Of a stretch of 5,498 nt of DNA, positions 1-5,498 are shown in pieces. The stretch's first letter is position 1, and each line of letters begins with the position of its first letter. The stretch spans positions 1 to 5,498 of the forward strand of contig JAOUFX010000262.1 in NCBI GenBank assembly GCA_029857975.1. Reading direction: 5' to 3'. The DNA comes from Deltaproteobacteria bacterium (GTDB lineage: Bacteria; Desulfobacterota; SM23-61). The notes under the pieces were generated by a model that worked only from the letters and a program-made list of their open reading frames with translations, was not told the origin of the DNA and did no database searches. A program made the translations under genes and the position numbers.

Positions 1-267
1 AATGAGGGAATATTTTACCTGGGATCCCTTTTATCTCCTTGATCGAGTTTTCAGCCAATCCTTTATTCGCCAATAACCATTTTTCTTTATGAGGGAACAG
101 GGGCCAATTGAAAGATATTCAAGGCGGCTTCCCCTTAATCGCTAATGAACGGCGCCCTCTGAATATTTTTCAAAACCTCAAATGAGGGTTTGGTTTTATG
201 CCTATGCCTCCGGCGCTGCTGTAACCCAGTTGCCCGGACGTAAATTCTCAAAGCGGACGGATTTGGG
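1..267. other. Intergenic stretch without a convincing gene
   Basis: No ORF with a ribosome site and coding-like composition was found on either strand. The stretch lies downstream of the minus-strand redoxin gene. It holds a weak hairpin near 173-191 (listed separately) and an 18-bp near-match between 71-88 and 271-288 (CAATAACC, one differing base, then TTTTTCTTT). ATGAGGG occurs three times, at 2-8, 89-95 and 182-188. A 37-codon minus ORF (202-315) was considered and rejected. The window edge at position 1 may cut a neighbouring feature. Confidence 0.5.
173..191 (-). terminator. Possible weak terminator downstream of the redoxin gene
   Basis: Read on the minus strand, this is an AAACC-CTCA / TGAG-GTTTT inverted repeat with a very short loop and one bulged base, followed by a short T-run. 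It lies about 140 bases past the redoxin stop and is the only hairpin with a T-run seen on that side. The stem is short and the distance long, so the assignment is weak. Confidence 0.25.
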
Positions 268-331
268 TAGCAATAACCCTTTTTCTTTTTTGGAATTGGT
301 GTCAAAATGGGTCATGGTTTTTTGAGGGGGG
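268..331 (+). repeat. Direct repeat, copy A (~65 bp), 3' flank of redoxin gene
   Basis: This segment matches 960-1025 in the same orientation. Both begin TAGCAATAACCC, have a T-rich middle, and share the core GGTGTCAAAAT then GGGTCATGGTTTTT and GAGGGGG (core here 298-330). The hairpin seen in copy B is degraded here: only GGGT/ACCC remains around AGCAATA. The repeat ends two bases short of the redoxin stop codon (333-335 on the complement). Dispersed repeats of this kind may be remnants of a mobile element or of a terminator-like repeat; no transposase is present. Confidence 0.7.
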
Positions 332-332
332 G

Positions 333-863
333 TCATTTAGCGGCCAATAGATGCTGAATCAGTTTCCTCATGCTCGTCGATTTCCAATCTTTTTCCGCAA
401 AAGTTTTCGCGATTATCTTTTCCTGGCGGTTAATGAAAAACGATTCAGGGTGACCGGAGACTTTATACGCTTTGGCCACTGATCCATTTTCATCAAGGAG
501 AATGGGAGTGGAAAAATTATATTCTTTTTTAAATTCTAATAATTCTTTTTCTCTCCACTTGACGGCCACGATTAGAAAAACGACACCTTTGTCTTTCGTA
601 GATTTTGCCAACTTATCAAACGAAGAGGCATCCTTCCTGCAAATCGGGCACCAATCTTTAATAAAGGTCAAAATAATAATTTTGCCTTTCGCCTCCCTTA
701 ACGACATTGTTCCATCATTCAATACCCTCAAGGTGAAGTCGGGCGCTTCCACTGGAACTCTTAATTCTTGCACCCCTGCTTCGAAGAATTGAGCATTGAC
801 AAACGAAGCGCCAAAGGACAGAAAAATCAGCAAAGAGAAGAAAACCATTCCAATCCTTTTCAT
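333..863 (-). CDS. Exported TlpA/AhpC-TSA-family thioredoxin-fold protein
   Basis: A 176-aa periplasmic thiol-disulfide protein. Residues 1-24 form a Sec signal peptide (K2, R3, a hydrophobic run, then V-N-A before Q25). The domain opens with APDFTL (40-45), usual in TlpA/redoxin proteins. The active site W-C-P-I-C is at 71-75 after a hydrophobic beta strand (KIIILTF). The cis-proline loop is G-H-P-E-S-F at 137-142, with P139, followed by the strand FFINRQEKI. Two redox cysteines and no others suggest a CXXC reductase or oxidase rather than a one-cysteine peroxidase. Partner and pathway (cytochrome c maturation, envelope thiol repair) are not shown by the context, because no ccm or dsb gene is present. 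The start is supported by AGAAGGGG seven bases upstream on the minus strand. The gene stands alone and is bracketed by direct repeats at 268-331 and 960-1025. The fold is secure; the exact role is not. Confidence 0.9.
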   Translation of the reverse strand: MKRIGMVFFSLLIFLSFGASFVNAQFFEAGVQELRVPVEAPDFTLRVLNDGTMSLREAKGKIIILTFIKDWCPICRKDASSFDKLAKSTKDKGVVFLIVAVKWREKELLEFKKEYNFSTPILLDENGSVAKAYKVSGHPESFFINRQEKIIAKTFAEKDWKSTSMRKLIQHLLAAK

Positions 864-913
864 CCTTAACCCCTTCTAAGAAAATGAATTCGAAGTCATT
901 AATACCCAAAATT

Positions 914-922
914 ATTATAGCA
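914..922 (-). promoter_or_regulatory. Extended -10 promoter of the redoxin gene
   Basis: On the minus strand this reads TGCTATAAT, a perfect sigma70 extended -10 (TGn plus TATAAT). The predicted transcript start is near 907, giving a leader of about 45 bases to the ATG at 863. No good -35 is visible at 16-18 bases, which fits an extended -10 promoter. A near-palindrome CCCTTTAAGGG sits just upstream at about 928-938 and could be an operator; that is a guess. Confidence 0.55.
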
Positions 923-946
923 TAATCCCTTTAAGGGGCCACCAGT

Positions 947-980
947 AATGACAAGGGGTTAGCAATAACCCCTTGTCATT
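947..980. other. Perfect 15-bp hairpin with GCAA tetraloop
   Basis: The arms AATGACAAGGGGTTA (947-961) and TAACCCCTTGTCATT (966-980) are exact reverse complements around GCAA (962-965), a GNRA-type loop if transcribed from the plus strand. A T-rich stretch (TTTTATT) follows, so on the plus strand it would act as an intrinsic terminator. No plus-strand gene lies upstream for it to terminate. It overlaps the start of repeat copy B and sits behind the redoxin promoter, so it may insulate that promoter or be the end of a former mobile element. Confidence 0.7.
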
Positions 981-1025
981 TTTATTGGGGCCGGTGTCAA
1001 AATAGGGTCATGGTTTTTGAGGGGG
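960..1025 (+). repeat. Direct repeat, copy B (~65 bp), 5' flank of redoxin gene
   Basis: This matches copy A (268-331) in the same orientation. It starts TAGCAATAACCC; the shared core GGTGTCAAAAT-GGGTCATGGTTTTT-GAGGGGG lies at 993-1025 with one inserted A. The two copies are 692 bases apart and enclose the redoxin gene and its promoter, a repeat-bracketed cassette. Such direct repeats could permit deletion by recombination. Confidence 0.7.
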
Positions 1026-1175
1026 AATTGGGAAAGAGGGGGATTGGTTGGACGCTGATCAGGCGGCGAAACGAGTTCTTCCTGAAATGTTGTTTTTGCG
1101 AGTTTCCTTCAAAAATTCACCTTTCAAACGTAAATCAACAAAATTGGATGATGAAAAATCCTACCCCTTTTTCGA
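1026..1175. other. Gene-free spacer before the first leader
   Basis: A 63-codon plus ORF (1010-1201) crosses this stretch. It starts inside repeat copy B, has no ribosome site, and runs into the promoter at 1176-1204, so it is judged spurious. No RNA gene, inverted repeat or motif was recognised in the remainder. Confidence 0.5.
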
Positions 1176-1204
1176 TTGACATCATGAATTATTTTTCATA
1201 GATT
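1176..1204 (+). promoter_or_regulatory. Sigma70-like promoter for the barrel-protein unit
   Basis: A perfect -35 TTGACA (1176-1181) is followed by a 17-base spacer and -10 TAGATT (1199-1204; four of six consensus bases). The predicted start is near 1211. Transcripts would carry a leader of about 365 bases containing two tandem copies of the repeated leader element before the gene at 1576. The distance from the -10 to the element (about 50 bases) is close to that at the second promoter (2292-2320, about 43 bases). Confidence 0.6.
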
Positions 1205-1254
1205 AATATTCATCATTCTTTTTCTTATCTCAGTAAACCCAATATCCTAATCTC

Positions 1255-1344
1255 TGACCTTCTGGGGCCTAAAATGAGAAGGTGGGGTTACCAAAAGATG
1301 GTTATGTGAAACCTCCAAAGGGCTTATCAAAATCCTTTGGAGGT
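1255..1344 (+). ncRNA. Repeated leader RNA element, divergent copy 1 of 3
   Basis: This aligns with the elements at 1401-1507 and 2363-2465: TGACCTT, CTGGGG, then an 11-codon ORF (1274-1309), then a hairpin just after the stop. The hairpin is a perfect 11-bp stem, ACCTCCAAAGG (1311-1321) with CCTTTGGAGGT (1334-1344). Relative to the other copies, two stem pairs changed together: G-C to C-G and G-C to A-U. This copy has no T-run after the hairpin, so it is not an intrinsic terminator. A second possible stem, ACCTTCT (1257-1263) with AGAAGGT (1277-1283), would enclose the ORF start. The function is unknown; homology to the other two copies rests on ordered matches and the paired changes. Confidence 0.6.
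1274..1309 (+). CDS. Candidate leader peptide MRRWGYQKMVM
   Basis: An 11-codon ORF ending in TGA one base before a strong hairpin. A G-rich stretch (GGGG, 1264-1267) precedes the ATG by six bases and may serve as a weak ribosome site. Aligned with the other two micro-ORFs it keeps W, an aromatic residue and Q-K in frame (W-G-Y-Q-K against W-V-F-Q-K). Q uses CAA here and CAG there, a synonymous difference, and the overall length differs by exactly one codon. This pattern suggests coding selection, but three short sequences cannot prove it. Confidence 0.4.
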   Translation: MRRWGYQKMVM

Positions 1345-1427
1345 GCCTTCCCGCTTCGTCCTTTTCAAACCAGGCGTTTTAACTTTATAGCCTTACTTAT
1401 CTTACCCTTAAAGCTTTTGGGGGATTT

Positions 1428-1460
1428 ATGAAATGGGTTTTCCAGAAGGATCCAATATGA
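1428..1460 (+). CDS. Candidate leader peptide MKWVFQKDPI
   Basis: A 10-codon ORF with GGGGG (1419-1423) four bases before the ATG as a possible ribosome site. Its TGA (1458-1460) overlaps the first base of the terminator hairpin. A ribosome terminating here would cover the 5' arm of that hairpin (1460-1468). Near-identical to the ORF at 2388-2420, with a single Pro/Leu difference. Confidence 0.45.
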   Translation: MKWVFQKDPI

Positions 1461-1507
1461 AGGCTCCATAGGGATTCAGATTTTCCCTTTGGAGCCTTTT
1501 TTCTTTC
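1460..1507 (+). terminator. Attenuator-type hairpin upstream of the barrel gene
   Basis: The stem AAGGCTCCA (1460-1468) with TGGAGCCTT (1490-1498) is extended past one mismatch by AGGGA (1470-1474) with TCCCT (1484-1488). A T-rich tail (TTTTTTCTTT) follows. It lies after the promoter and before the gene, so it would act as an attenuator rather than as the end of a transcription unit. Confidence 0.65.
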
Positions 1508-1575
1508 AGTTTCTCTATTTATCCCTTCTTTATAAAACCCACTAAATCTTCAAAACTAAAAGGGAGAAAACGATC

Positions 1576-2082
1576 ATGGTTACAATAAAGTCAAAATGGA
1601 TTCTCTTCGGCATTTTGGTGATCTCGGCCTGGGTTCTTGGTTCTGCCGTTCAGGCAGGAGCAGAGACCCTGAAGTTCAAGGTCTACAGCTATGAGACTAA
1701 AGCAGAAAGCGTCCCAGTTGACGATGTGGAAGGACACACTTTGAATATTAGAACTCGAAGGGCTTTTTGTATATTGGAAAATGGGGAGGTTGCGACTCAA
1801 AGCGCAGTTATGTTAGGTGATTTTATCAAACAATCTGGTTCAAGCATCGCGTACACAACCATCACCTTCTCAGATGGTTCTTCTATTATTTCGAAGGCGC
1901 AAGGTTCGATAGGTCCATCGGCACAAAGAGGGACACGGGAAATCATCAAAGGAACAGGCCGATTCGAAGGGATCAAGGGAACTGGAACCGGTGCCTCCAA
2001 GTTTCTTCCAGTCGAAAAAGGCGAAGCCGGGCCAAAAGCAATCGGTGAACTCATTCTAACCTATACCCTCCCTCCCAAATGA
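1576..2082 (+). CDS. Exported small beta-barrel-like protein (lipocalin/allene-oxide-cyclase-like)
   Basis: A 168-aa secreted or periplasmic protein of unknown function. Residues 1 to about 27-29 are a Sec signal peptide (K5, K7, hydrophobic WILFGILVISAWVLG, then V-Q-A-G-A). The mature part alternates short beta strands and turns and ends with a Gly-rich segment G-T-G-R-F-E-G-I-K-G-T-G (about 126-137) and a final strand ELILTYTLP. A G-x-G-x-F-x-G-I-x-G motif with a C-terminal strand is typical of allene-oxide-cyclase/dirigent-like and related eight-stranded barrels; this assignment is by pattern only. There is one cysteine (in RRAFCILENG), so no internal disulfide. The start is supported by AGGGAG (1561-1566) nine bases upstream. 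A promoter, two leader elements and an attenuator precede it, and a terminator follows, so it is probably monocistronic. Confidence 0.85.
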   Translation: MVTIKSKWILFGILVISAWVLGSAVQAGAETLKFKVYSYETKAESVPVDDVEGHTLNIRTRRAFCILENGEVATQSAVMLGDFIKQSGSSIAYTTITFSDGSSIISKAQGSIGPSAQRGTREIIKGTGRFEGIKGTGTGASKFLPVEKGEAGPKAIGELILTYTLPPK

Positions 2083-2109
2083 TCTTTGAGGTTAGGGGTA
2101 AGAGCAAAA

Positions 2110-2141
2110 GAAAAACCCAGGTTGAATGGCCTGGGCTTTTC
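2110..2141 (+). terminator. Intrinsic terminator of the barrel gene
   Basis: Stem CCCAGG (2116-2121) with CCTGGG (2130-2135), 8-base loop. It is flanked by GAAAA (2110-2114) and TTTTC (2137-2141), which extend the stem past an A/C mismatch. The hairpin begins 27-33 bases after the stop codon at 2082. The A-run on one side and T-run on the other could allow use from both directions. Confidence 0.75.
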
Positions 2142-2291
2142 ATTGGGTGGGAATAGGCAGCCCTTGCGTTATCTGCTATGTTAGTGGAAAATTTGAAGCC
2201 CCAAAAAGCTGCGATATACAAACCATTCATGGCAATAATGCGGCCAATTTGGTAAGCTCCGTTACTGGCACGTACTCCGTTATTTTTCCAA
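2142..2291. other. Spacer between terminator and acylase promoter
   Basis: A 62-codon plus ORF (2126-2314) overlaps the terminator hairpin, lacks a ribosome site and ends inside the promoter, so it is judged spurious. The octamer CTCCGTTA occurs twice about 20 bases apart near 2256 and 2275. AGCCC at about 2159-2163 could pair with GGGCT of the upstream terminator. Nothing else was recognised. Confidence 0.45.
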
Positions 2292-2320
2292 TTGACCCGA
2301 ATTTGGAATTTTGATATTTT
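2292..2320 (+). promoter_or_regulatory. Sigma70-like promoter for the acylase unit
   Basis: -35 TTGACC (2292-2297; five of six), 17-base spacer, -10 TATTTT (2315-2320; four of six). The predicted start is near 2327, giving a leader of about 265 bases that contains the repeated leader element. Arrangement and distances mirror the promoter at 1176-1204. Confidence 0.5.
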
Positions 2321-2387
2321 GGCACCGTCATTGTCCTAACCGTAAATGACCAAGCTAACAACTTGACCTTGAACTTCTGGGGGATTT

Positions 2388-2420
2388 ATGAAATGGGTTT
2401 TCCAGAAGGATCTAATATGA
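2388..2420 (+). CDS. Candidate leader peptide MKWVFQKDLI
   Basis: A 10-codon ORF with GGGGG (2379-2383) four bases upstream. Its TGA (2418-2420) overlaps the first base of the downstream hairpin. It differs from the 1428-1460 ORF by one base, changing Pro9 to Leu. Whether it is translated cannot be seen from the sequence. Confidence 0.45.
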   Translation: MKWVFQKDLI

Positions 2421-2465
2421 AGGCTCCAGGAGGATTCTTTTTTCCTTTGGAGCCTTTTCTTTTTT
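2420..2465 (+). terminator. Attenuator-type hairpin upstream of the acylase gene
   Basis: Stem AAGGCTCCA (2420-2428) with TGGAGCCTT (2448-2456), extended after a small bulge by AGGA (2431-2434) with TCCT (2443-2446). The tail is TTTTCTTTTTT (2455-2465). It lies between promoter and gene, so full-length acylase mRNA requires readthrough. Confidence 0.65.
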
Positions 2466-2592
2466 CGTCCTGAAGACTTCAATCACTCAGAAGAGTTCAA
2501 GAGAAACGGTTTTAAATTCGTCTTTTATTAAACAGGCATTTTCTTTCGGATTACATTGATTACTTATCCTTAGATAAACATTAAGGAGATAG

Positions 2593-4977
2593 ATGATGAA
2601 AAAATGGGTGGCAATTATCGGCATCATATTGTTAGGGCTCATCGTAGTAGCCTTAGGCGGAGGTTATGTTTGGTTCCAGTATGCAATCAAGAAGAGTCTA
2701 CCAAAAATGTCAGGCGAGGTCGTTGTGAGTGGCTTGAAAGAAGATGTAGAAATCATCAGAGATACGTATGGAGTACCCCATATCTACGCTAAAAATGAGC
2801 CGGACCTTTTTTTCGCGCTAGGTTATGCCATGGCTCAGGATCGTCTGTGGCAAATGGAATTTACCCGTCGTCTGGGGCATGGCCGGCTATCAGAGGTTTT
2901 GGGCAAGGATCTCGCAAAAGTCGACCGTTTCTTTCGGATGCTTGCATCTGGAGGCATGAACAAAAAAATTCCTGAAGATCTTGCTTTTGTTTCCAGGTCC
3001 TTTGCCGATGGGGTAAATGCTTTTTTAGAGGCCCATCCTGATCGCCTGCCTTTTGAGTTCACACTTCTGGGTTATAAGCCAGAACCATGGGACCCCGAGG
3101 ATTCTTTCGCTATTATGAGAGTGGTTAATTGGAGTGGAAGTATGGGCTGGAGAGTGGACCTAATGTCCAGGAAGATGATTGAAAAAGTGGGAACCGAAAA
3201 AATGAAGGAGGCGTTCCCGATCTGGCCGGAAGATGCCCCATTGATTATCGCCGAAGAAGGCAAAGACCTTTCCAAAATCACACACTCTTTTTTTGAAACA
3301 ATGCGTTTTGCGGAAAGCTTAACAGGGTCATTGGTTGGCTCCGCCAGTAATAACTGGGTGATCTCTGGCGAGAAATCCATCACAGGCAGACCAATCCTTG
3401 CGAACGACCCTCACCTTGCACTTACCAACCCCTCTTTTTGGTGGGAGGTCCATATGGTCTGTCCAACCATCAATGTGTCTGGGTTCGCTGTCCCAGGAGT
3501 AGGGGTTGCGGTCGGTCACAATCTTCACGTAGCTTGGGGAGTCACCTATGCCATGGTGGATGATGTAGATTTTTATATCGAGAAGATCAATCCTGATAAT
3601 CCCCGGCAGTACTGGTACAAGGACCACTGGGAGGAAATGCGGGTAAGAAAGGAGATCATTCGAGTTAAGGGTCAGGATCCCGTCAAAACCGAGATCCTTT
3701 TGACCCGTCAAGGACCGATTGTTAGCGACGCAAAGGAGTCAAAGGAAACGGCCATTGCCGCAAAATGGGCGGGCACCGATGGCCTTCAGCCATTTCAAGC
3801 AAGCTATCTCTTAGCAAAAGCTAAGGATATGCAAGGGGTCAAGGAAGCATTACGGTACTGGGAGTTACCGGGCCTGAACTTTGTCTTTGCAGATGATAAT
3901 GGCAACATCGGATACTGGTACTGCGCAACGATTCCCATACGAACAAAAGGGGATGGGATTTTACCGATGCCGGGTTGGAGCGGTGAGTACGAATGGAAGG
4001 GATATGTTCCTTTCGAAGAAAGGCCACATGTGATAAACCCCAAGGAAGGGTTTATCGCCACGGCCAACAGCAAAGTTGTGAGCGATGATTATCCATATTT
4101 GATCAGTCATTACTGGGAGCCTACAGACCGAATAGTTCGCATTCGCCAACTTCTTAAGGCCAAAGAGAAATTTTCCGTTGATGACTTTAAGCGGATGCAG
4201 GAGGACATTTACAGCGAGCTTGCTTCTGAAATTATTCCCCAAATGATCCAGGTCCTTGAAGGTAGATTTTTTGATGAAGATGCCAAGAAGGCCAAAGATA
4301 TCTTGACCAAGTGGGATTTCATCATGGATAGAGATAGTGTCGGGGCTTGTCTGTTTGAGGTGAATTTTCGGAAGATGCTGGACAATATCTTTAAGGATGA
4401 ATTAGGGGAAGAACTCTTCAAGGATTATTTAAAAACGTCAATATTTCCTCCACGTGCTATTCAGATGATATTTAAGAAAGGTTCATCTCTCTGGTTTGGT
4501 AAAAGGACCTTGGAGGAAATCATGGCCCTAAGCCTGAAGCAGACTTTCTTGGAATTAAGAGAAGTCATGAGAAGCGATATCAATAAATGGACTTGGGGGG
4601 AATTACATTCTCTCACTTTTGAACATGTATTAGGCCCCAAGAAGCCTTTGTCTTGGATATTCAACCTCGGGCCATTTCCGGTGGGGGGAAGCAAGCTAAC
4701 CATCAATATGAGGCATTACCCTTATGACAAACCCTTTCACACAAACCTCGGGGTCTCCATGCGGATGATCGTTGATTTATCTAATCCCGGAGGTTCATTT
4801 CGTGTGCTTCCGACAGGGGAATCCGGACACATCGGAAGCCCCCATCATAAGGACCAGATCGAACTCTATCTCAGCGGCAAATACCGATTAGAATCGATCA
4901 ATCGTTTTGAAGTGGAGAAGAACAGTGAATCTGTTATGATTTTAAAAACAAAATTTAGTTCAAAGGGGGGCAAATAA
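2593..4977 (+). CDS. Penicillin-acylase-family (S45) Ntn hydrolase, membrane-anchored or exported
   Basis: A 794-aa amide hydrolase precursor, normal length for the family. Residues about 5-28 are one hydrophobic segment after M-K-K (signal anchor or signal peptide), so it acts outside the cytoplasmic membrane. The alpha region contains the family motifs GVPHIYA, GYAMAQDRLWQME and a Gly-Arg-Leu-x-Glu turn (about 60-105). Autocleavage is expected between A251 and S252; S252-N-N-W starts the beta chain and Ser is the nucleophile. H274 (N-D-P-H) is at beta position 23, His as in cephalosporin/AHL-type acylases, where penicillin G acylase has Gln. T318 to D326 with D323, D324 and D326 resembles the oxyanion/calcium region. 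N492 (T-A-N) counts to beta 241, the catalytic Asn, and R513 aligns with the conserved Arg. The C-terminal TGESGHIGSPHHKDQ is typical. The substrate cannot be read; acyl-homoserine lactones, beta-lactams or lipopeptides are options. AAGGAG (2583-2588) is seven bases before the second ATG (2596), which may be the true start. Confidence 0.95.
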   Translation: MMKKWVAIIGIILLGLIVVALGGGYVWFQYAIKKSLPKMSGEVVVSGLKEDVEIIRDTYGVPHIYAKNEPDLFFALGYAMAQDRLWQMEFTRRLGHGRLSEVLGKDLAKVDRFFRMLASGGMNKKIPEDLAFVSRSFADGVNAFLEAHPDRLPFEFTLLGYKPEPWDPEDSFAIMRVVNWSGSMGWRVDLMSRKMIEKVGTEKMKEAFPIWPEDAPLIIAEEGKDLSKITHSFFETMRFAESLTGSLVGSASNNWVISGEKSITGRPILANDPHLALTNPSFWWEVHMVCPTINVSGFAVPGVGVAVGHNLHVAWGVTYAMVDDVDFYIEKINPDNPRQYWYKDHWEEMRVRKEIIRVKGQDPVKTEILLTRQGPIVSDAKESKETAIAAKWAGTDGLQPFQASYLLAKAKDMQGVKEALRYWELPGLNFVFADDNGNIGYWYCATIPIRTKGDGILPMPGWSGEYEWKGYVPFEERPHVINPKEGFIATANSKVVSDDYPYLISHYWEPTDRIVRIRQLLKAKEKFSVDDFKRMQEDIYSELASEIIPQMIQVLEGRFFDEDAKKAKDILTKWDFIMDRDSVGACLFEVNFRKMLDNIFKDELGEELFKDYLKTSIFPPRAIQMIFKKGSSLWFGKRTLEEIMALSLKQTFLELREVMRSDINKWTWGELHSLTFEHVLGPKKPLSWIFNLGPFPVGGSKLTINMRHYPYDKPFHTNLGVSMRMIVDLSNPGGSFRVLPTGESGHIGSPHHKDQIELYLSGKYRLESINRFEVEKNSESVMILKTKFSSKGGK

Positions 4978-4988
4978 AGGTAAATATA

Positions 4989-5072
4989 TTGGAAAAACCA
5001 GAGCCAAGAAGGTATAGCATAGAGAATTTTCAAGGGGAGAGGGGGTTTATTGATTATGTTGAATTACTTTGA
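4989..5072 (+). CDS. Possible 27-codon ORF with TTG start after the acylase gene
   Basis: AAAGG (4976-4980) overlaps the acylase stop, and a TTG codon follows eight bases later. The ORF reads LEKPEPRRYSIEN, FQGERG, FIDYVELL and stops at TGA. Composition is charged and coding-like and there is no signal peptide. It may be a translationally coupled small peptide, or the in-frame start of the decayed gene that follows at 5056-5479. No family was recognised. Confidence 0.25.
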   Translation: MEKPEPRRYSIENFQGERGFIDYVELL

Positions 5073-5479
5073 TAGGGTTGTGTGTAAGCCTGAATCTGCT
5101 TGACTTTTCCAATCCGAAACTTCGCTGCCCTTGAAAATTTTGAGCCTGTCTATAAACAATCTACGATCCTATGCCCGCGGAATTGCCTGAATCATCCTTA
5201 ATCATTTCTGGGAAGATCACAGAGGTTACAAAGGGAAACGCCGCCCTCAGATGGATTGTCGGGTTTGGTGCTGGGAAGGCAAAGGTCAAAGGGAATTTTG
5301 AAATTTGCAATGCCGAGAGTATGACGCTATTAAAATTCGAGGCGGATGAATCATATGCCGGAGGCGCAGGAATTGGGGGGGCGGGATTTCTTGACATGGA
5401 AGACCTGATGCGCCGCTTCGGGGAAACGATTGGCAAGAAAACTGTCCTATGGTCACGAGGCGAAAAGATAGAAGAATGA
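5056..5479 (+). pseudogene. Frame-broken DUF4410-like gene remnant
   Basis: The intact 3' part (5171-5479, 102 codons) carries LIISGKITEVTKGNAALRW, then G-F-G-A-G-K-A-K-V, a central F-E-A-D-E-S-Y-A-G-G-A-G-I-G-G and a C-terminal helix. This pattern is typical of DUF4410 lipoprotein-like proteins. The ATG at 5171 has no ribosome site, and an in-frame stop lies at 5153-5155. The expected N-terminal half seems scattered over other frames: YFDRVVCKPESA (ORF from 5056), LDFSNPKL (from about 5096) and LENFEPVYKQSTI (about 5118-5150). Each would need a frame change to join the next, and no signal peptide remains. Decay by several indels is the simplest reading; sequencing or assembly error cannot be excluded. 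The family call is by recall of motif pattern. Confidence 0.6.
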
Positions 5480-5498
5480 ATATATAGGCGTTATTTTT

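Follow-up and report, generated by a model that had tools for sequence, protein, structure and literature searches.

The window analysed here is a stretch of 5,498 nucleotides on a contig of Deltaproteobacteria bacterium, and comparison of its parts has revealed three related plus-strand elements (copies 1, 2 and 3), which precede two genes. This three-copy arrangement had been claimed in a preliminary description of the same DNA, and a search of the window with a pattern of the codons they share yields these three and no others (0.04 expected). In each of them, a G-rich Shine-Dalgarno (SD) sequence is followed by a short open reading frame (ORF) that ends at the base of the second of two hairpins, P1 and P2. 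The preliminary description had overlooked the short leader ORF and its SD. The features are listed below, with the evidence in parentheses.

1176..1204, plus strand: sigma-70-like promoter TTGACA-17-TAGATT before copy 1 (10 of 12 consensus matches)
1257..1283, plus strand: copy 1, 5' hairpin ACCTTCT/AGAAGGT, its loop holding SD and ATG (fold)
1274..1309, plus strand: copy 1, leader ORF MRRWGYQKMVM-stop (pattern match; 22-copy alignment)
1311..1344, plus strand: copy 1, hairpin P2 right behind the stop, without U-tract (fold; tail CCTTCCCGC)
1414..1448, plus strand: copy 2, hairpin P1, core CTTTTGG/CCAGAAG, pairing the SD (fold; SD mean unpaired probability 0.01)
1428..1460, plus strand: copy 2, leader ORF MKWVFQKDPI-stop (pattern match; 107-copy alignment)
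1460..1507, plus strand: copy 2, P2 hairpin with T-rich tail, probably an intrinsic terminator (fold; tail TTTTCTTTC)
1576..2082, plus strand: 168-aa secreted-looking protein, behind copies 1 and 2
2292..2320, plus strand: promoter-like TTGACC-17-TATTTT before copy 3 (9 of 12 matches)
2374..2408, plus strand: copy 3, hairpin P1, core CTTCTGG/CCAGAAG, pairing the SD (fold; SD mean unpaired probability 0.00)
2388..2420, plus strand: copy 3, leader ORF MKWVFQKDLI-stop (pattern match; 107-copy alignment)
2420..2466, plus strand: copy 3, P2 hairpin with T-rich tail, probably an intrinsic terminator (fold; tail TCTTTTTTC)
2593..4977, plus strand: penicillin-amidase-family protein, 794 aa, behind copy 3 (Pfam PF01804, E 7e-223)

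Elements in the window

Copies 2 and 3 are nearly identical and lie 960 bp apart. Their agreement at 50 of 51 bases over 1418-1468 and 2378-2428, as previously described, is correct, the sole mismatch being C1453 against T2413, and the 64-nt repeat at 1414-1477 and 2374-2437 has 92% identity; copy 1 is more divergent. Folding in comparison with shuffled sequences gave z = -2.3 for copy 1 (1255-1350), -3.2 for copy 2 and -4.0 for copy 3. The SD of copy 1 lies in the loop, and its mean unpaired probability is 0.84, in contrast to 0.01 and 0.00 in copies 2 and 3. The P2 of copy 2 contains a 15-nt inverted repeat (93% complementary), and this probable terminator is absent from the list of a simple terminator scan with a loop limit of 8. 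Since the hairpin of copy 1 is followed by CCTTCCCGC, which has no T run, only copies 2 and 3 would be expected to end transcripts; the P2 of copy 1 is probably not a terminator.

A promoter had been placed ahead of every copy. Promoter-like matches were scored only before copies 1 and 3, with 10 and 9 of 12 consensus positions, and such matches are no rarer in shuffles (8 having been found and 8.6 expected). The window promoter scan scored none between copies 1 and 2, and so the two may form one tandem leader. That no known class had been recognised in the element agrees with Rfam, in which neither the window, scanned at E up to 1 (lowest E-value 0.54), nor 20 fetched relative loci matched a family at the gathering score.

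Related elements in other genomes

The pattern of SD and ORF, applied to all genome_contigs, matched four stretches, in three genomes titled Deltaproteobacteria bacterium; the named relatives in this study are metagenome-assembled genomes, with titles that refer to Lac Pavin sediment samples, groundwater and a deep-cast water sample. A looser pattern gave 15 matches in the genomes of those three and none for the reversed control (one of the 15, L008, was set aside). Within the class of genome G003, six of the eight genomes had a pattern match, with one reversed-control match, and in the phylum 16 of 395 genomes had one, only those in G237 and G258 looking true by their flanks outside this class. 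The eight genomes of the class, together with G237 and G258, constitute our first set. Covariance models had been expected to find relatives of the element, and they did: a model from 22 copies has matches in all ten genomes (4 to 31 each at E up to 0.1, the weakest including antisense matches to the palindromic P2), and a second model from 107 copies has matches in 41 of the 395 phylum genomes at E up to 0.001, some of them on long contigs (2.07 Mb in G393). In the phylum search stricter filters were used and 8 candidates were scored per genome, so that its copy numbers are lower bounds.

From the ten genomes, 128 copies were fetched, 4 to 27 per genome, and the second set comprises 64 of 70 places in 21 other genomes. 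Among the pattern hits, L008, L023, L025, L027, L028, L030-L033, L038 and L039 were discarded on visual inspection because they were coding or had no hairpin; the truncated L002 and L011 were excluded from the first alignments, and 104 of 117 usable copies were aligned after 13 gappy ones had been dropped by eye. A phage origin was considered and rejected, as viral_contigs gave no match to the one pattern used.

The leader peptide comes in two main forms. In 45 of 107 copies codon 3, in the short numbering, encodes Trp (W copies below); the other form typically resembles MKRSFRKVPI. Besides copies 1 and 2 there are four same-strand pairs within 400 nt, and in these the MRRWG form always comes first, at spacings of 152, 152, 225 and 226, the window pair having 154. 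In two of these pairs, as in the window, no U run follows the first P2. Copy 1 has the look of an opening module in a tandem leader. A fifth pair (G007:C96) opens with a copy that has no start codon.

Hairpins P1 and P2

The consensus of P1 pairs CUUCUGG with CCRGAAG around the ribosome-binding site. In the alignment of 107 copies, 80% of cells are paired in the P1 core, 87% in P2 and 67% in two additional outer pairs of P1. Changes on both sides are found at five of seven P1 core pairs and at 13 of 14 P2 pairs. The covariation score of P1 and P2 is 0.304 against 0.232 (sd 0.007), above all 500 shuffles and every slid version, as are the numbers of paired cells and of both-side-changed cells, although kinship among copies can inflate such shuffle tests and the count of pairs with a both-side change, taken alone, was reached in 65 of the 500 shuffles. 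In the second set (64 copies from 21 genomes) the score is 0.340 against 0.227 (sd 0.009), in an alignment that was fitted to the covariance model and leans towards its structure.

In a typical copy P2 begins 0-4 nt after the stop codon, and at least five T are found in the 9 nt behind it in 122 of 174 copies, copy 1 not being one of them. When the stop codon and the 9 nt after it are masked, in imitation of a bound ribosome, most of P2 is lost: the mean fold of the P2 region in 81 copies changes from -22.5 to -8.1 kcal/mol, and P2 of copies 2 and 3 drops to about -6 kcal/mol. A canonical antiterminator between P1 and P2 was sought by eye and rejected, since the pairing found was of only 4-5 bp and was not common to all copies.

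Coding selection on the leader ORF

The ORF of 10-11 codons spans the loop of P1 to the base of P2, and a start codon is present in 103 of the 107 aligned copies. Near-neighbour changes in codons 2-10 of the first set have a mean BLOSUM value of 1.19 against a null of 0.23 (sd 0.12), with two stops in the leader frame against 33 expected and a synonymous share of 0.308 against 0.228 (sd 0.019); under a stricter column-permutation null the BLOSUM value is significant and the synonymous share alone is not (0.132). In the second set, for the 44 of 54 copies in the standard register, the corresponding values are 1.04 against 0.26 (sd 0.14), no stops against 16 expected, and 0.374 against 0.256 (sd 0.025). 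As judged from these substitution patterns, the leader is an ORF that has a ribosome-binding site and whose frame is subject to coding selection in both of the separate sets. One codon departs from this: at codon 4 the third base is mostly T and the first two are variable, which is not a coding pattern and shows that RNA constraints act too.

The element had been described as a conserved structured RNA. Covariation in two sets, the lack of an Rfam match, co-directional genes and a promoter at a fixed distance (see below) support a conserved, structured 5' leader, but the element is not purely non-coding. A ligand-binding riboswitch or a protein-binding RNA, in which the ORF would be incidental, would account for the covarying two-hairpin structure and for the nearly constant T at position 3 of codon 4, and the lack of a known family leaves room for a novel class. 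We think this improbable, because the coding signal is strong in both sets, the consensus consists of two simple stems only, and the genes that follow it are diverse, their 96 proteins covering 109 Pfam families.

The position of the stop is linked to P2 in about half of the copies. Among the 107 aligned copies, 64 have an in-frame stop that ends between -5 and +3 nt from P2, as against 2 and 6 for the other frames; for the range -5 to +16 the figures are 68 against 2 and 17. Another count took in all places that have a start codon and a P2 with at least 10 of 12 pairs, which are 120 of 128 in the first set and 54 of 64 in the second. There the stop begins between -8 and +12 relative to the start of P2 in 66 of 120 (8 and 15 in the control frames) and 31 of 54 (1 and 8), and a stop is found only behind P2 in 42 of 120 and 22 of 54. 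The first set was gathered with a model seeded on copies chosen for a TGA stop. Since the stop is less constant than the frame, selection seems to keep the passage of the ribosome from SD to P2. Codon 11 is a stop in 74 of 153 copies; a compensating stop at codon 14, inside P2, is apparent by eye where that stop has been lost, but the enrichment is not significant (13 of 79 against 6 of 74, p 0.14), and this idea was dropped.

Two kinds of codon sensing were also rejected. Attenuation by Trp codons would depend on a single Trp, which is missing at that codon in 62 of 107 copies, and AGA, AGG, CGG and ATA occur at 9-12 per thousand in downstream genes and so are not strikingly rare, as sensing of rare codons would need.

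The peptide itself may matter. According to this explanation, the conserved peptide (K/R)-(W/R)-x-(F/Y)-(Q/R)-K-x-P-I would sense a small molecule or stress by stalling the ribosome at or near the stop, and P2 would be prevented by a stalled ribosome alone. This would be a special case of the attenuator proposed below. Conservation at the amino-acid level outside the helices speaks for it: codon 3 encodes Trp in the W copies, codon 5 has Phe or Tyr in most cases, Lys at codon 7 is written AAG or AAA, and for Pro at codon 9 all four third bases are used in the 62 non-W copies (CCA 19, CCC 19, CCG 14, CCT 4). A precedent is TnaC, a Trp-sensing leader with termination arrest (PMC8429421). Against it, only 23 of the 45 W copies have Pro at codon 9, the last residue and the stop vary among copies, and many copies have no stop there. 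We regard arrest on the peptide as rather unlikely, though less so than the other alternatives discussed here.

Promoter position and downstream genes

In the first set, -10 sites cluster at -80 to -61 from the leader start, with 50 sites against 3.2 in shuffles (115 copies); the peak is weaker in the second set, in which 15 of 56 copies have a site at -90 to -56. At 105 of 119 places of the first set (9 further places have no downstream ORF) the element and the next gene share their strand, as they do at 56 of 62 of the second (2 without downstream ORF), where the median distance to this gene is 84 nt. These genes were called simply as the longest ORFs, and no gene finder was involved. The orientation given in the preliminary description prevails in both sets, and the element, by its position in the genomes, is placed between a promoter and the following gene. 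Independent genes for small RNAs or micropeptides, each with its own promoter and terminator, would fit a transcript from promoter to P2 of presumably about 130 nt with its own ORF. The strand bias and the short distance to the next gene make this very improbable.

The downstream genes are diverse, the largest of the 109 Pfam families in 96 proteins being Guanylate_cyc with 6; these proteins are 94 of 99 downstream proteins and the two of the window, five chance-like ORFs having been dropped. The tie to envelope genes that had been proposed from the window was not upheld. What remains of it is that N-terminal hydrophobic cores are moderately more frequent, in 45 of 89 downstream genes against 64 of 205 other genes (Fisher p 0.002, by a rough heuristic). 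Neither an amino-acid biosynthetic operon nor tryptophanase is found among the window genes or the 25 commonest of the downstream families.

For the 168-aa protein there is no match in Pfam, NCBIfam or PDB sequences, and it may resemble allene-oxide-cyclase-like barrels. Its relatives are present in five of the ten genomes: those in G004 and G258 have the element upstream, those in G001 and G008 have it at the 3' end before the next gene, and at two places in G007 no element was found. For the 794-aa protein, NCBIfam gave PvdQ acylase only, far below the cut-off. Its linkage to the element is not conserved in the seven of ten relative loci that were scanned (L263-L266 and L269-L271, leaving out L267, L268 and L272), the sole element there being convergent.

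High copy number invites another explanation, a self-copying dispersed repeat or an exapted mobile terminator ('mobile attenuator') without sensing function. Up to 27 fetched copies per genome, the near-identical copies 2 and 3 and the existence of copies without a start or a near stop would suit it. It is poorly compatible with the promoter at a fixed distance, the strand bias, the covariation and the coding selection. Moreover, when 103 downstream proteins were grouped into 73 clusters, 14 clusters carried the element in at least two genomes, although the likeness within some of these is distant, and no transposase is among the 25 commonest of 76 Pfam families in 86 upstream proteins (700 nt upstream covered). 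We consider a mere repeat quite unlikely; a remnant of an insertion sequence (IS) finds no support in the same upstream families.

Proposed mechanism

The reading that we favour, and hold to be probable on the comparative evidence, is that the elements are transcribed as 5' leaders, each of the gene that follows it, and act as translation-coupled transcription attenuators. It builds on what comparison of the copies has established, namely the ORF and the selection on it, the covariation of P1 and P2, and the positions of promoter and leader, and copies 2 and 3 of the window fit it. Transcription would start about 60 nt before the tiny ORF, and P1 would enclose or pair the SD and start codon of this ORF of 10-11 codons, possibly as a gate that limits initiation. 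When no ribosome loads, P1 would stay closed and the ORF unread, P2 would form and RNA polymerase would stop. A ribosome reading the ORF would open P1 and reach the stop codon at the base of P2, or enter P2; by covering the 5' arm of P2 it would allow the polymerase to continue into the gene. The direction of the switch would be that translation turns the gene on, and the signal may be of a general kind, for instance the capacity for initiation or a stall of the ribosome on the conserved peptide; the diversity of the downstream genes speaks for a general signal.

In E. coli, termination falls from about 90% to less than 10% when the stop codon ahead of a terminator is brought from a distance of 28 bp to one of 5 bp (PMC4824070). 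The elements look as if they were built to exploit this repression of terminators by a nearby translated stop. The same source (PMC4824070) states that a ribosome is unlikely to catch the polymerase within the first 100 bp unless the polymerase pauses, and this need of a pause for early coupling was counted against the attenuator. Also counted against it were that only about half of the copies stop at P2, that the T-rich tail is found in 122 of 174 copies and is missing in copy 1, the weak promoter peak in the second set, the non-conserved penicillin-amidase link, the non-coding pattern of codon 4, and the seeding of the first set on copies with a TGA stop.

Comparison with known attenuators

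In the ampC attenuator, the ribosome on the leader ORF blocks the intrinsic terminator directly. To our knowledge, attenuators of the pyrBI type and of the ampC type are known from one operon each. The likeness to pyrBI (PMC4824070) is that a ribosome on an ORF abutting or containing the terminator blocks the hairpin. In contrast to pyrBI and ampC, the present elements are one leader family before many genes, with a conserved peptide and with P1 at the start site.

The trp, his, leu and thr leaders likewise have a short leader ORF and then an intrinsic terminator. In those, the terminator lies more than 20 bp behind the stop (PMC4824070), whereas P2 here lies 0-4 nt behind it in the typical copy. 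Moreover, the present elements have no run of control codons and no match to an Rfam leader.

TnaC of tnaCAB has 24 residues, stands ahead of tryptophanase and works with Rho-dependent termination. It resembles the present leader in being a short leader peptide, and it senses Trp via termination arrest (PMC8429421). The leader described here differs in its 10-11 residues, in the hairpin with a T tail in most copies and in the genes that follow.

One attenuator before several non-homologous genes is also what is meant by mobile attenuators or attenuator regulons (PMC2965389). The examples named there are 3' terminators of IS or prophages, BIMEs and riboswitches, in contrast to the conserved ORF, promoter and P1 found here. 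Upstream ORFs such as toiL and other antibiotic-sensing ones are alike in sensing translation stress via ribosome position, but toiL controls translation and Rho-dependent termination of one toxin-antitoxin transcript (PMC12121999). A full-text literature search, from which titles and abstracts were shown, brought up no description of such a leader in deltaproteobacteria. The family, one of leader-ORF attenuators in our reading, is absent from Rfam and, as far as found, from the literature.

Significance

The notable feature of this proposed attenuator family is its reuse before many genes. Leader-peptide attenuators are mostly known as being tuned to the product of their own operon. As a tentative proposal, which could well be wrong, we suggest that one 10-residue leader peptide with P1 and P2 runs a true regulon of up to some 27 genes per genome; it would read one global translation variable, initiation capacity or peptide arrest, and would turn transcription on through occlusion by the ribosome of a terminator that starts at the stop codon. 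If this is true, a single leader peptide before dozens of genes would constitute a ribosome-controlled transcription regulon without a transcription factor, and the tandem copies would be a two-input switch. The approximately 170 natural variants (174 counted) provide material for learning which residues and distances matter.

Variation among the leader elements

By eye, copy 1 (P2 hairpin and tail, window 1311-1375) and several relatives with a similar, MRRWG-type leader peptide carry a GTGCCTTCC-like stretch, rather than T's, 3' of the terminator-like hairpin P2. In P2 of this type, inspection likewise indicates that GGAGG of the 3' arm could pair alternatively with the CUUCC of this stretch, and an additional small hairpin may lie further downstream.

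A frame of 49-53 codons running through P2 is common to four copies in which the leader ORF passes the base of this hairpin (L141, L162, L175, and L188, from the related genomes G001, G003, and G004), and ...SSLDNNKTIRAP (or KTLRAP) is located close to its end. At another locus (L097, 638-783), the leader is lengthened to 16 codons, reading MKSWVFPRWGYQKMIL and then a stop, and seems to include the beginning of a second motif. An exception to the leader rule is the element at L264 (348-473), which faces a penicillin-amidase relative encoded on the opposite strand and is directed at the 3' end of that gene.

Other features of the window

The following features have also been located in the window.

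269-330 and 961-1025, repeat pair of the form GCAATAACCC...GGTGTCAAAAT(A)GGGTCATGGTTTTTGAGGGGG
333-863, minus strand, thioredoxin-like protein (AhpC-TSA / ResA-type)
947-980, perfect 15-bp inverted repeat, loop of 4 bases, with a T run
2110-2141, hairpin 3' of the 168-aa gene, terminator-like matches on both strands
5171-5479, ORF of 102 aa, match to DUF4410 limited to the C-terminal part of that profile (57-120 of 120)

Repeat comparison within the window revealed no relation of the repeat pair to the leader element, and exact matches to its core pattern numbered zero in 10 related genomes. The 102-aa ORF is possibly a truncated gene, and the inverted repeat at 947-980 is probably a terminator.
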